Assembly: GCA_019637265.1 (NCBI GenBank)
Contig: JAHBVY010000015.1
Coordinates: 1-64,000 of the forward strand
Source: Polyangiaceae bacterium
GTDB taxonomy: Bacteria > Myxococcota_A > Polyangia > Polyangiales > Polyangiaceae
DNA: 64,000 nt
Direction of reading: 5' to 3'
Positions 1 through 64,000 of this stretch are shown here, in pieces. The notes under the pieces were generated by a model. That model made no database searches and was not told the origin of the DNA. It saw only the letters and a list, made by a program, of their open reading frames with translations. The position numbers and the translations under genes are program-made. Position 1 is the stretch's first letter; the number at the start of each line of letters is the position of its first letter.

Positions 1-270
1 GCGCCGCCGTCGGCCCAGCCGGCCGGAAGCGCCGCATCGGGCGCGTTGCGTACGTACCACCCAGCAATCCAAGATGAGACTTCGCGCCAGATGGAAGTCG
101 CGGGATCGCGCCCGGGAAAGCGAAGCGAGCATGCGTAGACGGTGCGCATGCGGGCATTCTCACCGGTTTGCGCTCTGCTGACCAGCGGCAAGGGCCCTGA
201 TTTCCGGTTGGTGCAGCCAGCCTGTCCCCGCCACACCTTCCGAGCGGCTTTGCCCCCGTGGAGGCATCGC

Positions 271-650
271 ATGGCAGACGTCATCACGCGCCCTTCGGGT
301 CCAGGGCCGCGTTCGCGGCATGAAAGTACGCGAGGAGCGCATCCTCGCCGATCGCAAGCTCGCCAAGAACGGCGGGCAGATCGACGAGCTGCTCGAGCCT
401 GCTGGGAGGAAACCCTCGACGCAGGGCCTTGCGCTCGACGATGGCGCGAAGCTCGACCTCGGCAGGGTGCTCCAGGGCGATCGCTTCTTCGCGCTGCTCA
501 TGGTGCGCGCGCTGACGTATGACCCCGAGTACGCGCTCGGCTGCTCGTGTCGCAACGACAACTGCCGCGCGCGCATCGAGTGGGAGATCGACCTGACGAA
601 GCTGCCGGTGCGTGCTCTCTCCGAGGAGAGTCGCGCCGCGTTCGAGCGGC
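271..650 (+). pseudogene. Degraded T4-type phage baseplate protein gene
   Basis: The product would resemble the T4-like baseplate hub/assembly family found in contractile phage tails and tail-like particles. The recognisable parts are split over two frames: ATG at 271 giving [10 protein letters not shown], then frame 2 ([24 protein letters not shown]), frame 1 again at 397-429 ([11 protein letters not shown]), then frame 2 from 430 ([48 protein letters not shown]). The Cys-rich patch followed by an acidic 'EIDL' strand is typical of this family. At least three frameshifts and loss of the C-terminus near 650 mark it as broken. A GGAGG ribosome site lies at 260-264. No neighbouring tail genes are present, so it is an isolated remnant. 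Family assignment is by eye. Confidence 0.55.
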
Positions 651-654
651 GCGG

Positions 655-832
655 CTGGCGCTGCGTCCGGCGCCGCATCAGCCGCAGCGTCCATACTCGC
701 GGTCGCGTCCGGCGCTTGACCGTCCGACGCATCAGCAGCCGCCGATGGGTTGGTCGTGTCGGAGTCACCTGAGCAGGCTCCACCAACCAACGCCAGCAGC
801 GGGAACATGGACCAAGCTCGCATGGCGGGCAT
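655..832 (-). pseudogene. 5' fragment of a lipoprotein gene (signal peptide and linker only)
   Basis: Reading leftward from an ATG at 832 gives a short signal peptide with a lipobox (LALVGGAC) followed by an Asp/Ala/Pro-rich linker ([20 protein letters not shown]), the usual beginning of a secreted myxobacterial lipoprotein. The frame then runs into the antisense of the phage baseplate remnant and stops making sense near 655-640, so only about 60 N-terminal residues survive. The two fragments face each other tail to tail, marking a recombination junction near 650. Confidence 0.5.
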
Positions 833-970
833 TGTCAGGCCTCTAGTCCAATGGCGTCGAGCTCCGCGCGCGGTGCTGGCGCGCTCATCCGCGACACATC
901 TGCTGGCGTTCGAGCGGTGCATGTAGCAAGGAGTGGCTACGGAGGAGCCGGCCACCCCGGCCCCAACTGC

Positions 971-1777
971 ATGACGGCTGATACACACCCAACGCCTTCG
1001 GTCATGGTGCGAGCGCTGTCGCGCCGCTTCGAGCGCATCGTTGTGTTCAGCGGCGCGGGCATGTCGGCTGACAGCGGCATCCCCACCTTTCGTGGTGGCA
1101 GCAATGGACTCTGGCAGGCGTTCAACCCTGAGGAGCTGGCCACGCCGTCGGCCTGGCGTAGAAACAGGGATTTGGTCTGGGGCTGGTACGAATGGCGCCG
1201 GGGTCTGGTGGCCGCAGCGGAGCCCAACCCAGGGCACCTCGCGGTCGCCAGCATGCAGCGGCAGTTCGGCGCGACCATCATCACCCAGAATGTCGACGAC
1301 CTGCATGAGCGCGGCGGCGCAAGGGACGTCTTGCACCTACATGGTAGCCTCTTCGCGGCGCGCTGTGACACCTGCTCGCGCGCCTACTCCCTGGGTGAGG
1401 CCCCTCAGGAGGCGCAGCGTGAGCGGGAGCCGCCGCGATGTGACCGCTGCGGCGGGCACATCCGACCTGGGGTGGTTTGGTTCGGTGAAGGGCTCGACGA
1501 CGGCACGGTCACGCTCGCCAGCCGTGCTATCGCTGCTTGCGATCTCCTGCTCATCGTCGGCACGTCGGGCGTCGTCTACCCCGCCGCGGGCATGGTGGGC
1601 CTAGCGCCCAGGGATGCCGTGATCATCGAGGTCAACCCGCAGCCCAGCATGAGCAGTCCAGCGACCGACCGGATCCATAAGTGGCCCACGACGGCCGCGC
1701 TCGGCTTGCCACAGATCCTGCAGCAGCTCTGCAGGGACTCGACTAGCGGCGGAGATGAACGCAGCGACCTGAAGTGA
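971..1777 (+). CDS. Sirtuin-type NAD-dependent protein deacylase (Sir2/CobB family)
   Basis: A 268-residue protein if the ATG at 971 is used. It has the complete sirtuin core: GAGMSADSGIPTFRG (residues 28-42, NAD binding), TQNVDDLH (105-112), catalytic His in HLHGS (His124), four zinc cysteines in two CxxC pairs (132/135 and 157/160), GVVWFGE and GTSGVVYP. Sirtuins remove acetyl or other acyl groups from lysine using NAD and make nicotinamide and O-acyl-ADP-ribose in the cytoplasm. The open frame extends upstream to 851, and another ATG lies at 1004. The nearest GGAGGAG is about 25 bases before 971, so the start is not certain. It stands alone between the phage remnant and a dispersed repeat. 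Confidence 0.9.
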   Translation: MTADTHPTPSVMVRALSRRFERIVVFSGAGMSADSGIPTFRGGSNGLWQAFNPEELATPSAWRRNRDLVWGWYEWRRGLVAAAEPNPGHLAVASMQRQFGATIITQNVDDLHERGGARDVLHLHGSLFAARCDTCSRAYSLGEAPQEAQREREPPRCDRCGGHIRPGVVWFGEGLDDGTVTLASRAIAACDLLLIVGTSGVVYPAAGMVGLAPRDAVIIEVNPQPSMSSPATDRIHKWPTTAALGLPQILQQLCRDSTSGGDERSDLK

Positions 1778-1893
1778 GGCATCGCTCGCTGCCCTCAGGT
1801 GACTGTATTGCCGCACGGAATCTGACGATGGGACCAACCCCCTCCCTCCCTCGGGGGCGCCGCTCATGAGGCTCACCGCGGTCACGGAGGTGC
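1777..1893. repeat. Dispersed repeat, copy 1 (long copy shared with 6937-7053)
   Basis: About 115 bases directly after the sirtuin stop are nearly the same as 6937-7053: both contain GACTGTATTGCCGC, then GATGGGACCAACCCCCTCC and CCGCTCATGAGGCTCACCG. The inner part belongs to a wider intergenic family whose core is GGGGGTTGGT. No coding frame is conserved between copies. Confidence 0.75.
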
Positions 1894-1938
1894 ATCGCCA
1901 TAGTTATTTTGGGGTTCGCCCCCGCTGCGCGTCGCTGC

Positions 1939-2331
1939 TCAGAACATCCGTTTCGGATCGATCGGTGCGACCTCGATTGGCGGATTCGCGCGCTGATCGT
2001 TCGCGCGCACGAGCTCCCAGGTCTCCTCGGGCGGGAGCTCACGGACTTCGCCGAGCGCACCGCCGGTGAGCTCGACCTCGATCGCCCACTCTGGCATCCC
2101 GTGCTGACGGAGGAGCACGAACCGTTTCCCAGCCCGCTCGCGCTCTCCGTGGCTGGTCATGTTGTTGAATGGACCTTCGCGGTCGGCGAGTAGCGCGTTC
2201 ACATCCTCGCCGCCGAAGCTCGCGCGGAGCTTGTCCACCCAGCCGACGGGAACCGAATAGGACTCGCGGTTGAAGGGGGCACGCACCGTGCGCGGATTCC
2301 CGTGCTCATCGACCTGGCGATACGTCGGCAT
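1939..2331 (-). CDS. Conserved hypothetical protein, last gene of a three-gene operon
   Basis: A 130-residue soluble protein beginning MPTYRQVDEHGNPRTV. The start at 2331 lies two bases after the stop codon of the upstream gene, so the two are almost certainly co-translated. There is no signal peptide, membrane segment or motif I recognise. Charged and hydrophobic residues alternate in the middle (RFVLLRQHGMPEWAIEVEL), as in a small beta-rich domain. Function unknown; the context says only that it works with the two related proteins encoded just upstream. Confidence 0.6.
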   Translation of the reverse strand: MPTYRQVDEHGNPRTVRAPFNRESYSVPVGWVDKLRASFGGEDVNALLADREGPFNNMTSHGERERAGKRFVLLRQHGMPEWAIEVELTGGALGEVRELPPEETWELVRANDQRANPPIEVAPIDPKRMF

Positions 2332-2333
2332 CG

Positions 2334-3101
2334 TCAACCAATCGGCACGAAGCGACCGTCTTGCTCGCCCCACAGGCGTCCCGGAAAGATCGGAAGCTCG
2401 ATCACGGGAGTCTCCACGACTTGCACGCTATCGTGCTGCACCTCGGCGACGCGGTGCCGTAGCCACGATTCGCTCGCGACCCACATCGTCACCCGGACGC
2501 CGTCGTTGAGCTTCGCGAGGCCTGTCGGTGCGATCTGCGATCCGTACGTCGCGCGGACCTGAGCCTCGGCGGCGTGATCTCGTGGAGTGGCGCGCCGCCA
2601 CGGGATGTCGTCGACGGTCGAGAGCCGGACCTCCTTGTGGAGCGATGCGCTCGACCACATGCCCGCAAAGATCGCGAGCAGCACGGCGACATCCGGATCG
2701 TCCGTGTGCATGGGCGACTCGTCGGCGCAGATCACCGAGTACGCGTTCGGGTTGCCCGAGAGGATGACCGGCCCCGATGACGTCCAGGTCGCGTAGGCCT
2801 CCTGTGCGGGGAACGGCATCGCCGACACGAGGTGAAGGATTCGCGTGCGCCGCCAGAACGGCGCTCCCACGCTCTGCATGGTCGACATCGCGACCCGGCT
2901 TTCGAAGCGGGGGAGCTGCGCCGCGCACGCACGCGCGATCTCGGCGCGCTCGGTGGGCGAGAGCTGAGCGACCACCGCGCCGTGGCCGAGGCGTGCGAGC
3001 TTGGACTTGCCGCGCTGGGCCGCGGCCATGAAGGCCGCGTGGTCACCAGGCGGCGAAAGCGCGAGCGCCGGGGCAGGGACGACCGGCGCGGAGGCGCTCA
3101 T
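2334..3101 (-). CDS. Hypothetical protein, relative of the gene just upstream
   Basis: About 255 residues from ATG 3101 (a GTG at 3113 is an alternative). I do not recognise the family. It shares a pattern with the product of the upstream gene: P-x-F-x-SR, about 10 residues, PF-x-RT-x-IL, then a 'S-A-x-P-x-PA' turn, followed by a stretch ending in a hydrophobic helix. The two are probably an old tandem duplication. No signal peptide or transmembrane helix. The gene sits within a few bases of both neighbours. Confidence 0.6.
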   Translation of the reverse strand: MSASAPVVPAPALALSPPGDHAAFMAAAQRGKSKLARLGHGAVVAQLSPTERAEIARACAAQLPRFESRVAMSTMQSVGAPFWRRTRILHLVSAMPFPAQEAYATWTSSGPVILSGNPNAYSVICADESPMHTDDPDVAVLLAIFAGMWSSASLHKEVRLSTVDDIPWRRATPRDHAAEAQVRATYGSQIAPTGLAKLNDGVRVTMWVASESWLRHRVAEVQHDSVQVVETPVIELPIFPGRLWGEQDGRFVPIG

Positions 3102-3123
3102 GGCGTCGAGCACATCATGGATT

Positions 3124-3805
3124 TCATCGCGGTGAAACTTCGCCTCGCGTGAGCACCGCCGTGAACCGCGCGAGAGCTGGATCGTCAGGTGCCTGTGGTG
3201 GATCGAGCGCCAGCACTGCTCGCAGCGCATCGGCGCGCGCCGTGAGTACGTGGACGCTCTCGTCGGCCGCGCGCGCCAGGTACAGCGTTCGCGCCGGCAT
3301 CGGCGCCGGCGAGATGATCTCGAGGATCGTGGTCCTCGCCAGGAACGGCTGTTCGAGCTCGGCGAGCATGGCGTTGCCTAAGCGCGACGCGAAGTCCGGC
3401 GCGTCACGTGCGATGGCTTGCTTGAGCTCTTCCATCCGAGGCGTCGTGATCTTTGGGTTCACGCGGCGGAGCTCGGGGAGGTCGCGCTCGGCCCCTCCGC
3501 CCGATGCCTCGGCGACGCGAGCGGCGAAGCGAGGCAGGTGGACTGTCGAAGTCCCGCGCACGACGCCTAGCACTTCGTCGAACGCGTGGGCCGACAGCGT
3601 CCCATACTCGTCGGGGAAGGCGTATCCAACGAACGCGATGCGCCAGCCGACAGGCACCTCCTTGAGCACGAAGCCGGGGCACGCGAGCTGGGTAGTCGTG
3701 GATGCGGGCGCGCATCGAGACGTACCCCCGATGGATCATCGACTCGGCGCCGCGCGCGAGCAGATACGAGCTGATCGCTCGAGCGTCGGGCAGTGAGTCC
3801 GCCAC
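3124..3805 (-). CDS. Hypothetical protein, first gene of the operon, apparently frameshifted
   Basis: The intact downstream frame runs from 3669 to 3124 (181 residues, MLKEVPVGWRIAFVGYAFPD). A second stretch with convincing coding character starts at ATG 3805 (MADSLPDARAISSYLLARG...) in another frame and fades at about 3695. Joining them through a one-base shift near 3690-3698 gives one protein of about 225 residues, with TQLACPGFVLKEVPVG at the join. Either the gene is broken or the base count here is wrong. It shares the PF-x-RT-x-IL pattern with the next gene, and the three genes down to 1939 form an operon. Family not recognised. Confidence 0.5.
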
Positions 3806-3924
3806 CCGTCGACTCTACCCCACAGACCCGCCGGCGCGCTCCCTGTGGTTCTTTGGGCCCTTAGCTTCGGGAATCGGCCGTGCGTCCTCGCATCGCTGGC
3901 GCGTGCACTTGCTCGGTTCGTGCG

Positions 3925-3995
3925 GGGGTTTGGGGTTGGTAGCCTCGGGGCACGCCAGGTTCCGCTGCAGTCACCGCGCGGCGCTGAGGGCTTGT
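3925..3995. repeat. Partial copy of the GGGGGTTGGT dispersed repeat
   Basis: The 190-base gap between the operon start and the small membrane protein gene contains GGGGTTTGGGGTTGGTAGCC and, about 30 bases later, CCGCTGCAGTCACCGCG, the same two-part pattern seen at 8871 and 9470. Confidence 0.5.
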
Positions 3996-4277
3996 TCATC
4001 GCGCGTTGTCCGGCGCCCTTCGAAGCCACCACCGGAGCCCGAGCGCCAGCATCGAGGGCACCCCGAAGACAATCAGGAAGATCGGTAGCTCCTCAGAGAA
4101 GCTGTATCCAGCGTGCTTGATGCCGACGTACATGTTGATCGCTGCTCCAACGCCCCACAGCGGGAGGAACCACAGGAAGGCTCGCAGCATCCCCTCAGGG
4201 CCGCGTGCCAGGCGACCGACGGCCGCACAAACTCCGAGCAACAAGAGCCCAGCGCTGATGATGATGATGGTGTGCAT
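3996..4277 (-). CDS. Small three-helix membrane protein, unknown function
   Basis: A 93-residue protein from the ATG at 4277. The open frame extends further upstream, but residues before MHTIIII lack coding character. Hydrophobic segments: about 2-20 (HTIIIISAGLLLLGVCAAV), about 32-50 (LRAFLWFLPLWGVGAAINMY) and about 62-80 (ELPIFLIVFGVPSMLALGL), with a basic C-terminus that suggests a cytoplasmic tail. I recognise no family. It is separated from the SDR gene by about 145 bases in which I see nothing. Confidence 0.6.
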   Translation of the reverse strand: MHTIIIISAGLLLLGVCAAVGRLARGPEGMLRAFLWFLPLWGVGAAINMYVGIKHAGYSFSEELPIFLIVFGVPSMLALGLRWWLRRAPDNAR

Positions 4278-4423
4278 GATGGCTGTCCTTGCTACCTGGT
4301 TTGACCGAGGCGCGGGATCTTGAACTGCGCGAGCCACGCCGACGCATCGCCGCGCTAGAGCGCGTTGGTCGCCGCTTTTGCTCGGAGATGCGTGAGCGTG
4401 TTGGTGCGCAGGGTGTGTCCTCC

Positions 4424-5179
4424 TCAGCGGGTCGTGTAGCCGCCGTTGGCGAAGATCGTCTGTCCGGTGATCCACCAACCCTCGGTCACGAGGTGCTGCA
4501 CGATCGGGACGATGTCTTCGATCTTCGTGAGGCTGCCGCCGAGCGCTTGTGACTTGTGGTAGGCGACGCGCTCTGGCGTCTCTTCACCGTAGAAGAACGG
4601 CGTGTCCATCGGACCCGGGCCGAGCGCGGTGACGGAGATCCTCCGCGCGGCGAGCTCCTTGGCAGCGGCGCGGGTGAAGTGCTCGACTGGCGACTTGCTG
4701 CCAGCGTAGGTCGAGTATCCGTCGGTGAACGCCGCCAGGAGCGAGGTCACGATGGTGACGATCTTCCCGTCGTCTTCCAGGGTGCGCCCTGCCTCCTTGA
4801 TGAAGAAGTAGGCTGACTTAGCGTTGACCGCCGCCATCTCGTCGTACTCGGCCTCGGTCGTTTCGAGGATCGGCTTACGGAGCACCTTGCCCACGGTGTT
4901 CACGGCGACGTCGATGCGCCCGAAGTGAGCTCGCCCCTCGTCGAAGAGGCGCGTGACGTTCGCCGCCTTCGTGAGATCGCCCTGGATCGCGATGGCTTCG
5001 CTGCCGGCCTTGGCGATCGCCGCCAGCGTCTCGTCGGCGGCGTCCTTGGTCGCGTCGCTGTTGTAGTGAACGATGACCTTCGCGCCGCCCTCCGCGAACG
5101 TGCGTGACAGCAGGCCGCCGAGGTTCTTGGCGCCGCCGCCGATCAGCGCGACCTTGCCCTTGAGTGAATGTTCCGACAT
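4424..5179 (-). CDS. SDR-family NAD(P)-dependent oxidoreductase
   Basis: A 251-residue classical short-chain dehydrogenase/reductase. The cofactor loop is GGGAKNLGG (14-22), a variant of TGxxxGxG. The NTVG stretch follows near residue 94. The catalytic triad is Ser146, Tyr158 and Lys162 (YAGSK). The C-terminal WWITGQTIFANGGYTTR matches the family end. The substrate cannot be read from sequence; FabG-like and short-chain alcohol dehydrogenases look alike. AGGAG lies eight bases before the ATG. The LysR-type regulator gene lies upstream on the same strand, and a candidate regulator site sits between them at 5286-5298. Confidence 0.88.
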   Translation of the reverse strand: MSEHSLKGKVALIGGGAKNLGGLLSRTFAEGGAKVIVHYNSDATKDAADETLAAIAKAGSEAIAIQGDLTKAANVTRLFDEGRAHFGRIDVAVNTVGKVLRKPILETTEAEYDEMAAVNAKSAYFFIKEAGRTLEDDGKIVTIVTSLLAAFTDGYSTYAGSKSPVEHFTRAAAKELAARRISVTALGPGPMDTPFFYGEETPERVAYHKSQALGGSLTKIEDIVPIVQHLVTEGWWITGQTIFANGGYTTR

Positions 5180-5285
5180 GAGTTGGCTCCTAGATGATGC
5201 GCACGTGGTGTCGTGCGGTGGAGCCGCTTTGTACGGGCCGCGGCGTCACCGCAGAAGACCCTAGGAGGCAGACACACTGGTCGGT

Positions 5286-5298
5286 ATTCTTGAACAAT
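5286..5298. promoter_or_regulatory. Candidate LysR-type half-site upstream of the SDR gene
   Basis: ATTCTTGAACAAT is an imperfect palindrome and contains, on the minus strand, the ATTGTT arm of the stronger site at 6271-6293. It lies about 107 bases upstream of the SDR start and ends at the regulator's stop codon. Confidence 0.35.
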
Positions 5299-6257
5299 CA
5301 GCCCCGTTTTACCCTCCTCTGCGCAGCGCTCCGTCGCGGTTGAACGCGGGGCGGTGCGCTGAGCATCTCGCGCTGTGTGAAGAGCGTGAGCAGCCAGTCG
5401 GCGAAGATCCTGAGGCGCGCGGGGACCTGCCTGCGGCTCGGATAGAGGAGCGCGATTGGGAGCGGCGCCGGGACGTGTTGCGAGAGCACCTCCACCAGCG
5501 CCCCCGATTCAAAGTGATGGTGCACGTCGTACGCAGGGATTTGGATCATGCCGAGGCCCGCCAAGCCCGCCGCGATGTACGTCTCGGCGTTGTCGACGGA
5601 GACCGCGCATGGGATGGGGACCGAGCGCTCCGTGTCTCCATCGAGGTATTCCCAGGTCGTACCCCCAAGACGCGGCTGGCCGTAGGAGACGGCGCGATGT
5701 CGCGCGAGATCCTCGAGGCGAGTGGGCTGCCCGAAGCTCGCGAGGTACCTTGGGCTCGCGCAGTTGACCTGCGCGAGCGAGCCGAGTGGCTGCACAATGA
5801 AGCTCGAATCCTCTCGTGGACCGACGCGGACCACAGCGTCGACGCCGTGTTCGACGAGGTTGATCGCACGATCGGACGCGCCGAGGTGCACCTCAAGCTT
5901 GGGGTGCTGTGCGAGCAACGTCGGTAGGGCGGGGATGATGACGCGGCGAGCGATGCGGGTCGGGACGTCGATGGAGAGACGTCCCGAGATGCGGGGCGTG
6001 CGGGCGGCGAAGAGTTGGTCCGAGAGCTCCAACCTCGCCAGGATCTCCTGCGCGTGCTCGTAATAGAGCCGTCCCTCGGGCGTGAGGTTGACGCTGCGGG
6101 TCGTTCGGTGGAGCAGCCGTGCTCCGAGGTGCTCTTCGAGCTCGCGGATGGCCCCCGAGACCGTGGCCCGAGACACGCCGAGCGACGCGCCCGCCTTGGT
6201 GAAGCTGCGAGTCTCGGCGACGCGCGCGAAGGTCTTCAGGAGGTTGACACGGTCCAT
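5298..6257 (-). CDS. LysR-family transcriptional regulator
   Basis: A 319-residue protein starting MDRVNLLKTFARVAETRSFT. The winged helix-turn-helix occupies residues 1-60 (SFTKAGASLGVSRATVSGAIRELEEHLGARLLHRTTRSV), followed by the LysR substrate-binding domain from about residue 90. It most resembles the broad group of LysR proteins that act beside short-chain dehydrogenases and respond to small aromatic or oxidised compounds, but the inducer is unknown. The frame is open further upstream; the ATG at 6257 is chosen because the HTH normally begins within ten residues and because a palindromic site at 6271-6293 sits directly upstream. It probably represses itself and controls the SDR gene. Confidence 0.88.
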   Translation of the reverse strand: MDRVNLLKTFARVAETRSFTKAGASLGVSRATVSGAIRELEEHLGARLLHRTTRSVNLTPEGRLYYEHAQEILARLELSDQLFAARTPRISGRLSIDVPTRIARRVIIPALPTLLAQHPKLEVHLGASDRAINLVEHGVDAVVRVGPREDSSFIVQPLGSLAQVNCASPRYLASFGQPTRLEDLARHRAVSYGQPRLGGTTWEYLDGDTERSVPIPCAVSVDNAETYIAAGLAGLGMIQIPAYDVHHHFESGALVEVLSQHVPAPLPIALLYPSRRQVPARLRIFADWLLTLFTQREMLSAPPRVQPRRSAAQRRVKRG

Positions 6258-6270
6258 CCCCGCAGCTTGC

Positions 6271-6293
6271 ATTGTTCGACAGATTCTAACAAT
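6271..6293. promoter_or_regulatory. LysR-type T-N11-A operator
   Basis: Six-base arms ATTGTT and AACAAT are perfect inverted repeats separated by exactly 11 bases, the classical LysR binding layout. The site is 14 bases upstream of the LysR gene start, the right place for autoregulation. Confidence 0.6.
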
Positions 6294-6550
6294 ACGTTTG
6301 GTTGGGGAGAGCTTCACGTCACCCTGAGCTGCGCGCACATTGAAGGCATGATGCGAGACGCCCTTTGGACAGGCTCACCCCAACGCTTGGACGTCGTGGA
6401 CTTCTGGCGTGATGCCGGTCCAGGGCATTGGTTAGGCAAAGATCATGCGTGGCCGGCGGGTACTTCGCGAACCACTCAACGACGCTCGGCATGGCGGGCT
6501 CGAAGACACCGGGGAAGAACACTACCTGCCCCCGGCCGCTGTTTCCACAA

Positions 6551-6577
6551 GTAGGGGCGACCGGCCGGTCGCCCCTC
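6551..6577 (+). repeat. GTAG-type hairpin repeat (CCGGCCGG subtype)
   Basis: GTAGGGGCGACC followed directly by GGTCGCCCC forms a near-perfect stem with GTAG at its 5' foot, the layout of REP elements mobilised by REP-associated transposases. Confidence 0.65.
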
Positions 6578-6725
6578 TTTGACCCATCAAAGAGCCTCGC
6601 CAGCCGCCACCTCGCGCCGCTGCGCGCTGTCCGTCTTTCTTTGGGGGGGTGGTAGCTCCAGGAGATTCCATGAGGTAACGCAGGCGCTCGCCACACCATG
6701 CGCGTCGAGCACGCCGAGCGCGAAG

Positions 6726-6751
6726 GTAGGGGCGACCGGCCGGTCGCCCCT
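6726..6751 (+). repeat. GTAG-type hairpin repeat (CCGGCCGG subtype)
   Basis: Same stem and same GTAG foot as the copy at 6551, in the same orientation. Confidence 0.65.
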
Positions 6752-6884
6752 CCATGCGGCGACTGTGTTACCGCACGGGCTCTGACGGGGCTACCAACCC
6801 CCAAACCCATCGAACGCGGGTGATCCGGCGGGTGTGTCCGATGGCGCGCAGGCAGGAGACCGACAGCGTGACCTTCCCCTAGGG

Positions 6885-6911
6885 AGGGGCAACCGGCCGG
6901 TCGCCCCTGCC
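6885..6911 (+). repeat. Hairpin repeat (CCGGCCGG subtype), degenerate
   Basis: GGGGCAACC/GGTCGCCCC stem as in the two copies before it, but with GGGAG in place of GTAG at the foot and one mismatch in the stem. Confidence 0.5.
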
Positions 6912-6936
6912 GGCCTGCAGGCTTCGCCTTCGCGGG

Positions 6937-7053
6937 GCATCGCTCGGCGCCATCATGCGACTGTATTGCCGCGCGGAATCGAGCGATGGGACCAACCCCC
7001 TCCCTCCCTCCCTCGGGGAGCCGCTCATGAGGCTCACCGCGGTCACGGAGGTG
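6937..7053. repeat. Dispersed repeat, copy 2 (long copy shared with 1777-1893)
   Basis: Near copy of 1777-1893, including the CCTCCCTCC run (one CCTC unit longer here) and the GAGGCTCACCGCGGTCACGG end. It ends just before the stop codon of the glutamate-synthase-like gene on the other strand. Confidence 0.75.
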
Positions 7054-7066
7054 CGCTGCGTGCGCC

Positions 7067-8605
7067 TCACGCCGCGCGTGTCCCTGCCGCCATCAGCGCA
7101 CGCACGGCGGCGCGCTCTTCCTCCGTTGGGAGCCCCCAGCCTGTTTCGTAGCCGAACGTGTCCTTCGCCGACTTGGCCGCGAAGCCGTCGATGATGGTCA
7201 GGCGATCGAGCGGCACCAGCCCGGGGTGAAGCTCCCCGCAGGCGTTCGCGAGCTGGAGCAGCTCCTTGCGGAACGTCATCAGGTAGTTAGCCAGGCGCGC
7301 TGACTTGAGCGTCGGATCGAGCCCACGCACGAGCCAGGGGCGCTGCGTCGCCACGCCGGTCGGGCAGTTACCTGTGTGGCACTCCTGAGCTTGGATGCAG
7401 CCGATGGCGAGCATGGCCTCTCGCGCCACGTTGATCATGTCGCAACCGAGCGCGAGGGCGAGCAGCCCTTGCTCGGGGAAGCCGAGCCGCCCCGAGCCGA
7501 TGAAGACGACGTCCTCGTGCACGCCGCGTTCGGCGAAGATTTTGTAGACGGACGCGAAGCCGAGCTTGAAGGGGAGGGCCACGTGGTCCGAGAAGACGAG
7601 CGGAGCGGCGCCCGTCCCACCCTCGCCGCCGTCGATCGAGATGAAGTCCGGCGCGCGGCCGCTCGTCTCGATCTCATGCGCGAGATCTCGCCAGAAGCTG
7701 AGATCGCCGACCGCGGATTTGATACCGACGGGCAGGCCCGTCGCTTCAGCGATCTGCTCGATGAAGTCGAGCATCGACGACACGTCGGAGAACGCGGAGT
7801 GCGCCGACGGGCTGATGCAGTCCTGACCCAGCGGGATGAGGCGGATCTTGGCGATCTCTGGCGTGATCTTCGCCGCTGGCAGGACACCGCCGAGCCCAGG
7901 TTTGGCGCCCTGGCTCAGCTTGATCTCGAGCGCGCGGACGGGGGTGTCCTTCAGCCCGTCGATCAAGCGCTCAAGTGAGAAGCGCCCACGCTCATCGCGG
8001 CAACCAAAGTACCCCGTCCCGATCTGCCAGATGAGATCGCCTCCGTGGCGGTGTGGGGGTGCGATGCCGCCCTCCCCAGTGTTCTGCATCGCTGAGGCGA
8101 GCGCGACGCCTCGGTTGATGGCCTCCACAGCGGCGTGGCTCAGCGAGCCGTAGCTCATGGCGGATGTGTTGATGATCGACGACGGGCGGAACGCGTGCTT
8201 CCGCTTGCGGAAGCCGCCGAGCACCTTCGCAGAAGGGCACGAATAGGTCGGATCGAAGGCTGGCTCGCCGGGGTGGGGCGTGTGCACCGGGAATGCGCTG
8301 TGGTGCACGATGAGGTACCCTGGCGTGAGCTCCAGATCATTGTCCGTGCCGAAGCCGAAGTAGTTGTTCTCCTTCTTCGCCGAGGCGTAAATCCAGCGAC
8401 GCTGGTCGCGCGAGAAGGGGCGCTCCTCGTTGCTGCCGGTCACGATGTACTGGCGGAGCGGTCCACCGAGCGCCTCGAACCAGTAGCGAAACCGGCCCAC
8501 GATGGGGAAGTTGCGGATGATAGCGTGCTTGCGCTGGAGGCGGTCGTGCACGGCGAGCGCCAGGAGCAGTGAAGCTGCGATCAGGAGAGCGAGTAACCAC
8601 CACAT
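7067..8605 (-). CDS. FMN-binding glutamate-synthase-family protein, membrane-anchored
   Basis: A 512-residue protein. Residues 2-20 are a hydrophobic anchor (WWLLALLIAASLLLALAV). The rest is the FMN-binding central domain of ferredoxin/NADPH glutamate synthase (archaeal GltB2-like): GGGSGG-type region NTSAMSYGSLSHAAVEAINRG, FISIDGGEGGTGAAP, and Cys residues in the ECHTGNCPTGVATQ loop near 395-410, where such enzymes hold an iron-sulfur cluster. There is no glutaminase domain, so it is not a full glutamate synthase. Stand-alone proteins of this kind are common and their substrate is not established. It is monocistronic, with repeats on both sides. Confidence 0.85.
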   Translation of the reverse strand: MWWLLALLIAASLLLALAVHDRLQRKHAIIRNFPIVGRFRYWFEALGGPLRQYIVTGSNEERPFSRDQRRWIYASAKKENNYFGFGTDNDLELTPGYLIVHHSAFPVHTPHPGEPAFDPTYSCPSAKVLGGFRKRKHAFRPSSIINTSAMSYGSLSHAAVEAINRGVALASAMQNTGEGGIAPPHRHGGDLIWQIGTGYFGCRDERGRFSLERLIDGLKDTPVRALEIKLSQGAKPGLGGVLPAAKITPEIAKIRLIPLGQDCISPSAHSAFSDVSSMLDFIEQIAEATGLPVGIKSAVGDLSFWRDLAHEIETSGRAPDFISIDGGEGGTGAAPLVFSDHVALPFKLGFASVYKIFAERGVHEDVVFIGSGRLGFPEQGLLALALGCDMINVAREAMLAIGCIQAQECHTGNCPTGVATQRPWLVRGLDPTLKSARLANYLMTFRKELLQLANACGELHPGLVPLDRLTIIDGFAAKSAKDTFGYETGWGLPTEEERAAVRALMAAGTRAA

Positions 8606-8829
8606 GCGGCGCTGAGGGTAGGGCTAACGCGCAGGGGAGTCCATTGGATCCCCGCGCGCGCTGCGAGTCAGGCCTGGTTCTGCTCGTCAGGTCGTGGTGG
8701 AGCGCCCGCACCCCAGCGCGAGAGCGCCGCGCCCTGGTACAGCGAGATTCGCCGCGACCCACAGCGTGCCCACGCCGAGCATGGGTTCCGTGTCACGGTT
8801 GTGGGCCTCTCCGAACTCCAGGTGTCGCC

Positions 8830-8940
8830 ATTGGCCCAACCACCTGAGTTCTCCTGGTGTGTTCGATCAGGGGGTTGGTAGCGCCTGCGACACCCGAGCG
8901 GCGCCGCAGTCGCCGTGAGGCGCTGCGCGCGGGTCGAGGC
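8830..8940 (+). repeat. GGGGGTTGGTAGC repeat, copy A
   Basis: Contains CCACCTGAG, CTGGTGTGTTCGAT, GGGGGTTGGTAGCGCC and GCGCCGCAGTCGCCGTGAGG in that order; the order and spacing match copy B at 9430-9540. Confidence 0.65.
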
Positions 8941-9429
8941 GCTGCGCCAGCTGAAGCTGCCACCGCCGCCGCCCCAGAGCGTCGATCGCGCCATCGTCGT
9001 GCTCCTCATGCTGGACCTCGTCAACTCCGCGATCGAGCATCGCTCGAGGGCATCGCTGGGTGGGCTCCCTCGCGGTGGGCTTCGCGAAGTGGCGATGTCT
9101 GTTTCTGGGGTCGAAGGCGCCGCGCTCCTTCGCGTCGGTGATCATGTCGATGATCGCGCTGAGATCGTCGCGCATGGGAGCCCCGCTCTGCGCGGGGGGC
9201 TTCGCGCGACGAGGCCTTACTCGCGGGGCAGCCTTCTTCGTGGGTTTCTTCGTGCCCATGCAAAGCCATGGTCCGGCGAACCTGCCGGTTTGACCAGCAC
9301 CCACGTGAACGCGACGCCAAAAACAATGGCGGGAGGTGCTAAAGCCTCGCGTTTTATCCCGCTAGCGTGGGGTTGGCTCGGAGCTGGTGGCGCGTAGCCA
9401 GCCGATTCTCCGAGCGACCCAAGCGTCGC

Positions 9430-9540
9430 CATTTACCGAGCCACCTGAAGCCCCCTGGTGTGTTCGATCGGGGGGTTGGTAGCGCCGCTCTGCACCGCGT
9501 GGCGCCGCAGTCGCCATGAGGAGCCGCGCGAGTCAAGGCC
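9430..9540 (+). repeat. GGGGGTTGGTAGC repeat, copy B
   Basis: Second copy, same orientation, with CCACCTGAAG, CTGGTGTGTTCGAT, GGGGGTTGGTAGCGCC and GGCGCCGCAGTCGCCATGAGG. The flanks are unrelated, so the repeat is about 110 bases. Confidence 0.65.
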
Positions 9541-9585
9541 CTGGATTAAAACCAGATCGATGCCCGCGATCGTTGCGGTGGACGG

Positions 9586-10095
9586 CTACACCGCGTCGAA
9601 CTCGGGCCGATAGCGAACGACGCCGGAGACGCCGTCCAGGCCGCCCGGCGTGAGCGCCTGAGCGAAAAATGCCTCGTCATGTCCATGCTCCCAGCGAAGG
9701 CCGTGGGTGCGGGCCGGAACGAATCCGTGACTCGGGTAGTAGTCAACATGGCCGAGTACGACGCAGAACGGGTGGCTCTGCGCGTGCAACCGTCGCAGTC
9801 CTTCCTTGATCAGCCTCCCGCCGATCCCCTGGCGCTGGTGTGAAGGAGCGACAGCCATCGGCGCGAGACCGATCCCGTGAACCGTGCGGCCATCGGCCTC
9901 GACCACGACGGGAGAGAACGCGATGTGCCCGATGAGCTCGCCGTTTGCGACAGCCACGAGTGAGAGGCTGAGCGTTCTGTTCGCTCGAAGTGCGTCGACC
10001 AGCCGTGCCTCGACCTCAGTCTCGAACGCGGCGTCGTTCAGCGCGTAGACGGCGGCCACGTCGCCGGGCAGTTCCTCCCGAATCTCGATCTGCAT
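9586..10095 (-). CDS. GNAT-family N-acetyltransferase
   Basis: A 169-residue protein from the ATG at 10095 (MQIEIREELPGD). It has the GNAT fold: beta strand GELIGHIAFSPV, then the acetyl-CoA loop GLAPMAVAPSHQRQGIGGRLI, which holds the Q/R-x-x-G-x-G/A motif, then VVLGHVDYYPSHGFVPA. This resembles the YhbS subgroup of predicted acetyltransferases; the acceptor is unknown. An in-frame ATG ten codons upstream is possible but has no better ribosome site. Directly upstream lies a short segment resembling the leader of the phage remnant at the window start. Confidence 0.85.
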   Translation of the reverse strand: MQIEIREELPGDVAAVYALNDAAFETEVEARLVDALRANRTLSLSLVAVANGELIGHIAFSPVVVEADGRTVHGIGLAPMAVAPSHQRQGIGGRLIKEGLRRLHAQSHPFCVVLGHVDYYPSHGFVPARTHGLRWEHGHDEAFFAQALTPGGLDGVSGVVRYRPEFDAV

Positions 10096-10171
10096 CCGGC
10101 ATGAGTACCACGTGTCCCTCCACATAACGCGTCGGGCTTTGCCTCTCTGGAGGACGACGCATGCCCGACAC

Positions 10172-10350
10172 TGTCAAACGCCAGGCTCATGGGTCCAGGA
10201 TCCGGGGGGGGTCGCCAGCCTCATGGATCCACCCGATCGCCAGGGTCATGGATCCACCCGTGAGGGTGGGATGAGGCTGATCGCCAGCCTCATGGATCCA
10301 CCCGATCGCCAGGGTCATGGATCCACCTCCATGACGCCGGTCATGTGACC
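10172..10350 (+). repeat. Repeat-rich left end of an IS21-type element
   Basis: Begins TGTCAAACGCC and carries five copies of a unit close to GCCAGSSTCATGGATCCACC (near 10180, 10213, 10239, 10283 and 10309). Multiple short repeats next to a TG terminus, directly before the transposase start, are typical of IS21-family ends, where they bind the transposase. Confidence 0.65.
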
Positions 10351-10419
10351 GGGGCAGGACGACCGAAAGACAGGCAAGGTGTCTTCTGATGGCGGCGCGG
10401 GAGCCGTCGGGAGGTGCCC

Positions 10420-10702
10420 ATGAGCTTTCGGGAGTTGACGATGATCGAGGTGAAGGAAGTGCTCCGCCGCTGGCAGGCGGGCCAGAGCGCGAGGCAGATC
10501 GAGCGCGAGAGGGTGATGAGTCGCCGGACTGCGGCGCGATACATCAAGGCAGCGCAGGAGATTGAGTTAACAAAGGATGGTGAGCTGACCGAGGAGGTGG
10601 TGAGGGCCGTGGCCAACAGGGTGCAGGCGCGGCCGCTTCCCTCAGCATCAGAGGTACGGGGGGAGCTGGAGCAGCAGCGCTCGCGGATCAAGGAGTGGCT
10701 CG
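10420..10702 (+). pseudogene. IS21-type transposase (IstA), N-terminal fragment
   Basis: Encodes about 95 residues, starting MSFRELTMIEVKEVLRRWQAG with the family's helix-turn-helix (ARQIERERVMSRRTAARYIKAA) and the following LPSASEVRGELEQ linker. The DDE catalytic domain is missing: from about 10703 the sequence switches to a serine-recombinase C-terminus in another frame. GGGAGG lies six bases before the ATG. The missing rest may or may not be the transposase half found at 28602; the two halves do not add up to a whole protein. Confidence 0.65.
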
Positions 10703-10945
10703 GTGGCGACCAACCGTGCGCTGCCCGACGACATGGCGGATCTCGAACGCGCCGCGCGCGAGGTCGAGTGGATCGCCGGAGCACTCACGCACTTCGGCAA
10801 GGTGTGGGGCAGCATGACCGACGCGAACAAACGACGACTGCTCCGCGCGCTCGTCGCCAGCGTGTGCGTTGACGAGGAGAGCGGCGACTGCACCGTCGAG
10901 CTGGTGAACTTCGCCGCCATCGAGCGCACGAAGGAGGCCGCCTGA
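10703..10945 (+). pseudogene. Serine recombinase, C-terminal fragment
   Basis: About 80 residues (ERAAREVEWIAGALTHFGKVWGSMTDANKRRLLRALVASVCVDEESGDCTVELV) match the C-terminal coiled part of large serine recombinases, where 'xVWxxLxPxxRRRLvxAlVxxVxVDExxG' is highly conserved. The catalytic domain is absent. The stop codon overlaps the next start (TGATG), which is the usual arrangement for recombinase-linked accessory genes in myxobacteria. Confidence 0.65.
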
Positions 10946-11346
10946 TGGACGCCGAGCACGCTGAGACGACCGAGGAGAGCGCGCCGACGAACATCGTGCT
11001 GCGCGCCCCGCTGTTCAAGCGCAAGAGCACCAAGGTCACCTTCGCCACCACGCCGCCGCCGCCGAAGCCCGACCCGGTGCGCAGGCCCGCCAAGGTCGCC
11101 CAGCAGCTCGCGCTCGCGCACCACCTACAGTGGGCCATCGATCGGGGCGAGCTCACCGACCGCGCGGCGCTCTCGCGCATCCTGGGCTTCACGCGCGCCC
11201 GCATCACCCAGCTCATGGAGCTGCTGCTCCTCGCGCCCGACACCCAGGAGGAGGTGCTGGCGATGGAGGCCGTCGACGGCGCCGAGCCGATGTCGGAGCG
11301 CGCGCTTCGCCAGGTGTGTTCTCAGCGGCTTCATCGCCCGCCGTGA
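10945..11346 (+). pseudogene. Recombinase-associated HTH protein, 3'-truncated
   Basis: About 125 genuine residues. The conserved part is KVAQQLALAHHLQWAIDRGE, then a helix-turn-helix-like LTDRAALSRILGFTRARITQLMELLLLAPD and EEVLAMEAVDGAEPMSERALRQV. Proteins of this type commonly follow serine recombinase genes. After about 11312 the reading becomes the antisense of the DUF1016 fragment (CSQRLHRPP), so the natural C-terminus has been lost. Confidence 0.55.
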
Positions 11347-12292
11347 GGCGAAGGACTCGCTCGGCCTCTTCACGCTCGCGCTCGAGCTCGGCGCGCAGCT
11401 CCTCCTCGGTCGGCAGGTACATCTGGTAGCGCGCGGCGAGCACCTGCTCGTTGTCGTCCGGTAGCGTGATGCGCACCATCGCGTCGTTCTTGTCGGAGCA
11501 AAGCACGATGCCGATCGTCTTCGCCTCGTGCTCCTCGCGCTGAAAGCGGTCGAAGAAGTTCACGTACATCTGCATCTGCCCGAGATCCTGGTGCGTGAGC
11601 TTTCCCATCTTGAGATCGACCAGCACGAAGCAGCGGAGCAGGCGGTTGTAGAAGACCAGGTCGACGTAGAAGTGATCGCCCTCCAGCGTCAGCCGCTTCT
11701 GCCGCGCGACGAAGCAGAAGCCCTTGCCCATCTCGAGCAGGAAGTCCTCCAGGCGGTCGATGATCGCCTGCTCGAGGTCGCGCTCCTGCGCCGCCGGGTT
11801 CTCGCGCAGGTCGGCGAACTCGAGCACGAACGGATCCTTGAGGACGTCGCTCGGCACCGAGACCTGCTGGCCCTTGCGCGCCAGCTCGAGCACCTGCTCC
11901 GGGCTCTTGTTCTTGGCGAGGCGATCGAAGAGCAGCGCGCCCACCTGGCGTTCCAGCTCGCGGACGGACCAGCTCTCGCGCGCTGCTTCGATCTCGTAGA
12001 ACGAGCGGGCCTCGGGCCGCGTCACGCGCAGGAGCACAAGGTAGTGGGACCAGGCGAGCGTGGGCGGAAACAGGAGCGACGCGCGGGGAGAAAGGCTCAA
12101 CGTTGCCGAGCCTTTCTCGGCCTCGTCCGCTCCCGCAGAAAGGCTCAACGCCGTTGAGCCTTTTCCTTCGCCCTCGCCGACCAGCGCGGAGCCCCGCGGG
12201 AACGCGAGGTAGAACTGCTTCATGCGCTTGAGGCTGGCGAGGCTGAAGCCCTTGCCGAACTTGGCCGAGAGACGCGTCGCCACGCGCTTCAT
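11213..12292 (-). pseudogene. DUF1016 (YhcG-type) PD-(D/E)xK nuclease, truncated at both ends
   Basis: The conserved core is clear: SAKFGKGFSLASLKRMKQFYLAFP, LAWSHYLVLLRV, ARSFYEIEAARESWSVRELERQV, DPFVLEFADL, then the nuclease part LEDFLLEMGKGFCFVARQKRL, GDHFYVDLVFYNRLLRCFVLVDLK (with the D...D-x-K pattern) and YLPTEEELRAEL. The N-terminal 70-80 residues of the family are missing and replaced by unrelated sequence before MKRVATRL. The C-terminus runs into the antisense of the facing gene at about 11320. YhcG-like proteins often sit with restriction systems. Confidence 0.7.
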
Positions 12293-12949
12293 GAGCCCTT
12301 CGCCGTAGCTCTCCCCACGGGACCGAGATGAGAGCGCGAACGCTGTCCCGCACGAGGGAAAGTCTCGCCGTGCGTTCTCTCGGCGCTCTCTGCGCGAACG
12401 CCGTCCGGGCACACGCGGAGTGCGAAGCTCGCGGAAACGTGGCGCGAAAAAGAAGCGGCCTCGAGGATCTCTCCGCGAGGCCGCTGTTCACTGTCCGGTC
12501 GGCGAAGTTCGCACGACCGATGAAATGGCTCCGGGACCGGGCTGCTTCGGCGAGGTTCGGCGTGCCGTCGAGCCGAGAGCGCGCGAATGCACGGGAGCCC
12601 TCGGAGGATCGCGTCGCGCGGAGTTGAACGCGGACCGCTTCAGCGTGTTCGTCGCGCAGGTCGGCGTCGCGCTCGCCGATCGGCGTTCGGAGAGGGACCC
12701 GAGAACCGGGGGGCCGCCCCGCGTGGTCAACAGGTGTCGAGCGGCCTCCAGCCAGATCCCAAGAAACCTCCTCGGCGGCGTCACCGAGGACGCGGGCCCC
12801 CTTCGAGGGCCGCCACCAGGTCGGCCACGCTGGCTCAAGGCGCGCCCCAAGCACAGCCTGGGGCGCCTGGCGCGGCTCGCGGACAAAGGGCACCCGTGCG
12901 CGCCGTCCGCGAAGCAGGGGCGCGAGGGTGAAGTCAGCCGGCGTCATGG
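12293..12949. other. 657-base stretch without a supportable gene
   Basis: Several open frames cross this stretch on both strands, including a minus-strand frame starting two bases after the integrase stop (ATG at 12947), but none has recognisable composition or motifs; GC-rich DNA gives such frames by chance. It may be the downstream end of the integrase element. Confidence 0.35.
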
Positions 12950-14182
12950 TCAGGCTGCCTTCGCGGGCGGGGCGTCGGCGACGAGCGCGTAGCCCTGCAG
13001 GATGCCGTGGGCGTACGGCCGCCGCTCGAGGCGGCGCTTGCGGACGTCGGCGAGGTCGATGACCTCGGCCTCGGGCTTGCTGGCCGCGAACTCCTCCGGG
13101 GTGCGCCCATCGATGCCCTGATGTGGTCGCTCGGTGTTCGCGTAGCGCCGGTACTCGTCGAGGTAGAACTGCAGCTCCTTCGCGTCAGCGACGCGGATGT
13201 GCCGCAGAAGCTCGCGGCGGACGGAGCCGATGGCCCGCTCCGCGTAGCAGTTCATCGACGGCAGCCCGGTCGGCGTGACCTCCTCCTCGATCTCGAGGAC
13301 GCGGAGCTGGCGCGCGAACTGCCCAGCGAAGTGCGCGCCGTGGTCGTGAACGACGGCCTGGGGCGCGCGCTTCTCGCGACCGCAGACCTCGTTGAAGGTG
13401 CGGATCGTCCACACCGAGTCGACGTCCCAGCCGTCGTGGACGCGGAGGTCGAGCAGTTCGCGGGTGTGCACGTCGATGATGAGGAGGGCCTGGAGCCAGA
13501 CGCCCTTCGCCGTTTGCACCGCGAAGAAGTCGAGCGCCCAGAGCGCGTCCTTCGCGGTGGACCTCACGCGTTCGAAGTCGAGCTTCCTCCCCGGGCGTGG
13601 CGAGAAGCCGTGCTGCTTCAGGATTCGCGCGATGGTCGGCTCGCTCACGCGGATGCCCATGCGCCGCAGCTCCTCGCGGATGCGCCTCTGGCCCCACGCG
13701 CGGTTCTCGCGCTTCAATGTAAGGATCAGCTCGACGACCTTCTCGTCGACCGGCGGGCGCCCGCCCATGGCCGGGCGCCCTCGCAGCGAGCGGAAGCGGG
13801 TCGCCCAGCGCCTGATGGTGCGCAGCGACGCCGAGAGGAAGTAGCGCTGGAAGGGCTCGTCGCCGCGCGTGAGGAGGTACGCGAACACCTGCGCGGCACG
13901 CGTGGCCATCGGCGTCGGCGCGGGCTCCGTGCGCTGAGCGAGCTCGGCCTCGAGCGCGTCGAGCTGGGCCTTGAGGGCGATGTTCTCGCGGTAGAGGCGT
14001 GCGGCCTCGGGCATCGTCGTGTTGCGCGGCAGGCGCGAGACGCGGTCCACGGTCGTGAGGAGCAGGTGGTAGAAGCCGAACTCGACGGCTCGGAGCGTGA
14101 GCGAGGCGGCGCTCGACAGAACGCTCCAGAGACCGCGCGACGGTTCGCGGTGTGGCCGTGAGGTCGTGGCGCGCGTGTTCAT
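12950..14182 (-). CDS. DDE-type integrase/transposase, start overlaps the jetD stop
   Basis: A 410-residue protein. A hydrophobic and helical N-terminus (about 1-90) is followed by a helix-turn-helix (NRAWGQRRIREELRRMGIRVSEPTIARIL) and an rve-type catalytic core with WALDFFAV (first Asp), VVHDHGAHF (second Asp) and NCYAERAIGSVRREL (Glu), then NTERPHQGIDGRTPEEF, the usual end of IS3/IS481-like integrases. The three acidic residues are present, so it may be active. Its ATG overlaps the jetD stop by four bases. An in-frame ATG at 14014 (MPEAARLYREN) would remove the overlap. I found no terminal inverted repeats around it. Confidence 0.82.
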   Translation of the reverse strand: MNTRATTSRPHREPSRGLWSVLSSAASLTLRAVEFGFYHLLLTTVDRVSRLPRNTTMPEAARLYRENIALKAQLDALEAELAQRTEPAPTPMATRAAQVFAYLLTRGDEPFQRYFLSASLRTIRRWATRFRSLRGRPAMGGRPPVDEKVVELILTLKRENRAWGQRRIREELRRMGIRVSEPTIARILKQHGFSPRPGRKLDFERVRSTAKDALWALDFFAVQTAKGVWLQALLIIDVHTRELLDLRVHDGWDVDSVWTIRTFNEVCGREKRAPQAVVHDHGAHFAGQFARQLRVLEIEEEVTPTGLPSMNCYAERAIGSVRRELLRHIRVADAKELQFYLDEYRRYANTERPHQGIDGRTPEEFAASKPEAEVIDLADVRKRRLERRPYAHGILQGYALVADAPPAKAA

Positions 14183-15162
14183 CCTGGTGCTCCCATCAGC
14201 GTGGCCTCGAGCGCGGCTGGAGTCCTCGGGTCAACGGCGATGGGCTCCTGCTCGAGCCACAACGCTCTCTTCGAGAGGAGCTGCACGAACTCCGGCGCGT
14301 CACCGAGGTCGAGGTCCTCGGGCCATGCGCCGGGCAGCCCCTTGGCGTCGGTCAGCTCTCCCCAGAACTTCGGGACGAACCAGCGGAGGTTAGGTCGCAT
14401 CGCGCGCAGGTGCCGGAAGATGCGCACGCCGTTCGGATCGAGGTCCCCGAAGTGGACGACCGGCACGTGGCCCAGCCGTTCGAGGAGTCGAGCGACCGTC
14501 GCCGTATCCCAGCCCGCGACGTGCGCGATGAGCCAGCCGTCGAGGGTCGCCAGGTCGCAGAACGCGCCGAGGTTCTCGACGAGGAGCGCGGCGCGCATCG
14601 GGCCTTCTAGGGCGAGGCCGTCGCGCAGGGCACGCTCGGGCAGCGATACTTCACCGAGCACCTCGGCGACCGGAGTCAGGTCGATGCTCCCCTTCGAAGA
14701 GCGCGCCACCAGGCCTCGCGGCGGGCGCAGTCGCACCGAGCCGTCGTGTGTCGCCTCGGAGTCGCCAAGCGCAGCGATGCGCCGCTCCGTTAGCGTGGCC
14801 TTCGAGTGCGGCGCCACGAGCGCAGCAGCCGTCCGCCGGTTGAGGCGGTCCGGGAGTGAGGGGAGGCCTGCGGCGCGCGTCGCGTCTTCGAGCGCGGTCC
14901 ATCCCTCCGGAGTCGGCGGAAGGCCGCGCGCGGTCAGGGCCGCGAGCGCGTCGCCCCACGCGGGCCAGACTCGCTCCAAGAGGCCGACGAGCTCTCCACG
15001 GCGCTCCTCCACGAGACCGAGCTCATCGCGGCGGCCGGTGCGCTTCACCCACGGCAGCTCGGCGAGCGCGTCCCAGGTGCCCGCCTGCGCGCGCCGCTTC
15101 TTCAGCGTGCCACGCACGAGCAACTCGAGGAGCGCGAGACGCTCGGCGGGCGTCTGCCACAT
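14179..15162 (-). CDS. jetD: JetD-type TOPRIM nuclease subunit of a Wadjet/MksG-like system
   Basis: A 327-residue protein from the ATG at 15162, which overlaps the jetC stop by four bases. The N-terminal half is a helical DUF3322-like arm; the C-terminal half is the TOPRIM-like DUF2220 nuclease domain. Metal-binding acids are visible: Glu196 in LLVENLGAF, and Asp240/Asp242 in HFGDLDPNG, the JetD signature related to topoisomerase VI. In Wadjet systems the SMC complex extrudes small circular DNA and JetD cuts it, which removes plasmids. The ending LWLEQEPIAVDPRTPAALE is the expected C-terminus, so the gene is complete. The frame is open upstream to 15429, but that part is antisense-like within jetC. 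Confidence 0.88.
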   Translation of the reverse strand: MWQTPAERLALLELLVRGTLKKRRAQAGTWDALAELPWVKRTGRRDELGLVEERRGELVGLLERVWPAWGDALAALTARGLPPTPEGWTALEDATRAAGLPSLPDRLNRRTAAALVAPHSKATLTERRIAALGDSEATHDGSVRLRPPRGLVARSSKGSIDLTPVAEVLGEVSLPERALRDGLALEGPMRAALLVENLGAFCDLATLDGWLIAHVAGWDTATVARLLERLGHVPVVHFGDLDPNGVRIFRHLRAMRPNLRWFVPKFWGELTDAKGLPGAWPEDLDLGDAPEFVQLLSKRALWLEQEPIAVDPRTPAALEATLMGAPG

Positions 15163-18100
15163 CACGCCTCGCTCCTCGTGCGACGACCGCTGACCAGCAC
15201 CTCCTCGCGGCCCTCCGGCGTCGTGCGTCGGACGAGCCGGTACGTCGTGTTGCCCTCGGCGCGAGCGACCTCGGGCGCGGCGATCAGAAGCTGCAAATCG
15301 AGCGTCTGGCACAGGTCGAAGAGCACGCCGAGGTTGTCGTGCGAGAGGCGGTTCGCCTCGTCGAGGAAGAGGAAGCGCAGCGAGCCATGGGACTTCTTTC
15401 CGCGCAGCAGGGTCGCGTCGCGCTCCCACTCGGTGAGCACGACCATCATCAGGGCCGCGCCGACGCCGATCGCCTCGCCCGTCGACAAGCGCGTGGGGTT
15501 GGCGACCTCCCAGTCTGCGCCGGCCTTTCGGCGAATCTCGACCTGGAGGTGGACGTACTCGCGGTAGTCGAGCAGCCGCTGCCCGCCGGTCCTGCCGCCG
15601 CCGTAGCGACGGAAGATCTCATCCAGCGCGTCTTCGATGGGCATGTCGGCCTGGAACAGAAGCCCCTGCGCCGCGCCTTCGCGCAGCGCGCGCAGGACCT
15701 GCTCCATGCGCTCGACCTGCTGGAGCCGGACACGAATGCCCTGGATGCTGCCGAAGGCGACGCCCTCGAGGTTCTTGTTGAGGCGCGTGACCTGGCCGCG
15801 TGCTTTGCGGATCTGCACATCGATGCCGCGCGCAACGTCCTCGCTCGCGCCGCGCAGATCGCTCTCCTGCCGTGCGAGGCGTTCCTCGAGCCCGGAGAGC
15901 TGGTCGCGCAGTCTCACGAGGGCTTCGCGGGGGTCGTCCACCTCGGCGACCTGCGCAGGGAGCCGACGGCGCAGCCAGTCCCTCACGGTGAGCCAGAGGT
16001 CGAGGTACGCATCGGCGAAGGCCGCGTCGGAGGCGTCGCGAAGCACCTGGAGCTCGGTCAGGAGGGCGGCGCCGCCCTGGGCGCTACGCAACCTCTCGAG
16101 CAGCACCTCGCGACGGGTCTTCGCCTCCTGCACGAGGTTCACGTGCCCACGCACATCGGACAGCTCCGCGGGGCCGTCTCCGAGGAGTCCACCCAGCAGC
16201 CGCTCCCGGGTCGCGCGCTCCTGCAAGGCCTCCCAGCGTTTGACCGCGGGCTCGGCCTCCCGTCGCTCGCTCGTGAGCTTCTCCTCGGCAGTCCGGAGTC
16301 TCCCCTCGGCCTCGCGCAGGCTGCCCTCCTGTCCACCCTTCGTGGTGAGCAACGCGTCCCGACGCTGGTCCTGCGTCCGCAGCTCCTGCTCGAGGCGCTC
16401 GAGCTCTACTGTGGCCGCTTCCAGGGCCAGCTCTGTCGGGTCCGGAACGCCGACTTGGTCGAAGCGCTCCACGGCGGCGGCGTGCTCCTGCACGGCCACG
16501 CGCTTCTTGCCGTCCGCGTCTTGAAAGCGCCCGGTGGCGTCGTCGTAGCGCTGCTCCGCACGCGCTCTCGCGTCCTCGGCCTTCTGTTGCTCGGCCTCCG
16601 CTTCGCGCAGCTGAGCCTCGAGCGCGGGGACCAAGGCCTGGTTGTCGGCAAGGCGTCGAGGAGCCTCCTCCCAGCCCAGCGCATCAACGTTCGCTTGGAC
16701 GTAGGAGAGCGCGTCGAGGCCCGCGTCGAGCTGCTCACGTCGAGCCTTCAGCGCGCTGACGCGCTCTTGAAGCCGCACGATGTCGTCATCGGACAGCGGC
16801 CGCTGCCGGAGCGTCGCAAGGTGACGGTCCACGAGTGTGGCATGGCCGCCGAGCCTCGCTATGGCCTCCTTCGCTGCGCGCGCTGCGTCGCGCCCGACTT
16901 CGAGCGCACGCGCCCGCTCGCCGTGGTCGGGCGGGTCGAGCAGCATCGCCTCGCCCAGAAGCACTCGTAACCCTTCGGTACGCGGACGAAGTGAGCGCGC
17001 GCCATCGTGGTGCCGAGCGGCGGCTGCGCGCTGGACGTCCCGCGAAGCCTCGGTCTCGACGATCGACCGCTTCGTTGCCACGAGCTCCGGGGCCGGATCG
17101 CCGGCGAGCCAGATGGTGAGCCCTGCGAGCAGCTCCTCTCCCTCGGCGACGAGCCGCTCGAGCTGACGGCGAGCGCCGCGATGCTCCTCCAGCTCACGCG
17201 CCTTCAGGTCGGCCTCCCGGCGCAGGTCTGCGGCGCGCTGCTCACGCGCGCGACGGCCAAGACGCGGATGCGTAGGGATGCGCGAGATACGAAGCGCCGC
17301 GCCGTCCTCGACGGCAACGTCTCGCTCACCGACGGGCGCCGTGTTTGCTGTCGCCGCCAGGCGCTCGAGGTCCGCGTCGCGAGAGACCAGCAGTACGTCT
17401 GCCAGCGCGTCGGGTCGCTGCGCAAGCGCCTGCGCCGTCGCCTTGGGATCATCGACGACCAGCGCCTGGGCCAGACCACCAAGCCGAGCCTCAATGCGCG
17501 CGGCTTCAGCGAGGCCGACGTCGTCGAAACTCCCCGCGACGAGCTCCGCACCGAGCGTGTCCTTGAGCTTAAGCAGCTCGGCTGGGAAAGGGCCGCCCGC
17601 CGCGAGGAGCTCTCTTGCCTCACGGAGAAGCCGTTCCTGCTCGGCTCGGGCGTCTTCTTCGACCCGGCGAGTCGTCGCGAGCCTCGTGGCAAGGTCGGCG
17701 CGCGCGCTGTCAAGGCTCTCGCGGCTGTCGACCACAAGGCCGAGGTGCTCGCCGAGGCGCGTGGCCCGCTCGGCATGCGCGCGCCACACGGGCTCCCGCG
17801 TAGCAAGCTCCCGTCGCCGCGCTTCGAGGTCCTTCAGCTCGCGCTCCTTCGCGCCGACTTCGGCTTCCGCGACGCGCGCCTTCTCCTCGTGGTCCTTGCG
17901 CGCCCCCTCGACCTCATCCAGCAGCCGCGCGACGACCTCACCGCCGGGGCGCTCACCGAGCGCGACACCGAGCGCTGCGGCCTGTTCGCGCACCTTCGCC
18001 TGGCGCCCCGCGAGTCGCCGCGCCTCGGCGAGCTCGGACTCGATGCTCGGCAGCCGGCCTGCGAGGACGACCTTCTCTCGGTGCTGCATGAGCGCATCGA

Positions 18101-19583
18101 GCGCGACCTCGTGAGCCTGCTCGGGCGCGACGTCGGCCGCGATGAGCGCCGCAAGTGCGCGCATCACCTCGGCGTGCTGCCGACGATGTGACTCGGCATC
18201 CGCGAGTCGCGTGGCGGCGTCGCGACGCTCCTCGTCGACCTCGGCGAGCTCCGCACGTGCGACCGTCAGGCGCTCGTCGAACGCGGGCGCGTGCAGCGGC
18301 GGTCCGCCAAGGCAGGCTTCGGCCTCGCGCAGACGACGCACGGCCTGGTGGTAGGCCCCCGCGCGGCGGTGCAGCTCCTCGATGCCGCGCTGCACGTCGG
18401 CGAGGCCAGCGGCGGCTCGCTTGTAGCCCTCCTGCGCTCGTCGCGCCTCGTCACGAGCACGGCCGCGTTGCTCGTCGGCAACGGCCCGCTCCTCTGCAGC
18501 CGTCGCGGCGGCCGCCTCGGCGAGCCTCAGCGCTTCTGCGCATCGGGCGAGCGCCTTCGCGGCCGCGAGGGCATCGCGCAGCTTGCCCTGCCAGGCGCGC
18601 GCGGAGTCGACGACCTGACCAAGCGCGCCGCGTCGGTGCTCGAGCGCCGCGAGGTCAGCGAGGGTCTTCTCGAGCGCGTTCTCGGCGGCGAGGTGTGCCG
18701 TCTCCGCGCTGGCCCGCGCCGCCTCCGCTTCCTCGACGCGGCGGGAGAGCTCGTCGGCGCGCTCGCGGGTCGCGAGGAAGGCGGCAGCGAACATCGTCTG
18801 CCCGGCCTCGAACACCCCACCGATCTCCTGCTCGAGGCGGCGCGATTCTTGGACCTCGGTCCGCGTTCGTCGGCACGCGTCGAGGTTCGCGCGCATCCGC
18901 TGGAGGGTGTCTGCCAGCCCACCCTCCTCCTTGAGCAGGAAGGCCCGCAGCTCCGAAGTCAGCGCTCGCGAGATGCCACCCGTCATGCTCGTGCGGAGCA
19001 TCTCGTTCAGCTTGTTGCGCTCCTCGTCGGTGCCGAGCCGCAGGGGCGTCACACCCTGGTCGAAGAGCGCGGCGAAGTATTCGCGCGCCGACGGGAACGA
19101 CGTGAGCCGACCGCCGAGGCGCGCCGCGTTCTCTCGCAGCTCCGGCAGCTCGGGGACGACCTCGCTCTCGCCCTGCGAGACGAGGAGCAAGTCCTGCAGG
19201 CGCACGTTGTCTACCAGGCCAGCCACGATGAACGGCGTCGGCTCGACGGAGGGCTCGCCCTTGCGCTCGAGGTGCACGCCCGCCACGAGGCGGCGTTTGC
19301 CCGGCAGCGCGAAGTCGAGGACGGCGTACGATGGGCGTCCTGGCTCGCCGAGCCGTCCCCAGATGCCCTTGTCGCCGCCGGTCGCGCCCGTCTCGCCGAG
19401 GTTCGTGAAGCGCAGCCGGGACATGTCCGGGAGCAGCACCACGTAGGCGGCGATCATCACCGTCGTCTTGCCCGCGCCGTTCGCGCCCTCGAGCGCGGTG
19501 ACATGGCGGTCGAGGAGGTAGCGCTCGTAGAACACCCCCTTCCAGTTCACCAGCGCGAGCGCCTCGGCGTGGGTGCGGGTCAT
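15162..19583 (-). CDS. jetC: SMC/MukB-like ATPase (JetC)
   Basis: A 1473-residue structural-maintenance-of-chromosomes ATPase, almost the length of E. coli MukB. Walker A is GANGAGKT (33-40). The ABC signature is LSTGEA (1366-1371) and Walker B is FLFLDEA (Asp1408, Glu1409), followed by the D-loop region and the IAAPEVA switch. The roughly 1,300 residues between are Ala/Glu/Arg-rich coiled coil with a hinge in the middle. It would dimerise and extrude DNA loops with JetA and JetB, handing DNA to JetD. Its ATG overlaps the jetB stop (ATGA) and its stop overlaps jetD (ATGA). Confidence 0.92.
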   Translation of the reverse strand: MTRTHAEALALVNWKGVFYERYLLDRHVTALEGANGAGKTTVMIAAYVVLLPDMSRLRFTNLGETGATGGDKGIWGRLGEPGRPSYAVLDFALPGKRRLVAGVHLERKGEPSVEPTPFIVAGLVDNVRLQDLLLVSQGESEVVPELPELRENAARLGGRLTSFPSAREYFAALFDQGVTPLRLGTDEERNKLNEMLRTSMTGGISRALTSELRAFLLKEEGGLADTLQRMRANLDACRRTRTEVQESRRLEQEIGGVFEAGQTMFAAAFLATRERADELSRRVEEAEAARASAETAHLAAENALEKTLADLAALEHRRGALGQVVDSARAWQGKLRDALAAAKALARCAEALRLAEAAAATAAEERAVADEQRGRARDEARRAQEGYKRAAAGLADVQRGIEELHRRAGAYHQAVRRLREAEACLGGPPLHAPAFDERLTVARAELAEVDEERRDAATRLADAESHRRQHAEVMRALAALIAADVAPEQAHEVALDALMQHREKVVLAGRLPSIESELAEARRLAGRQAKVREQAAALGVALGERPGGEVVARLLDEVEGARKDHEEKARVAEAEVGAKERELKDLEARRRELATREPVWRAHAERATRLGEHLGLVVDSRESLDSARADLATRLATTRRVEEDARAEQERLLREARELLAAGGPFPAELLKLKDTLGAELVAGSFDDVGLAEAARIEARLGGLAQALVVDDPKATAQALAQRPDALADVLLVSRDADLERLAATANTAPVGERDVAVEDGAALRISRIPTHPRLGRRAREQRAADLRREADLKARELEEHRGARRQLERLVAEGEELLAGLTIWLAGDPAPELVATKRSIVETEASRDVQRAAAARHHDGARSLRPRTEGLRVLLGEAMLLDPPDHGERARALEVGRDAARAAKEAIARLGGHATLVDRHLATLRQRPLSDDDIVRLQERVSALKARREQLDAGLDALSYVQANVDALGWEEAPRRLADNQALVPALEAQLREAEAEQQKAEDARARAEQRYDDATGRFQDADGKKRVAVQEHAAAVERFDQVGVPDPTELALEAATVELERLEQELRTQDQRRDALLTTKGGQEGSLREAEGRLRTAEEKLTSERREAEPAVKRWEALQERATRERLLGGLLGDGPAELSDVRGHVNLVQEAKTRREVLLERLRSAQGGAALLTELQVLRDASDAAFADAYLDLWLTVRDWLRRRLPAQVAEVDDPREALVRLRDQLSGLEERLARQESDLRGASEDVARGIDVQIRKARGQVTRLNKNLEGVAFGSIQGIRVRLQQVERMEQVLRALREGAAQGLLFQADMPIEDALDEIFRRYGGGRTGGQRLLDYREYVHLQVEIRRKAGADWEVANPTRLSTGEAIGVGAALMMVVLTEWERDATLLRGKKSHGSLRFLFLDEANRLSHDNLGVLFDLCQTLDLQLLIAAPEVARAEGNTTYRLVRRTTPEGREEVLVSGRRTRSEA

Positions 19584-20266
19584 GGCGCCGGCTCCTCGCC
19601 ATCGGTCGTGTCGTCGTCCGCTCCGCTCTCGTCGCCGTTTGGCTCACCGAGCAAGACCTCGCCACGCGCGACGAGCCGCTCAAGGGCGAGGTTGGGATCG
19701 GAGAGCCCGCGAACAGGCGCCGCGAAACGCATCAAGGCGGGCCGGAGCCGAAGCCGGGCCTCGTCGAGCACGTCCACGAACCCGAGCTCTGCGAGCCGCC
19801 GAAGCGCCTCCCCCACCTGCGTGCGCACCGTCTCGGCGGCTATGCGCTCGTCGTACTTGCGCTTGCGCGGGCTGAGCGTGCGCACGAGAGCGTCCGTGCC
19901 GAGCAGCCCGGAGAGCCGCTGCAAGAGCGCCTCGCGCGGGAGGACGCCACCGTGCTGCAGCGTCGCCGGGTCGAGGTACAGGAGCGCGAGCGTCTGCCCG
20001 ACGAGCATCTCGCCCGCGGAGAGCTGCCTTCTCCCGAGCCGGTCGCCCGAGGGCAGCAAGTAGAAGTAGCCGTCGCTCTGCTGCACCAGCTCGCAGCCGA
20101 AGCGCCGGTAGAACGGCTCGAGGAGCGACTGGGCGTCGACGAGGTAGTCGTACGCGGTCCCGTCGTCACGGCCGATGTGCCGCCCGCGACGCAGCATCAG
20201 GTCGACCTCCGGGAAGTGGTCGTCCGCGAGCGCGGCCTCGAGCGTGTGAAAGGTCGAGTCGGTCAC
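19580..20266 (-). CDS. jetB: MukE-like kite subunit (JetB)
   Basis: A 228-residue protein from a GTG at 20266 that overlaps the jetA stop (GTGA). The similarity to E. coli MukE is strong for a Wadjet subunit: RRGRHIG, then YLVDAQSLLEPFYRRFGCEL, GYFYLLPSGDRL, EMLVGQTLALLYLDPATL and a C-terminal acidic tail. MukE/JetB is a winged-helix 'kite' dimer that binds the kleisin and bridges to the SMC heads. A longer open frame reaches 20329 but lacks a start with comparable context. It overlaps jetC by four bases at its end. Confidence 0.88.
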   Translation of the reverse strand: MTDSTFHTLEAALADDHFPEVDLMLRRGRHIGRDDGTAYDYLVDAQSLLEPFYRRFGCELVQQSDGYFYLLPSGDRLGRRQLSAGEMLVGQTLALLYLDPATLQHGGVLPREALLQRLSGLLGTDALVRTLSPRKRKYDERIAAETVRTQVGEALRRLAELGFVDVLDEARLRLRPALMRFAAPVRGLSDPNLALERLVARGEVLLGEPNGDESGADDDTTDGEEPAP

Positions 20267-21579
20267 GGCGCGTCCCTCCGCGCGACGCTCCAGTCCTCGA
20301 CCTCGAGCCTCTCGCCGACGGGCGCCCACGGTCGCTCTCGCTCGCTGCGAACCCTGGCGGCCTGGGCGACGGCGTGGGCGATTCGTCCGGTGGCGGCGTA
20401 GTGGATGGTCTCCGGCAGCTCAGGCAGCACCCGCTCGGACACGGCGGCGAGAGTCGTCTTGCCCTCCTCCAGGGCGCGCGCGACGAGTGCGTCGATGTCG
20501 GCGAGGACGTTCTCCGGGTCCACCCAATCGGGATCGGCCTCTCGCTCGGCGCGGGGCCGGGCCACCGGCGGCCGCTCGACGCGCGCTTCGAGCGCGCGCA
20601 AGAGGCGGATCGACGGCGCATGCGCCGTGACGAGGTGGAACGGGCGTCGTGGCCAGCCCGCGAGCTGGTCTCGCAGACGCTGGCTCAGGGCGCGGTCGGG
20701 GTCGAGCCGCACGACGTCGCGCAGGTAGCGGTGGACGTACTGGTAGTACTCGGACCACGCCCGCTGCCGCGCGCCGCCCCAGGCCGCAATGCGATCGACG
20801 TGCTCGATGACGCGCTGGACTGTCGCCTCGGCGTCGGTGTTCTCCGTAGCTGTGGCGAGCGCCTGGATCTCCTGGAGCAGCGCGACGAAGTGGTGGGTGT
20901 CGCGGAGCAGGATTTCGTTCAGCTCACGCAGCGTGCGCGTCGTCGCGTCGAGGAGCGACTGGCAGCGGTCGACGGCGCTGAACCAGTCGGCCGAGAGCAG
21001 CTTGGCGATCTCGGCCTGAACCTCCTCCTGCTGCGCATCGAGGCCTCGTTGGCGACGCTCGATGCCCGCGACGAGGTCGGCCACGGTCACGCGCAGCGGT
21101 CCGACGACCTTCGTGCGCCAGGCCTCTTCGCCATCCGCCTTCTTCGCCGCCGCGAGCACCTCGGCGAGCTGCGCGCGGAGCGTCCCCGTGAGCAGCGTGA
21201 GGCTTTCGCGCGTCAGCGCCTCGTCGGCGAGGAAGTACTCGACCACCGCAGCCGCGAGCCGCGTCAGGGCGTACTCACCGGCGCGCACGATGCCGGCACC
21301 GTCGACACGCGCGAGCATGCGCTGCTCCCGCAGTCGTTGGATGGCGTGGGTCGCCCGCTTGCGCGGGTTTTCGGCGCCGGGGTCGACCACGTCGCAGACC
21401 TGCTCGAAGAGATCGATGAGCACGTCCTCTTCGAACGAGGCGAGCGCGGCCTTGTCCGCACGGAGGTAGAGGCCCGCGAGGAAGCAGAGGTCGACCGTCT
21501 TCAGATCGAGGTTGACGTGATCGCGCGCCAGCGACGCGATGACCCGGTTCGGATCGGCCGACGGCGGGGTGGTCGTCAC
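20263..21579 (-). CDS. jetA: MukF-like kleisin subunit (JetA)
   Basis: A 438-residue protein, the same length as E. coli MukF (440). It begins at a GTG at 21579 that overlaps the preceding stop (GTGA). The N-terminal winged helix contains NPRKRATHAIQRLREQRML and VRAGEYALTRLAAAVVEYF. The middle helical region contains WRTKVVGPLRVTVADLV, IERRQRGLDAQQEEV, IAKLLSADWFSAVDRCQSLL and TTRTLRELNEIL, which match MukF closely in order and spacing. The kleisin closes the SMC ring and recruits JetB. It is usually the first gene of jetABCD; here another gene is coupled in front of it. Confidence 0.9.
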   Translation of the reverse strand: MTTTPPSADPNRVIASLARDHVNLDLKTVDLCFLAGLYLRADKAALASFEEDVLIDLFEQVCDVVDPGAENPRKRATHAIQRLREQRMLARVDGAGIVRAGEYALTRLAAAVVEYFLADEALTRESLTLLTGTLRAQLAEVLAAAKKADGEEAWRTKVVGPLRVTVADLVAGIERRQRGLDAQQEEVQAEIAKLLSADWFSAVDRCQSLLDATTRTLRELNEILLRDTHHFVALLQEIQALATATENTDAEATVQRVIEHVDRIAAWGGARQRAWSEYYQYVHRYLRDVVRLDPDRALSQRLRDQLAGWPRRPFHLVTAHAPSIRLLRALEARVERPPVARPRAEREADPDWVDPENVLADIDALVARALEEGKTTLAAVSERVLPELPETIHYAATGRIAHAVAQAARVRSERERPWAPVGERLEVEDWSVARRDAP

Positions 21580-24500
21580 GAGCCACTCCTCGCAGCAGCT
21601 GGTGCCGCCGCGGTGTTGTCCGCTTCGACGCCATCCTCGTTGTCACCGTCATCGTCTACAGCGATCTGCGGCGGCGCGACGGTCACCCAGAGATCCCGGT
21701 CGGCGAGACGAACCTCCCCACGACCGTGCGCGGCGAAGGGGTCGAAGATGACGTCGCCGATCCGCGGTGCGGTGTCGACCGCGAACACCCGGACGATAAC
21801 GTAAGCGGCGTCGTCATCGACGTGGCAGCGGCGGGCTTCCTCCCACTCGGCACGCGACATGGGGAACGGCCCGCTCCCGTCGGTGCTCGTCGCCTTGACC
21901 TCGATGTGGAGCGCCGCGGCTGCGCGACCGAAGAGCAGGCCCTTCGGGTCAGGCACCTTGAAGTCGAAGCCGAGGCCATCGTTACCTGCGGGAAGCCCGT
22001 ACCGCTCTCGCGACCTCGAGACCCAGCAGTCCGGCCCGTAGTCCGCGCCGAGGACCGAACCGAGCCACTCGTGAACGAACGCCTCGCCGAGATCGCCAAC
22101 CAGCTCGGGTTCGCGCCGCGCTTGCCCAGTCGAGGACCCGCCACCTCCACCTCGGCCTCCAGTGCCCGTGCCGCGCGTTCCCGGTGGCGGCAACGCACTT
22201 CGTGACGCGTTCAGAAGCGCGGGGTCGATGCCGCGTGCGGCCGCTGCGGCGATCTTCGCTCCGAGAGAGCCGGCAGCCCCGGCTAGCAAATCGGCGCGCA
22301 GCTCGCTGGCGGTAAGCTCCACGCCGAGCACCGACTGCTTTTGCTGGGGCACGTCGCGCTCGGTCCTCGCCAGGTCCGGTAGGCGCTGGAGGAGCATCGA
22401 GAACGTCGTCGTGTCGCGAAACGCCTGGATGGCCGACAGCTTCTTTGTCGTCTCGGGTGCGCTGGCCTCGATCAGCGGGCGTAGGAGCAAGAGGGCCGCG
22501 TAGACGTGGGCCCACTCGCCGCGCATGCGCGCCGAGAGCTTTGCGTCAGCCAAGATCGCGGATGCACCGACCGTCTCCCCGAGCGATGCCGCGAGGCGTG
22601 CAGCGACGCTGATGACGGCGTTCACCGAGGTGGTGGCGTCGCTCTCGCGAGCCGACGGCGAGCAATCTCGGAACAGGCGAACACCTCGCTGCGTCGCGTC
22701 CTTCGGGATGGGCAGTTCCTCATCCCAGGGCGGTGCAGGCAGCTCGGTCAGTGCTCGACTGACGCTGTCGAACGATGCCACTGCTGCGCGAACAGCGGCC
22801 AGCGCCGCCTCGTCGGCGTTCGCGACGTCGGGTGGAACGAACTGCACCGCATCTGGAACCGGCGCAGTACCGGTATCGGCGAGTGCTGCGGAGAGCGCAT
22901 CCAGGTCGACGCTCGCTTCGCGCGCGCCGACCTCTCGAACGATGGCGACGAGGTGATCACGGGTACGCCGGAACCTCTGCGCCGACAGGGCGAAGACGTA
23001 TCGCACGCCGTCGCGGCGCAGCAGCGCCTCCTGCCACAGATGCCACGGCACGCCGAGGTGGCGCACAATCTGGACCTCGCCCTCCGGCGACCGCTGACCG
23101 AGGGCATTCGCGAGGACCGAACCGAGCTCGGTGCGGTCGAAGGCTGCCGCGACGTCGTCCGGGCGATCGCCGATTGATGCAAGCCAGGCTGCTGCCTCGT
23201 CGAGCGTCGTGCCGGGCACGAAGTGGCATCGGGCTGCCTGCAGCGCCGGAGCGAGTCCCTGCGCGCTCAAGGCGCGGTTCAAGCCCGCGGCATCGGCGAC
23301 GTCGATGATCTCCACGTCGGAGATCTCCCGTTCGTGCAAGAAGGCACGCGTGCTCCCGAGTTGCAGCGCGCGGGCGTACCCCGCCCAGAGGTCACGCGAG
23401 CGTGCTCCGGCAAGCTCCCAGGTCGCGGCGAGGACATCGTGCTTATCGAGCGTCGACGACGCCAACATGCGCTCGCCGGCGCGGTCGTAGAAGGTTGCGA
23501 CCGTCGAGTCCTCGAACACCCCGAAGACCAACGAGAGCTTCTCGAAGGCCTTCCAGTTGCGGCTCACTGGTTCGGCGCGCACCAGCCGCTCGCCGCCGAA
23601 GGTCAGGAGCGCGGCGAGCTCGGCGGCGACCTCGGTGTGCGGGCACTCGCGCTGGAGCCAGCTCAGGAAAGCCTCGGGTGACGTCGATGACGAAAACGCC
23701 ACGCGGACCTTGGCGGTCGAGGTGCGCACCACGTGGTCAACGCCCCACGTTCGAACGAAGAGCTCGTAGAGCCTGTCGATCGCGGCATCACGCGCAACCG
23801 GAACGCGGTACGCGCGTTCGATGCCGTCGATGTGGCGCGCCCGAGCCGGTTCGTCGTCGAAGAGCACGATCACACCGGCGCCGGAGGGATCGACGCTTTC
23901 GAGCCTCCGGTCGCGAAGGAGTGGGATCGTGACCCCTTGCGGCACACGCTGAAGCGGTTCCTTCTCAAGTCGCGCGTTGGTCTGCGCGTACAGCTCGATC
24001 GCAAGAGACTGCGCCTCTCGGCGCGTGTGCAGCCGCTCGTCATCGAGACGCGCGGCAAGCTCCCGGAGGGCGTCGATGAGGCGGGCGAGGGGTGCATCCT
24101 CGACCGAAGGAACACCCAAGGCGCCAAGAAGCCGCGAAGCCCCCGCCAACGCATGCGGCACGACGTTGAGTACCTGCGCGTAGGCTGCTCGCCGCGCGCC
24201 GTCCGGCAGGCGCCATAGTTCCTTGGCGCTGACTCGAACGGGCTCCCGCCCGACGCCACGTTCACCGAGGAGCACAGGCCAGTCGAGTGTCCTCAGCGCG
24301 AAGACCCACATGGCGTCGACAGTGTGAGCCGGTGCGTGTCCCACCCGCCCCAGCGAGACACAGCGGTGCGCGAAGAAATGATCGGGGTGAAGGAGCATCA
24401 GGTCGACGATGGCCTCACGCCGCGCCGGGACCTCCAAGTCATCCACCCAGCAGACCTCGCTCACGTCGTGCGGGAGTCGCTGAATCCACCGCGTGGGGTA

Positions 24501-27035
24501 ACCAGCGAGGTGGGCAACGTAGGCTTGGTAGATCCCGTCGATCGCAGGCTCGCCGAGGGTCGGCCTTCCGACGACGTGCAGCCCCTCGTTGTAGCTCTCC
24601 AGTGGAGCCTTGCGGTCCGAGTACACGGTGACGCGCGGCACGCTGCTGACACCCATGACCTGCACCGCTGCCCGCCAGCTCGCCACGGCGTCTTCCACGA
24701 GCCCGAGACGCTCTCGGAGCTGAGCGAATGGCATCAGCCGTCGCCCTGGATAGGCCGCGCCAAGAAGTCGATCGTGGTCGGGCGACAATCCCCAGCCCTC
24801 GCCGAGATAGGTCTCGTCGGCCAACCACCAGCTGAGTCCTCCGTGTTCGTCGACGACGGGAACGTAGGCTCCACTGCAGTCGAGCTTCTTTCGTGAGAGC
24901 TCGCGCATCGAGGCGATCCACGACACGGCCTGGGCGAACAGCTCGAGCGCGAGGTCGTCTTCGGCCTCGGCGGCGTTTGAAAGCGCCGGGAACAGCGCCT
25001 CCTCGAGCAGCTCCGTCTTACGTGGACGCCGCACCAGCTTCGCCTCGTCGAGGCGCCCGGCGAGCTTCGTGAGCGCGCGCCCGTCTTCGCGAATGCGCAG
25101 GGCGGTGCCATCGACGAGCCGAATCATCGCAGCGACGCGCGGCGGCACGTTCGACACTTCCTCGTCGTCGCCTTGCGTGTCGACCGGCGTCGGGAGGAAC
25201 ACGCGCTGCGAGGGTGCTGCGAGGTCGGCGGTGCCGACAGGTAGCCACGCTTGGTTCTGCAGGGCCGCCACCTCGAAGCACGAGAGCAAGGCCGCCGTGA
25301 ATCCTTCCCAGTAACCCGGGCCATCGGCGCGATGTGAACGGGCGGCGCGCTCGACGACGCTCGCCGTCTGCCTCTCGCGTTGCAGCCACGGATGGGGCGA
25401 CGTCGTCAGAGCGGGCAGCTCGAGCGACTCCAGCACGTCCGCTGCATCGGCGAGGAGCCCCTCCTCGGGGAGCACTTCAACCTCGAGCTCCCGATCGGCG
25501 AGAACGTCTCGAACGAAGGCGAGGAGCGAGCGCTCACCTTCTGACGGCATCCGACAGTCGCCTCGGGCAAGGAAGCGCTGTCCTCCCCAGGCGAGGACCA
25601 CTTCACCGTCGGCGACGCCGCCAGGAGCGAAGGCCCGATCTGCGAGCCCGCCTTCGGTTCGATGCAATGCCAGGGTGACGGCTCGCCGATCCTCGATGCG
25701 CGGGGAGCCCCGCAGAATGCCGAGCAGCTCGCACAGAAGCTCCCCAGCGACGTCGAGGAGCATCGCGTTGTACGGCAGCGCGAAGTCGAGGCCAGTGCGC
25801 GAAATGGTTGCGAAGAAGCGAGCATCGACATGGACTGGCAGGCCCGTGGCCTGCTGCGTTGGAAGTCCAAGGCAGAAACGGCCGGGCGGCCCAAGGGCAC
25901 CGGCACCGTGGCTGTCGGGCATGGGCAGCGCGATGGTGACCGGCAGAGGGTCGTCATCGCTCCATGCTTCGAGGCCAAACTCGCGAAGCGCGGCGGCCAC
26001 AATCTGTCGCCGCTGCTCGACCGCGGGCGCAGCGCCCGCCAGGGCGTCACTCTGGAGCAGCCAGAACCGGTTGAATCGCTCGATGCCGGCTGGGGCCGTG
26101 ACCGTGATCGTCGTCTCGGAAGGCGTACCGGCGTGGAACGTGCGGGAGAACGACCATTGCGTACCGCGCACATGGTCGATGACGACGATCTTCGACACGC
26201 CCGCGAGGAAGAGCAGCGCAAGCTCGGCCTGCCCGGGCTCGCCGGCCCTCGCAGCGCCCACCAGCCGGTCGATGGCGCGGGAGACGTCGTCGCTCGCCCG
26301 CTGGTCGCGGAGGGGCAGCACGACCAGCGTGCGGATCGACTCCCTCTCCCCATCGGGGATCCGAAGCTCTTCGAGCCGCGCCGCGAGGTCGTGAGCGTCG
26401 CGCGCGAGTGGGAACTTGAACCCGGCGACGCGCTCGAGTTCCGGGCGCACCGCATCCATGGGGTTCTCGATGCCGCGAACCGCGAGCGCCTGCGCGAGCC
26501 CGGCGTTGTCTCTGAAGAACGCGACCACCTCGTCCTCGACGGCGGCCCGCAGCACCCCCTGCTCGAACGGATGCTGCTCCAGCGCGATTCCGACACCGAA
26601 GTCCGTGGAGACACCGCCTGCGCGCTCGGCCGAGGCGCTGAAGATCTCGGGCGCGTCGGTGACCTGGTACACCGCCTTGAAGCCGACGCCCTTGTTGCCG
26701 ACGAGTACGCCAGTCTTGTCGCTGTCGGCGAGTGAGCTCAGCCTTTCGAGGTTGCGCGCGGTGACCGCCTGGCCGCCGTTCGAGACGGCGAGGAGCCGCT
26801 CGGTTCGAACGATGACGACGGTGGAGTCGCGAACACCTCCAACGAGCGCCTGGTCGTTGGCGTTCTGGAGCAGCTCGACCAGAAAGCGGCCGTGGTAGTC
26901 TTGGCGAATCAGCGCGGCGGCGTGTGCGATTTCGCGGTGCTCGCGACTCCCGCTCGCCACGTTCGTGGCCAGCACCTCGGCGCGCTGTCGCCAAAGCGCA
27001 CGCAGCTCGGGCGGGACCGCGGTGTCGGACCTCAC
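21576..27035 (-). CDS. Giant sacsin-like GHKL ATPase with C-terminal DUF3883 nuclease-like domain
   Basis: An 1819-residue cytoplasmic protein starting at a GTG with GGAG eight bases upstream. Residues 1-330 carry a sacsin/Hsp90-type ATP-binding domain: N-box ELLQNANDQ (54-62), VSNGGQAV (84-91, where an Asp normally precedes NG) and GNKGVGFKAVY (113-123). The middle of about 1,200 residues is unrecognised. Residues 1642-1770 match DUF3883 (NOV_C), with GDLGEAFVHEWLG, Asp1691 in GLGFDFKV and Glu1712-x-Lys1714 in IEVKATS, a PD-(D/E)xK-like arrangement. Such ATPase/DUF3883 proteins occur in prokaryotic defence loci. Its stop overlaps the jetA start by four bases, so it is translated with the Wadjet genes. 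Its role there is unknown. Confidence 0.85.
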   Translation of the reverse strand: MRSDTAVPPELRALWRQRAEVLATNVASGSREHREIAHAAALIRQDYHGRFLVELLQNANDQALVGGVRDSTVVIVRTERLLAVSNGGQAVTARNLERLSSLADSDKTGVLVGNKGVGFKAVYQVTDAPEIFSASAERAGGVSTDFGVGIALEQHPFEQGVLRAAVEDEVVAFFRDNAGLAQALAVRGIENPMDAVRPELERVAGFKFPLARDAHDLAARLEELRIPDGERESIRTLVVLPLRDQRASDDVSRAIDRLVGAARAGEPGQAELALLFLAGVSKIVVIDHVRGTQWSFSRTFHAGTPSETTITVTAPAGIERFNRFWLLQSDALAGAAPAVEQRRQIVAAALREFGLEAWSDDDPLPVTIALPMPDSHGAGALGPPGRFCLGLPTQQATGLPVHVDARFFATISRTGLDFALPYNAMLLDVAGELLCELLGILRGSPRIEDRRAVTLALHRTEGGLADRAFAPGGVADGEVVLAWGGQRFLARGDCRMPSEGERSLLAFVRDVLADRELEVEVLPEEGLLADAADVLESLELPALTTSPHPWLQRERQTASVVERAARSHRADGPGYWEGFTAALLSCFEVAALQNQAWLPVGTADLAAPSQRVFLPTPVDTQGDDEEVSNVPPRVAAMIRLVDGTALRIREDGRALTKLAGRLDEAKLVRRPRKTELLEEALFPALSNAAEAEDDLALELFAQAVSWIASMRELSRKKLDCSGAYVPVVDEHGGLSWWLADETYLGEGWGLSPDHDRLLGAAYPGRRLMPFAQLRERLGLVEDAVASWRAAVQVMGVSSVPRVTVYSDRKAPLESYNEGLHVVGRPTLGEPAIDGIYQAYVAHLAGYPTRWIQRLPHDVSEVCWVDDLEVPARREAIVDLMLLHPDHFFAHRCVSLGRVGHAPAHTVDAMWVFALRTLDWPVLLGERGVGREPVRVSAKELWRLPDGARRAAYAQVLNVVPHALAGASRLLGALGVPSVEDAPLARLIDALRELAARLDDERLHTRREAQSLAIELYAQTNARLEKEPLQRVPQGVTIPLLRDRRLESVDPSGAGVIVLFDDEPARARHIDGIERAYRVPVARDAAIDRLYELFVRTWGVDHVVRTSTAKVRVAFSSSTSPEAFLSWLQRECPHTEVAAELAALLTFGGERLVRAEPVSRNWKAFEKLSLVFGVFEDSTVATFYDRAGERMLASSTLDKHDVLAATWELAGARSRDLWAGYARALQLGSTRAFLHEREISDVEIIDVADAAGLNRALSAQGLAPALQAARCHFVPGTTLDEAAAWLASIGDRPDDVAAAFDRTELGSVLANALGQRSPEGEVQIVRHLGVPWHLWQEALLRRDGVRYVFALSAQRFRRTRDHLVAIVREVGAREASVDLDALSAALADTGTAPVPDAVQFVPPDVANADEAALAAVRAAVASFDSVSRALTELPAPPWDEELPIPKDATQRGVRLFRDCSPSARESDATTSVNAVISVAARLAASLGETVGASAILADAKLSARMRGEWAHVYAALLLLRPLIEASAPETTKKLSAIQAFRDTTTFSMLLQRLPDLARTERDVPQQKQSVLGVELTASELRADLLAGAAGSLGAKIAAAAARGIDPALLNASRSALPPPGTRGTGTGGRGGGGGSSTGQARREPELVGDLGEAFVHEWLGSVLGADYGPDCWVSRSRERYGLPAGNDGLGFDFKVPDPKGLLFGRAAAALHIEVKATSTDGSGPFPMSRAEWEEARRCHVDDDAAYVIVRVFAVDTAPRIGDVIFDPFAAHGRGEVRLADRDLWVTVAPPQIAVDDDGDNEDGVEADNTAAAPAAARSGS

Positions 27036-27084
27036 GGAGGCGACTCCTCGTGTGCGAGCCTCGCGGTAGCGGCGCGCCGGCAGC

Positions 27085-28602
27085 TCACGACCGCTCCGGC
27101 GCGTCAGTTCCCAGCACCTCGACGAGCTCGGCGATCACCTGGACCGCGTCCTCCTCCACGTCCTCGAGCACGATGGGCGTGTACTCTGGGTTGGTCGGCT
27201 TCAGCGTGATCTTCGTGTGTCGCCACGAGTCGCCGGCGCGGGCCTTCTCGCTCTCGTAGCGCTTCACCGTGTAGCGGTGCCCGGTCTCGGGGTCGGTGGC
27301 ATCGCGAAGCTGGACGAGCACGGTGCGTCCTTGGCGCGATCCCGTGACCGGTGCAGCGAAGAGGCAGTACGCGCCGTCTTCGACGCCAGGCTCCATCGAA
27401 CGCCCGACGACCTGGGCGACGAACATGCCCGGGCGCAGCCGGCGATCGCTGTCCACCTCGACCCACTCGAAGTCGTCGTCGGCGACGTGCTGGGGATCGC
27501 TGAACGCACCGGCCGCCGCCTTGAGCGGCACGAGCGGCACGCACTTCACGTACCGGTCCTTCGCGGATCCTTCGACCAGCCGCAGCTTCGGCTGGACCGC
27601 AGTCTGCGGCGAGCCATCCTTGGCGCGAAGGCGGCGGTACGCCTCCTCGGCCATCCAGGACGTCACCACCTTCTGGAAGGGCGCGTCGTTCATGAAGCGA
27701 ACGAAGATGTCCTCGTTCTGGTCCATGCGGTCGACGAAGAGCCGCTCGAGCACGTTCTTGAAGAGCAGCTCGAACTTGTCGCCCGGGTTCACGGCCGCCG
27801 CGCGACGCAACCCGTCGTCGCCCATGGCGGCCTCGACGATCTGATCGAAGAAGAGCTGGTCGGCCTGGTTGAAGTCCGTCCCGAAGCGCTCGTTGACGAC
27901 GTCGATGAGCTGCGAGAGCGGCACAGGCTGCTCGCGCAGCACGCCGCTTCCGACCTCGGCCGGCCCGTCGAGCTTCCGCGCTTCGCCGTCCTTGAGCGCG
28001 ATGGACCCCTCGCTGATCTTCTGCAGCCGGTAGTACTCGAGCTTGACCTCGTCATCGAACTGGTAGGCGGCTCCGCTGGCACGACGCGGGAGCTTCGTCA
28101 TGAGATGACGCAGGAACACGTAGAGGCGCTCGAGGTCCGAGTCCTGGTACGGGATCACCTGGCTGAGGAAGCCGTATAGGTTCTGGAACGCTTGGAGCTT
28201 CCCGCGCCACAGCTCGGCCTCGTCGGGGCCGTCCTCGGAGCGCGCCTTGAAGCGAGAGACCGCGGGATCGAGCGCGGCGTTCATCGCCTGGTGGTCGAGG
28301 GCGCTCTGCTTCTGCTTGGGCTTGAAGTACACGTCGCAGAAGCGCGCGATCTCCTCATCGAGGTAGACGCCCGCCGCGTCGAGCTCGCCCTTGATGGCGT
28401 AGAGCCGCGCCGGGTCGACCTCGTCACCGATCTCCGCGCCCTCGTAGTAGGTCTTGAAGGCCTCGCGGATTTCGTCGCGGTCGTTCACGAAGTCGAGGAC
28501 GAAGGTGTCCTCCTTGAGCGGATGGATTCGGTTGAGCCGCGAGAGCGTCTGCACCGCCTGAATGCCGGCGAGACGCTTGTCGACGTACATCGTGTGGAGG
28601 AG
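27085..28602 (-). pseudogene. Type I restriction HsdR-like helicase, 5'-truncated, fused to an S24 peptidase domain
   Basis: About 505 C-terminal residues remain. The fragment opens inside helicase domain 2 at [28 protein letters not shown], followed by [11 protein letters not shown], the hallmark of HsdR motif VI, and the helical HsdR C-terminal domain ([32 protein letters not shown]). A LexA/S24-like domain ends the protein: [16 protein letters not shown] (nucleophile Ser) and YTVKRYES (general-base Lys). The 5' two-thirds, including the nuclease and Walker motifs, are lost at the junction with the transposase fragment. It ends 49 bases before the sacsin-like gene. No hsdM or hsdS is in the window. 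Confidence 0.7.
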
Positions 28603-29261
28603 ACAACGGCTCGACCTACCGCGGTCAGGCGCTGAGCCTCGCCTGCGTACGCATGGGGACATCGCTGGTCCACGCTAAGCCCTACGACGCGCAGGCGCGC
28701 GGGAAGATGGAGCGGTTTTGGCGGACCCTGCGCGAGGGGTGCCTAGACTTCGTCGGCTCGCTGTCGTCGCTCCACGACCTCAACGTCAGGCTCTGGGCTT
28801 TCGTCGATGAGCACTACCATCGCGCGCCCCACGCTGGCCTATTGGGCAAGACGCCTGACAGTGTCTACAGCGAAACACCACGCCCGGTAGACGCCTTCGA
28901 CGAGGCCATGCTGCGCAAGGCGCTCACCATCCAGGCGCGCCGCCGCGTCCGCCGCGACAGCACCCTGCCCATGGGCGGCAGCGACTGGGAGACCGATCTG
29001 CACTTCCTGGCAGGAAAGGTCGTGACCGTTTACCGCTGCCTGCTCGACCGGGCGGAGCCGCCCTGGCTCGAGCATGAGGGCCGCGCTCACGTCCTGCATC
29101 CGGTCAATCCCAAGGCCAACGACCACAAGCCGCGCTCAGCGCCAAGTCAACGCGCAGCTCACCTGCAGCGTGAGCCGGTACCCTTCAATCCACCGAAGGC
29201 GCTGCTAGACAAGACACTGGGCAAGAGGCCCGTCACCCCGAGCGGCGAGGGCGAGTCATGA
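28602..29261 (+). pseudogene. DDE transposase, C-terminal half
   Basis: The frame becomes transposase-like at [15 protein letters not shown] (the second catalytic Asp region) and continues [20 protein letters not shown] (the third acidic residue lies here), then FVDEHYHRAPHAGLLGKTP. The start and the first catalytic Asp are missing; upstream sequence is the antisense HsdR fragment. The last codons overlap the following ATPase start (ATGA), the normal arrangement for two-gene transposons with an ExeA/TniB-like partner. Confidence 0.75.
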
Positions 29262-30073
29262 GCGCGCACCTCGACCACTTCGGTCTGCGAAGCGAGCCTT
29301 TCTCCAAGGAGATCGACGACGCCAAGCTGTGGCTGCCCACGAGCAAGCAGGACATCGTCGATGAGCTCGTCGCGTGTGTGCATGACCGCAAGCATGCCGT
29401 CGTCACCGGCGAGCCAGGGGTGGGCAAGACCTGCGTGCTGCGCGCGCTTCGTAGCGCGCTCAGCGCCAGTCAGTCCTTCAGGCTGACTTACTGTCACAAC
29501 GTGACCCTCGGTCGGCGGGACTTCTACCGGCACCTCTGCCACTGCCTGGGTATCACCTACGGTGCCACGGCGGGCGATGTGTTCCTGTCCCTCAGCAAGC
29601 ACGTGGAGGAGCTCACCCGCGAGCGGACCCTCCCCGTCCTGCTCATCGACGAGGCCCACATGCTCCACCAGGACACCCTCGACCACCTGCACATCTTGCT
29701 CAACTACTCCTGGGACAGCCGCTCGCTACTCTCGCTCATCATGATCGGCCTGCCCGATCTCGATGAGCGCCTGACCAAGCGCAGGAATCGCTCCCTCTAC
29801 TCGCGCCTGCACCACCGGCTGACCATCGACCCGCTCTCGCCCAGCGACACCGGTGACTACGTCCGCGCGCGCCTCACCACCGCCGGTGCCAACAAGGAGC
29901 TCTTCACCTCGGACGCCATCGGCATCCTGCACGAGGCGGCGTCCGGCTCCCTGCGTGACATCGACCGCGTGGCGGACAAGGCGCTGCGGCTCTCCGCTCG
30001 CAAGAAGCGGAAGCTCGTGGAGAGAGACGCCGTGCAAGCCGTCCTGAGGACTGACGGGTTGGGCGCGCCATGA
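29258..30073 (+). CDS. ExeA/TniB-like AAA+ ATPase, transposition partner
   Basis: A 271-residue protein. Walker A is GEPGVGKT (51-58), Walker B is VLLIDEAHML (Asp131, Glu132), followed by a sensor region (IMIGLPDLDERL) and an Arg-rich stretch RNRSLYSRLHHRL. It begins HFGLRSEPFSKEID, the usual start of ExeA-like transposon ATPases. Such proteins choose target DNA and activate the DDE transposase (TnsC/TniB/IstB role). The gene appears intact, but its transposase partner upstream is truncated. Confidence 0.88.
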   Translation: MSAHLDHFGLRSEPFSKEIDDAKLWLPTSKQDIVDELVACVHDRKHAVVTGEPGVGKTCVLRALRSALSASQSFRLTYCHNVTLGRRDFYRHLCHCLGITYGATAGDVFLSLSKHVEELTRERTLPVLLIDEAHMLHQDTLDHLHILLNYSWDSRSLLSLIMIGLPDLDERLTKRRNRSLYSRLHHRLTIDPLSPSDTGDYVRARLTTAGANKELFTSDAIGILHEAASGSLRDIDRVADKALRLSARKKRKLVERDAVQAVLRTDGLGAP

Positions 30074-30272
30074 CCCTCGCGCCAGAGCTACTCCAGCGAC
30101 CCACCCTCGCTTAGGAGGAGCCCAACGAAGACCCCTATTCTGACCCTCAAGGCGCCCGCCCACGCACGGGTGGGCGCCCATCACCCTCACACCGCGCGCG
30201 CCACCACGCATCCCCGACGATGCCCATCATTGACCCCGCGCGCCCACCCATCAGCCAGCTTGCGCGTCAACA
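30074..30272 (+). mobile_element. Right end of the transposon
   Basis: About 200 non-coding bases after the ATPase. The end is fixed by comparison with the paralogous lipoprotein genes: homology to them starts at 30273 (TCTGCGCCGC), directly after GCGTCAACA. Read inward, the terminus is TGTTGACGCGCAAGCTGGCT, a TGT end resembling the TGTCAAACGCC at 10172. No direct repeat of the target flanks the two ends. Confidence 0.55.
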
Positions 30273-31933
30273 TCTGCGCCGCTGGAGCCTGCGTGGCGTG
30301 TGAGACAGGCTCCCAGTATTGCAGCGGGAACGTGGTGTACGGGCGCTGCCGCGACTTGAGCGAGGAGCTGGCGGTGCAGGACTGCGCCGCCCTGGGCCAG
30401 GTATGCAGTGAGGGACGCTGTCGAGTGCCCAGCTGCGAGCCCACCAGCACGAGCTGTGAGGGCAACGTGGTGGTCACTTGCGCCGCGGATGGCCTGAGCA
30501 TCGCCAAGCGCGAGCCCTGCGGCGCGAATCGCCAGTGCGTCGGCGGCAAATGCGAGCGACAGGTGTGTCAGCCGGGGAGGCACTGCAAGGGCACGCGTCA
30601 AGTGGAGGTGTGTTCGGACGATGGGCTCACGCTCGAAGGGGTCGAGGATTGCGGCGCCGCCGAAGGCTGCGAGGAGGGCGAGTGCCGCCCCAAGGTCTGC
30701 ACGGAGAACTCCACGTTCTGCACGGGCGACAAGCGCATGCGCTGCTCGGCGAGCGGCGCTGCGGAGGAGGAGTGGCCCTGCGCCGCAGGTCAGAGCTGTC
30801 AGGGCAGCGGTCAATGCGTAGACTGGGAGTGTGAGCCGAACGTGGACTTTTGCGAGGGCGATGTGCCGAGTCGCTGCGCGGCGGATGGGCTCAGCTCGGT
30901 GGCGCTGGGCGAGCCTTGTACCAATCGCACCACGTGCAGCGCCGGGGCGTGCGAGGTGTGGCGGTGTGAGCCTGGGCTCGAGCTCTGCGCGGCGGGTGAA
31001 GCCCGCGTGTGCGCGGCGGACGGGATGAGCTCAGCTCCACTTACCAACCCCTGCGATGGCAGCGACCCTACCTGCGAGGTCGATACTTGTGACGACTTAC
31101 CTGCAGGCTACGCAGGTTACGCGCGTTGGCCGCTCCCGGGTACGTCGGACCGGGCCCGAAGTTACATCACCGACCCCCTCGCGAAGACGGTGCGTGACAA
31201 CGTCACGGGCCTCCTGTGGCAGCGAGAGGTGCTCCCAATACAGCGTACTTCGTCCGCCGCAAAGACCTATTGCGAGGGCCTGACATTAGGAGGTCGCAGC
31301 GATTGGCGTCTTCCCACGCGGATGGAGCTGATCTCCCTCGTGGACTACACGCAAGTCGGCCCCGCGATAGACAGGGTCACCTTCCCGAGCACACCGACGG
31401 CGGGGCACTGGTCTGGGTCAGAGTCCGCCGGCTCGGGGCAACGGTGGTACGTGGAGTTCAACACTGGGGAGGCGAAGGTCGCGGCGCTAGGCGCGTCGTA
31501 TCACGTGCGCTGCGTGGCCGTCGCCGCACCGCAGAAGCCCATCCCGCCCAGTGGCCACTTCTTCGAGGTGACGGGGGACACCGTGCTCGACGCCGCCACG
31601 GGGCTCGAGTGGCAGCGTGGGACGTCAGCGATCAGGCATACCAAGGTTGGGGCGGTGAACTACTGCAATGCCCTCACCCTAGATGGTAAGTCAGGCTGGC
31701 GTTTGCCCGCTACCGCGGAGCTGAGCGGCCTGGTGCGAGAGGTGGGGGTGACCACGCTGTTCATCGACGAGGGCATCTTCCCGGACACCCAGTCCGATTA
31801 CCATTACTGGAGCAATACGCCTGACATCAGCGTGAGCTTGCCGCAGCCCTTCTCGTGGTACACTCATTTCAACGGCGGCACCACCGACAGCGATGTGAAC
31901 AACAATTCCCGTTGGGTCCGCTGCGTCCGCTGA
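30273..31933 (+). pseudogene. Cys-rich DUF1566 lipoprotein, 5' end removed by the transposon
   Basis: About 553 residues of a protein related to the products at 35598 and 37699. Cys-rich modules of 40-50 residues (C-x-DGL, CSxGxC and EPC patterns) are followed by two DUF1566 (Lcl C-terminal) domains, each with TGLLWQR or TGLEWQR, WRLPT/WRLPA and a final VRCV. The signal peptide, lipobox and first Cys-rich module are missing. An ATG at 30170 inside the element could make an unexported fusion. Function of the family is unknown; extracellular binding or adhesion is likely for DUF1566 lipoproteins. Confidence 0.75.
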
Positions 31934-32231
31934 GCGTGCGAGGTCTGGCGATGCGGTGCCGTCCAACCCCCCAAGACGAGCTGGACTGCGACGGCTGACG
32001 GTTGACGAGGGAGGCTCCTTGGGGCTTCGCGGCAGGTTTGGGAGCACCGTGGGCCGATCGGCCAAGTCGGATACGAATTTTTGACTATGGACAACGCGCC
32101 GCAGGGGCCACTAGCCTTCGCGCCGTGGAGCCCAGCACGCGCGCGCTCGCCTGCACCGCGCCTGCTATTTTTCCATATGGTAAAAATGGCCGCCCCGCTG
32201 TGCCGCGGTGAGTTGGCTCCGAGGGTGCCCC
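31934..32231. other. Intergenic region before the LuxR-type regulator
   Basis: 298 bases without a gene. A GTCCAACCCCCAAG stretch near 31960 is a short match to the GGGGGTTGG repeat family. The region becomes AT-richer towards 32160, where the CCATATGG palindrome lies. Confidence 0.4.
32168..32186. promoter_or_regulatory. AT-rich palindrome upstream of the double-HTH regulator
   Basis: CCATATGG at the centre is flanked by TTTT and AAAA arms with one mismatch per side. It is about 45 bases before the start codon, in otherwise GC-rich DNA, so it is a good operator candidate. Confidence 0.4.
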
Positions 32232-33422
32232 ATGCCTCCCCAGAGTCAGGGTCTCCTCAGGCAGCGCGCGGACTTCGTGGCCATCTTGGAGGCCAGCTAC
32301 GCGGCTGAGGCCGACGACCAGGTGTGGATGGGGCGCGTCGTCGACGCCGTCGAGCGCACCCTGAGCGTGCCTTACGAGTTCTGGCTGCACGTCATCGAGC
32401 ATGATCAGGCTGGGACGAACGCCCGCTTCGTGATGGGCACGGGGATAGGTGACGCGCTCATGGCGGCCGCCACCAGCTCCTTGAGTCGCCTGGATGCCAA
32501 GACGTTCAATGCGTTTTATCGCCCGAGGTCGGTGGTCACCACCCACTCAGAGGTGTTGTCGCGGCTCGAGGCTGAGCGTCGGTGCCGGGTCGAGGCGGAG
32601 CTCCAACCCTTCTATGAGGCTCAGCGCTCGAAGGACGCCTTTGGGGTCCTGATGCACCCTGAGCCTGGCGTGGCGGCGGTGCTCAGTTGCTCGCTGCCCA
32701 CGCGGCACACGCCATCACATCATGAGCGGCGCGCCTTCTCGCGCCTCGCGCTTCACCTCGCGACGGCGCTCCGGCTGCGTCGTCGCCCGGAGGCCGTCAT
32801 CGCGGTGCTCTCCCCGGGCGGCAAGCTCCTGCACCTCGAAGCCGGCTCCCCCTCGCCCGAGGCGCTGGTCGGTCAAATCAAGACCATCGAGCGAGCGCGT
32901 CTCCGTCGCGGACGCGCCGAGCCCGACGCCATCGCCACCTGGCGCGCCCTGGTGAACGGGCAGGTCACCCTCGTGGAGCGCGAGTCATCTGGTCAGCGTT
33001 ACTACCTGGTGCTCGAGAACGCGGCCAGCGCGCGCGCCCAGCGCCGACTCTCGGAGCAGGAGGCCAACATCGTCTCGCTCGCCGCTCATGGTGCCACGGG
33101 GAAACACATCGCCTACCGGCTCGGGCTCTCCCCCTCTTCGGTGTCGGGCTACCTCGCGAGCGCAGCGGCCAAGCTTGGCTTCTCCACGGCCACCGCGCTG
33201 TTGCGGCTGGCGTCGCGGCTCGTGATCGACAAAGAGCCTGTCGATACCCAGGGGCTCACCCCTTCGGAGCGCGAAGTCCTCGACATGCTGCGCGCCGGGC
33301 TCGCGAACAAGGCGATCGCAGCGCGTAGGCGTCGCTCCGAGCGCACCATCGCCAATCAGGTCGCGGCGATCCTGCGCAAGACGGGCAGCCAGTCCCGGCG
33401 CGCGCTCGTCACCTCTGGGTGA
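32232..33422 (+). CDS. Transcriptional regulator with two LuxR-type HTH domains
   Basis: A 396-residue protein; the ATG at 32232 has GAGGG six to seven bases upstream, and a GTG at 32208 is an alternative. Residues about 1-230 are an unrecognised sensor-like domain. Two consecutive GerE/LuxR-type helix-turn-helix domains follow: RLSEQEANIVSLAAHGATGKHIAYRLGLSPSSVSGYL near 280-330, and GLTPSEREVLDMLRAGLANKAIAARRRRSERTIANQVAAIL near 340-390. Both keep the conserved Glu and Val/Ala of the recognition helix. Two HTH domains in one chain could let one monomer grip a direct repeat. No cognate gene is obvious; the lipoprotein genes downstream are the nearest candidates. Confidence 0.82.
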   Translation: MPPQSQGLLRQRADFVAILEASYAAEADDQVWMGRVVDAVERTLSVPYEFWLHVIEHDQAGTNARFVMGTGIGDALMAAATSSLSRLDAKTFNAFYRPRSVVTTHSEVLSRLEAERRCRVEAELQPFYEAQRSKDAFGVLMHPEPGVAAVLSCSLPTRHTPSHHERRAFSRLALHLATALRLRRRPEAVIAVLSPGGKLLHLEAGSPSPEALVGQIKTIERARLRRGRAEPDAIATWRALVNGQVTLVERESSGQRYYLVLENAASARAQRRLSEQEANIVSLAAHGATGKHIAYRLGLSPSSVSGYLASAAAKLGFSTATALLRLASRLVIDKEPVDTQGLTPSEREVLDMLRAGLANKAIAARRRRSERTIANQVAAILRKTGSQSRRALVTSG

Positions 33423-33564
33423 TCGAATAAATGACCATAGCGTGCCGCCTTCGACCTTTGCGAAGCTGGGGCGCCTTCGGGGGAGTCGCCTGCCTGGGGC
33501 CGTCGGCTCTCCTTGGGGGCGGCGCTCCGTAGGCCGAGCCTACTAACACCTTCGCGGGGATCCC

Positions 33565-34353
33565 ATGTTGAAATCGACATCGCTATTCGCACTCCTAGCC
33601 ATCACCGTCGTCGCTTGCTCCTCTTCAGACAGTGGGGGCTCGGGCGGACCATCGAGCGGCGGCTCGGGGGGGAGCTTTGGGGGCTCCGGTGGCTCGGGCG
33701 GCTCCGGTGGCGTCGTGAGCGGCGCAGACACTTGCTACGGCCACCCTGACGCGACCGAGAGGGCCGAGGGCAGCGCGTTCGCGCTGTGCACGTATGACCG
33801 CTGCTGCGGAGCGTACGCGGCCTGCAACACCGACGAGGATTGCAACGCGGTGCTGGAGTGCAGCTACGCCGCGAGCAGTCAAGAGGACTTCGATCGATGC
33901 ATCGCGCCGTTCTTCTCAGATGGCCCCGGCAGCATCAACGGGATCGCAATTGAGTATTTGTTCGCGTACAAGTATTTCAACGATCTGTTCAGCTGCTGGG
34001 CCTCCAGCTGCAACGACACCGCGTCGGCGCCTCCGGCGGATCCGTGCCGAAGTCACTCCGGTTGTTCGCAGTGCGTGGACGGCATGGGGGTGCAGCAGAA
34101 CGGGTTCGTGGGGGCTTGTGTCTACGTCACCAAAGACGATCGGAGCGCCTGCGTGTCGGGCTCCGCGTATGGCCCCAATCGCCTCTCCGATCGCGATCGG
34201 GGTGAAGATTGGTCGTGGCTCTACTGGGACTCGGATCGGTGCCCTGGCGCGGGCGGTGGCCCGGGCGGCTGCACCCACGATAGCGACTGCGGGCGCTGTG
34301 AGCGCTGCGAGCGCTCCACGGGGAATTGCCTCACCAGGCCGTCCTGTAATTGA
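33565..34353 (+). CDS. Cys-rich lipoprotein with Gly/Ser linker
   Basis: A 262-residue secreted lipoprotein. The signal peptide MLKSTSLFALLAITVVAC ends in a lipobox with Cys18. Residues 19-50 are a low-complexity Ser/Gly linker. The remaining domain has many cysteines (CTYDRCCGAYAACNTDEDC, LECSYA, CWASSC, CTHDSDCGRCERCERSTGNC) and must be held by disulfides outside the cytoplasm. Family not recognised; this style is common in Myxococcota outer-membrane lipoproteins. The next gene, 36 bases downstream, encodes a similar type, so the two may be co-transcribed. Confidence 0.75.
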   Translation: MLKSTSLFALLAITVVACSSSDSGGSGGPSSGGSGGSFGGSGGSGGSGGVVSGADTCYGHPDATERAEGSAFALCTYDRCCGAYAACNTDEDCNAVLECSYAASSQEDFDRCIAPFFSDGPGSINGIAIEYLFAYKYFNDLFSCWASSCNDTASAPPADPCRSHSGCSQCVDGMGVQQNGFVGACVYVTKDDRSACVSGSAYGPNRLSDRDRGEDWSWLYWDSDRCPGAGGGPGGCTHDSDCGRCERCERSTGNCLTRPSCN

Positions 34354-34392
34354 TGTGCGCTGTGTGAGAAGAACTGGAGGAACTGACAAGTG

Positions 34393-35193
34393 ATGAAGCA
34401 TGGGTTCGGGTTAGGCGTGACGGTGCTCTCCCTCATCGCGCTGGGCGCTTGTGGTGATGATGACAGTGGAGGCTCGCGAGATCGCTGTGGCTCGTTCTGC
34501 GCTGTGTTCGCGCAGGGTGAGGGTTGCAGCTCGGTGCTGGATGGCTGCAATCGCGATTGCCCTGTGGCTCGTGAGCAGTGTGTGCATCGGGCGGATCCCA
34601 TGCTCCAGTGCCTGGCGGGCCTTGGGTTCTCTTGTACCTCGCCGGGCGTCGCGAACGCCGTGGGCGACGGTGCGGGGTTCGAGTCGCTGAGCGTCGCCTC
34701 CGGGACGCTCAACGTCTCCGACTCGAGGTGCGCTGAGCTAGTCGCCGCATTCAAGCGCTGTGACCCGCTGCCGGGCTCTGGCGGTTCCGGAGCGTCGGGT
34801 GGCTCTGGGGCCTCGGGTGGCTCTGGGGCCTCGGGTGGCTCTGGCGGTTCCGGAGCGTCGGGTGGCTTCGGTGGTTCCGGAGCGTCGGGCGGCTCCGGCG
34901 GCTCTGGTGGTGGGGACTGCAGCGGCGGCCAGGGCCTGAGCTGCGACGCGTGCCTCGATGCGGCGCTCCAGAGTGGCGGTTGCTGCGCCTCCCAGGGCGC
35001 CGCCTGCAGCGCCAATCCGAGCTGCGGTGCGCTGATCGACTGCTTGGCGGGGTGCTCCACGGACCCATGCATCGACAGCTGCGCCGAGGCTCACTCGAGC
35101 GGCATCCAGCCGTTCCTCAACCTCACGAACTGCCTGTTCGGTAACGACGCCCCGGGCCCAGGTGCTTGCGGCCTGGCTTGCGAAGACGACTGA
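34393..35193 (+). CDS. Cys-rich lipoprotein with long Gly/Ser/Ala repeat
   Basis: About 266 residues; a GTG at 34390, nine bases after GGAGG, is an equally good start. The lipobox is LIALGAC. An N-terminal Cys-rich module (CGSFCAVFAQGEGC, CNRDCPVAREQC) and a C-terminal one (CDACLDAALQSGGCCASQGAAC) are separated by about 40 residues of Gly-Ser-Gly-Ala repeats, made of 18-base tandem units at about 34779-34915. The repeat length probably varies between strains. Function unknown; probably surface-exposed. Confidence 0.75.
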   Translation: MKHGFGLGVTVLSLIALGACGDDDSGGSRDRCGSFCAVFAQGEGCSSVLDGCNRDCPVAREQCVHRADPMLQCLAGLGFSCTSPGVANAVGDGAGFESLSVASGTLNVSDSRCAELVAAFKRCDPLPGSGGSGASGGSGASGGSGASGGSGGSGASGGFGGSGASGGSGGSGGGDCSGGQGLSCDACLDAALQSGGCCASQGAACSANPSCGALIDCLAGCSTDPCIDSCAEAHSSGIQPFLNLTNCLFGNDAPGPGACGLACEDD

Positions 35194-35597
35194 GCCAAGC
35201 GGATTCGAGCGTCGACACGTAGGGGCAGGCCCCCGTGCCTGCCCTTGGTGACCCGAGCACGGCGTGCGTCCTCCGCGCGTGTGGAGGCTCCAGGCGGTAG
35301 AGCAGGCGACGGAGTCACCACGGCGGAGGTTGGGGGTTGGACGGCACCGCACCCCAGCGAGCCGAACGCTGCGCCCGTGCGCTGGAACAGCAGGGCGCTG
35401 CGAGTCGGTGGGCACGGCCTAGCGTGAAGACGGGCAGTAGGAGTACGTCGGCGTGAAGCATGGGCAGCGGCCGCCGTTCCAATCGCTGGCACCTCGGCTG
35501 AGTCCCCTTGCTTCGTGGAAAAATCCTTGCTCTCATCGAGCCGGGGTCCGCCCTTGCCAAACGGTGTTGGTGGCGTCCAGGGAGGCACCGCGTTTTC
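35194..35597. other. Intergenic region with one hairpin repeat
   Basis: 404 bases without a gene. It contains the GTAG hairpin at 35219 and, near 35328, GGTTGGGGGTTGGACGGC, a partial member of the GGGGGTTGG repeat family. Otherwise I see nothing. Confidence 0.4.
35219..35246 (+). repeat. GTAG-type hairpin repeat (CAGGCCCCC subtype)
   Basis: GTAGGGGCAGGC, a CCCCGT loop and GCCTGCCC form the stem. Single copy of this subtype in the window. Confidence 0.6.
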
Positions 35598-37655
35598 ATG
35601 AGGGATCAGAGGGCTCGGGGGTTTGGCAGTGCGCTGGGGTCGCCGTCGTGGCGCGGCCCCGAGCACCCTGTTCGTGCGCGGGGTGGCGTCGCGCTCAGCG
35701 CCATCGGCGCGGCGCTGTTGCTCGGCTTGGGCGCGCTCAGCGCCGGCGGTTGCGGCAAGGAGAACACGGTGAACGCCGGCTCACCCATGTGCCAAGCGGG
35801 GGAGCTGCGCTGCAGCAGCGCCTTGGTGGAGGTGTGTCAGGAGGACGGCAGCGCCTTCGAGCTCCAAGAGGTGTGCTCCGGGGGCACGCCGTTCTGTGCG
35901 GCGGGTGCCTGCGTGGAGTGTGAGGTGGGCTCGCAATACTGCAGCGGGAACGCCGTCTACGGGCGCTGTGAGCAGTCGAGCGACCAGGAGATCTTGGTGC
36001 TCGACTGCGCCGCCGTGGGCCAGGTGTGCAGCGGCGGTCGCTGTCGTGTTCAGGCGTGCGAGCCCGCTAGCGTGGTGTGCGACGGCAACACGGTGGTCAC
36101 CTGCGCTACGGACGGCCTCAGCGTCGCGAGCCGCACGCCGTGCGGCGTGAACGAGCGCTGCTTCGAGGGCGTCTGCGAGGAGGGGTGCTCCCCTGGAGCT
36201 AAAATCTGCAACCTAGATGGTCAGGTCGAGGTGTGCTCGGAGGATGGGCTCACCGTGATCGAGCGGCGGAGCTGCAGCGCAGCCCAGGGTTGTGAAGACG
36301 GTGAGTGTCGCCCGCTGGTGTGCGAGCCGGACAGCTCCTTCTGTCGGGGAGACAGGCTCATTCGGTGCTCTGCAAGCGGTACCTCCGAGCAAGAGCAGCC
36401 CTGCGGCGTCGGGGGGCGGTGCGTCGATGACGCGCAGGGGGTCAGGTGTGTTGTTCAAGTGTGTGAGCCAAACTTAGCCTACTGCGACGGCGTCGAGCCC
36501 TGGCGCTGCCACGCAGATGGGCAGGGCGCCAGCCGAGTGGGCGATGCGTGCACTGGCGCCACCACCTGCAGCGCTGGAGCGTGCGTGCCCTGGGTGTGCA
36601 CGCCAGCCTTGGAGTTCTGTGACGGCGATCAGCCCAAGGCCTGTGCCGTGGATGGGCTCGGTGCCACCAACCTGGGCCCGGCGTGCCCGAGCGAGGTGGG
36701 TTGCTCCGGGGGCAGGTGTTGTCAGCCGGCGGAGCGGTTCTGTGTGGGTCACCAGGTGATGGACTGCTCAGCTGACGGAATGATCGTGACCGAGGTGGAG
36801 GTGTGCCCAGCCAGCCAGTATTGCATCGCTGGGGGCTGTTCTGATGATCACGACGGCTACGCCCGCTGGCCGCTGCCCGGCACCGCCGGGCACCCGTTCG
36901 ACTACTCCGTGGACGTGGACGCGAAGACGGTGCTCGACCAGGTGACGGGGCTCTTGTGGCAGCGTGAGCCCGCGCCCACCACGCACACCTTCGATGACGC
37001 GAAGAGTCACTGCGAGGGGTTGACCTGGGGAGGCCGGGATGATTGGCGCTTGCCCACGCGGATGGAGCTGATCTCCATCGTCGACTACACGCGGGGTAGA
37101 CCAACCTTGGATAGCGTCGCTTTCCCCGGCACGCCGCAAGCCGCCTTCTGGGCTGGACCGAGGCGCAGCAATGACGCGTTGTCGGTCGACTTCGGTGATG
37201 GTACGGTCGACATCGAAGCGACAACGGTCTCTCGTCACGTTCGCTGTGTGGCGGAGGTGACCCCGCAGCTGCCTATCCCGGCCAGCGGGCACTACTTTCA
37301 GGTCACTGGAAACACGGTGCTCGACGGCGCGACCGGCCTCGAGTGGCAGCGGGGCAGCGCTCCGAGCGCTAGGTCCCAAGCGGCTGCCATCAGCTACTGC
37401 GATGGGCTCGCTCTGGATGGTAAGACAGGCTGGCGTTTGCCCTCCGCCTCTGAGCTGAGCAGCTTGATCCCTGGGCTGAAGCTCAACAGCCCGTTGATTG
37501 ATGGTGCCATCTTCACCGGGACGTTCTCGGCTTTCTACTGGAGCGCCGACGCATGGTACCTTGATTCGCGGCTTGCCTTTGCCGTTGGGTTCTCGTCTGG
37601 CCGGACGTGGCGCTACATCGCGACTGGCTCACGTCACGTTCGGTGTGTTCGGTGA
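35598..37655 (+). CDS. Cys-rich DUF1566 lipoprotein, paralog 2
   Basis: A 685-residue lipoprotein from the ATG at 35598 (the open frame extends upstream). The lipobox is GALSAGGC, followed by KENTVNAGSPMCQAGELRC. About ten Cys-rich modules of some 40-50 residues follow. Two DUF1566 domains sit near residues 440-550 and 555-685, each with TGLLWQR or TGLEWQR, DWRLPT or GWRLPS and a closing VRCV. Disulfide-rich and surface-anchored; ligand unknown. It is adjacent to and co-oriented with paralog 3, pointing to tandem duplication. Confidence 0.82.
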   Translation: MRDQRARGFGSALGSPSWRGPEHPVRARGGVALSAIGAALLLGLGALSAGGCGKENTVNAGSPMCQAGELRCSSALVEVCQEDGSAFELQEVCSGGTPFCAAGACVECEVGSQYCSGNAVYGRCEQSSDQEILVLDCAAVGQVCSGGRCRVQACEPASVVCDGNTVVTCATDGLSVASRTPCGVNERCFEGVCEEGCSPGAKICNLDGQVEVCSEDGLTVIERRSCSAAQGCEDGECRPLVCEPDSSFCRGDRLIRCSASGTSEQEQPCGVGGRCVDDAQGVRCVVQVCEPNLAYCDGVEPWRCHADGQGASRVGDACTGATTCSAGACVPWVCTPALEFCDGDQPKACAVDGLGATNLGPACPSEVGCSGGRCCQPAERFCVGHQVMDCSADGMIVTEVEVCPASQYCIAGGCSDDHDGYARWPLPGTAGHPFDYSVDVDAKTVLDQVTGLLWQREPAPTTHTFDDAKSHCEGLTWGGRDDWRLPTRMELISIVDYTRGRPTLDSVAFPGTPQAAFWAGPRRSNDALSVDFGDGTVDIEATTVSRHVRCVAEVTPQLPIPASGHYFQVTGNTVLDGATGLEWQRGSAPSARSQAAAISYCDGLALDGKTGWRLPSASELSSLIPGLKLNSPLIDGAIFTGTFSAFYWSADAWYLDSRLAFAVGFSSGRTWRYIATGSRHVRCVR

Positions 37656-37698
37656 GCGGCGGCTTGGTTTGGCTAGCTTGGCAGCGGAGAGGCTCGAG

Positions 37699-39645
37699 AT
37701 GAAGCAGGATCGGAGTGGGCTGGAGTCGGTATCGCGTGCTCGGCAGCTTGGCGGTGCAACCCTGAGGTCGTCCGTCAGGCTGTTTGACCTACTTCGGGTA
37801 GCATCCTTGCTCGGTCTGGGCGCGCTCAGCGCCAGCGGCTGCGGCAAGGAGAACACTGTCAACGCCGGCTCACCCATGTGTCAAGCGGGGGAGCTGCGCT
37901 GCAAGAGCACCGCGGTGGAGGTGTGCAAGGCGGACGGCAGCGGCTTCGAGGTCCAAGAGGTGTGCTCGGAGAGCACGCCGTTCTGCGCCGCCGGCGCCTG
38001 CGTGGCGTGCGAGACGGGCTCCCAGTATTGCAGCGGGAACGTGGTTTACGGGCGCTGCCACGACTCGAACGAGGAGCTGGCGGTGCAAGACTGCGGCGAC
38101 CTGAGCCAGGTGTGCAGTGAGGGTCGCTGTCGGGTGGCCAGCTGCGAGCCCACCAGCACGAGCTGCGAGGGCAATGAGGTGGTCACCTGCGCAGCGGATG
38201 GCCTGAGCATCGCCAAGCGCGAGCCCTGCGGCGCGAGTCAGCAGTGCGTGGATGGCAAGTGTGAGCGACAGAGGTGTCAGCCCGGGGCTCACTGCAAGAA
38301 CACGCGGCAGGTGGAGCTGTGCTCGGCAGATGGGCTCACCATCCTCGAGCTGCGCGATTGTGGCGCTGCGGAGGGCTGTGAGGCAGGCGAGTGCCTGCCC
38401 AAGTTCTGTACGGAGAGCACCACCTTCTGCAAGGACTACAAGCGCATGCGCTGCTCTGCGAGTGGCGCCGCGGAGGAGGAGTGGCCCTGCGCCCCAGATC
38501 AGAGCTGCGAAACCAGTGTAGAAGGCGGGATCCAGTGCTCGAGCTGGGTGTGTGAACCCGGCGCGGACTACTGCGCTGACACCGAGCCCAGGCGCTGCGC
38601 GGCAGATGGCTTGAGCTCGGTGTCGCTGGGCGAGCCTTGCACCGGTCGCACCACGTGCAGCGCCGGGGCGTGCGGGGTGTGGCAGTGCGAGCCGGGTCTC
38701 GACTTCTGCGCCGCGGGTGAGGCGCGCGCGTGCGCCGCGGATGGACTGAGCTCAGCTCCACTGACCCCCTGCGATGGCAGCGACCCCAGCTGCGAGCTCA
38801 AGACCTGTGACGACCTACCCGCAGACTACGCAGGTTACGCGCGCTGGCCACTCCCCGGCACCGCGGGTCACCCCTTCGATTACCTCGTGGACCCTGGGGC
38901 TAGGACGGTGCGCGATCAGGTGACGGGCCTCCTGTGGCAGCGCCAGGGGTCGCCCCTCCTGCACAGCTGGGAGTCTGCAAAGAGTTACTGTGAGGATCTG
39001 GTCTGGGCCGAGCGTGATGATTGGCGCCTGCCCACGCGGCTGGAGCTGCTCTCCCTGGTGGATTACACCCGAGTGGGGCCAGCGATCGACACCGGCGCCT
39101 TCCCGGACACGCCCGCTGAGGCCTTCTGGTCCGGGTCGGAGCGCGGCGCCTCGGGGCAAGCGTGGACGGTGGGGTTCAATCAGGGTGACGCCGTGGGGAC
39201 CGCGCCAAGCGCGTCGCGTCGGGTGCGCTGCGTGACCGTTGGCGCTCCGCAGAAGCCGATCCCAGTAAGCGGTCACTTCTTCCAGGTCACGGGGAACACG
39301 GTGCTCGACACCGCGACTGGCCTCGAGTGGCAGCGCGGCACGTCACCCACCGATCGGAGCCAGGGCGTTTCTGCGAGCTACTGCCTAGACCTCGAGCTGG
39401 ATGGGAAGACGGACTGGCGCTTGCCCACGGCCGCTGAGCTCAGCAGCCTGGTGCGAGAGGTGGGGGTGACCACCACGTTCATCGACGAGAGCATCTTCCC
39501 GGGCACTCAATCAGACAACTATTGGAGCGCCACCATCGCAGTCCCGGTGACGAGCAACCCAACGTACTGGCGCGTGGCGTTCAATACGGGGCAGACCAGC
39601 ACAGGCATTTGGGGCAACAATGAGTGGGCCCGCTGCGTCCGCTGA
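37699..39645 (+). CDS. Cys-rich DUF1566 lipoprotein, paralog 3
   Basis: A 648-residue lipoprotein from ATG 37699 with GGAGAGG just upstream. The lipobox GALSASGC and the KENTVNAGSPMCQAGELRC start are almost the same as in paralog 2. The Cys-rich modules (ACETGSQYCSGNVVYGRC, CEPTSTSCEGNEVVTC) are closer to the truncated copy at 30273 than to paralog 2. Two DUF1566 domains end the protein, closing with WARCVR. An intact copy of what the transposon broke. Confidence 0.82.
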   Translation: MKQDRSGLESVSRARQLGGATLRSSVRLFDLLRVASLLGLGALSASGCGKENTVNAGSPMCQAGELRCKSTAVEVCKADGSGFEVQEVCSESTPFCAAGACVACETGSQYCSGNVVYGRCHDSNEELAVQDCGDLSQVCSEGRCRVASCEPTSTSCEGNEVVTCAADGLSIAKREPCGASQQCVDGKCERQRCQPGAHCKNTRQVELCSADGLTILELRDCGAAEGCEAGECLPKFCTESTTFCKDYKRMRCSASGAAEEEWPCAPDQSCETSVEGGIQCSSWVCEPGADYCADTEPRRCAADGLSSVSLGEPCTGRTTCSAGACGVWQCEPGLDFCAAGEARACAADGLSSAPLTPCDGSDPSCELKTCDDLPADYAGYARWPLPGTAGHPFDYLVDPGARTVRDQVTGLLWQRQGSPLLHSWESAKSYCEDLVWAERDDWRLPTRLELLSLVDYTRVGPAIDTGAFPDTPAEAFWSGSERGASGQAWTVGFNQGDAVGTAPSASRRVRCVTVGAPQKPIPVSGHFFQVTGNTVLDTATGLEWQRGTSPTDRSQGVSASYCLDLELDGKTDWRLPTAAELSSLVREVGVTTTFIDESIFPGTQSDNYWSATIAVPVTSNPTYWRVAFNTGQTSTGIWGNNEWARCVR

Positions 39646-39654
39646 TCCCGCTCC

Positions 39655-39852
39655 ATGCTCTCCATCAGCACCGCGGAGCTCGCGCTCGTCGTCACCCTGC
39701 TGGTGACGCTGCTCGTCGTGATCGCGCTCTCCATCGTCGGTGTGCGCGTCCTCCACAAGGCGCTCCGCGACGCCCAACGCACCCCTCCTGAGGACCCGAA
39801 TCATCCCCCCGGCGCCTCCGAGCAACCAGTCAGAGACACTGACGCTCAATGA
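39655..39852 (+). CDS. Possible small single-span membrane protein
   Basis: A 65-residue frame beginning ten bases after the lipoprotein stop. Residues 5-32 are strongly hydrophobic (ELALVVTLLVTLLVVIALSIV), followed by a basic and Pro-rich tail. No ribosome site is obvious and I recognise no family, so it is a plausible but unproven gene. Confidence 0.4.
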   Translation: MLSISTAELALVVTLLVTLLVVIALSIVGVRVLHKALRDAQRTPPEDPNHPPGASEQPVRDTDAQ

Positions 39853-39900
39853 GCGGGCCAGGCGGCACCCATCATACGAGGGCAGCCACGGGGGCTGCGC

Positions 39901-40623
39901 CTACACCGATTCGCCGCGCGCCGGTTGCCTCTGCGCCACACCGTCAATCAACCTCACGATAGCCGGCACCAGCTCCGTGAGCTGCTCCAGCCGGTCTTCT
40001 TCCAGCGCCTCGAGGGTGGCCTCGTTGATGCCCCCGACGATCATCGTCGCCACGTCGAGCCCGATCGGCGGTCCAGCGCCTGCTTCGTTGATGGCGTGCT
40101 GCAAAAACAGCGCGAAGCTTCGCATCACGCGGCGCCGCGCGGTGAGCCCCTCGGCGCCCAGCGACAAGATCTCGAGCAGCAGCGTGCGCACCACGCGGGG
40201 CCTCTCCTTCAAGCGCGCGAGGTACAGCATGGCGCCCGCCGCCACTCCGGCGGTACCCTGACCGCTGTGCTCCCCCTGCGCCGCCTGGAGCTCCAACAAG
40301 AGCTCGCTCGCCGCGCTCTCGAACAGCGCCAGCAGGCAGGCATCCTTCGTGGAAAAGTGCTCGTAGAACGTGCGCTTGGAGACGCGCGCCCGCCGGACGA
40401 TGTCCGCGATGGTCAGGTTACCCCATCCTTCGCCGCTGATGCAGTCCAGCGCCGCCGCCAGCAGCCGCTCACGCACCTCGGGCTGCGCCTCCGGTCCATC
40501 AGCCAAGCTCACGAGCTGCTGCTCCAGCGGATCACGCGGCCCTTCATTCAGGTTAGCATGGCTGTCGATGGCCTCCTGGGGCCTCCTCGCTCTCGGGGCC
40601 TCGGTCTGGGGGTCGGTTTGCAT
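39901..40623 (-). CDS. TetR-family transcriptional repressor
   Basis: A 240-residue protein beginning MQTDPQTEAPRARRP at 40623, after a region with no convincing start further upstream. A disordered tail of about 45 residues precedes the helix-turn-helix (VRERLLAAALDCISGEGWGNLTIADIVRRARVSKRTFYEHFSTKDACLLAL, about 50-100). The helical ligand domain follows. It is divergent from the monooxygenase gene at 40858, and the palindromes at 40744-40771 and 40790-40805 in the shared spacer are its likely operators, so it probably represses both directions until an inducer binds. Confidence 0.88.
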   Translation of the reverse strand: MQTDPQTEAPRARRPQEAIDSHANLNEGPRDPLEQQLVSLADGPEAQPEVRERLLAAALDCISGEGWGNLTIADIVRRARVSKRTFYEHFSTKDACLLALFESAASELLLELQAAQGEHSGQGTAGVAAGAMLYLARLKERPRVVRTLLLEILSLGAEGLTARRRVMRSFALFLQHAINEAGAGPPIGLDVATMIVGGINEATLEALEEDRLEQLTELVPAIVRLIDGVAQRQPARGESV

Positions 40624-40743
40624 CAGCGCGCTCGCCTGGTCAGGGTTCTCGAACGGGGCCTCGAGCCGAGCTCGACGGCCTCGAGGGCAGGGGTTTTTGG
40701 GGGTTTGCCTGAACGCCGCTGGGCGGCCCCCGGCGAGTCTCAG

Positions 40744-40771
40744 TGGGATGGTACTTGACGGTACCATCCCA
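40744..40771. promoter_or_regulatory. Operator 1: perfect 11-base inverted repeat over a -35 element
   Basis: TGGGATGGTAC and GTACCATCCCA are perfect inverted arms around the six bases TTGACG (40755-40760). Those six bases fit a -35 box; TAGAGT at 40777-40782 is a fair -10 at a 16-base spacing, reading towards the monooxygenase gene. A repressor bound here would block the promoter. Confidence 0.65.
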
Positions 40772-40789
40772 GGCGCTAGAGTCCAGCTC

Positions 40790-40805
40790 GGTACTCGTGA
40801 GTACC
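40790..40805. promoter_or_regulatory. Operator 2: perfect 16-base palindrome
   Basis: GGTACTCGTGAGTACC is fully symmetric and shares the GGTAC half-site with operator 1. It lies at the expected transcription start, 50 bases before the monooxygenase ATG. Confidence 0.6.
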
Positions 40806-40857
40806 AGGCGCAGAGCGACGGTGAGCTGACTGAATCGGGCGAAGCTAGGAGCACACG

Positions 40858-42363
40858 ATGCAAGAACTGGATGTCCTCATCATCGGCGCGGGCCTCTCGG
40901 GGGTGGGCGCCGCCTGGCACCTGGCCGAGCGCTGCCCGCAGAAGCGCTTCCTGTTGCTCGAGGGGCGCGAGGCGATCGGCGGCACCTGGGACTTGTTCCG
41001 CTACCCGGGGATCCGCTCGGACTCGGATATGTACACCCTGGGGTACCATTTTCGGCCGTGGCGCGGGAAGCAGGCCATCGCCGACGGCACGTCGATCCGC
41101 GAGTACATCAAAGACACGGCGCGTGAGGCGGGCATCGTCGATCGAATCCGCTTTCAGCGCCGCGTGGTGCGCGCCGACTGGCGCTCGGCGGAGGCGCGCT
41201 GGGTCGTCACCGCGGAGACCCCGAGCGGGCAAGAGCAGTACGCCGCGCGCTTCCTCTACGCCTGCACCGGCTACTACAACTATGAGAGCGGCTACACGCC
41301 AGACTTCCCCGGCGTCGAGAATTTCCGTGGGGATTTCATCCACCCGCAGCACTGGCCGGAGGATCTCGACACCAGCGGCAAGCGCGTGGTGGTGATCGGC
41401 AGCGGAGCCACCGCCATCACCTTGGTCCCGGTGCTCGCCGAGCGGGCTCGCCAGGTGACGATGCTGCAGCGCTCGCCGACCTACGTGCTCTCGCTGCCGG
41501 ATGACGACGTGCTCGCGCAGCTGCTCCAGCGCGCGCTCCCGGAGCAGCTCGCGTACTCCATCACGCGCGCGAAGAACGTCGCGCTGGGGTCACTGTTCTA
41601 TCAGTTCGCGCAGCGCTACCCGAAGCTCACACGGCGACTGCTCCGCCGCGCCGCCATCCATCAGCTGGGTGATACGGAGGTGGTGGATACCCACTTCAAC
41701 CCCCGCTACGACCCATGGGACGAGCGGCTGTGTGTCGCGCCGAACGGCGACATCTTCCGCGCGCTGCGTGAGGGGCGAGCGCAGGTGGTGACGGACACCA
41801 TCGAGGCCTTCACGGAGGACGGCCTGCGCCTCGGCTCGGGTGAGCACCTCGAGGCGGACGTGGTCGTCAGCGCCACGGGGCTCCGCGCCGAGCTGCTCTC
41901 CGGGCTCGCGCTCGAGCTGGAAGGCGAGCCGGTGGAGATGGCGGAGCGCACCGCTTATCGGGGCGTGATGTTCAGTGACCTGCCTAACTTCGCGGTCGCG
42001 GTCGGCTACACCAACGCCTCGTGGACGCTGAAGTGCGATCTCTCGGCGGAGCACGTGTGCCGGCTGCTGAACCACATGGATGAACGAGGCTACGCCCAGG
42101 TGACGCCGCGGGTGCGCGACGTCAGCATGCCGCGCTTGCCGCTCCTCAACCTGCAGAGCGGCTACGTGAAGCGCGCGAGCGCTGGCATGCCGAAGCAGGG
42201 CGCCTGGGGGCCGTGGCGGCTCCACCAGAGCTACCTGAGTGATCTGTGGTCGCTCCGCTACGGGCGCCTCGTCACCCCGGAGCTCGAGTTTGCGCGCGAG
42301 CCTCGAGCGGCGCGTGTCCAAGGGTCGGCGACCTCATCGGTCGCCCTAGCGGCTGCAGGATGA
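40858..42363 (+). CDS. Flavin-containing monooxygenase (Baeyer-Villiger/FMO type)
   Basis: A 501-residue class B flavoprotein. The FAD Rossmann motif is GAGLSG (10-15) and the NADPH Rossmann motif is IGSGATA (about 180-186). Between them lies FRGDFIHPQHWP, the FxGxxxHxxxW/Y fingerprint of FMO and Baeyer-Villiger monooxygenases. GGTWDLFRYPGIRSDSDMYTL is typical of the group. Such enzymes oxidise ketones, amines or sulfides with oxygen and NADPH; the substrate here is unknown. First gene of a two-gene operon under the TetR operators; the next start is ten bases downstream. Confidence 0.9.
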   Translation: MQELDVLIIGAGLSGVGAAWHLAERCPQKRFLLLEGREAIGGTWDLFRYPGIRSDSDMYTLGYHFRPWRGKQAIADGTSIREYIKDTAREAGIVDRIRFQRRVVRADWRSAEARWVVTAETPSGQEQYAARFLYACTGYYNYESGYTPDFPGVENFRGDFIHPQHWPEDLDTSGKRVVVIGSGATAITLVPVLAERARQVTMLQRSPTYVLSLPDDDVLAQLLQRALPEQLAYSITRAKNVALGSLFYQFAQRYPKLTRRLLRRAAIHQLGDTEVVDTHFNPRYDPWDERLCVAPNGDIFRALREGRAQVVTDTIEAFTEDGLRLGSGEHLEADVVVSATGLRAELLSGLALELEGEPVEMAERTAYRGVMFSDLPNFAVAVGYTNASWTLKCDLSAEHVCRLLNHMDERGYAQVTPRVRDVSMPRLPLLNLQSGYVKRASAGMPKQGAWGPWRLHQSYLSDLWSLRYGRLVTPELEFAREPRAARVQGSATSSVALAAAG

Positions 42364-42373
42364 TGGAGTGGTC

Positions 42374-44053
42374 ATGAGCGAGCTCAAAGTAGAGACAGGT
42401 CGCGTTCAGGTCGGTGACGTCAGCATCGCATACGACACCCGTGGCGCGGGTGAGCCGGTGCTCCTCATCCCAGGGCTCTCCATGCGCCGCGTGTTCTGGC
42501 CGGAGGAGCTGTGCGACTTGCTCGCGCGCGCCGGGCACACCGTGGTGCGCATCGACAACCGCGACGCGGGTGACTCGTCACGCATCAAAGCCCCACCGTC
42601 GAATCCCCTGCGCCTGATGGGTCGCGCGCTGCTCGGGCTCCCCACGGAGGCGCCGTATGGCCTGGAGCACATGGCGGAGGACGCGCTGGGGCTGATGAGC
42701 GCCCTGGGTCACGAGCGCTTCCACGTGGCGGGCGCGTCGATGGGCGGCATGATCGGTCAGCTGCTCGCCCTGAATGCCCAGGATCGCATCCTGAGCCTCA
42801 CCTCGGTGATGTCGTCGCCAGGCGGGCGCCGCTACTCGGTGTCATCGCCCCCGGCGCTGCGCGCGCTGTTCACGCCGCTGCCGGTGGGCCGCGCCGAGCG
42901 CATCGAGCACTACGTGCGCACCTTCCGCATGCTGGCAGGGAAGCTGCCCTTCGATGAGTCGGCCGCGCGCGCCCTGGCGACGCTCCAGGTGGACGGCGGC
43001 ACCTCGCCCGCCGCGAGCGCGCGTCACCTGGCGGCGGTGATCCGTTCGTCCCCTGGGCGTCGCCAGCGCCTGCCCGCCATCACGACGCCTACCTTGGTCA
43101 TTCACGGTGACGCCGACCCGCTGTTGCCGCTCCGCGGCGCGCGCGCCATGGCGCGCTTGGTCCCTCACGCGGAGCTGCTCATCGTCCCCGGCATGGGTCA
43201 CAATTTCCCTGCAGAATCGCTGCCGCTGCTCGCCGGGGCGATCGCCACCCACGCGCGCAAGGCGGGCCTATCGAAGCCCCCCGAGGTGAGCGCAGCGTTC
43301 GCCAGGCTGGATTTGCCCCGCGCCGCCCGCGCGCTCCGCGCCTTGTTGAATGACCCTGACGATTTGCCCCAGGTGTTCAACCTGATCGATGCGCTCACCT
43401 CGGAGCGACAGTACACGCGCCTCCACGCGCGCTTCCGCCAGAGCCGCGCGGGGCAGCGCCTGCTCCGGGAGCAACCCGACATCACGCGTCTCCTCGCGGA
43501 CAGGGAGTGGCTCCGGTGCCTGCCGGAGGGCAGCCTGGGGCGCGCGTACCTCGCGTTCGTGGAGCGAGAGCAGATAAGCTCCCAAGGGATCCGCGAGGCG
43601 AGCTCCGCCGGGCGCCCAGAGGCCAAGCTCGAAGGGGAGCTGCGCTTCATGTCGGACCGGATGCGCGACACGCACGATCTGTGGCACGCGGCGGTCGGCT
43701 ATCAGGGCGATGTGCTGGGTGAGCTGGGCCTGCTCGCCTTCACGTACGCACAGGTGCAAAATAAAGCAGTCGGACTGATTGTTCTGGCCGGCTTGCTGAA
43801 GGGCTGGGGCGAGCAGGTAGGCCGCGTGGTGTGGGAAGGCTACCGGCGGGGGCGCCGCGCGAGCTTCCTCCCGGCGCAGCCTTGGGAGGAGCTGCTCGAC
43901 TCGCCGCTCACTGAGGTGCGGCTGCGCCTGGGCCTCGAGGCGCCGCCCAGCTACGTCCCGGTGCGCACCGCCGAGCTGCGGGCACAAGGCGTTCTCAGCG
44001 GGGCGCCCGCGGCGCGAGGCGCCTCGAGGCCCTCGAGCCAGGCCGTGCCCTAA
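42374..44053 (+). CDS. Alpha/beta hydrolase fused to a COQ4 domain
   Basis: A 559-residue two-domain protein. Residues 1-295 form an alpha/beta hydrolase with nucleophile Ser122 (GASMGG), an acid in HGDADP (Asp246 or 248) and His276 (GMGHNFP). Residues about 310-480 form a COQ4 domain with the complete metal motif HDxxH-x11-E (His434, Asp435, His438, Glu450) followed by VQNKAVGLIVLAGLLKG. COQ4 acts in ubiquinone synthesis, where it is reported to remove and hydroxylate the C1 carboxyl. I do not know this fusion from standard examples. GGAG lies five bases before ATG 42374. Co-transcription with the flavin monooxygenase suggests one oxidation and ester-cleavage pathway. Confidence 0.85.
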   Translation: MSELKVETGRVQVGDVSIAYDTRGAGEPVLLIPGLSMRRVFWPEELCDLLARAGHTVVRIDNRDAGDSSRIKAPPSNPLRLMGRALLGLPTEAPYGLEHMAEDALGLMSALGHERFHVAGASMGGMIGQLLALNAQDRILSLTSVMSSPGGRRYSVSSPPALRALFTPLPVGRAERIEHYVRTFRMLAGKLPFDESAARALATLQVDGGTSPAASARHLAAVIRSSPGRRQRLPAITTPTLVIHGDADPLLPLRGARAMARLVPHAELLIVPGMGHNFPAESLPLLAGAIATHARKAGLSKPPEVSAAFARLDLPRAARALRALLNDPDDLPQVFNLIDALTSERQYTRLHARFRQSRAGQRLLREQPDITRLLADREWLRCLPEGSLGRAYLAFVEREQISSQGIREASSAGRPEAKLEGELRFMSDRMRDTHDLWHAAVGYQGDVLGELGLLAFTYAQVQNKAVGLIVLAGLLKGWGEQVGRVVWEGYRRGRRASFLPAQPWEELLDSPLTEVRLRLGLEAPPSYVPVRTAELRAQGVLSGAPAARGASRPSSQAVP

Positions 44054-44054
44054 A

Positions 44055-44080
44055 ACGACCAGTGGTTTACCGTTGGTCGT
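44055..44080 (+). terminator. Hairpin after the hydrolase-COQ4 gene
   Basis: ACGACCA and TGGTCGT form a stem extended by two GU pairs and three more base pairs, with a two-base loop, directly after the stop codon. There is no T-run, so termination is probable but not certain. Confidence 0.5.
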
Positions 44081-44396
44081 CCCGAGTCTAGAGCAGCGCG
44101 AAGGCAAGCAGCGCCGGGCAGGCCCCGGAAGCCGCGCCCTCGCCCTGCATGGGGGCGGTTTCCTGGGGCGGTCTGGTGGAAAACTGATGCCGCCCTAGTG
44201 AAGCGCCCGCGCGAAAGTCGTGTTAGGGTGGGCCCGTGAGCCGTCGTGTTTTGTGGATGTCCATCGCTTGGCCGGCCTGCGCGTTTGCGTCGGTCGGCGG
44301 TCGCGGGCGCCTCGGCTAGAGCGTCTCACCGTTGCCCGGCGCGAGCGTCGGGCAACTTCGCCCGGCCAGCGCCTTCACGCTAAAAGAGGTCTGGTC
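44081..44396. other. Intergenic region upstream of rnk
   Basis: 316 bases without a gene. An open frame from 44220 continues into rnk, but its first 59 codons have no protein character. I see no clear promoter. Confidence 0.4.
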
Positions 44397-44783
44397 ATGT
44401 CATCTACTCCGCCCATCACTGTCGCCACTGAAGATCGTCAAGAGCTCCAGAAGCTCGTCGAGCGACACTCTGGGAGTGAGGTCGCCGAGCTGCTCGAGGT
44501 GGAGCTCGATCGGGCCAAGGTGGTGCCCCTCAGCGAGGTGCCGCAGGGCACCGTGGTGATGAACAGCGACGTGGAGTACGAGGACACCAGCTCGCACCAA
44601 CGTCGTCAGCTTCGCTTGGTTTTTCCGTCCGACGCCGATCCGGAGGCGGGCCGCATCTCGGTGATGGCGCCGCTCGGCTGCGCGCTGCTCGGCCTCACGG
44701 TGGGCCAGGAGATCGACTGGCAGATGCCCGGCGGTCAGCGGCGCCTGCGCGTGATCTCGGTGACGCGCGCGCCCGCTCAATAA
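44397..44783 (+). CDS. rnk: Rnk/GreA-GreB-family RNA polymerase secondary-channel protein
   Basis: A 128-residue protein from ATG 44397 with AGAGG upstream. It has the short N-terminal helical part of Rnk (residues 1-50, much shorter than the GreA coiled coil) and the C-terminal FKBP-like domain: VVMNSDVEYEDTSSHQRRQLRLVFPSDADPEAGRISVMAPLGCALLGLTVGQEIDWQMPGG. Rnk binds RNA polymerase near the secondary channel and competes with Gre factors. It is monocistronic here. Confidence 0.85.
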   Translation: MSSTPPITVATEDRQELQKLVERHSGSEVAELLEVELDRAKVVPLSEVPQGTVVMNSDVEYEDTSSHQRRQLRLVFPSDADPEAGRISVMAPLGCALLGLTVGQEIDWQMPGGQRRLRVISVTRAPAQ

Positions 44784-44874
44784 TCAGCCAGGCAGACTAG
44801 CGGTGTACGCTGGGATCGTTTGGGGGGTCGGAGGCGCCGCGAGTGAGCTGGCGGCGCTCCCACGGCGCCTAAGA

Positions 44875-45393
44875 TCACTGTTTGACGATCTGAGCTTCGA
44901 TGCTCAAGGTCACCTTCTTCCCCACGAGCACGCCGCCCGCCTCGAGCACCTGGTTCCACCCGAGACCAAACGCCTCTCGCTCGAGCTGTCCGCTGAGGCT
45001 GAAGCCGATGCGTTCCTTGCCCCAGGGGTCCTTCGCAGGGCCCTCGATCTCACCCGTGAGCGTGACCTCAGCGGTCTTGTCGCGAATCGTCAGGTTGCCT
45101 GTGACGCTCAGCTTGGAGCCTTGCGCCTCCACCCGCGTCGACTCGAAGCTGAGCTTGGGGAAGCGCTCCGCGTCGAAGAAGTCCGCTGATTTCAGGTGAG
45201 CGTCGCGCTGCGGCTCGCTCGTGTCGATGCTGTTCACGTCGACGTCGGCGCGGACCTTCGCGGCGCTGAGCGCGCTTGGGTCGAGCTCCACCTGCGCGTC
45301 GAAGCTCGTGAAGCGACCGTGAACCGTGCTGATCATCATGTGCTTCACGCTGAAGCTGACCTGTGAGTGAGTCTTATCGATAGCCCAAGTCAT
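44875..45393 (-). CDS. YceI-family lipid-binding protein
   Basis: A 172-residue protein starting MTWAIDKTHSQVSFSVKHMMISTVHGRF, the canonical YceI N-terminus, through SIDTSEPQRDAHLKSADFFDAERFPKLSFES to GFSLSGQLEREAFGLGW. YceI proteins fold as a lipocalin-like barrel that binds polyisoprenoid or other lipids. This copy has no signal peptide, so it is cytoplasmic, unlike E. coli YceI. GGAGA precedes the ATG at 45393. Confidence 0.9.
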   Translation of the reverse strand: MTWAIDKTHSQVSFSVKHMMISTVHGRFTSFDAQVELDPSALSAAKVRADVDVNSIDTSEPQRDAHLKSADFFDAERFPKLSFESTRVEAQGSKLSVTGNLTIRDKTAEVTLTGEIEGPAKDPWGKERIGFSLSGQLEREAFGLGWNQVLEAGGVLVGKKVTLSIEAQIVKQ

Positions 45394-45629
45394 GTGTCTC
45401 TCCGTCCCGGGGTGCTGTGCCCGGGTGGGGAGCAATATGTGCCGGGCCACCGTGGTTGCCGAGGGGGTGAGCTCGGGACGCACTGTTTCACGTAGCGGTC
45501 TGTTCGGTACGCTGGCTGCTCCTCCGTGCGCCTTCAGCGCAGTGAGGCAGGGTCCACCGAGCGCCGGTGTTGGTGTTCACACGAGGGGCGGCCGCGGGGG
45601 GCCGCCCCCGCAGGAGGCTGGCGCAGCGC

Positions 45630-46367
45630 TCAGCGGTAGGGCAGGTGCACGTCGATCACGGTGCCGGTGCGCTTCACGCCGGCGCCGTCCTCGAAGGTGA
45701 AGGCGGCGCGCTCGATGCCGCAGTTGCCGCGCGCGTCGCAGCGGGCGTCGCGCCAGAACGAGAGCTCGATCGCCACCACCCCGCGCGACGCCAGGGACGT
45801 CAGCTCACCTGGCGTCGACAGCCGGTCCCCATCGTCAGCCCATAGGACCAACTTCGAGAAGGCGGCGTCCTGAGCGTCGATGCGCCCATCGCCGTTGTCG
45901 TCGAGCTCGGCCAGCACCTGAAAGCCGTGCTGAGCGCGCGCGCCGGACTGCAGCGTGACCGCGCTGCCGAACAGCTCCAGGCCGCTCGTGATGCGCCCGT
46001 CGCCGTCGCGATCCAGCGCGAGCCAGGGGGTGCGCGCGGTGGGCCAGTCGCTCGCGTGGCAGACGCCGTCGCCGGTCAGGTCGAACGCGGCGTGCCCGCC
46101 AGACTGGTAGCGCGGCTCGGTGCCGTCGAACGAGAGCACCAGCGGGGTCCCACCGACGCCTTGTTGCTCGGGCGGCGGCTCCTCTTCTTCCTCCTCCTCG
46201 CTGGTGGCGCCGCCAGCGCCACCAGCTCCGCCCGTGCCTTCCTCCTCCTCGTCGCCCTCCTTGCGGAGCTCGGACTGCTCGGTGGATTCGTCGTCCACCT
46301 CCGCGAGGCAGCCGGAGCCAAAGGTGCAAGCCGTGAGGAGCAGAAGCCAAGTGAGTCGGTGAGTCAT
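45630..46367 (-). CDS. Lipoprotein with EF-hand-like calcium loops
   Basis: A 245-residue lipoprotein from ATG 46367. The lipobox is TFGSGC. An acidic, Gly/Glu-rich linker spans about 25-75. The folded part has three EF-hand-like loops: FDLTGDGVCHASDW, LDRDGDGRITSGLELFG and DDNGDGRIDAQDAAF, each with Asp at the calcium positions. This module is common in myxobacterial secreted proteins; its role is unknown beyond probable calcium binding. The frame is open further upstream, but the lipobox fixes the start. Confidence 0.78.
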   Translation of the reverse strand: MTHRLTWLLLLTACTFGSGCLAEVDDESTEQSELRKEGDEEEEGTGGAGGAGGATSEEEEEEEPPPEQQGVGGTPLVLSFDGTEPRYQSGGHAAFDLTGDGVCHASDWPTARTPWLALDRDGDGRITSGLELFGSAVTLQSGARAQHGFQVLAELDDNGDGRIDAQDAAFSKLVLWADDGDRLSTPGELTSLASRGVVAIELSFWRDARCDARGNCGIERAAFTFEDGAGVKRTGTVIDVHLPYR

Positions 46368-46805
46368 GCTCACCCCTAGAGCAGGCTCTGTGCCAGCCCC
46401 GCGTAGAACCAAAACACAAGTAATAATCGATAGATACAAGATTGCTTCGGGGCTGGCACAGCCTGGCACGGCCTCTCGTCCAACCCCCAGACCCGCGCGC
46501 TCCACGCTGGCACAGGGCTGCACACCGCGGTCCCCGCACCGCTCGTCACCCGGTCGCTGCCGGTCGCCATTCGGAGCCCACGCCTTCAGCCCTGCTCGAA
46601 GAGCACGCCGCGATCACACCGTGCTCGCGTTTGGTTGGCAACTCCCCGCGCCAGCCGCCGAACCAGACCCGCCGCGCGTCCCCTACCCAAGTCTCCGGGT
46701 GGCGCGCGGTGCCTTGGCGCGCCGTCTGCGCGGCCTCGAGCATTTTCTTCGCAACTCACCCGGCGCCTCGCCGACCCCCCACTCGCCCAAAAACAGGAGG
46801 CACGC
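46368..46805. other. Intergenic region with a 14-base inverted repeat
   Basis: 438 bases without a gene, containing the inverted repeat at 46388-46461 and, at about 46479, GTCCAACCCCCAGACC, a partial member of the GGGGGTTGG family. Confidence 0.4.
46388..46461. repeat. GC-rich 14-base inverted repeat around an AT-rich core
   Basis: CTGTGCCAGCCCCG (46388-46401) and CGGGGCTGGCACAG (46448-46461) are perfect inverted repeats. The 46 bases between them are AT-rich and include AAGTAATAATCGATAGATA. Related GGCACAG/GGCACGG words follow nearby. Confidence 0.6.
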
Positions 46806-47246
46806 ATGACGACTCGTATTCACTCTGGACCATCTCCCAACGTCTCGGCCGCCCCCACCGCGGCCCGCACCACCCCGCCCCCGGCCCGCCCCTTCAAGGC
46901 GGTGATGGACGCGAGCGCTGGCGCGGTGGTGACCGGTGCCGAAGCCACCCTGCGCGGTCTCCCGGGTGGCCCCGTGCTCGCCGCTGCGGTGCGCTCGACG
47001 CCGGTCTCCGGTGCCCACTCGGCGGAGGGCTCCGCGGGGACCGCCTCGGGCGGCAGTGGTGCTGGCGGGGCAGGTGGTGAGCGCTCTCAGATCGAGGGTG
47101 CTATGGAGCAGCACGCCGAGCAGAACCTCTACTACCTCGAGCTGCAGTCGCGCATCGCGGCGGAGTCTCGCGCCTACTCGGCGATGAGCAACGTGCTCAA
47201 GGCGCGGCACGACACCGTCAAGAACGCGATCGGGAACATCCGATAG
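46806..47246 (+). CDS. Small hypothetical protein with helical C-terminus
   Basis: A 146-residue protein. Residues 1-90 are Ala/Gly/Pro-rich and probably disordered. The conserved part is the C-terminal helix NLYYLELQSRIAAESRAYSA followed by MSNVLKARHDTVKNAIGNIR. The shape (disordered start, amphipathic helical end, no signal peptide) recalls type III secretion inner-rod proteins, but I cannot support that from sequence. It is followed by another small gene and a PEP-utilizer-like gene in the same direction. Confidence 0.6.
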   Translation: MTTRIHSGPSPNVSAAPTAARTTPPPARPFKAVMDASAGAVVTGAEATLRGLPGGPVLAAAVRSTPVSGAHSAEGSAGTASGGSGAGGAGGERSQIEGAMEQHAEQNLYYLELQSRIAAESRAYSAMSNVLKARHDTVKNAIGNIR

Positions 47247-47296
47247 CCGCAACAAGCACCCCCGGGCGAGCGGATTTCGTCTAGATTGGAGAGCGT

Positions 47297-47647
47297 ATGG
47301 GTATCGACGGCATGGGCGGGAGTGGCAAGCCGGGTGGGGTGCTGCCACCTCCCTCGCCATCGGGTGCACCGGGAGCCACCGGGGAGAGCTTCAAGCTCGA
47401 CGCGGCGGAGGCTCCGGTCGCCGCGCCGGAGCTGAGCCCGGCCCTGCAGCAACTCCAGGCTGGGGAAATCAACCTCGATCAGTACCTGGACCTTCAGGTC
47501 GATGGCGCCGTCGCTCACCTCGAGGGCAAGCTCAGCGTGAGTGAGCTCTCGGTGGTGCGCGACACGCTGCGTGAGCAGCTGGTCAGCGATCCGGTGTTGG
47601 TCGAGCTCACGACGCGCGCCACGGGGATATCACCGACGGACTCCTGA
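47297..47647 (+). CDS. Small hypothetical protein
   Basis: A 116-residue protein with GGAGAG just before the ATG. After a Gly/Pro-rich start of about 45 residues comes a compact helical domain: LQQLQAGEINLDQYLDLQVD, then SVSELSVVRDTLREQLVSDPVLVELTTRATG. No signal peptide or membrane helix. Family not named; I have the impression of a conserved myxobacterial helical domain. It ends 21 bases before the next gene. Confidence 0.6.
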   Translation: MGIDGMGGSGKPGGVLPPPSPSGAPGATGESFKLDAAEAPVAAPELSPALQQLQAGEINLDQYLDLQVDGAVAHLEGKLSVSELSVVRDTLREQLVSDPVLVELTTRATGISPTDS

Positions 47648-47668
47648 GCCTTCTGCTATCCCGAGGGG

Positions 47669-50254
47669 ATGGCACGCTTTGGCCGCAGCCGCTTGGTCTC
47701 CCTCACGCCGCTCGGGGAGCTGAGCGGCGCGCGTCGTGAGGACGTGGGCACCCGCGGTGAGGAGCTGCGCGCCTGCCAGTTGCGTGGGGTGCCGGTGGTG
47801 AGCACTTGGGTGCTGCCCGGCGCGGTCCACCAGGCGTTGGTGGAGCAGGAGCTGCCGGAGGGGCACGACCTGGCCTCGCTGCTGCGCCACATCGATCGTC
47901 CGCGCGGCCTCGAGCGCGCGGCGCGGGCTCACCGTCGCCTGCTGCGCGTCGAGCTCCCGATCACGCTCGCGGCCGAGCTCGCCACCTTCTGGCAAGAGCA
48001 CGGGGCCGAGGCAGAGGGGGGAGTGAGCGTCAGCACCAGCCCCAGTTTGTCGCGGGCGCTGGCGGGGCACTCGGGGCTCATCGAGACGTGGACGGGGATC
48101 CGCTCGCCGGCGGAGCTCGCCGCCGCCATCCGTCGCGCGTTCGCGATCACCGTGTTCGAGACCACGCTGCTCTTCCTCAAGACGCAGCGCGTCCGCGACT
48201 TCAGCATGCCGGTGCTGATCCAGGCGCTGCCGAAGAGCACCCTCACCGGCTCGATGCTCACGCGAGTGCCGCTGCGTGAAGAGGGAGCCATCTCGGACAC
48301 GCGGGTGGTGCGCTACTGGAGCGGCTGGAAGACACCGCCGCGCGAGGGGGTGCGGCGCTCGCGGGTGCTGCGCTTCGATCCGTACGGAAACGTGTTGTCG
48401 CGCTCGCGTGAGGCGGGCTCGAGCGGCGATCAGGGGGACTCCGGGGAGGAGCCGTCGCAGCGCGCCGTGAGCCAGCTGGCGGCGCTGGCGACGCAGGTGA
48501 GCCGAGCTGACGAGGCCACGCAGATTGGCTTCGTGCTCACCGAGCAGGGGCCCTCGGTGTGGGACGTGGGTGAGGCGACGCGCCTCGTGCAGCTCTCCGG
48601 TGGGGAGCCGAGCACGGTGTGGTCGTTCGCCACGCTGGGGGAGATGCTGCCGGGCGTCACCGCGCCGCTCACCTGGTCGGTCGCGGCGCCGCTCTTGGGG
48701 CAGGGGATCGGCAAGGGGTTTCGTGAGGTGGGGCTCAAGCCGCCGAAGAGCCAGAGCCTGGTGGCGCGGGTGGATGGCCGCGCCTACTTCAACGTCTCGG
48801 CGTTCTTCAGCGCCGCCTCGCAGCTGTCGGCGGTCCACACGCCGAGCCTGATGGAGCTGATGGGGCTGCCGGAGCGTGAGGCGCTGGTGCCGGGCATGGG
48901 GCTCGAGCTCCAGGGCTCGCCGTCGATCGTGCGCTTGCCGCTGGTGCTGCTGCGGCTGGTGCGCGATCAGCGAGCGCTGGCGGACAAGGTGGCCGCCTTC
49001 GAGGAGCAGGCGGAGATCCAGCGGCGCTGGTTGGCCGAGATGGACTTGGCCATTTTGCCTGACGATGCGCTCAAGACCACCTTGGGTGAGACGCACGACT
49101 TCTTCAGCCGCACGAGCCACCTGCTCATCCACTGCGCGTCGGCGGCGCTCATCGCCTACGTGGCGCTGAAGACGCTGCTCGAGCGGCGCCATCACACCGA
49201 AGCGGAGGCGCTCGCGCAGGCGCTCACCGCGGGGGCTGGGGGGCTCGACACGCTGCACCCGGCGAGCGCGCTGATGAGGGCGCGGGAGGGCCTGCCGCGA
49301 GCGACGCCGAGCGATCGAGAGCGCCCGAATGGCGACGCGGACGCCTCGGATCCTGCCTTCGCAGCGGCGCTGCGCGAGCTGGTGGAGGCGCTGGGCGATC
49401 GCGGCACCTTCGAGGCGGACCTGTTGCGCCCGCGCTGGCGCGAGGTGCCCGAGGTGCTGGTGGGCCGCTTGCGATCGCTAGCGCAAGAGGACCTGACGAG
49501 CCTTCGCAGCGTGGAGCAGCGGGCGCTGGCGGCGCGCGCGCGGGCGGAGGCGACGCGCGTGCGGGTGAGCGAGCGGCTGAGCTACGTGGAGCGCGCGGCG
49601 CTGGAGAGCTTGATCCAGCGGTTCCAGCGCTTCCTCAAGCTGCGGGAGCGCGCGCGGGTGTGGCTGGCGCGCACCGCGAGCATGTTGCGGCAGGTGGTAC
49701 AAGAGGCTGACCGTCGCCTCGCGGGGCTCGATCCAGCGTTCCCGCGTGATGGCGCGTTTTACCTGACCTTCCCGGAGCTCCGCGCGGCGCTCGCGAGTGT
49801 CCGCGCGGATTTGGCGCCGATCGCGCTCTTGCGCCAGGCGGAGCACGCGGGGCAGCTCACGCGGCCCGATCCGCCGCGGCTGTTCGTCGGGGGGCCGCCG
49901 CTCATGGCGGTGCCGCCGCCGGCGCGCACCGTGCTCCGGGGGCTCCCGGGGGGCGCGGGGGTGGCCACCGGGCGCGCGCGGCTGGTGGGGCTGAGCGGCT
50001 CGCGGGGTGAGGCGCCGCCGCCCGGCGCGATCTTGGTGGTGCGCGCGGCTGACTTGGGCTTGGTGCCGGAGCTCTTGTGGGCGAGTGGTCTGGTGGTGGA
50101 GATGGGCGGGCCGCTCAGCCACCTGGTGGTGGCGGCGCGCGAGCTCGACGTGCCCTGCGTGACGGGGGTGAGGGACACCTTCGCGACCCTCGAGGAGGGC
50201 GAGCTGCTCCGCATCGACGGTGAGCGCGGCGTGGTGGAACGCTTGGATGGCTGA
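47669..50254 (+). CDS. PEP-utilizer-like protein with a swivelling His domain
   Basis: An 861-residue protein. The C-terminus is clearly the PEP-utilising mobile domain: [20 protein letters not shown], then [23 protein letters not shown] with the phospho-accepting His (His818) and the closing '[13 protein letters not shown]'. The N-terminal 330 residues look like a diverged PEP/pyruvate-kinase ATP-binding domain ([15 protein letters not shown] and similar), but the usual Arg and Gly-rich motifs are not clear. There is no TIM-barrel PEP domain at the end. Pyruvate:water dikinase relatives of this kind act on antibiotics or other small molecules. Overlaps the next start by eight bases. Confidence 0.7.
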
Positions 50255-51377
50255 GGCGCGGCGGCGCTTGGTGGCGCAGGGTGGCGAGGTGTTGGGGGAG
50301 GCGCTGGCTTGGCTGCTCGAGGAGCGGTCAGTTGACGTGACGGGTGTAAGCGCTGCGGCGCTCGCCGAATCTCAGTCAGTGCATGTGACGGACGCCTGCG
50401 CCGCGGCGCTCCGCGAGGGGCGCGTGTTCCTCGATGGGCGCCGCTTGGATGGCGAAGCCGCGGCCTTGAGGCTCGGCGTGGGGCAGCGGCTCGAGCTCGC
50501 GGAGCCGGCGTGCAACACGGAGGAGGCGCCCCGTGTGCTGCTGGAGCACGCCGGGGCGCTGCTGGTTTACAAGCCGAGCGGGCTGCCCAGCGAGGGTGAC
50601 CGCCGCTCGGTGGACTCACTGGTCAGTCGGCTTGGCGAGATGCTGGGCCAGCCGGTGCACGCCGTGAGCCGGCTGGACGCCGAGGTGAGCGGCGTGACGT
50701 TGGTGGCCGTCGGTGCCGCGGGGAAACAGCGAGCGGCGGCGTGGCTCGCGGCGGGGCGCGTGGAGCGGCACTACGTGGGCGTGGTGCGCGGCGCGCCCGA
50801 GCCCCGCGCTGGGACGCATCGCGCGCCGCTCGCCCGGAGCCCGCGCGGGAGAGGCGCGGTGATCGCACCGCACGGCAAGCCCGCGGTGACGCACTACTCC
50901 ACCGTGGAGGCGCTGCCCCTCCCTGGCGCCGCGTGGCGCGGTGGGGCGCTTCGCGGCGCCCGCGGTGCGCTTCATAGTGCTCGCGGTGCGCTTCATGGCG
51001 CCCACGGTGCGCTTCATGGCGCCTCCAGTACGCTGGGCGCCGACGGCGCTAGTCAGAGCACCTGTGCATCACGCGTCGCCTTCCGCTTGGAGACGGGGCG
51101 CCTGCATCAGATCCGCGCTCACACGGCGCATGCTGGTCACCCGCTGCTCGGCGATCCGCTGTACGGCGGCCCCACCGCGCTGGTGCTCCCCAGTGGTCAG
51201 GTGATCGATCTAAACCGCGTGCTGCTCCACGCGAGCTGCGTGGTGCTCCACACCGAAGCTGGCCCCCTCCGCGGAGCCAGCCCGGAGCCCGCCCTGTTCG
51301 ACGCGATCCGCGCCGCCTCGCCTGAGGGCGGCCACGGGGAGCCACCCCCTACCTGCGGTGGAGGTCACCTAGGCTGA
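50247..51377 (+). CDS. RluA-family pseudouridine synthase with a repeat insertion
   Basis: A 376-residue protein whose start lies inside the end of the preceding gene (eight-base overlap). An S4-like region is followed by the RluA core: [26 protein letters not shown] with the catalytic Asp, and at the end [30 protein letters not shown]. The usual HRLDxxTSG has become SRLDAEVSG; the Asp is retained. Between them lies [20 protein letters not shown], coded by about three and a half 21-base tandem units at about 50950-51025, in place of a normal loop. It would convert uridine to pseudouridine in an unidentified RNA. Confidence 0.8.
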
Positions 51378-51431
51378 CGAGCAGTCCAGCGCCACGCAGC
51401 GCGCTGCCAAACCCCCCAACCCCCGAGGGGC

Positions 51432-53195
51432 TCAGTTACAGCTCGAGATGGCTGAGTTCAGCGCGGCGCTGCCGGCGCCCATGCCGGTGGCGGCGGCGTG
51501 GATGGCCTTGGCTTGGCCGCAGTTGCCGTTGAACGCAGCGGCCTTGGCGGCGCCGGGTGCCGATGAACGGACGCGCGACTGGCACTGCGCCTTCTTCGCG
51601 GCGTCCGTGCAGCTGCGGTAGAGGCCGGCGGCGGCGGTGGGGTTGCCCGCGGCGCTGATGCACTGGTCGCAGGCGGCGGTGTTCGTCTGGGGCGAGGGCG
51701 TGGGGCTGGCCTTGGGCGTGGGGCCCGGGGTGGGGCTGGCCTTGGGCGTGGGGCTGGGGCTTGGTGAGGGGCTCGTACCACCTGCGGCCGCCTCGCCGTT
51801 GTCGTCGCCCGAGTCGTCGCCGGTGGGCGGCGTCTCCGGCGTGACCTCGGTCGCGGTGCCGCCCGAGGTGATGCCACCCTCCGCGGGCTCGATGATGATG
51901 CCGGTGGGGCCGTCGTCCTTCTTGCCGCTGAGTACCACGACCGCGATGATCGCGATGGCCAGCAGCCCGAGCACCCCAGCGAGCCCGAAGATGAGGCCCT
52001 TACCACCCCCGCCAGGATCCTGACGTGGCGGCGGCGGAGGTGGCATCCCCATCACGGGAGGGCCGCCCATGGGGCCCATCGGTGGCCCACCCATCGGCGG
52101 TCCACCCATCGCCATCGGTGCGCCCATCGCAGCCATGGGCGCGGCGCCGCCGGTCACACCGAAGTCAGGCACCGCAGCCATCGCCGCGGTGCTGGAGCTG
52201 CCCAAATCTTCCCCTGCGGGTGCTTGCTCCACGGTGATCCCGCCGCCACCGGAGAGCTCCGAGTAGAAGACGACCGCTGTTGGCTGACGCTCCTCACGGT
52301 CCTTGCTCAGCGCGCGCATGATCGCCTGCCGCATGTTCGGCGGCGCGCTCACGCTCTGGGGTGACGCCTCGAACGGCGTCGGCTGCGCCGTCATGTGCTT
52401 CGTCGCCCACTCCCAGGGGGTGTCGGCGTCGAAAGGCAGCTTCCCTGTCAGCATCTCGTAGGCCATCACCCCGAGGGAGTAGATGTCGCTGCGCTGATCG
52501 AGCTCTTTCCCGGTGAACTGCTCCGGGCTCATGTAGGGCGGCGTGCCCAGCACCATGCCTTGCTGGGTGAGCTTCGCCTCCTTCTGGGCGTCCGCCGACT
52601 CACTGCGCGCGGCGATGCCGAAATCCAGCACCTTCACGAAGTCTTGCTCACCGGCGCGCGTGGTGAGGATCACGTTCTCCGGCTTCAGATCGCGGTGCAC
52701 CACGCCTTGCTTGTGCGCTTCGTCCAGCGCCCCGCAGATCTGCTTCATCACCTTGAGCACGCGCGCGGGGGGCATCGGCCCCTGCTCCACGATGCGATCG
52801 AGCGGCGAGCCGGAGACGAACTCCATCGCGATGTACAAGGTGCCGTCGGACATCGACCCGAAGTCGTAGAACTTGATGGTGTTCGGGTGCTCGAGCTGGG
52901 AAACCGTGCCGCACTCCCGATGGAAGCGCGCGAGCACCGAGGGGTCCTTCGAGAGGTGCGCGTGCAAGGTCTTCACGGCGACCTTGCGCACCGTGGAGCC
53001 CATCTGCTGCTCCGCCTCGTACACGATGCCCATGCCGCCTTCGCCGAGCACGCGCGTCACGCGGTAGCGCCCGCCGACGATCTGGCCGATCATCGGGTCG
53101 TCGCCTGCCTCCTGCTGGGTCGGCAGGATCGCCCCGCACCCAGCGCAGAACCGCGCCCCATCAACGTTCTCGTGGTCGCACGCCTCGCACTTCAT
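51432..53195 (-). CDS. Zinc-ribbon Ser/Thr protein kinase with one membrane span
   Basis: A 587-residue kinase. Residues 1-22 are a zinc ribbon (CEACDHENVDGARFCAGC). The Hanks-type kinase domain follows: P-loop GEGGMGIVYEA (51-61), Lys75, HRDLKPEN (167-174, catalytic Asp169), DFG (191-193) and the APE-equivalent SPEQ. After a Pro/Gly/Met-rich linker, residues about 401-422 form a transmembrane helix. The outside part is a Thr/Pro-rich stalk with SPTPKASPTPG repeats and a Cys-containing C-terminal domain (CDQCISAAGNP...CTDAAKKAQC). It is a membrane sensor kinase of the kind expanded in myxobacteria; targets unknown. Monocistronic. Confidence 0.92.
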   Translation of the reverse strand: MKCEACDHENVDGARFCAGCGAILPTQQEAGDDPMIGQIVGGRYRVTRVLGEGGMGIVYEAEQQMGSTVRKVAVKTLHAHLSKDPSVLARFHRECGTVSQLEHPNTIKFYDFGSMSDGTLYIAMEFVSGSPLDRIVEQGPMPPARVLKVMKQICGALDEAHKQGVVHRDLKPENVILTTRAGEQDFVKVLDFGIAARSESADAQKEAKLTQQGMVLGTPPYMSPEQFTGKELDQRSDIYSLGVMAYEMLTGKLPFDADTPWEWATKHMTAQPTPFEASPQSVSAPPNMRQAIMRALSKDREERQPTAVVFYSELSGGGGITVEQAPAGEDLGSSSTAAMAAVPDFGVTGGAAPMAAMGAPMAMGGPPMGGPPMGPMGGPPVMGMPPPPPPRQDPGGGGKGLIFGLAGVLGLLAIAIIAVVVLSGKKDDGPTGIIIEPAEGGITSGGTATEVTPETPPTGDDSGDDNGEAAAGGTSPSPSPSPTPKASPTPGPTPKASPTPSPQTNTAACDQCISAAGNPTAAAGLYRSCTDAAKKAQCQSRVRSSAPGAAKAAAFNGNCGQAKAIHAAATGMGAGSAALNSAISSCN

Positions 53196-53280
53196 GGCAC
53201 GCGAAGCCTCGCACGGTTGGCGGGCAATTGGCCACTCTAAGCGGAAAAAGCCATGTCAAGCCGCTGAATCTCGGCGCGGC

Positions 53281-53994
53281 TCACCTAGCTGTGGGCGGTG
53301 GTAAGGGCGCTTCGGGAGGCCACGGCAGCTCCACTTCCGCATCGGTCGCGCGATCCACCAGCACCGCGCGGCGGGCTCGTGGGCTGGCTGGCACCCGAAC
53401 CCGCGCCCGAACCTCGGCGCCCTCCGTCATGCTGAGCGGCGCGTGCAGCGGCCGACGCCCGGTCTGTGGGGGCTCCTCCGCACCCAGCCCCGGGAAGTCG
53501 AAGCGCACCCGCTCCACCAGCTCACGCCCGATCCACAGCTCGATGGCGTAGCGCCCCATCCGGCGCTCCGTCACCACGGGCTTGGGGAACAGCAGACGCC
53601 GCACACCCTCCACCTTCACCTCGCCGCCCTGATGGAGCACCGTGTACTCCCACTGCTCGGCCAGCTGGAGCGGCTCTGGGTCGGGCGGCGCCGAGCGCGA
53701 TGGCTTGGGCGGCTCCGGCTGCGCCGCCTCGAGCAGCTCCTCCACGCTCGGAGGGTCGCCGGTGCCCTCCGCCACGGCGTGATCCACCGTGATCCCCGGC
53801 GCTTGCACGCGATCATCCGGGCTGCGCGTCCCCGGTCGCGCGGCGCCACAGCCCATCACCAGCATCGCCAGGCAAACTGACCCAACCGCACGACGGCTCA
53901 GCGCTTCACGACGGCGCAGGGGCTCGAAAGCCAAGCAGCCTGACCAACCCGCGACGCGACGCGGAGCAGGGTGGGCGAGGCTCAGGCAGGGCAC
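53281..53994 (-). CDS. Probable lipoprotein
   Basis: Up to 237 residues. A signal sequence RRAVGSVCLAMLVMGC with a lipobox (LVMGC) lies about 45 residues after the first ATG at 53994, so the true start may be an alternative codon further in. Behind it come a Pro/Glu-rich stretch and a beta-rich domain (WEYTVLHQGGEVKVEGVRRLLFPKPVV, GRYAIELWIGRELVERVRF). No family recognised. It lies 85 bases upstream of the kinase start on the same strand's far side, without an obvious link. Confidence 0.55.
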   Translation of the reverse strand: MPCLSLAHPAPRRVAGWSGCLAFEPLRRREALSRRAVGSVCLAMLVMGCGAARPGTRSPDDRVQAPGITVDHAVAEGTGDPPSVEELLEAAQPEPPKPSRSAPPDPEPLQLAEQWEYTVLHQGGEVKVEGVRRLLFPKPVVTERRMGRYAIELWIGRELVERVRFDFPGLGAEEPPQTGRRPLHAPLSMTEGAEVRARVRVPASPRARRAVLVDRATDAEVELPWPPEAPLPPPTAR

Positions 53995-54062
53995 CGCCTC
54001 GCTGTGTCACGGCCGCCACGGACTGTAAAGCGCGCGGTGCACCTCCCGCGGCTGCCCTTCAC

Positions 54063-54090
54063 GTAGGGGCAGCCCCCCGTGGCTGCCCTC
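54063..54090 (+). repeat. GTAG-type hairpin repeat (CAGCCCCCC subtype)
   Basis: GTAGGGGCAGCC / GGCTGCCCTC stem, 43 bases before an almost identical copy in the same orientation. Confidence 0.7.
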
Positions 54091-54105
54091 CACGCAGCGC
54101 CGCAC

Positions 54106-54132
54106 GTAGGGGCAGCCCCCCGTGGCTGCCCT
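54106..54132 (+). repeat. GTAG-type hairpin repeat (CAGCCCCCC subtype), second tandem copy
   Basis: Same stem as at 54063; even the CCACGCAGCGCCG spacer after the hairpin is repeated, so the pair arose by tandem duplication of a 43-base unit. Confidence 0.7.
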
Positions 54133-54149
54133 CCACGCAGCGCCGAGCT

Positions 54150-54240
54150 AGTCCATTTACCTGTCTTCAGGGTTTGGGGGTTGGTCCCACCCCAGCGCCC
54201 CGCCCGTCACTGCAGTCACCGCGCGCCCCACCCCAGGTTC
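54150..54240 (+). repeat. GGGGGTTGG dispersed repeat
   Basis: TCCATTTACCTGTCTTC, GGGTTTGGGGGTTGGTCCCA and, 30 bases on, CACTGCAGTCACCGCGCG. The first 40 bases match the minus strand at 55330-55370. Confidence 0.6.
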
Positions 54241-54262
54241 CCCTGCGCGTCTCGACGCCTCT

Positions 54263-55339
54263 CTAAGGCCCCGTGAAGAGCGCCGCAGCCTGCAGCTTCA
54301 GCGCGTCTCCCGGCTGCTCCGTGTGGAGCACCTCGCCCGCTGCCTCACGGGAGAAGCGCGCGACGCCGCGCGCGGCGCCGAGCTCCACCAAGCACACCGC
54401 GCCGGTGTCCGGCGTGATGAGGCACGCGGTCACGCGCGTCACCCCCGCCACCGCGCCGTAGTCACCGAGCGAAATGAGGCTGCCATCGAGCCCCACTCGG
54501 AGCAGCGATGGAGGGCGCGCGACGCTCGGCGTGCGCAGCAGCAAGAACGCGTCGCTCAGCGCACGCACGTGGTGAATTTCACTGACTTCTAACGGGAGGC
54601 CGCCCGCCTCCATCGGGATCACGGCGCCGCCTGTGCGCAGCCGGAGCTGCGCGCCGCTGCCGGTGAGGAGCCGCCCGGAGGCGCCCACCGCGATCAGCGT
54701 GTCACCGTCGAGGTCCACGTTGCCCTGACGGGTCCGCACTCGGTTCGGCGCACCGCACGCGAAGTACGGCTCGCTCCCGTCGAACCAGGCGCCGCTCGGC
54801 TCACAGCCGGCCGGCGCCGCGAACGGGATATCGTTGGTCTCCGGCTCCGGTGGGTAACCCTGCGCGATGAAGTCAGGCTCCCAGAGCCGCAAGACCGCGC
54901 CCTCGCGGTAGAGTAAGGCACCGTCAGTAGGCCGAACGATGAGCGGCGCGGCGTCACACGGGAAGCCACCCTCGACGTCCTCCAGGTCTGACGTGGCGGC
55001 GACGACCCCACCGCAGCCCCCCGCCTCCAAGTGCGCGAACAGGTACACGGCGCTCGGATCGAACACCTGCGTCGGGGTCACGCCGCCGGTGCCGCCCGTA
55101 CCCCCCGCGCCGCCGCTGCCTGATTTCCCCGCGGAACCACCCACGCCCCCCGCGCCCGAGCCGCCAGCGCCCGAGCCACCGCTCGTCTGACCGCTGCCAC
55201 CCTGCCCCAGCGGGACCCCATCGGGGCGGCCGTCGTCGCTGCAGCTCAGGCTGAGGGCCAATGAAGGCGCGAGCAGGGCAGTCAGCAGGATGGACCTGCT
55301 GCGACTGCAGCGACGAACGAGGCCGCGCGTTGGGACCAA
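54263..55339 (-). CDS. Lipoprotein with Gly/Ser linker, probable TTG start
   Basis: About 358 residues. The signal peptide SILLTALLAPSLALSLSC with its lipobox is clear, but no ATG or GTG lies close before it; the only start codon of suitable distance is TTG at 55339, inside a copy of the GGGGGTTGGTCCC repeat. Residues 45-85 are a Gly/Ser/Ala linker. The remaining 270 residues have repeated short strands typical of a beta-propeller-like domain (VYLFAHLEAGGCGGVV, LLRVGLDGSLISLGDYGAVAGVTRVTACLI). Function unknown. The frame is open to 55714, but that part is antisense to hairpin repeats. Confidence 0.65.
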   Translation of the reverse strand: MVPTRGLVRRCSRSRSILLTALLAPSLALSLSCSDDGRPDGVPLGQGGSGQTSGGSGAGGSGAGGVGGSAGKSGSGGAGGTGGTGGVTPTQVFDPSAVYLFAHLEAGGCGGVVAATSDLEDVEGGFPCDAAPLIVRPTDGALLYREGAVLRLWEPDFIAQGYPPEPETNDIPFAAPAGCEPSGAWFDGSEPYFACGAPNRVRTRQGNVDLDGDTLIAVGASGRLLTGSGAQLRLRTGGAVIPMEAGGLPLEVSEIHHVRALSDAFLLLRTPSVARPPSLLRVGLDGSLISLGDYGAVAGVTRVTACLITPDTGAVCLVELGAARGVARFSREAAGEVLHTEQPGDALKLQAAALFTGP

Positions 55340-55375
55340 CCCCCCAACCCGAAAGACAGGTGAATGGACTGGGGA
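55330..55375 (-). repeat. GGGGGTTGG dispersed repeat, overlapping a gene start
   Basis: Minus-strand copy with TCCATTCACCTGTCTTTC, then GGGTTGGGGGGTTGGTCCCA, matching 54150-54190. The putative TTG start of the lipoprotein gene is inside it. Confidence 0.6.
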
Positions 55376-55387
55376 GGTGCTGCGTGA

Positions 55388-55414
55388 AGGGCAGCCACGG
55401 GGGGCTGCCCCTGC
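55388..55414 (-). repeat. Hairpin repeat (CAGCCCCCC subtype), inverted
   Basis: GGGCAGCCAC / GTGGCTGCCC-type stem in the opposite orientation to 54063, with GCAG at the foot instead of GTAG. Confidence 0.55.
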
Positions 55415-55431
55415 CTGAATGGCGCTGCGCG

Positions 55432-55458
55432 AGGGCAGCCACGGGGGGCTGCCCCTAC
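55432..55458 (-). repeat. GTAG-type hairpin repeat (CAGCCCCCC subtype), inverted
   Basis: Second inverted copy, 44 bases after the first; it ends CCCCTAC, which is GTAGGGG on the minus strand. Confidence 0.7.
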
Positions 55459-55515
55459 CTGAATGGCGCTGGGCGAACAGGCGCATTGGGCGCGACGAGG
55501 GGCAGCGCTCGGAGG

Positions 55516-58500
55516 TCAGTCCAGCGTTGAAGGGTCCCGTGGGGTGGGGAGCGCGGGGATGAAGCTGCAGTCGTTGCGCGACTGGCAGAGGTCCGCCGAG
55601 AGCACCTGGCCGCCGGTTTGGAAGTAGCGCCCCACCATGTTCAGCATGAAGAAGCCCACGTCGTAGACCTCCGTCGCGCTGCAGTTGCACGGATCTTCCC
55701 CCTCTTCCGTGCACGCTGCGAGGCAGTTTCGGATGGCGCGGTCGGTGTCCGAGCCGGGCATGTCGAAGCCGTGCTGACCTTCGGGGCGGGTGTAGGGCAC
55801 GATGTGCGCGGATTTTCCACCTAGCAAATCTTCACCCTCGAAGCCGATGCGCATCGGCACATCGATGCGCGGGATCCCGCTGCCCCACACGTCGTTGCCG
55901 CCGCTGAAATTCTCGATGTCGAGGTGCACGCCGCCGCCCGTCTCCGGGTTGACGTAGCGCATCAGGTTGTGGACACCCTCCGTGGTGTAGGTGCTGATGT
56001 ACTTCTCATTGGCGGGGACGCCGTAGCGCGGATCGTTCTCCAGGTAGGGGACGATGCCTGAGGCGCGCCCCACCAAGATGCCGCCGCTCACCGGCACCGA
56101 GGTGTCGCCCATGGTGGTGATGATCAGCGCGTGGGCGCCCGTCGTCTCCCCGGTGCCCGGGTAGGTGATCGGGTTCTTCTGCCAGTATTGCGCGAGCACC
56201 GCCGGGTCGCTCGGATCGAGCAGCATCTGCGCGAGGCCGCCCATGCGCCGGAAGTCCGGGTGACTGCGCCGCAGGCCGAGCCCCTCCATGAGCGAGACGA
56301 GCGGCTGACCTGCCGTGAACGGCGTGCCCTGGAAGGAGAAGGACTCCTGGAACTGGTCAACCGTGGCGATCAGCACGGCGCCCTCCCGCAGCTGGCAGTC
56401 CTTGCTCGGGAGCACCTGCGGGCCACGGTAGAAGCGGATCTCCACCGGGTCGTTCAGGTCGGCCTCCAGCGAGGTGCGCACCGTGCCCGCCTCGGAGATG
56501 AAGCCGCAGCGCCGCACCCCGTTCCGCAGGTTTTCTGTCACCATGGTGTCCCAGGGCTTGAGGCCAGAGACGGTGGCGATGGGGAAGGTGATGTCGTCGT
56601 TGAGATCGGCGACGATGGTCTCCACCAAGAGCTCCCCGCTGTCCGCGTCGAGCGTGCCAGTGAAGAGTGGCCCCATGGCGCGCAAGATGAACGCCTCAGG
56701 GACGCCGCCCTGCGTGGAGCGCGGCCCCAGGTCGGCGTAGCCGCCGCCGCCCGCCACCGGCGCGATGGCCGTGATGGCTGGTTCCACCCCGGCGGCGATC
56801 ATCGCCATGATGCCGCCGAGCGAGCCGCCGAAGAAGTAGAACGGCGAGTCTTTAGAGACGTCTACCTGACCATCGCCGTCGAAGTCGCCCGCCAAGTCAG
56901 GCTGACCATCCCCGTTCGTGTCATGCGCCCAGCGGCGCTGACCGTCGAAGCTGCGGATCACCCGTACGAGCTGCATGTAGTCCAGCGCGAACTGGCGCAC
57001 CATGTCGCGCGTGTGGAACATGTACGACGTCCAGAAGTCAGCCCCACTGTCTTTGATGCCGTCGGCGTTTTGATCCACCGCGCGATCGGAGAACAGCGCG
57101 TCCGCCATGGAGCTGAGCCCCAGGCCGCCGAGCATCCCGCGCGCCAGCGTGAGCTCCACCGGCTTCAGCGCGAGGCCGTGGGAGGGGCCGTCGATGCCGA
57201 TCACCGCGAACCCGAGGCGCGCGAAGTAGCTCGACACCTGGAGTACGTCGAAGCGGTTCCCGGTGTAGCCGTGCCCCAAGATGATGACGGGCGCTGGCTT
57301 GCCCTCGCCTCGCGGTGAGACCTCCTTGCGCGGAATGGACAGCGTGAAGTGCACGTCCTCCGGGTAGGTGGGGGCCGGCTTGCGTGACAAGTCAGCGGGC
57401 CACACCTGGGAGTCCAGCGGGAGCGGGTTGCCCTGAGCGTCCTCACGGGGGAACAGCTGCGGCGAGCTGAAGGTGCCGACCGTGAAGTAGTCGATGGCGC
57501 GCGTGCCCTCGTTCAGGGTGTCGTACTCCACCCCGGGCGTGCCGCCCGTGAACTGCTGCTGCACCAGCTCGAGCGCGGGGCGCCAGGTCTCCCCGTGCAG
57601 GAGGTGGGGCCGCTTCATGCCGGGGAAGTGGTCCCCCGTGTCGCGCATCGCGTGCAGCTTGCTCACCTCCGCGGGGAACTGCTCGCCGATGTGCTTCTGC
57701 ACGCCGTGGCCATAGAGCCCGTCGCGCACCGCCTGCCACTCCGCGCGGATGGTCTGGGTGGTGAACGAGTAGGTGAAGGCGATGTCCGAGAGCGAGAGCC
57801 CCTTGGGGAGCACGTCGAGCAGCGGCTGCAGCGCCTCCGTTTGCCCGATGTGGTTGATGGTGCGGTAGGGCGAGCCCACCGGCTTGCCGTCGAGGTCCAA
57901 GATGCGCCGCGTGACCACCACGGCGTAAGTGGTGTGGTCGTCGAGCGGCACGAGCGGCCGCGCGACCAGCGTGTTCGTCTGTCGCTCGTAGAAGGTCATG
58001 ATGGCGTCGGCGCGCCCCTTCAAGTCACCCCACGCCGGGTCGTGCCCCGGGCGGTAGTTGGGGACATCGAGCAGACCGTCAGCGTCCGTGTCTTCCGGCG
58101 GGTCGAGTACACCGTTGCCGTTGACGTCCTCCCCCGGGTCGAGCACGCCGTTGCCGTTGACGTCCTCCCCTGGATCGAGCCGCCCGTTGCGGTTCCGATC
58201 TTCGTCCGCCTCCTCGAAGAAGAGGGTCAGCGAGTCGCCGCGCGGATCATTCTTCCAGTACAGGCCCTGACGCTCGAGCACCGACGGGTAGTTGCCGTTC
58301 CCGATGTCCAGGTGCTGGATTTCCCCATAACGGGGGGAGCTGGGGGTGATGTTGATGACGTAGATGGCGTCGTCTTCCGTCGCGTAATCCACGTCGTCGT
58401 GACGGTCGATGACGCTCTGGATGTCGATGGGCGCGCTGAAGGGCACCACGATGGGCATCAGCACGCCCCAGCCGTCCATCGTGTCCAGCCGCTCACGGAG

Positions 58501-58776
58501 CCGTGACTCGAACTCCGTGACGGCGATCATCGAGGCGTTCACGCGCCGCTTGGTGGGCGACTCCGCGTCGTAGCGGGTGGCGATGTCGTTCGGCAGCGCG
58601 ATCTCCGGGAGCGGCTTGTGGAAGAAGTCCATCTTCACCGTCACGTTCGCCGGCGCGGCCTCCGCGAGCCCCTCGGGCTCGGAGGCGCAGCTGCCCACGC
58701 TGAGCAGGCCGAGGCAGGGCGTGAGCCAGAGGGAGCGGCGGAGGACCCTTGAGGTCAGGCTAGATGACTTTTTCAT
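55516..58776 (-). CDS. Large secreted lipase/esterase-like lipoprotein with calcium-type repeats
   Basis: A 1086-residue lipoprotein from ATG 58776, one base after the stop of the upstream outer-membrane gene. The lipobox is LLSVGSC. Near residues 195-235 lie tandem acidic repeats (NRNGRLDPGEDVNGNGVLDP), like EF-hand or thrombospondin type 3 loops, coded by 33-base tandem units. From about 570 an alpha/beta-hydrolase fold appears: VIILGHGYTGNRF (oxyanion side), IGIDGPSHG, and the nucleophile motif GGSLGG near residue 650. A candidate His lies in RPEGQHGFDMPG near the end. It probably cleaves esters outside the cell while anchored in the membrane. Confidence 0.82.
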   Translation of the reverse strand: MKKSSSLTSRVLRRSLWLTPCLGLLSVGSCASEPEGLAEAAPANVTVKMDFFHKPLPEIALPNDIATRYDAESPTKRRVNASMIAVTEFESRLRERLDTMDGWGVLMPIVVPFSAPIDIQSVIDRHDDVDYATEDDAIYVINITPSSPRYGEIQHLDIGNGNYPSVLERQGLYWKNDPRGDSLTLFFEEADEDRNRNGRLDPGEDVNGNGVLDPGEDVNGNGVLDPPEDTDADGLLDVPNYRPGHDPAWGDLKGRADAIMTFYERQTNTLVARPLVPLDDHTTYAVVVTRRILDLDGKPVGSPYRTINHIGQTEALQPLLDVLPKGLSLSDIAFTYSFTTQTIRAEWQAVRDGLYGHGVQKHIGEQFPAEVSKLHAMRDTGDHFPGMKRPHLLHGETWRPALELVQQQFTGGTPGVEYDTLNEGTRAIDYFTVGTFSSPQLFPREDAQGNPLPLDSQVWPADLSRKPAPTYPEDVHFTLSIPRKEVSPRGEGKPAPVIILGHGYTGNRFDVLQVSSYFARLGFAVIGIDGPSHGLALKPVELTLARGMLGGLGLSSMADALFSDRAVDQNADGIKDSGADFWTSYMFHTRDMVRQFALDYMQLVRVIRSFDGQRRWAHDTNGDGQPDLAGDFDGDGQVDVSKDSPFYFFGGSLGGIMAMIAAGVEPAITAIAPVAGGGGYADLGPRSTQGGVPEAFILRAMGPLFTGTLDADSGELLVETIVADLNDDITFPIATVSGLKPWDTMVTENLRNGVRRCGFISEAGTVRTSLEADLNDPVEIRFYRGPQVLPSKDCQLREGAVLIATVDQFQESFSFQGTPFTAGQPLVSLMEGLGLRRSHPDFRRMGGLAQMLLDPSDPAVLAQYWQKNPITYPGTGETTGAHALIITTMGDTSVPVSGGILVGRASGIVPYLENDPRYGVPANEKYISTYTTEGVHNLMRYVNPETGGGVHLDIENFSGGNDVWGSGIPRIDVPMRIGFEGEDLLGGKSAHIVPYTRPEGQHGFDMPGSDTDRAIRNCLAACTEEGEDPCNCSATEVYDVGFFMLNMVGRYFQTGGQVLSADLCQSRNDCSFIPALPTPRDPSTLD

Positions 58777-58777
58777 A

Positions 58778-60535
58778 TTACATCCGAACGTCGAGCATGA
58801 GGCGGGCGCCGCCCATCGCAGCGAGCTGCTGACCGTCCCCCTGGGTGAAAGCGGGCCCCGGCGTGAACACGCCGGCCTCACCGCCGAGCGTCGCCTCCGC
58901 GCCGGAGACGTTGAGGCGATAGCGGATCCCGATGTCGTACTCCGTGCCCAGCATGCGCGAGCTCACGCTGCCGAACGCGTTGCGCGGCGAGCCGCCGCCG
59001 ATGACGCGGGTGTTGAAGGCGTCCGCTGGATCTTGCGCGGCGAAGGCGAACAGCGCGCCGCCGTACAGCTCGAGCCCGGCGGTGGGGCGCACCCGGAGCC
59101 GCGGGAACACGGCGAGCGTGTTGGTCACGCTGCCGCGGGTGGGGAGCCGGTCCAAGTCGTCAGCCGGCACGCCCACCAGGTTCGGATCCGCCGCGGTGGC
59201 GACGGTGCGCGCCGTCTGCGCGGCGATCACCTGGCGGTACAAGAGCAGCCCCATCTCGTAGTTGGGGTCCGCCTTGAACGCGGTCTGCTTCTCGTCGTCG
59301 AAGTTCGAGTCGCCCGAGGCGTAGAGCACGTCCACCACCGAGCCGAACAGCCCCGCGTCCAAGTCGGCGCGCGCCGCCAGCCCGAACTGCCTCACGTCGT
59401 GCTCCTCGAAGTCGCTGGTCGGCGCGAGATCCGTCGTGCCGGTGATGTACGCGGCCTCCGTTTGTAGGTGCAGCCAAGCCGGGCCCAGGCGCACGCGGCT
59501 CCGCAAGTAGAGGTCCATCGCCAGGACGTCGGTGACGCGACCATCGGGCGACTCCTGGCGCCGCTTGGCGGCGTAGGCGCCGCCGCCGTGCGCGTGCCCC
59601 TCACCCAGCATGATGGCGCCCACGAACTGCCGCGCGGTGTCGCCCTCCAGCAGCACGTCATCGTCAGCCAACAGGTCTTGATCGAGCCAGTCCATGCCCA
59701 CCGCGACCATCAGCCCCAGATCCGTCAGTGGACCTGTCGCGAGCTGCCCGCGCAGCACGCGGTCACCGCTGATCGGGTTGGAGAAGCTGGCGCTGCCCGG
59801 CGTCCAGCCGTGCGCGCCGTCGTTCGCCAGCAGGCCGAGGCCCCAGTGGCTCGTCTGCCACCCGGCGGTCAGGTGGGCGTACTGAGCCAGGGAGAAGCGC
59901 AGGTAGGCCTTGCGGAGCTCGTGGTCACCGGGGACGGGGCTCGGGTACCCAGCGCGGTCGATCGGGAACGCGGCGCCGGCGTCGAGGCTGGTTTCGTCGC
60001 CCAAGATGCCGGTGTAGAGGTCGTGCTCATACTCCGCGTGGAGCTGGACGGGCGCGAGCGAGAGCCCGCTGTTGTACCGCGCGCCGATGCGGAACCGCGG
60101 CCGGTGCGTGACGCCCGGCTGGTACTCGTTCAGCTCCCTGTCTACCGCCACGCTGGGGCTGAGCTCGGTGGCGAAGCTCCCGTAGATGGGCACCTCGAGC
60201 TTGGCGCACTCATCCATGTCCAGGCGGAGCAGCGGGGAGTAGTGCTCCTGGTCGCCGGCCAGCACGTGGGCGGTGGGCGGGCCGCTCGTTTTCGCGCGGG
60301 TGGGCTCGCACTTCGGGGGGCTTGGCGGGGGGTTTGGCGTGGCGCTGGCCGCCGCGCTCAGCATCAAGCTGGCGAGCCCCAGGCCGGCTCCCAGAGCCTG
60401 CGGACCGACACGGCGGCTCACCTGGTGGAGGCTCGCGCGCCGGGCGCGAGGTGGGAGCAGCAGGCTAGCGCCGTGAGGCTTCACCATCGCGTGAGAGGTG
60501 GGAGTGGGCGCTACGTCGCGTGGGTGCATTGACAT
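58778..60535 (-). CDS. Probable outer-membrane beta-barrel protein
   Basis: Up to 585 residues; starts at 60535, 60529 and 60487 are all possible. A signal peptide (VGPQALGAGLGLASLMLSAAASA) follows a basic stretch, then a Pro-rich spacer. The mature part has alternating hydrophobic strands and Gly/Asp turns (RFRIGARYNSGLSLAPVQLH, YLRFSLAQYAHLTAGWQ, FGLAARADLDAGLFGSVVDV) and ends in a strand LMLDVRM, as barrels do. The coding region is followed after one base by the lipase-like lipoprotein, so the two act together, possibly in uptake or display of that enzyme. Confidence 0.75.
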   Translation of the reverse strand: MSMHPRDVAPTPTSHAMVKPHGASLLLPPRARRASLHQVSRRVGPQALGAGLGLASLMLSAAASATPNPPPSPPKCEPTRAKTSGPPTAHVLAGDQEHYSPLLRLDMDECAKLEVPIYGSFATELSPSVAVDRELNEYQPGVTHRPRFRIGARYNSGLSLAPVQLHAEYEHDLYTGILGDETSLDAGAAFPIDRAGYPSPVPGDHELRKAYLRFSLAQYAHLTAGWQTSHWGLGLLANDGAHGWTPGSASFSNPISGDRVLRGQLATGPLTDLGLMVAVGMDWLDQDLLADDDVLLEGDTARQFVGAIMLGEGHAHGGGAYAAKRRQESPDGRVTDVLAMDLYLRSRVRLGPAWLHLQTEAAYITGTTDLAPTSDFEEHDVRQFGLAARADLDAGLFGSVVDVLYASGDSNFDDEKQTAFKADPNYEMGLLLYRQVIAAQTARTVATAADPNLVGVPADDLDRLPTRGSVTNTLAVFPRLRVRPTAGLELYGGALFAFAAQDPADAFNTRVIGGGSPRNAFGSVSSRMLGTEYDIGIRYRLNVSGAEATLGGEAGVFTPGPAFTQGDGQQLAAMGGARLMLDVRM

Positions 60536-60722
60536 ACAGAAACTCACGGTGCCGCGCGGCTGACGCGCTGTGTCGAAGCCTCGCCGAGGCTGTGTGTTTC
60601 TACTCGGATGACGTGCAGGTGTCATCAGGGCATCACGCCTCGGAGCAACAAGCCGACGCGCGTCCCTCACGCGCCGCGTCGCAGTGCGTCATCGCGGTTC
60701 GTCCATCGTTGCGCGTTGGGTG

Positions 60723-60749
60723 AGGGCGGCCACGGGGGGCCGCCCCTAC
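60723..60749 (-). repeat. GTAG-type hairpin repeat (CGGCCCCC subtype), inverted
   Basis: GGGCGGCCAC...GGCCGCCCCTAC; GTAGGGGCGGCC on the minus strand. Confidence 0.7.
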
Positions 60750-60827
60750 GAGTGCCCGGAGAGCGCCATCGCGGTCCGTCACCAGTCACGCTGGCTCGTT
60801 GCCGTCCGTCACTGGGGCGTTGGGTGA

Positions 60828-60853
60828 GGGCGGCCACGGGGGGCGGCCCCTAC
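60828..60853 (-). repeat. GTAG-type hairpin repeat (CGGCCCCC subtype), inverted
   Basis: Same as the copy at 60723 and preceded by the same GCGTTGGGTGAG sequence, so the two form a duplicated unit of about 100 bases. Confidence 0.65.
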
Positions 60854-61268
60854 GGGTGCCTGCCGTCTGCCACTGGCGTTCGCCGTGTAGTCAAGGGCAC
60901 TGTTCAGGGTGGCGGGTGGTCTTCCAGATCGTCAGGACTGATGACAATGCTTGGAGCGCCACGCGGGGGGAGCGCCAGGGAGCCGAGGGGAGCTACCAAG
61001 GGCCGTCCGAACCGCCTGTAACACCTTGAATTCACACAACATTCCGTCATAGCGCGATGAAATGTAGTGAAAGGTAAGATGTTACCACACACCGTTGGCT
61101 TGACGAAGTGACGGCTCTCGGTCTTAATCGACCCACGCTGCCTGCCGCGGCGCTCTTGGTTGCTCTTCCCCCATCGGCCTCTGTGGCCCTCGGGGTTTGG
61201 CTGGCCCCGCTGCCTGGGGCCCTGATAGCGCGCTGCTAGCTGTTTTCTGTGTAGCCCTCGAGGACTCG

Positions 61269-61544
61269 ATGAGTACGAAGCTCAGTTGGCTCCAAGTGTG
61301 TCGTTCCGGTGATTTTGCCGGGAAATGGGTGGCGCTCGACAACTGCCGGTTCGACGAGAACACCCTCAAGCCCGTGGAGGGCGACGTGGTGGACTGGGAC
61401 GAAGAGCTGCCTGCCCTCTGCGCGCGGATGCGCGAGACGGGGCGCTCCTCCTGCTCCATCCTCTTCTGCGATGGAGAGGTGCTGGTGGAGACGCGCCCCG
61501 CGCCTGCGTCCGAGCCGCCGATCCGTGCCGGCCGCCTGGCCTGA
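61269..61544 (+). CDS. Small DUF5678-like protein
   Basis: A 91-residue soluble protein from ATG 61269. The stretch DFAGKWVALDNCRFDENTLKPVEGDVVDWDEELPALCARM followed by a short strand (ILFCDGEVLVET) resembles DUF5678, whose members share 'gkWVAl' and a helical middle. It ends 15 bases before coaX and probably shares its transcript. Function unknown. Confidence 0.65.
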   Translation: MSTKLSWLQVCRSGDFAGKWVALDNCRFDENTLKPVEGDVVDWDEELPALCARMRETGRSSCSILFCDGEVLVETRPAPASEPPIRAGRLA

Positions 61545-61559
61545 TCCGCCGGTGCTGAC

Positions 61560-62339
61560 GTGCTGCTAGCGGTCGATATCGGCAACACCAACATCGCGTT
61601 CGGGCTCTACCGCGGCGAAGCGCTGGTCCAGACCTTCCGGTCGGAGACGGTGCGCGCGCGCACGGCGGACGAGTACGGCGTGTTCCTGCGTCAGATGTTG
61701 GCGCTGCGCGGCTTCGAGGCCGGCGCCGTCAGCGCCTCGATCATCGCCAGCGTGGTGCCGCCGCTCACCGACGTGATGGTGGACGCCATCCGCCAGGCCT
61801 TCGCGCGCGAGGCGCTGGTGGTGGGCCCCGGCCTGAAGACGGGCATCAGCATCCTCTACGAGAACCCGCGTGACGTGGGGGCAGATCGGGTGGTGAACGC
61901 GGTGGCCGCGTTCGAGCGCTTCCACACTGGCGTCATCGTGGTGGACTTCGGCACCGCCACCACCTTCGACTGCATCTCGCCCAAGGCGGAGTACCTCGGC
62001 GGGGTGATCGTGCCCGGCATCCAAGTGAGCCTGGATGGCCTGCTGGCGCGCGCCGCGAAGCTGAGCCGCATCGAGATCGCGGTGCCGCCCCGGGTGGTGG
62101 GGCGCAACACGACGCACGCGCTGCAGTCGGGCATCGTGCATGGCTACGCCAGCTTGGTGGACGGCGTGGTGGAGAAGCTCATCAGCGAGCTCGGCTTCGA
62201 GTGCCACGTGATCGGCACCGGTGGCCTCGCCGGACTGATGGCGCCGCACACGCGTTGCCTGAGCGAGGTGGACGACACCCTCACGCTCTACGGCTTGCGC
62301 ATCCTCCACGAGCGCAACGCGATCCAACGCCGCAAGTAG
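61560..62339 (+). CDS. coaX: Type III pantothenate kinase
   Basis: A 259-residue enzyme starting at a GTG. Motifs of the ASKHA-fold CoaX family are complete: DIGNTNIAFG (phosphate loop, residues 5-14), GADRVVNAVAAFE (pantothenate binding, with the catalytic Asp), VVDFGTATTFDCIS, and GGVIVPGIQVSLDGLLARAAKL. It phosphorylates pantothenate with ATP and a monovalent cation in the first step of coenzyme A synthesis, and is insensitive to CoA feedback in known members. Its TAG stop codon lies within the GTAG foot of a hairpin repeat. Confidence 0.95.
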   Translation: MLLAVDIGNTNIAFGLYRGEALVQTFRSETVRARTADEYGVFLRQMLALRGFEAGAVSASIIASVVPPLTDVMVDAIRQAFAREALVVGPGLKTGISILYENPRDVGADRVVNAVAAFERFHTGVIVVDFGTATTFDCISPKAEYLGGVIVPGIQVSLDGLLARAAKLSRIEIAVPPRVVGRNTTHALQSGIVHGYASLVDGVVEKLISELGFECHVIGTGGLAGLMAPHTRCLSEVDDTLTLYGLRILHERNAIQRRK

Positions 62340-62362
62340 GGGCGGCCCCCGTGGCCGCCCTC
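62336..62362 (+). repeat. GTAG-type hairpin repeat (CGGCCCCC subtype) overlapping the coaX stop
   Basis: GTAGGGGCGGCC...GGCCGCCC; the TAG in GTAG is the coaX stop codon. The hairpin could serve as a terminator or mRNA-end stabiliser. Confidence 0.7.
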
Positions 62363-62407
62363 ACACCTGCACGCGCCCGCCGTCGCCCCGGCTCGAGCGT
62401 CCCGCAA

Positions 62408-62434
62408 GTAGGGCGGCCCCCCGTGGCCGCCCTC
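62408..62434 (+). repeat. GTAG-type hairpin repeat (CGGCCCCC subtype)
   Basis: Same stem and same preceding CGCAA as the copy at 62336, 72 bases further on. Confidence 0.7.
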
Positions 62435-62517
62435 ACCCAGCGTACACCCCCAAAAATGCACCAGGGCGACCTCGCGGCCGCCCCAGTACACCGAGGCGCG
62501 GGCGCCTCAGCCGCTCC

Positions 62518-63213
62518 TCACTTCTCGTAGACTTGAGCGGCCGCCATGCCCGAGCCGCCCGCGACGGTGAGCACCACCTTGACCGGCACCGCCATCGGCA
62601 GCGGCCACTTGTAGCAATCCGGGTTGGGGCCGAGCACCGCCTGGTAACCCGTGGCGTTGTCCTGCGCGAGCACCGGCGCGAAGCCAGGCACCGAGACCGT
62701 GGTGATGAACTGCACGTTCACCTCGGTGACGCCCGGCGGCATGCCCGCCGCCACCACCGTGTAGCACTTGCCAGGCTGCAGCTGGATCTGGCTCTCCAGC
62801 GTCTGGCCCGTCTGGAAGTTACCCATCAGCGGTGAGCCGAGCGGCTTGGCTCCCGGAGGCGCGGACTGCGCCGCCAGCTGGTTCAGCAGCGGCTGCACCA
62901 CGGCGCCCGCCGCGGGATCGATCGGTGACGCTTGGCCGGTGCTCGGCTGCTGCATGCCGGGCAGCGGCGCGCCCGGCTGGCCCGTGGGCTGCGCGGTGGG
63001 CTGACCCGGCGCCGGCTGCTGGTAGCCAGGCTGGCCCGGCTGCGGCTGCTGATAGCCAGGCTGTTGGTAGCCGGGCTGCTGATAGCCGGGCTGCTGCTGC
63101 CCATACCCAGGCTGATACTGAGCCGGGGGCTCTTCCTCTTTCTTACGGCAGCCGCCGACCGCGAGGGCGCCGGCGATGAGGGTGAGCGTGGTGACCTTGA
63201 GCGAGATGCGCAT
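62518..63213 (-). CDS. Lipoprotein with PGYQQ repeats
   Basis: A 231-residue lipoprotein with lipobox LAVGGC. Residues 30-110 are low complexity: five PGYQQ-type repeats and further Pro/Gln stretches. The C-terminal 110 residues form a domain with two cysteines (GKCYTVVAAGMPPGVTEV, NPDCYKWPLPMAVPVKVVLTV), probably disulfide-linked and beta-rich. Function unknown; Gly/Gln/Tyr repeats are often surface-exposed and variable in length. Confidence 0.8.
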   Translation of the reverse strand: MRISLKVTTLTLIAGALAVGGCRKKEEEPPAQYQPGYGQQQPGYQQPGYQQPGYQQPQPGQPGYQQPAPGQPTAQPTGQPGAPLPGMQQPSTGQASPIDPAAGAVVQPLLNQLAAQSAPPGAKPLGSPLMGNFQTGQTLESQIQLQPGKCYTVVAAGMPPGVTEVNVQFITTVSVPGFAPVLAQDNATGYQAVLGPNPDCYKWPLPMAVPVKVVLTVAGGSGMAAAQVYEK

Positions 63214-63408
63214 GGAAAAGCTCCCTGACGAAATGTCGGGTTGGGGGGCGGACGAGCCGCCCAGAAGCGGGAGGCTAGCCTATAGACGGCCCGTTGCGGC
63301 GAGCAAGTCACTCCGGCGAGCAAGTCTCAGGGGTAGGCCTCCCAAGGCGTGGGTGAGGCGCAGAGAACGGCCCCGAGGGGCCTCGCTTACACGCCGGGCC
63401 ACCAAGAA

Positions 63409-64000
63409 TTACTCTGTGATTTCAATAGGTTGCGCTTCAGGGCTGGGTGACGCAGCTGCCCCGACCGGCTCCGCCCCATCGGGCGCCCAGCGCACCCCCA
63501 GCGCCCCCACCGCCGCGGAAATCAGCGCGAGCCACTGGGCCGCGCTGACGGGGATCACATCCCAAGCCAGCCCCGAGGCGGCGCGGACCAGGAGCCACAG
63601 CCCGCCGGGGGCGAGCAGCAGGAGGTAGACCGCGCTTCGCCGGCGCGCTTCACGCACCACGCGCGCCGGCCCCGCGCAAGCGAGCAGCCCCAGCGTGACG
63701 AGCCCCAGGCCGAGCAGCAGCTTGGCCTCCAGCGAGGGCCCGAGCAGGCCACGGTCGGGATCCGCGCGCCATATTTCCACGCAGAAATGAGTCGTGGCGA
63801 GCGCCATCAGCGCCGCCCCGAATAGCTGCCCAGGCGCCTTCAGGCGCCGCCCGAGCCACACGAGGGAACCGAACACGACCAGCGACAGCGCCGCGGCGTA
63901 GAGCTGGGTCGCGTGCACCGGGAGCGAGTGGGTCGCCTCAGGGGGGATCAGGGCGGCGCGCACTTGGTCGGCCCAGGCGGGCGCGCCGGCGCCGTGGAGA
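63409..64000 (-). CDS. lgt: Prolipoprotein diacylglyceryl transferase, 3' part (runs off the window)
   Basis: The frame is open to the right edge; the start lies outside the window. LPVHATQLYAAALSLVVFGSLVWLGRRLKAPGQLFGAALM then THFCVEIWRADPDRG matches the last third of Lgt, including the HPTQLYE-like segment and the ExxR region (EIWRADPDRG). Further hydrophobic segments (LLLGLGLVTLGLLAC, AVYLLLLAPGGLWLLV) extend beyond the usual Lgt end, so the C-terminus is unusually long. Lgt attaches diacylglycerol to the lipobox cysteine, which fits the many lipoproteins here. Confidence 0.75.
   Translation of the reverse strand, partial: LHGAGAPAWADQVRAALIPPEATHSLPVHATQLYAAALSLVVFGSLVWLGRRLKAPGQLFGAALMALATTHFCVEIWRADPDRGLLGPSLEAKLLLGLGLVTLGLLACAGPARVVREARRRSAVYLLLLAPGGLWLLVRAASGLAWDVIPVSAAQWLALISAAVGALGVRWAPDGAEPVGAAASPSPEAQPIEITE

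Follow-up and report, generated by a model that had tools for sequence, protein, structure and literature searches.

A gene joining an alpha/beta hydrolase to a COQ4 domain lies in a putative TetR-controlled operon with a Baeyer-Villiger monooxygenase in a Polyangiaceae bacterium

What does a COQ4 domain do on the same polypeptide as an alpha/beta hydrolase, directly behind the gene of a flavin monooxygenase (FMO)? To our knowledge, COQ4 has long been among the least understood of the coenzyme Q proteins and has been studied almost only in the coenzyme Q pathway. The locus examined here lies in a stretch of 64,000 nucleotides from a Polyangiaceae bacterium (contig JAHBVY010000015.1), which is called the window in its full length. 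A first-pass annotation of this DNA had suggested that COQ4 was recruited to an inducible pathway of oxygenation and ester cleavage. In an organism apparently without coenzyme Q, a COQ4 beside a Baeyer-Villiger monooxygenase (BVMO) and a hydrolase suggests a second, unstudied job for this type of enzyme.

The fusion gene, recognized by Pfam matches and structure models, occupies positions 42374 to 44053 of the forward strand. Its reading frame begins with ATG, is open throughout, and encodes 559 amino acids plus a stop codon. The coding composition was of the typical high-GC3 kind in both halves and at the junction, and was even across the latter. The hydrolase part (residues 1 to 300; 42374 to 43273, forward strand) was assigned by Pfam, the catalytic triad, and a match to a solved structure. 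Abhydrolase_1 (PF00561) covered residues 28 to 278 with an E value of 7.6e-27 (95 bits, above the Pfam cut-off), and the nearest solved structure was 8pzg, "ORF17" (E 8e-52). The triad codons are found at 42737-42739 (S122), 43115-43117 (D248), and 43199-43201 (H276) on the forward strand, and the three residues were invariant across 20 aligned hydrolase sequences.

The COQ4 domain (about residues 310 to 541; 43301 to 43996, forward strand) was identified by Pfam, its motif, a structure model, and Foldseek. Pfam Coq4 (PF05019) matched residues 340 to 525 (E 1.2e-23, 84 bits against a cut-off of 22.9). An AlphaFold model of this part had a pLDDT of 94, and a Foldseek search with it returned 6e12 (E 4e-9, TM 0.75/0.84) and 3msq (E 2e-8), indicating a COQ4 fold. 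According to an alignment of COQ4 sequences, the metal motif HDxxHx11E is formed by H434, D435, H438, and E450 (43673-43723, forward strand). It was kept in all 44 distinct COQ4 sequences, so that the loss of these residues in homologs, which would have pointed to a structural domain only, was not observed. Moreover, the four motif residues (H, D, H, E), together with an R and a D just before them, were invariant columns among 34 aligned sequences. The first-pass annotation was therefore right that the two domains share one open reading frame and that the catalytic residues of both are complete. A model of the whole fusion, built from an alignment of 18 rows, displayed two confident domains and a floppy linker at residues 301 to 309 (43274 to 43300, forward strand; pLDDT below 50). 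Because of this linker and a pTM of 0.60, the model does not fix the mutual orientation of the domains.

The FMO-family gene in front of the fusion (PF00743; 40858 to 42363, forward strand) encodes a type I BVMO by motif. This type is defined by two Rossmann motifs and both fingerprints (PMC9044951), and all four were exact in the window protein, with BVMO1 reading GGTWDLFRYPGIRSD and BVMO2 reading FRGDFIHPQHWP. Between the end of the gene at 42363 and the fusion ATG at 42374 there are 10 bp, with GGAG among them. A TetR-family regulator (PF00440, E 1.8e-13) is encoded divergently at 39901 to 40623 on the reverse strand and is 59% identical to the Minicystis rosea TetR at the equivalent place. 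Position 40623 is probably its start; the ORF extends further upstream. Sequence comparison of the intergenic region revealed a putative operator at 40744 to 40771, a perfect 11-bp inverted repeat (TGGGATGGTAC-TTGACG-GTACCATCCCA) whose core, GGTACTTGACGGTACC, is letter-identical in M. rosea. A promoter-like element, TTGACG - 16 nt - TAGAGT (40755 to 40782, forward strand), has its -35 hexamer inside this repeat, and both hexamers and their spacing are identical in M. rosea. A second putative operator, GGTACTCGTGAGTACC (40790 to 40805), is also a GGTACN6GTACC site. The two palindromes of this form are 40 bp apart in the window and 39 bp apart in M. rosea. The 5.7-Mb genome contains only three such sites. 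Two are in the TetR-FMO intergenic region; the genome-wide search for a wider TetR regulon gave just the third, which is at chance level and lies by an ORF without an obvious connection. As judged from the sequence, the two conserved operator-like palindromes are good evidence for a local regulator, and a divergent operon under predicted TetR control, marked by conserved palindromes in the shared intergenic region, is found at both loci. The proposed placement of COQ4 under TetR together with an FMO/Baeyer-Villiger enzyme thus held. Elsewhere in the window, at 47669-50254, an ORF of 861 amino acids appears to be PEP-synthase-like: its C terminus is a PEP-utilising mobile domain, and it matches the PPDK N terminus weakly, below the cut-off.

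COQ4 and FMO/BVMO genes were neighbours in four genomes, in four arrangements. Apart from the window, these were TetR | FMO-SDR-ABH-COQ4-PF10118 in M. rosea (locus L002, genome G143; ABH, alpha/beta hydrolase), COQ4-FMO-SDR-ABH with a divergent regulator reading like the PucR type in genome G132 of the same family, and TetR | COQ4-FMO in a Myxococcales MAG (L018), whose monooxygenase has a degenerate BVMO2 motif, YRGRVVHPQKWT. Hydrolase and COQ4 are separate in M. rosea, where they are neighbours, and in G132. In the nearest partial locus (G002), an SDR gene is followed by a hydrolase gene that is cut off by the contig end. A tree of COQ4 proteins placed those of the window, M. rosea, and G132 in a clade with 100/99 support. 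L018 branched apart from this clade, and the COQ4-BVMO pairing therefore requires two or more changes on the tree. Both genes were present in 36 genomes of the order; comparison of coordinates showed COQ4 and FMO side by side in 3 of these, and COQ4 therefore also works without a BVMO partner. Several features of these loci were recorded in passing. The last gene of the Minicystis operon (L002:6731-7561), absent from the window operon, encodes a PF10118 predicted metal-dependent hydrolase (286 bits). G132 carries a second COQ4 gene, stand-alone and TetR-linked (L180, C20:75045-75740), about 80 kb from the operon copy, so both forms coexist. A PucR-type regulator replaces TetR divergent from the FMO operon at L124:9079-10341 and L195:4618-5847 (annotated in Rhodococcus fascians, read from the sequence in G132); this is regulator swapping around the same enzymes. 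In the Minicystis genome, GGTACTCCGGAGTACC and near variants lie in clusters of about three with similar spacing within a cluster (G143 C1:9069260-9122187 and 15432812) and are probably part of a repeated element.

With these parts, we tentatively propose, at somewhat less than even confidence, a TetR-controlled operon that would convert a ketone to an ester, the ester to an acid and an alcohol, and the acid further in a metal-dependent COQ4 step. The substrate would be a hydrophobic ketone, or a precursor that yields such a ketone on oxidation; the SDR of Minicystis and G132 could make the ketone. The BVMO, given its strict motifs, would place an oxygen next to the carbonyl to yield an ester or lactone, and the hydrolase half, given its intact triad, would split it. 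The released product would then be the substrate of the COQ4 half, a metal enzyme whose fold binds lipid, most likely for a metal-dependent decarboxylation of the acid; this step is the least certain. The fusion would hold the hydrolase and COQ4 steps together. That two COQ4 lineages show the COQ4-BVMO pairing speaks for such a pathway. FMO-hydrolase is likewise a recurrent unit: the genes overlap in R. fascians and Streptomyces, and one protein combines them in Deinococcus radiodurans, where a single ORF of plasmid pMP1 (L198:4933-7434), annotated as an alpha/beta hydrolase, spans the BVMO match and is thus a hydrolase-BVMO fusion. Mycobacteroides has an SDR-FMO pair. In the known COQ4 decarboxylation, the substrate is a prenylated aromatic acid, and a simple aliphatic acid would therefore be a different reaction. 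Zn-dependent decarboxylation was demonstrated for a resurrected animal COQ4, which lost activity upon changes to its HDxxHx11E residues (PMC7615680). As for the first step, aliphatic ketones such as 2-octanone are substrates of EthA-type BVMOs (PMC9044951), and AlmA converts 2-dodecanone to decyl acetate (PMC12388405); the window FMO seems nearest to EthA and AlmA rather than to other type I BVMOs, an assignment based on length and context and not on a tree.

The main rival to a catalytic third step is that the COQ4 half holds lipid or acts as a scaffold, presenting a hydrophobic substrate to the hydrolase and the BVMO without any chemistry of its own. The COQ4 homologue in 6E12 binds oleic acid, with Mg at the HDxxHx11E motif (PMC9774615). 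COQ4 also belongs to a multi-enzyme complex, and fusion to a hydrolase fits substrate delivery. However, the invariant motif residues and the R and D preceding them would be superfluous in a pure scaffold, and the activity of animal COQ4 depends on this motif. We consider the scaffold rather unlikely.

The fusion itself could be an accident: neighbours that act apart would have been joined through the loss of a stop codon or through an error in the sequence, and the operon would be real but the fusion meaningless. No second hydrolase-COQ4 fusion was found in 59 relatives, 377 Myxococcota genomes, or a scan of genome contigs, and the fusion is therefore derived and private to the window genome as far as sampled; the genomes in these collections are a sample, and neighbouring genes can be missed where a contig stops. 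Long COQ4 ORFs at other loci resembled high-GC read-through of the start. Thus, of the two things for which other genomes were searched after the first-pass annotation, the fusion was seen in no other, and the operon recurs, rearranged, in M. rosea, G132, and L018. Besides its occurrence in one genome and the separate genes of Minicystis and G132, the linker itself fits an accident: a TCG codon is one base from TAG, so that a single change would split the fusion into two genes, and a GTG codon stands a few codons before the COQ4 domain. This GTG, however, has no good ribosome-binding site ahead of it, and both halves retain every catalytic residue with an even composition across the junction, which does not settle the point. 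An accident is unlikely in our estimation. Recruitment of COQ4 to an inducible oxygenation and hydrolysis operon, as suggested in the first-pass annotation, is supported at the sequence level by the recurring operon, the BVMO motifs, the conserved predicted operators, and the retained metal residues.

The operon could also serve detoxification: an antibiotic, or another xenobiotic acting as a TetR ligand, would be inactivated by the BVMO and the hydrolase. In NCBIfam, the hydrolase half matched macrolide esterases best (EstX/EstT/mle; E 4.6e-38), aclacinomycin methylesterase was among its nearest solved structures, and the local TetR has its two operator-like sites. Yet the score of 131.2 bits lies far under the macrolide-esterase cut-off of 420, the operon has no transporter, and COQ4 and SDR would be left without a role. 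This makes detoxification improbable.

It is highly improbable that the fusion gene serves ubiquinone or menaquinone synthesis, even though such a role would match the known COQ4 function and the fusion is the sole COQ4 of the genome. The first-pass annotation had raised that last point as a caution, which stood as far as the gene count is concerned. The quinone markers disfavour the role drawn from it. Contig 8 carries MenD, and a UbiA-family gene follows it at a distance of about 1.5 kb. MqnA/D were not found in the genome, and the futalosine route to menaquinone was rejected on this ground. UbiG, the only ubiquinone-specific marker searched, stayed below its cut-off. The organism thus appears, from its gene content, to be without coenzyme Q synthesis, and the presence of MenD without a UbiG over cut-off makes a ubiquinone role unlikely. 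In the genus-mate G001, the COQ4 is more distant and has no FMO nearby. Across the order, a COQ4-like gene (E ≤ 1e-30) was present in 52 of 183 genomes and UbiG over cut-off in 14; the two coincided only in G154, that is, in 1 of the 52 COQ4 genomes. The earlier statement that COQ4 is otherwise tied to ubiquinone synthesis hence needs correction. The ubiquinone role was rejected on the UbiG and MenD evidence in the genome and on the UbiG evidence across the order, and most COQ4 carriers have the gene beside a divergent TetR.

That last arrangement was seen in 34 of the 43 COQ4 genes examined besides the window (threshold 2.6 kb, most pairs lying within a few hundred bases). At many of these loci, palindromes of the form TGTnnnTAG..CTAnnnACA precede the aligned COQ4 start by some 50-135 bp. 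The stand-alone COQ4-like genes among loci L003-L194 (e.g., L024, L186, L018, L026, and L029), from Myxococcota and in one case from a Spirochaeta MAG, mostly show this divergent TetR with a palindrome of that type in between. Neighbour clustering of the stand-alone COQ4 loci gave no shared downstream gene beyond TetR, and we found no paper on a conserved TetR-COQ4 pair in the literature. With TetR divergent in 34 of 43 cases and the metal motif in 44 of 44, COQ4 in the order looks like an inducible accessory enzyme. It is possible, if doubtful, that bacteria using menaquinone have COQ4 proteins of a functional class of their own, namely inducible metal-dependent enzymes that would carry out the last step of Baeyer-Villiger/esterase routes, in which a hydrophobic acid is decarboxylated and perhaps also oxidised; in the window, esterase and COQ4 would be one bifunctional protein. 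Among such bacterial COQ4s, coupling of the BVMO type occurs twice and fusion to a hydrolase once. This large, TetR-linked, motif-intact set, from bacteria that apparently lack ubiquinone synthesis, offers a tractable place to probe the chemistry and substrates of the COQ4 site.

Compared with these stand-alone pairs, whose proteins are about 39-60% identical to the Minicystis COQ4 and share its motif and an adjoining divergent TetR, the window locus differs in its BVMO (absent near the others except L018), its TetR, and its palindrome. With the COQ4 family (PF05019; animal COQ4 and Nostoc Alr8543, 6E12), the window protein shares the fold and the full HDxxHx11E motif, at about 22% identity to the solved COQ4 structures. 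Unlike that family, it is fused to a hydrolase and belongs to a BVMO operon, and its genome has genes for menaquinone but apparently none for ubiquinone. Type I BVMO operons like those of EthA, MymA, and AlmA, in which the BVMO gene adjoins a hydrolase, an SDR, and a TetR or PucR regulator, resemble it in the BVMO fingerprints, the FMO-ABH pairing, and the divergent regulator, whereas COQ4 was absent from all five annotated plasmid examples examined. PcaDC (PcaCD) is an enol-lactone hydrolase fused to 4-carboxymuconolactone decarboxylase, and thus a precedent for an alpha/beta hydrolase and a decarboxylase acting in consecutive steps on one chain. The PcaDC model scored 88.6 bits against the window hydrolase half (E 4.4e-25), far under its cut-off of 390, and the second domain of the window fusion is COQ4 instead of a carboxymuconolactone decarboxylase.
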